Shown: positions 1 to 9,820 of the stretch, piece by piece | Position numbering within the stretch: position 1 is the first letter of the stretch | Layout: each line of letters starts with the position of its first letter | Assembly (NCBI GenBank): GCA_030618205.1 | Contig: JAUXDR010000017.1 | Coordinates: forward strand, 1-9,820 | DNA length: 9,820 bases | Direction of reading: 5' to 3' | Source: Deltaproteobacteria bacterium | GTDB lineage: Bacteria; Desulfobacterota; Dissulfuribacteria; Dissulfuribacterales; UBA3076 | The notes under the pieces: generated by a model | Database searches by the model: none | The model's input: only the letters and a program-made list of their open reading frames with translations | What the model was told of the DNA's origin: nothing | Translations under genes and position numbers: made by a program

Positions 1-788
1 CCTCTGTCTGGGAACCTCTTATAGAGCATTTAATAAAGGATGGAGAGGACGAGGCGACAATTCGCAGCATATTTACCAGACGCGAAGTTCAATTTAATCC
101 AAGGGTTATGCCCCGCAAGCTTTCTCACAAGGAGAGTAAACTTGATTACAGTAAGTTCCTCAGGCCTGAACGCCTCTCAAGGGCCAGTGCTTTTTTGGAT
201 ACGCATAAAGAATTACTAATCCGGATAGAAGGTGAATACGGTGTACCCAAGGAAATAAAAGTTGCAATTCTCCTTGTGGAGACAGACCTTGGCCGTTACC
301 TGGGTCCTGATCGCGCCTTTAATATATTGGCGAGCATGGCGTTAGCAACTGATATGGATCGTGTAAAACCCTGGCTTCCCCCTGAACTGCTTGAATCTAC
401 CGAAAGAGAACGCGTGGAAAAGAAACTCAAAGATAAATCTCAGTGGGCCTATGAGGAACTCAGGGCACTTCTTATCTATTCCGAGCAAAACAAAATAGAC
501 CCCCTGGAAATCAAGGGCTCAATCTTCGGGGCCATAGGGCTGTGCCAGTTCATGCCTTCAAACGCCCTTCGCTTTGGAATCGACCATGACCACGACGGCA
601 AGATAGACCTGTTCTCAAAACCCGATGCACTAGCCAGTATGGCAAATTATATAAGAAACTACGGATGGAAAGACAATCTCAGCCGCAAGGAGCAGGAAGC
701 AGTCATCCTCAGATATAACTACAGCCGCCCATACGCAAGGACTGTACTTGATGTAGCAGAAAAGCTTTCAGGCAGTATAAACGAATGA
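1..788 (+). CDS. Lytic murein transglycosylase, MltB-like (5'-truncated by the window edge)
   Basis: Cleaves the MurNAc-GlcNAc bond of peptidoglycan with formation of 1,6-anhydroMurNAc; family members act in the periplasm, often as lipoproteins. The frame is open from base 3, so the ATG at 108 is an internal Met: the 35 residues before it (beginning SVWEPLIEHLIKDG) fit the family's N-terminal part. The visible 261 residues show the MltB/SLT_2 pattern: catalytic Glu in AILLVETDLGRYLG (visible residue 93), the GAIGLCQFMPS motif (about 176-186), an Asp-rich DHDHDGKIDLF stretch like the calcium loop of MltB (about 194-204), and the YNYSRPYARTVL motif near the C-terminus. The signal peptide or lipobox, if any, lies outside the window. 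The gene converges on nrdG and the two ends overlap by 21 bp, leaving no room for a terminator between them. Family call is firm; the exact paralogue (MltB versus a related SLT_2 protein) is not resolved. Confidence 0.9.
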   Translation, partial: SVWEPLIEHLIKDGEDEATIRSIFTRREVQFNPRVMPRKLSHKESKLDYSKFLRPERLSRASAFLDTHKELLIRIEGEYGVPKEIKVAILLVETDLGRYLGPDRAFNILASMALATDMDRVKPWLPPELLESTERERVEKKLKDKSQWAYEELRALLIYSEQNKIDPLEIKGSIFGAIGLCQFMPSNALRFGIDHDHDGKIDLFSKPDALASMANYIRNYGWKDNLSRKEQEAVILRYNYSRPYARTVLDVAEKLSGSINE

Positions 789-1418
789 TAGCCGTTCACT
801 AACAGCAGCCCGAAGCACAGGGTCAAGGGCGTTCTCAGGCCGGAACTCCTGAAGACGATGTCTTGACCCGTACGGCACCATCGCCTGGATTGCCTGCAAA
901 TCGTCCTCAGATAACAGCGGCTCCACCACTGTTGTCCGAAACTCATGGTCAATACCACTCAGGGCAATCAGCGCGATACTTTCTTCCAGTTGCTCTTTAG
1001 GTGCGCATACACCTGTCAGGCGGTCATAAAGCGCAAACGGGGCCTTGATGTCCATGGCAATGAAGTCCACCAGGCCTTCCATAAGCAACTCGGCCAGAGC
1101 TTCCGGACGGCTGCCATTTGTATCTAATTTGATCTGGTAACCCATGGACCTGACACGATGAAAAAACACAGAAAGATCGGGCTGCAGCGTTGGCTCCCCG
1201 CCACTGACGACCACACTATTTAGTTGTGTGCGCCGCTTTTCCAGAAACAGAAAGACCTCCTCCAGCGGAATCAGCGCACTGGTCGGTGGGTCCATGGGAA
1301 TCAAAGAGCCGTTGTGGCAATATGGACAGCGGAAATTACAGCCCTGCGTGAAAACTACTGCTGCCACACGGCCTGGAAAATCGCTGAGGCTGAATGAGTT
1401 TAAACCGCCGATTCGCAC
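768..1418 (-). CDS. nrdG: Anaerobic ribonucleoside-triphosphate reductase activating protein (radical SAM)
   Basis: Radical-SAM activase that uses a [4Fe-4S] cluster and S-adenosylmethionine to install the glycyl radical on NrdD. The 216-residue protein has the cluster motif CNFRCPYC (Cys27, Cys31, Cys34) after FTQG, the SAM-contacting GGEP at 73-76, and the LDTNG strand at 98-102. It starts MRIGGLNSFSLSDFPG, a beginning typical of this subfamily. The start codon is GTG (1416-1418), two bases after the nrdD stop. The Shine-Dalgarno AGGGGAG (1424-1430) is made from the last two nrdD codons, so translation is probably coupled to nrdD. PflA-type activases look similar, but the position behind nrdD decides the call. 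The 3' end overlaps the transglycosylase gene by 21 bp on the other strand. Confidence 0.95.
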   Translation of the reverse strand: MRIGGLNSFSLSDFPGRVAAVVFTQGCNFRCPYCHNGSLIPMDPPTSALIPLEEVFLFLEKRRTQLNSVVVSGGEPTLQPDLSVFFHRVRSMGYQIKLDTNGSRPEALAELLMEGLVDFIAMDIKAPFALYDRLTGVCAPKEQLEESIALIALSGIDHEFRTTVVEPLLSEDDLQAIQAMVPYGSRHRLQEFRPENALDPVLRAAVSERLSFVYTA

Positions 1419-1420
1419 GA

Positions 1421-3562
1421 TTACTCCCCTAGCTGATAATAATTACGCAATGCAAATTCAGCCTGCTTGCCCTCGTTCCACTGCCCGACCGGCCGAAGGT
1501 ACCCGACGACACGGGAATAGACCTCTGTTTCCTCACCACACTCCGGGCAGCAGTGTTGCTCACCCCGTAGGTAGCCGTGGGTGGGGCAGACTGAAAATGT
1601 AGGCGTAAGAGTGAAATAAGGCAGGCGGTAATTTTCGCAGACCTTGCGAACAAATGCCTTTACGGCCTGCGGGTCGGCTGCGGCTTCTCCGAGGAAGATA
1701 TGCAGGACCGTCCCCCCAGTATATCTTGCCTGCAACTCGTCCTGCAGATCGAGTACCTGGAAAATGTCCTCAGTATAGTTGACCGGCAGTTGTGTTGAGT
1801 TGGTGTAAAAAGGTTTCGAGCCGTTTTCCCCCTCATTGGCGCTACGGATATCAGGATAACGCTCCTTGTCCAGCTTTGCAAAACGATAGGCAGCACCCTC
1901 TGCAGGAGTCGCCTCCAGGTTATAATAATACCCTGTCTCTTCCTGAAACTGGCTGAGTTTTTCCCGCATGAAATCAAGCACCCTTATGGCAAAGGCTGCA
2001 CCTTCTGTTGCACCGATGTCGCAGCCGAGCATATTGAGGCAGGCCTCGTTCATGCCTGTCAAACCGATGGTCGAAAAATGGTTGTACCAGTATTGGCCAT
2101 GATTCTGCTTGACATTGCGCAGATAAAATTTCGTATAGGGATAGAGGCTCTTGTCTGTAAAATTCTCCAGCACCTTGCGCTTGGTCTCAAGGCTTGTCCG
2201 AGAAATCTCCATCAGCCGTTCAAGACGCCTGAAGAAATCGTCTTCGTCAGTGGCCAGGTAGCCAAGGCGCGTCATGTTAATTGTCACCACGCCGATAGAC
2301 CCTGTCAATGGATTGGCACCGAATAACCCGCCGCCGCGCCTTTCAAGGGAACGCAGGTCCAGCCGCAGGCGGCAGCACATGGACCTGGCATCATCAGGCG
2401 ACATGTCTGAATTCACGTAGTTTGCAAAATAGGGAATGCCGTATTTTGCTGTGACTTCCCACAGCCTCTCCAGGCCCGGTGCCTCCCAATCGAAGTCCGG
2501 ATCAATGTTATACGTAGGTATGGGGAAGGTGAAGACCCGGTCTCTCGCATCGCCCTCTGCCAACACTTCAAGAAATGCGCGATTGAACATGATCATTTCG
2601 TGCTGAAAATCCGCATAGGTCTCTTTTTGTAGTTCACCTCCGATGATGACATTTTCTTGGGCCAGCGTGACCGGCGGCTGTACGTCCAACGTAACGTTGG
2701 TAAAAGGAGTCTGGAAACCTACCCGCGTAGGCACATTTACGTTAAAAACAAATTCCTGCAGTGCCTGCTTGACCTCTTTGTATTTAAGGCCGTCAAAACG
2801 GATGAAAGGAGCCAGAAGAGTGTCAAAGCTTGAAAAGGCCTGTGCTCCAGCGGCCTCACCCTGCAATGTGTAAAAGAAATTAATGATCTGTCCGAGCGCA
2901 GTCCTGAAGTGTCGTGCAGGGCTGCTTTCCGCCTTGCCGGGGGCCCCTCTGAAACCGAAGCGCAGCAGGTCCTGAAGGTCCCACCCCACACAGTACACTG
3001 ACAACAGACCCAGGTCGTGGATATGAACTGCGGCGGATGTGTGCGCTTCGCGAACCTCCGGAGTGTAAATCTTGTTGAGCCAGTAAGTCTTGCTGACCTC
3101 GCTTGAGATATAGTTGTTAAGTCCCTGTAAGGAATAGGCCATGTTGCTGTTTTCCCGGACCTTCCAGTCCAGACGTTCCAGATAGCGCTCTATCAGGTCA
3201 AGGTCGGCCTTCTTGACCATCTCCCGGATGCCCGCATGCCGATCTCGATATAGAATATAGGCCTTTGCCGTCCTCTTAAACGGCGAGGCCAACAGCACCT
3301 CTTCCACCATGTCCTGAATTTCTTCAACCGTTGGCACAGTATCCAGAAACACCGTCTGAGCAAGGCTTATGACCCGGATTGTGAGCCGTCGGGCAGTATC
3401 CTCTTTGAATTCACCAGTGGCTCTACCTGCCTTCAGTATGGCAGAGGTAATCTTTGATGACTCAAACGGCACCTGACGCTGGTCACGTTTTCGGATCCGG
3501 GTTAGGCCGATATACTCTGTAATGCTGACTGCCTGTTGGGGAAGCTCAACAACAGTTGTCAT
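1421..3562 (-). CDS. nrdD: Class III (anaerobic) ribonucleoside-triphosphate reductase
   Basis: Cytoplasmic glycyl-radical enzyme that reduces ribonucleoside triphosphates to dNTPs without oxygen. The 713 residues contain an ATP-cone allosteric domain (about 20-115), then the catalytic barrel. Likely active-site cysteines are Cys191 (in VYCVGWDL) and Cys397 (in MCCRL, aligned with the MGCR motif of other NrdD proteins). The C-terminal zinc site is the CPTHGY...HCCPECG segment (Cys659, Cys671, Cys672, Cys675; which four ligands bind is not certain). The glycyl-radical loop SRVVGYLRPVGQWN places the radical on Gly687. There is no Met just ahead of this loop where E. coli NrdD has Met672, the residue tied to formate use. 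This points to a thiol-reductant (NrdD2/NrdD3-like) type. The ATG at 3560-3562 has Shine-Dalgarno GAGAGGA eight bases upstream. The gene is first in an operon with nrdG and sits behind a tandem NrdR-type operator. Confidence 0.96.
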   Translation of the reverse strand: MTTVVELPQQAVSITEYIGLTRIRKRDQRQVPFESSKITSAILKAGRATGEFKEDTARRLTIRVISLAQTVFLDTVPTVEEIQDMVEEVLLASPFKRTAKAYILYRDRHAGIREMVKKADLDLIERYLERLDWKVRENSNMAYSLQGLNNYISSEVSKTYWLNKIYTPEVREAHTSAAVHIHDLGLLSVYCVGWDLQDLLRFGFRGAPGKAESSPARHFRTALGQIINFFYTLQGEAAGAQAFSSFDTLLAPFIRFDGLKYKEVKQALQEFVFNVNVPTRVGFQTPFTNVTLDVQPPVTLAQENVIIGGELQKETYADFQHEMIMFNRAFLEVLAEGDARDRVFTFPIPTYNIDPDFDWEAPGLERLWEVTAKYGIPYFANYVNSDMSPDDARSMCCRLRLDLRSLERRGGGLFGANPLTGSIGVVTINMTRLGYLATDEDDFFRRLERLMEISRTSLETKRKVLENFTDKSLYPYTKFYLRNVKQNHGQYWYNHFSTIGLTGMNEACLNMLGCDIGATEGAAFAIRVLDFMREKLSQFQEETGYYYNLEATPAEGAAYRFAKLDKERYPDIRSANEGENGSKPFYTNSTQLPVNYTEDIFQVLDLQDELQARYTGGTVLHIFLGEAAADPQAVKAFVRKVCENYRLPYFTLTPTFSVCPTHGYLRGEQHCCPECGEETEVYSRVVGYLRPVGQWNEGKQAEFALRNYYQLGE
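1424..1430 (-). promoter_or_regulatory. nrdG ribosome binding site within the end of nrdD
   Basis: On the minus strand the sequence AGGGGAG ends five bases before the GTG at 1418. It comprises the final Gly-Glu codons of nrdD plus the preceding base. This fixes the nrdG start at the GTG and suggests translational coupling of the two proteins. Confidence 0.75.
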
Positions 3563-3636
3563 GGTCTATTTCCTCTCAAAGGGATTGATATTCTTAACAA
3601 AGGCCTTTCTTGAACTCCGCATTCTGTACTACATAA

Positions 3637-3652
3637 CTCCAACATATTGAGG
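3637..3652. promoter_or_regulatory. NrdR box 2 (downstream operator of nrdD)
   Basis: The core CAACATATTG matches the NrdR-box core CwAtATaTwG at 9 of 10 positions. The outer three bases on each side match poorly. It lies exactly 31 bp from the second, better box, with a 15-bp linker, the spacing known for tandem NrdR operators. Relative to the proposed nrdD start of transcription it lies a little downstream. On its own it would be weak; the pairing supports it. Confidence 0.65.
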
Positions 3653-3667
3653 ATGTTCAAACATAAA

Positions 3668-3683
3668 TCACAAGATATAGTGG
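3668..3683. promoter_or_regulatory. NrdR box 1 (overlaps the nrdD -10)
   Basis: TCACAAGATATAGTGG matches the known 16-bp NrdR consensus acaCwAtATaTwGtgt at about 13 positions, with 9 of 10 in the core. It covers the proposed -10 of the nrdD promoter, so bound NrdR (the ATP-cone, zinc-ribbon repressor of ribonucleotide reductase genes) would block transcription. The nrdR gene itself is not in the window. Confidence 0.75.
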
Positions 3684-3700
3684 TTTTATCGGACTGTCAA
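3672..3700 (-). promoter_or_regulatory. Sigma70-type promoter of nrdD-nrdG
   Basis: On the minus strand a perfect -35 TTGACA (3695-3700) is followed by a 17-bp spacer and a -10 of TATCTT (3672-3677, 4 of 6). Transcription would begin near 3665, giving a leader of about 100 nt before the nrdD ATG at 3562. NrdR box 1 overlaps the -10. Confidence 0.65.
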
Positions 3701-3750
3701 GCATTAGACTTTAAAAAAAATCCGAACCCCGGGACCCAGGCTTTGGAATA

Positions 3751-3760
3751 CCCCGCGGGG
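3751..3760. repeat. 10-bp GC palindrome in the divergent spacer
   Basis: CCCCGCGGGG is a perfect palindrome inside a GC-rich patch (about 3723-3763) in an otherwise AT-rich spacer. It has no loop and no T-run, so it is not a convincing terminator. It lies upstream of both divergent promoters; its role is unknown. Confidence 0.4.
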
Positions 3761-3802
3761 GCGTCATCTCTTGACAGCCAGGAAATATTATGAAAAAAGT
3801 GT

Positions 3803-3814
3803 TGCAAATTTGCA
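3803..3814. repeat. 12-bp palindrome overlapping the -35 of the penicillin-binding protein promoter
   Basis: TGCAAATTTGCA is a perfect 12-bp palindrome and its right end overlaps the proposed -35 at 3811-3816. This is a plausible operator position for a dimeric regulator, but I do not recognise the regulator. Confidence 0.4.
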
Positions 3815-3839
3815 CAAAATCAGGTTGATAAACTATAAT
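3811..3839 (+). promoter_or_regulatory. Sigma70-type promoter for the penicillin-binding protein gene
   Basis: A perfect -10 TATAAT (3834-3839) has TGCACA (4 of 6 to TTGACA) 17 bp upstream. It reads toward the gene at 3977 and would give a leader of about 130 nt that contains a long inverted repeat. Confidence 0.5.
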
Positions 3840-3887
3840 TTATCTGCACAGTGAAAGCCAAAGGGCAGTCGGGTATTGCCTAAGTTG

Positions 3888-3948
3888 AGCGATTAGCTGT
3901 CTTGTCAGGGCGGCAGACCGATAATCATTAAACTAATAGCTAATCGCT
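3888..3948. repeat. Inverted repeat in the leader of the penicillin-binding protein gene
   Basis: AGCGATTAGCT (3888-3898) and AGCTAATCGCT (3938-3948) are exact 11-bp inverted repeats separated by 39 bases. Further related pieces (GCTAAT, GCTAAAGGCTAACCGCT) continue to about 3961. If transcribed from the promoter above, the arms could pair just upstream of the start codon. It may also be a dispersed low-complexity intergenic repeat. Confidence 0.55.
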
Positions 3949-3976
3949 AAAGGCTAACCGCTCATTCTAGATATAA

Positions 3977-5392
3977 ATGATACCCAAAAGACCAAAAATA
4001 TACCAAACCAACTTCAAAGGATCGAACTGGAGAAACTATCAGAGAAAACTGAAAAGGACCGCCGCAATAAATAAATTTATCAAAAACATCCCTAAATACT
4101 CTGCAGTCCTTCTCATTGTGCTTATTTTTGTTTGCGGAATAATCAGTGGTCTTCTTGGCGGAATTGCATGTCATCATACACAGACACTTAATAGTAACAC
4201 ACAAGATAACAAAGCTGATATCCATCACAGTCAAAAGAAATTAATAACCAAAAGGGATGTTCAGTCCCTGATTAACAGTGAATCCTTTGTAAATATCAAG
4301 GAAAAGGGTTTTGGTTTTGTTTTCAATGAACAAAATTTCAGAGTTGACACGAGTCTTGATGTTCCCCTGCAGCAATTCCTGCTGGACAATTTGGATCAAT
4401 CCACAGCTCGATACATCGGAATTGTGGCCCTGGATCCAACTACAGGCAGAATATTATCAATGGTGAGTTTTGATAAAACAAACCAGCATAACAACCCATG
4501 TATCGACAACAAATTTCCTGCTGCCAGTATTTTTAAAATAGTTACTGCTGCTGCGGCTATTGAAAAATGTGATTTTAATTCAGGCTCCATACTTAAATAC
4601 AATGGCGGAAAATACACATTATACAAATCCCAGCTTAAAAAGCGGACAAACAGATACACCAACAGGATAACATTCAGGGACTCATTCGCTCAGTCCGTTA
4701 ATCCCGTGTTTGGAAAAATCGGTTCGCTTTATCTTGGTAAAACCGTTTTAGAAAACTATGCTGAAGCCTTTGGATTCAACCAAAATATTGATTTTGAAAT
4801 TCCAGTTCCTCCAAGTTCTATTTATTTATCTGATGAACCTTATCAGTGGGCTGAAATTGCCTGCGGATTCAACCACGAAACCACATTATCTCCCCTCCAC
4901 GGGGCATTGATAACATCGGCAATTCTCAACCAGGGCAGGCTGGTAGAACCCACAATTGTCGATCAGATAACTGATGAAACCGGACAGGTCATTTACCGCA
5001 GCCATTTGATCACCCTTAACCAGGCTATTACACCCAAGTCGGCAGAGGTTATTAATAATCTCATGGAGGCCACAATAAAATCCGGCACTTGCAGAAAGGC
5101 TTTCAGGGGTTACCAAAAAGACCAAATCCTTTCCAAGCTCAACATTGGCGGCAAAAGCGGCTCCATTGACAACAAAGCACATGATGTCCGCTATGACTGG
5201 TTTGTGGGATTTGCCGAGGAAAAAGATGGACATGAAAAGCTTGTCATATCAGTTATTGTAGCCCATGAAAAATATATAGGCACAAGAGCAAGTCATTATG
5301 CACGTATTGCAATAAAACAATATTTCCGTAATTGTTTTGCAAAAAAAGATGAAAAAGCGCCTTTTAAAACAGCCTTTGGGATTGTTGATTGA
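3977..5392 (+). CDS. Penicillin-binding protein, monofunctional transpeptidase with one membrane anchor
   Basis: Probably a peptidoglycan D,D-transpeptidase (crosslinking enzyme) facing the periplasm. The 471-residue protein has a basic N-terminus (1-40), one hydrophobic membrane segment (about 41-63), a short linker, and a penicillin-binding transpeptidase domain. The three active-site motifs are present: SIFK (Ser184 nucleophile, Lys187), SVN (240-242), and KSG (393-395, where most family members have KTG). The ALDPTTGRILSMVS strand at 151-164 is typical. There is no glycosyltransferase domain and no room for the large dimerisation module of FtsI or PBP2, so it resembles small PbpA-like proteins more than the standard class B enzymes. 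The ATG at 3977 has no clear Shine-Dalgarno, but no other Met occurs in frame until residue 162, well past the membrane segment. The gene is AT-rich compared with nrdD. Confidence 0.85.
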   Translation: MIPKRPKIYQTNFKGSNWRNYQRKLKRTAAINKFIKNIPKYSAVLLIVLIFVCGIISGLLGGIACHHTQTLNSNTQDNKADIHHSQKKLITKRDVQSLINSESFVNIKEKGFGFVFNEQNFRVDTSLDVPLQQFLLDNLDQSTARYIGIVALDPTTGRILSMVSFDKTNQHNNPCIDNKFPAASIFKIVTAAAAIEKCDFNSGSILKYNGGKYTLYKSQLKKRTNRYTNRITFRDSFAQSVNPVFGKIGSLYLGKTVLENYAEAFGFNQNIDFEIPVPPSSIYLSDEPYQWAEIACGFNHETTLSPLHGALITSAILNQGRLVEPTIVDQITDETGQVIYRSHLITLNQAITPKSAEVINNLMEATIKSGTCRKAFRGYQKDQILSKLNIGGKSGSIDNKAHDVRYDWFVGFAEEKDGHEKLVISVIVAHEKYIGTRASHYARIAIKQYFRNCFAKKDEKAPFKTAFGIVD

Positions 5393-5428
5393 TGATTTGT
5401 GAAAATCGCCTTTGGAGTTGACGATTGA
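5357..5428 (+). repeat. Diverged tandem copy of the end of the penicillin-binding protein gene
   Basis: The last 36 bases of the gene (5357-5392) and the next 36 (5393-5428) align without gaps in the same codon frame, with about 23 identities concentrated in the last 27 bases. The best part is GCCTTTGG...GATTGA in both. The first copy ends KTAFGIVD-stop; the second reads KIAFGVDD-stop. A TGA directly follows the real TGA. Confidence 0.45.
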
Positions 5429-5533
5429 CTATTCCAGCAATTTTCAATCATCAAGATAGTACCTCCTTATGATACCTCTACCGATTAATCAAACGTATCA
5501 ACTCTACTGAAAAAAAATTGGGATTTCTTCACC

Positions 5534-5563
5534 CTCGCAGATGAAAATTTCGTGTCTGGCGAG
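5534..5563. repeat. Hairpin-forming sequence in the spacer
   Basis: CTCGCAGA (5534-5541) pairs with TCTGGCGAG (5555-5563) with one bulged G, leaving a 13-nt loop. It is not followed by T residues. It overlaps the first unit of the direct repeat at 5547-5585. Confidence 0.4.
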
Positions 5564-5585
5564 CCCTTGCATTTTGTGTGCTGGC
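5547..5585 (+). repeat. Imperfect direct repeat in the spacer
   Basis: ATTTCGTGTCTGGC (5547-5560) and ATTTTGTGTGCTGGC (5571-5585) differ by one substitution and one inserted base. The units lie 24 bp apart. Function unknown; they may be part of a dispersed intergenic element. Confidence 0.4.
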
Positions 5586-5639
5586 CATTATTATCTCATG
5601 GCTTTTCATGAAAGAAATAGGCATTAATAAAGATGTTCT

Positions 5640-5668
5640 TTGACAATGTGAGAAATATATATTGAAAT
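5640..5668 (+). promoter_or_regulatory. Possible promoter of the fur-feoA / feoA / feoB operon
   Basis: A perfect -35 TTGACA (5640-5645) has TGAAAT (4 of 6 to TATAAT) after 17 bp at 5663-5668. The spacer holds the palindrome AATATATATT (5654-5663). I could not find a convincing 19-bp Fur box of the E. coli type here. The -10 is weak. Confidence 0.35.
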
Positions 5669-5708
5669 GCAGAAAATGTCTCAACAAATTTTTAAATAAG
5701 GGATCTTC

Positions 5709-6389
5709 ATGAAACAAAATCATATCAAGGAAAAGGAACAGTTCAAAAAACTTTTCAAACAGGAACATATTGATAATTTTGAAGAAAGATTCAAGGTCTT
5801 TGAAGTTTTTCTTCAAACCGAACGTCATGTTACGGTCAGTGAACTGCTTGAGCTTCTTAATGAAAACGGGTATCAATTAGATTCCTCTTTTGTAAGGGAT
5901 ACGCTGAAACTCATGTGCCGCTTCGGTTTTGCCAAGAAAATTAAGTTTGAAGATGGGCCGGTGCGCTATGAACACAGGCATCTTGGCCAGCATCATGACC
6001 ATATGATCTGTACAAAGTGCAGGAATATTATTGAATTTGAGGACCAACAGATTGAGAACCTCCAGATACAGATTGCTGCGGCCCATGGTTTCCACATGCT
6101 TCAGCACAAAATGGAAATCTACGGCATATGTTCCAACTGCCTTAAGACACGCATGCATCCCATGTCACTTGTTATGGCAAAGCAGGGTGAACGCCTCATA
6201 ATCAAGGATTTCACCGGGGGTGCGGGTGCGCGCATGCGTTTATTGACCATGGGTCTGAGAGTGGAAGACGAGCTGGATGTCATTACCAGCCCCGGCAAGG
6301 GACAGATGGTTATTGCCGTGGATTGCAGACGATACGTCATTGGGCGTGGGTTGGCACAGAAGGTATTGGTTGAGCCAAGGAAAAACTAA
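5709..6389 (+). CDS. Fur-family metal regulator fused to a C-terminal FeoA domain
   Basis: The 226-residue protein joins two iron-related modules. Residues about 25-80 form a Fur-type winged helix. Residues about 85-145 form the Fur dimerisation and metal domain: HHDH (95-98), CTKC (Cys101, Cys104), IIEFED, AAAHGFHMLQHKMEIYGIC and CSNC (Cys141, Cys144), which provide the usual regulatory and structural zinc ligands. Residues about 155-224 form a FeoA (SH3-like) domain, with GGAGARMRLLTMGLRVEDEL and GRGLAQKVLVEP. In the recognition helix the usual TVYRTL is FVRDTL, so the DNA-contacting Tyr-Arg pair is changed. The ATG follows Shine-Dalgarno TAAGGGA (5697-5703). It is the first gene of the operon with feoA and feoB. 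Likely roles are iron-responsive control of this operon, modulation of FeoB through the FeoA domain, or both. The domain calls are firm; the function of the fusion is inference. Confidence 0.88.
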   Translation: MKQNHIKEKEQFKKLFKQEHIDNFEERFKVFEVFLQTERHVTVSELLELLNENGYQLDSSFVRDTLKLMCRFGFAKKIKFEDGPVRYEHRHLGQHHDHMICTKCRNIIEFEDQQIENLQIQIAAAHGFHMLQHKMEIYGICSNCLKTRMHPMSLVMAKQGERLIIKDFTGGAGARMRLLTMGLRVEDELDVITSPGKGQMVIAVDCRRYVIGRGLAQKVLVEPRKN

Positions 6390-6412
6390 GGAACTATTCC
6401 TTTACGGTTCCT
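6389..6412 (+). repeat. Small hairpin between the fur-feoA fusion and feoA
   Basis: AGGAAC (6389-6394) pairs with GTTCCT (6407-6412) around a 12-nt loop, ending just before the feoA Shine-Dalgarno AAGGGGA (6413-6419). It could tune expression or mRNA stability within the operon; there is no T-run, so it is unlikely to be a strong terminator. Confidence 0.35.
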
Positions 6413-6428
6413 AAGGGGAAATCTGAAT

Positions 6429-6656
6429 ATGTTGTTAAGCGAAATGAAGGAAGGCCAGACCGGAGTAATTAACCGTGTAGGTGGAAATGGTGCACTGCGC
6501 AGAAGGATACTTGAAATGGGTATCCTCAAGGGTTCGGCGATTTACATAGAGAAATATGCACCCCTGAAAGACCCTCTCGAACTGATTGTTAAGGGCTATC
6601 ATTTATCACTCAGGGTTGAAGAAGCTGCACAAATAACAGTCGATGACGTAAAATAG
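6429..6656 (+). CDS. feoA: Ferrous iron transport protein A (small SH3-like partner of FeoB)
   Basis: Small cytoplasmic protein that assists FeoB, probably by contacting its G domain or membrane part. The 75 residues match the complete FeoA fold: an N-terminal MKEGQTGVINRVGG strand, the helix LRRRILEMGILKGS (about 23-36), then EKYAPLKDPLELIVKGYHLSLRVEEAAQI. The length is normal for the family. The ATG follows a strong Shine-Dalgarno AAGGGGA nine bases upstream, and the gene sits 39 bp after the fur-feoA fusion. It differs clearly in sequence from the FeoA domain of the fusion, so the two are not a recent duplication. The feoB ribosome binding site overlaps its stop codon. Confidence 0.93.
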   Translation: MLLSEMKEGQTGVINRVGGNGALRRRILEMGILKGSAIYIEKYAPLKDPLELIVKGYHLSLRVEEAAQITVDDVK

Positions 6657-6666
6657 GAACGCCTTG

Positions 6667-8847
6667 ATGTCTCAAAAGAGTCTTACAATAGCCCTTGCGG
6701 GCAATCCTAATTCAGGCAAGACAACAATATTCAACAATATTACCGGGACCAGGCAGAAGGTCGGGAACTGGCCTGGTGTAACAGTTGAAAAAAAAGAGGG
6801 TATTGTAAGTAAATACGGATATGAGCTTAAAATTATCGATCTTCCCGGAACTTACAGTTTAACACCCTTTTCCGTAGAAGAGATTATTGCACGGGATTTT
6901 GTCCTTGATGAATGTCCTGATGTTGTAATCGATATTATTGATGCCTCCAACCTGGAACGAAGCCTTTATCTTGCAACCCAGCTAAGGGAGATTGATTGCA
7001 AGGTTTTGTTTGCCCTGAACATGGCTGATATTTCCCGTACACGGGGAATCAAAATCGATGCGGAAAAGCTCTCCGAACTTCTCGATCTACCGATAGTCTT
7101 CACAATCGGAAACAAAAACGAGGGAATAGATGCACTTCTGGAAAAAGCTATAGAACTGGCTGAGTCAGATGTAGATACCAGCGGGAGGCGTAAAGTCAAA
7201 TATAGCAAGGATATTGAGAATTCAATCTCAAAACTCCGGAGCTTTATTGAAAAGAACCCAGAAATATCACTTCCTTATAAGACAAGGTGGACAATAATAA
7301 AACTCCTTGAAAATGATAAAATCGTAAGGGAGCGAGTTCTTCAAAAGGCAGGAGATCAAGGCCGGAATATTATTCAGGAAGTTCAATTACACCGCGAACT
7401 GCTTGCCGACCGCTTTAATGATGATCCTGAAATAGTAATGACAGATGAGCGGTATGGATTTATTGCCGGAATAATAAAGGAAGTTCTTACAACCATTACA
7501 AAGCAGCGTATCGATATATCTCGAAACATAGATTTAGTCCTGACGAACCGGTTTATCGGGTTTCCAATCTTTATATTTTTTATCTGGGCAATGTTCCAGT
7601 TAACCTTTTCACTTGGGGTCTATCCAATGGAATGGTTAGACACCAGTGTTAGCTGGTTTTCAATATCATTAGACGGTCTTCTCCCGGATAGCCTCCTTAA
7701 AGATCTTCTTATAAACGGAGTAATTGCAGGAGTAGGGAGTGTTATAGTCTTTTTGCCAAATATCCTGATACTTTTCTTTTGCATAGCTCTCTTTGAAGAC
7801 ACAGGCTATATGTCAAGAGCTGCCTTTCTTATGGATAGAATAATGCATCTTATCGGGCTTCATGGTAAATCTTTTATACCCATGCTTATGGGGTTCGGCT
7901 GCAGTGTCCCTGCCATCATGGCGACCCGCACCCTTGAAAGCGAAAAGGACCGCATCCTTACTATACTTATTACACCCTTTATGTCATGCTCGGCCAAGCT
8001 GCCAATTTATATTGTACTTACAGGTATTTTTTTTAGCGCCCAAGCCGGCAATGTTATTTTTTGCATTTATTTTGCCGGGATTATACTTGCTATTGTAACA
8101 GGCCGTCTATTTCGTTCTACTCTCTTGAGGGGTGCCGATGCCCCGTTTGTTATGGAATTGCCTCCTTACAGGGTCCCGATGGTAAAAAGCCTGATAATTC
8201 ATATGTGGGACCGAAGCAAGATGTTTCTCAAAAAGATGGGCGGTGTGATACTTATCGGTTCTGTTGTGATATGGACACTCTCGGCATTTCCACGAAATAT
8301 ACAGTACTCCAGCGATTATGTTGCTGAAACCAATAGTGTTATAGTCTTGTATGATACTGAAATTGCAACTGCGAATGAACTTGACAGGCAACATCTCGAG
8401 AAAAAACGGGATGCTGCTATAGCGCAACTTGAAATGGCCCAAAAAACCGAGAAGATGGAAAAGTCCTACATGGGTCGTATCGGGAAAACTCTCGCTCCTG
8501 TGTTTGCTCCTTTAGGAATAGACTGGCGTGGTAGTGTGGCCCTTCTTACCGGTTTTGTCGCCAAAGAGATCGTAGTAAGTACCATGGGAATACTTTATCT
8601 CGCTGGAGATGAAGGATCAGACACTCTCAAGAACGCACTGTTATCATCTGATATGACGCCACTTTCCGCCCTGGCAATAATGGTCTTTGTTCTCTTATAT
8701 CTTCCATGCCTTGCAACAGTAGCGACCATCAAGCAGGAGACCGGTTCCTTTAAGTGGACTTTATTCAGCATTACATACAGCACCTCACTTGCATGGGTTG
8801 CGGCTTTTTGCGTCTATCAAGGGGGGAAGATAATAGGATTAAGTTAA
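6667..8847 (+). CDS. feoB: Ferrous iron transport protein B
   Basis: Inner-membrane Fe(II) importer with a cytoplasmic GTPase domain. The GTPase motifs are clear (numbering from the ATG at 6667): P-loop GNPNSGKT (12-19), switch region QKVGNWPGVTVEKKEG (30-45), DLPG (58-61), and NMAD (118-121). A helical linker follows (about 170-285), then the membrane part with the conserved GCSVPAIMATRTL (411-423), SCSAKLP (440-446) and LYLPCLAT (677-684) motifs, where the cysteines may line the transport path. A hydrophilic, charged stretch (about 550-600) lies between membrane segments. The length of 726 residues is usual for the family. The ATG at 6667 is preferred over the TTG just before it because Shine-Dalgarno AGGAA (6655-6659) ends seven bases upstream of the ATG. 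The AGGAA overlaps the feoA stop, so translation is probably coupled. Confidence 0.97.
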   Translation: MSQKSLTIALAGNPNSGKTTIFNNITGTRQKVGNWPGVTVEKKEGIVSKYGYELKIIDLPGTYSLTPFSVEEIIARDFVLDECPDVVIDIIDASNLERSLYLATQLREIDCKVLFALNMADISRTRGIKIDAEKLSELLDLPIVFTIGNKNEGIDALLEKAIELAESDVDTSGRRKVKYSKDIENSISKLRSFIEKNPEISLPYKTRWTIIKLLENDKIVRERVLQKAGDQGRNIIQEVQLHRELLADRFNDDPEIVMTDERYGFIAGIIKEVLTTITKQRIDISRNIDLVLTNRFIGFPIFIFFIWAMFQLTFSLGVYPMEWLDTSVSWFSISLDGLLPDSLLKDLLINGVIAGVGSVIVFLPNILILFFCIALFEDTGYMSRAAFLMDRIMHLIGLHGKSFIPMLMGFGCSVPAIMATRTLESEKDRILTILITPFMSCSAKLPIYIVLTGIFFSAQAGNVIFCIYFAGIILAIVTGRLFRSTLLRGADAPFVMELPPYRVPMVKSLIIHMWDRSKMFLKKMGGVILIGSVVIWTLSAFPRNIQYSSDYVAETNSVIVLYDTEIATANELDRQHLEKKRDAAIAQLEMAQKTEKMEKSYMGRIGKTLAPVFAPLGIDWRGSVALLTGFVAKEIVVSTMGILYLAGDEGSDTLKNALLSSDMTPLSALAIMVFVLLYLPCLATVATIKQETGSFKWTLFSITYSTSLAWVAAFCVYQGGKIIGLS

Positions 8848-8851
8848 TGAC

Positions 8852-9820
8852 ATGCGAGTAGCCACGGACATCGGAGGCACCTTCACGGATGTGGTTACCC
8901 TGGACGGCAACCACATACGGGGCTGGAAGGTCCTTTCCACGCCGGATAGCCCTGACCGTGCCGTCACTGAAACCATCAGGGACCTTGCTGATTTTTCATC
9001 CTTTTCTCACGGCACCACCGTGGCCACGAACGCGCTGTTGGAAAGAAAAGGCGCAAAAGTCGCCTTTATCACGACCAGGGGCTTTAAGGACCTTCTCTCA
9101 ATCGCCAGGCAAAGAAGGCCAAGGCTTTACGATTTTGATTGTTCCCGGACAACTCCTGTGGCGAGTCGCAACTTATGCTTTGAGGTTGCCGAGCGTCTTG
9201 CCCCTGATGGTACTGTGATCTTGCCCCTGTCTCTAAGCGATACTTTTGCGCTGGCGGATCATGTTATGGAATCCGGCCCAGAGGCCGTGGCGATTTGTCT
9301 TTTGTTTTCCTACAAAAACCCTGCACACGAAATTCTCCTTGAAAAGGCCTTCAAAAAGCACGGCATACCCGTATCCAGGTCTTCAGAGATCATACCGGAG
9401 TTCAGGGAGTTTGAAAGGGCGTCAACCACGGCCATAAACGCCTTTATTCAACCTGTTGTCCAGTCTTACGTGCAAGAGATTCGTAAAACTATCAGGGAGG
9501 TTGGAGGACCCCAGGATTACGACATCATGAAATCCGCAGGCGGTGTGGCGGCATCAGGCGAAATCCATCCTGTTGAACTCTTGCTTTCCGGTCCGGCTGG
9601 AGGTGTATCCGGCGGACTTCTGCTGGCAAGGCTTACAGGAAGAGAAAATCTGATTACCTTTGATATGGGCGGTACAAGCGCCGACTTTTCGGCCATTGTG
9701 GATAATGCCCCCTTATGGACAGATGAAGGCGAGATAGACGGTCTTCCCGTCAGGATTCCCACGCTCGACATCACCACCATCGGCGCAGGCGGCGGCTCAA
9801 TAGCCTGGATGGATAAGGGC
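8852..9820 (+). CDS. Hydantoinase/oxoprolinase A-family protein, N-terminal part (3'-truncated by the window edge)
   Basis: Subunit A-type enzyme of the ATP-dependent hydantoinase / 5-oxoprolinase / acetone carboxylase superfamily, which activates cyclic amides or ketones by phosphorylation in the cytoplasm. The 323 visible residues, open to the last base, begin MRVATDIGGTFTDVV, an ASKHA-type phosphate-binding loop (6-13). They continue with SHGTTVATNALLERKGA (52-68), the Hydant_A_N domain to about residue 175, LLLSGPAGGVSGG (243-255), a second phosphate loop FDMGGTSADFS (270-280), and TIGAGGGSIAW (309-319). The frame is closed by a stop three codons before the ATG at 8852, which fixes the start. 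It begins 4 bp after feoB, but there is no good Shine-Dalgarno at normal distance (AGGA at 8835-8838 is far). Its base composition is visibly richer in G+C than feoB. The substrate cannot be told from this part; a B subunit may follow outside the window. Confidence 0.93.
   Translation, partial: MRVATDIGGTFTDVVTLDGNHIRGWKVLSTPDSPDRAVTETIRDLADFSSFSHGTTVATNALLERKGAKVAFITTRGFKDLLSIARQRRPRLYDFDCSRTTPVASRNLCFEVAERLAPDGTVILPLSLSDTFALADHVMESGPEAVAICLLFSYKNPAHEILLEKAFKKHGIPVSRSSEIIPEFREFERASTTAINAFIQPVVQSYVQEIRKTIREVGGPQDYDIMKSAGGVAASGEIHPVELLLSGPAGGVSGGLLLARLTGRENLITFDMGGTSADFSAIVDNAPLWTDEGEIDGLPVRIPTLDITTIGAGGGSIAWMDKG

Follow-up and report, generated by a model that had tools for sequence, protein, structure and literature searches.

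A Fur–FeoA fusion of the Desulfobacterota that keeps the Fur metal ligands and has lost the Fur base-reading residues

The fusion gene and its neighbours

The window, the whole stretch of 9,820 nucleotides analysed here, contains a feo operon headed by a gene that joins two domains. This gene (5709..6389, +) is a single open reading frame of 226 codons, as the original prediction had it, and its product matches both Pfam FUR and Pfam FeoA above cut-off, with supporting matches of the predicted model and fold. The Fur domain (residues 25–138; 5781..6122, +) comprises a winged helix and a metal/dimerisation domain. It scores 82.8 bits against PF01475 (cut-off 23.1), and in a fold comparison of the predicted model the Fur match spans residues 1–147. 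The FeoA domain, which is SH3-like, follows at residues 152–223 (6162..6377, +), where it was expected; profile and fold both assign it to FeoA, and column comparison and tree place it in a subtype other than that of the operon's stand-alone FeoA. The model has a pTM of 0.55 and leaves the relative placement of the domains unfixed. The protein shares a C-terminal SH3/FeoA-like domain with DtxR/IdeR-type regulators; a Pfam scan to E 0.1 gave no match to the Fe_dep_repress helix-turn-helix domain or the DtxR dimerisation domain, and none to FeoC (PF09012).

Downstream lie a stand-alone feoA (6429..6656, +; open reading frame, Pfam, column comparison), whose product is of the partner type with the APLKDP and SLRVEEA segments, and the ferrous iron transporter gene feoB (6664..8847, +; TIGR00437, 641 bits), which starts at TTG 6664 or ATG 6667. 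The fusion therefore does stand at the head of a feoA–feoB operon.

The remaining genes of the window are ordinary neighbours: an SLT_2 lytic transglycosylase (108–788, +), a radical SAM protein that is likely the NrdG activase (768–1418, −), the anaerobic ribonucleotide reductase NrdD (1421–3562, −) and a penicillin-binding transpeptidase (3977–5392, +). An open frame at 8852–9820 (+) runs past the window end; by eye, we take it to resemble the N terminus of a hydantoinase/oxoprolinase-type protein.

Distribution and origin of the fusion

Both Pfam domains occur in all 120 of the matches listed, out of 2,533 protein matches. Relatives are encoded in 206 stretches of species genomes, of which the best 80 were retained as nearest loci; their records are named Deltaproteobacteria, Desulfobacterota lineages or, in three cases, Proteobacteria. 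In an even sample of 395 Desulfobacterota genomes, 165 gave a match at 1e-30, many of them plain Fur. When the frames were re-read, a full-length fusion was found in at least 68 of the 395, a lower bound, with one locus per genome; these genomes span 29 family codes of the sample (hand count), with open frames. Sampling was confined to protein lists carrying few names or to the phylum to which the nearest genome belongs. A sequencing or frameshift artefact is ruled out, as the intact fusion recurs across database proteins and genomes, and the counts equally rule out a rarity. The original prediction had called the architecture much less familiar than fusions of FeoA-like domains to DtxR/IdeR-type regulators: this stands for the open-licence literature searched, in which we found no description of a Fur–FeoA fusion, and fails for the phylum, in which such proteins are common.

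A Fur-domain tree was built after removal of six DNA-contact columns; in it, 69 fusions group on a single branch, apart from 41 canonical Furs (SH-aLRT 97; unrooted, from a quick search on few columns). The fused FeoA domains likewise form one branch in the FeoA tree (62 rows, support 100). The simplest reading is that the fusion arose once and then spread widely. A plausible route to such fusions is suggested by five further loci (L189–L193), in which fur and feoA-like frames lie in the same reading frame with little beyond a stop codon between them, L190 being the member whose sequence itself was inspected; the layout does not imply that these Furs are the parents.

Metal ligands are kept and base-reading residues are replaced

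The retained metal ligands of the window protein (5826..6140, +; alignment and family counts) make up a sensory site (His40, Glu88, His96 and His98), a second metal site (His95, Asp97, Glu116 and His133) and the zinc cysteines (Cys101, Cys104, Cys141 and Cys144), all invariant in a 22-row alignment with the window. To count residues across the family we used 161 non-redundant fusions, drawn from 305 sequences collected (44 further proteins were left out). The equivalents of sensory His33, Glu81, His88 and His90 and the four zinc cysteines are present in 161/161 at each of the eight positions. The second metal site is less uniform (His87 in 142/161, Glu108 in 142/161 and His125 in 150/161).

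The DNA-reading side is a different matter. In the MgFur study (Deng et al., PMC4506495), Tyr56 and Arg57 are described as reading bases and Lys15 as entering the minor groove; DNA binding of R57A was undetectable, that of Y56A very weak, and that of K15A weakened (977 versus 85 nM). The former DNA-recognition helix of the window protein (residues 59–71, SSFVRDTLKLMCR; 5883..5921, +) is identified by alignment to the Campylobacter and Escherichia coli Furs and is a helix in the model. Its FVRDTL segment aligns with TVYRTL of Campylobacter Fur, so that Tyr56 is replaced by Arg63 and Arg57 by Asp64. When the alignment is extended to the N-terminal loop (residues 22–27, DNFEER; 5772..5789, +), which holds the equivalents of Lys15, Thr17, Gln19 and Arg20, Lys15 is replaced by Asp22. 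Across the family, Tyr56 is kept in 0/161 and Arg57 in a single fusion (L145); the Arg57 position is Asp or Glu in 127/161, and Asp stands in place of Lys15 in 102/161. Positions 56 and 57 also differ from one fusion to the next (RD, RE, AE, ED, SE, EE, AQ and others).

Other Fur-family proteins of the phylum served as controls. At the reader positions, Tyr is found in 51/52 and Arg or Lys in 50/52 of one set, and Tyr in 21/22 and Arg in 22/22 of a smaller one; both sets, which we prefer, were chosen without regard to reader residues and were not de-duplicated, and four miscaught fusions were removed from the larger. The mean charge of the DNA-facing set of 11 positions is −2.3 in fusions versus +3.1 in the 41 canonical Furs, 19 of which had been picked through a YR-type motif that includes the reader (here, too, four miscaught fusions were removed). 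Of 20 canonical regions retrieved for the controls, 6 were dropped, having no sequence with the cysteine/histidine motif. Mean pairwise identity of the metal/dimer domain is 0.52 in 62 fusions versus 0.38 in the 52 other Fur-family proteins; for the reader helix the values are 0.38 versus 0.47. At the level of sequence, the fusions conserve their sensory half better than their reading half, and the reverse applies to the other Fur-family proteins.

On these grounds the fusion probably does not bind DNA in the manner of Fur. One of the two functions originally proposed, a Fur protein with an SH3 domain that operates like that of IdeR, presupposes a DNA-binding Fur and so sits poorly with the replacement of the DNA-reading residues in nearly all members. 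In the clade of the window itself, position 56 is mostly Arg or Lys (178 + 17 of 209 near rows, a redundant set), which could still contact DNA. In addition, no second Fur-family match was found in 5 of 37 fusion genomes (G366, G383, G116, G401 and G249), and two of these, G383 and G116, also gave no DtxR-family match above cut-off. In these two genomes the fusion would therefore be the only candidate of these kinds for iron-dependent transcription, and a residual regulatory role there is conceivable.

The fused FeoA domain and the joining of a second, operon-type FeoA

The fused FeoA domain lies on a separate branch from the stand-alone FeoA of the operon in the FeoA tree (71 columns; 47 of the 83 stand-alone FeoA sequences included). 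Most fused domains are without the APLKDP loop and the SLR..EA segment of the stand-alone protein and carry R.(A/V)(L/I)G.G.A.K instead. Arg212, Glu215 and Pro199 are each found in 83/83 stand-alone FeoA sequences, a set gathered by likeness to the window feoA and so biased to that type. At these sites the window fusion has Gly212, Leu215 and Gln199, and fused domains in general have Gly at 212 (60/62), Leu, Met, Val or Ile at 215 (56/62) and Pro at 199 (34/62). Since the fused domain is without residues that are invariant in the stand-alone protein, its binding to FeoB may differ from that of stand-alone FeoA.

In three of the six feoB loci that have no separate feoA, one longer frame encodes a FUR domain and two FeoA domains (L170:1213-2265, L182:2932-3972 and L186:2977-3993). 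The next feo gene after each of these triple-domain proteins is feoB, at gaps of 9, 449 and 12 nt, respectively. By eye, the database protein P0131 has the same Fur–FeoA–FeoA layout. In the FeoA tree, the last domain of all four proteins groups with the stand-alone FeoA of the operon and not with the fused type; that of L170 shares 87% identity with the free FeoA of L158. Three changes on the tree are needed to account for the four proteins, so that the last FeoA was probably joined more than once, as judged from a 71-column tree.

Genomic context and upstream sequences

In 35 of the 68 phylum loci the fusion is followed by a feoB gene in the same orientation (29 with and 6 without a separate feoA). 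In the other 33 there is no feoB beside the fusion, which is followed by proC in 11 and by neither in 22 (one at a contig edge). Among the 80 nearest loci, feoA and feoB lie downstream in 50, feoA and then the contig end in 2, and neither in 28 (two at a contig end).

A radical SAM gene is a common neighbour in 19 of 24 inspected loci without feo. This second conserved context is exemplified by L029:6825-11002, from which the gene names are taken: radical SAM, metallophosphatase, SH3, PfkB kinase and TPR proteins are encoded downstream, with no feo gene. In a third context (L127, L128, L136–L138, L143 and L144), the fusion is followed by proC and a divergent canonical fur lies upstream.

At three loci (L135 in genome G059, L167 in G159 and L185 in G096), feoB adjoins the fusion and no FeoA gene was found between them. 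In G159, which is 88% complete, the fusion holds the sole FeoA domain found and precedes the sole FeoB found. Apart from the fusion, G059 yielded a single FeoA domain, on a DtxR-type protein upstream of a second feoB; G096 has two further FeoA matches. The G059 protein (L238:618-1373) is a DtxR-type regulator that ends in a partner-type FeoA domain, a parallel fusion of regulator and FeoA. FeoC matches were found in 3 of the 37 fusion-carrying genomes searched for them, one of them strong; the idea that the fusion has taken the place of FeoC was considered and set aside.

Upstream regions were searched for operators in 79 near rows (the window plus 78 of the 80 nearest loci) and in the 68 phylum loci. 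An E. coli-type Fur box of at least 11/14, equalled by no shuffle, was found at five near loci (L006, L007, L014, L067 and L070). Upstream of the window fusion the best such box is 10/14, which 28 of 100 shuffles matched, and nothing convincing was found. The delta-type Fur box TGAAAATNATTTTCA, which was picked after the E. coli-type hits had been seen, is identical to the core of the consensus given by Rodionov et al. 2004 (PMC545781), who describe a delta-type Fur box; at 12/14 or better it occurs in 7/79 near rows versus 0.9 expected, and in 0/68 phylum loci. A search for a general dyad, which is a weak test, gave none in excess (9/79 and 7/68, versus 5.8 and 5.4 in shuffles), and a sigma-70 promoter scan was close to chance (3 versus 2.5).

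Proposed function and alternatives

We propose that the fusion is a Fur-derived iron sensor, no longer a DNA reader of the Fur type, that would act at the protein level on FeoA/FeoB, and assign this reading a probability of about 0.5. It is favoured by the loss of the reader alongside retention of the sensor, by the operon linkage and by the fusion of operon-type FeoA. The negative charge of the DNA-facing set, the inverted pattern of conservation, the arrangement in G159 and, as a weak test, the lack of a general upstream dyad point the same way. Against it count the divergent subtype of the fused FeoA, the 33 of 68 loci with no adjoining feoB, the Arg or Lys at position 56 in the window's clade and the five genomes with no further Fur-family match. 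The suggestion that one protein both senses iron and contacts FeoB gains from the operon linkage and the fusion of operon-type FeoA (feoB downstream in 35/68 loci, operon-type FeoA fused in some lineages); action on FeoA/FeoB, taken by itself, may be put at roughly even odds. The wider proposition, that across the phylum a Fur-family protein gave up DNA and became the iron-sensing subunit of the FeoB complex, providing post-translational feedback on import, is advanced more tentatively.

Under the proposed mechanism, the metal/dimerisation domain would dimerise and bind Fe(II) at the sensory site that it has in common with Fur, as the kept ligands suggest. The metal-driven movement of the winged helices, which in Fur opens and closes the DNA clamp, would instead alter a protein contact. 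The fused FeoA, together with the co-encoded FeoA of partner type, would position this switch at the cytosolic G-protein region of FeoB, iron at the classical Fur site being signalled through the FeoA domains to the transporter. Importer activity would thereby track cytosolic iron, most likely with import damped when iron is plentiful.

An alternative is that the fusion has remained a transcription factor but with its reader rebuilt: Arg63 and its neighbours would read a new operator, and FeoA would stabilise the protein in its metal-bound state, like the SH3 domain of IdeR/DtxR. The model and its fold match show an intact winged-helix fold, the Arg20 equivalent is present in 135/161 fusions and position 56 is Arg or Lys in 88/161; the five genomes without another Fur-family match would also suit such a role. 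DtxR-type regulators carry C-terminal FeoA-like domains, and one of them, PgMntR, bound neither Mn nor DNA once its last FeoA domain had been removed, according to PMC4805248. However, the acidic residues that predominate at the Arg57 and Lys15 positions, the variation of positions 56 and 57 among fusions, unlike a conserved reader, and the absence of an enriched dyad upstream all argue against a redesigned reader, and we consider it unlikely.

The fusion might also act as an anti-Fur, pairing with canonical Fur into a dimer with a single reader while itself tethered to FeoB or FeoA, which would let the state of the transporter feed back on Fur. By reading of the loci, canonical fur is a neighbour of the fusion in 22 of 68 (upstream in the same orientation in 13 and divergent in 9; an automatic count with stop-to-stop frames, which misses overlapping frames, gives 7 and 8). 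There is a precedent of a kind in Desulfovibrio desulfuricans FUR2, which is without a DNA-binding domain and for which PMC545781 names non-functionality or inactive heterodimers as possibilities, and the delta-type box exceeds expectation in the near rows. But no canonical fur was found in the fetched flank of the other 46 loci, five fusion genomes show no other Fur-family match with which to pair, and the delta-type box is absent at that threshold from the phylum loci. Such a role is improbable. Least probable is a decayed Fur that does no more than store or buffer iron at its metal site, or a functionless relic, an idea that accommodates the lost reader and the several genomic contexts but not metal ligands invariant in 161/161, open frames in 29 family codes or a fused FeoA domain conserved at a mean identity of 0.44.

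Should the protein-level sensor be borne out, the Fur family would include members that are not transcription factors, and the current names of such genes, 'Fur family transcriptional regulator' or 'transcriptional repressor', would be wrong. The natural joining of a Fur sensor to FeoA, in some cases with the operon's own FeoA as well, suggests that FeoA can carry an iron signal to the transporter. The combination of a lost reader and a fully kept sensor yields sharp, testable predictions.

Comparison with known systems

The fusion shares with Fur (PF01475) the winged helix, the metal/dimerisation domain, the sensory ligands and the zinc cysteines, but differs in the replacement of Tyr56, Arg57 (mostly by an acidic or neutral residue) and usually Lys15, and in the added C-terminal FeoA. 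Its FeoA domain (PF04023) is on another branch than the operon FeoA and mostly without the APLKDP and SLR..EA segments of the latter. DtxR, IdeR and MntR have the C-terminal SH3/FeoA domain in common with the fusion, whereas its N-terminal part is Fur, with the reader lost.

FeoC, a winged-helix protein that is smaller than the fusion and not of Fur origin, offers a functional analogy. Each places a winged helix in a feo operon, and by this analogy the target of the fusion, too, would be FeoB rather than DNA; the window fusion differs in having no Pfam FeoC match. The FeoC of gammaproteobacterial feo operons binds FeoB, as cited in PMC8980893. The same source terms the cooperation of FeoA and FeoB enigmatic, ascribes to FeoA in its title a role in stabilising GTP-bound FeoB, and reports from exchange experiments on the natural Bacteroides FeoAB fusion that FeoA and a motif of NFeoB were protected. 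In Bacteroides FeoAB, FeoA is joined to FeoB; in the Fur–FeoA fusion, FeoA is joined to an iron-sensor module.
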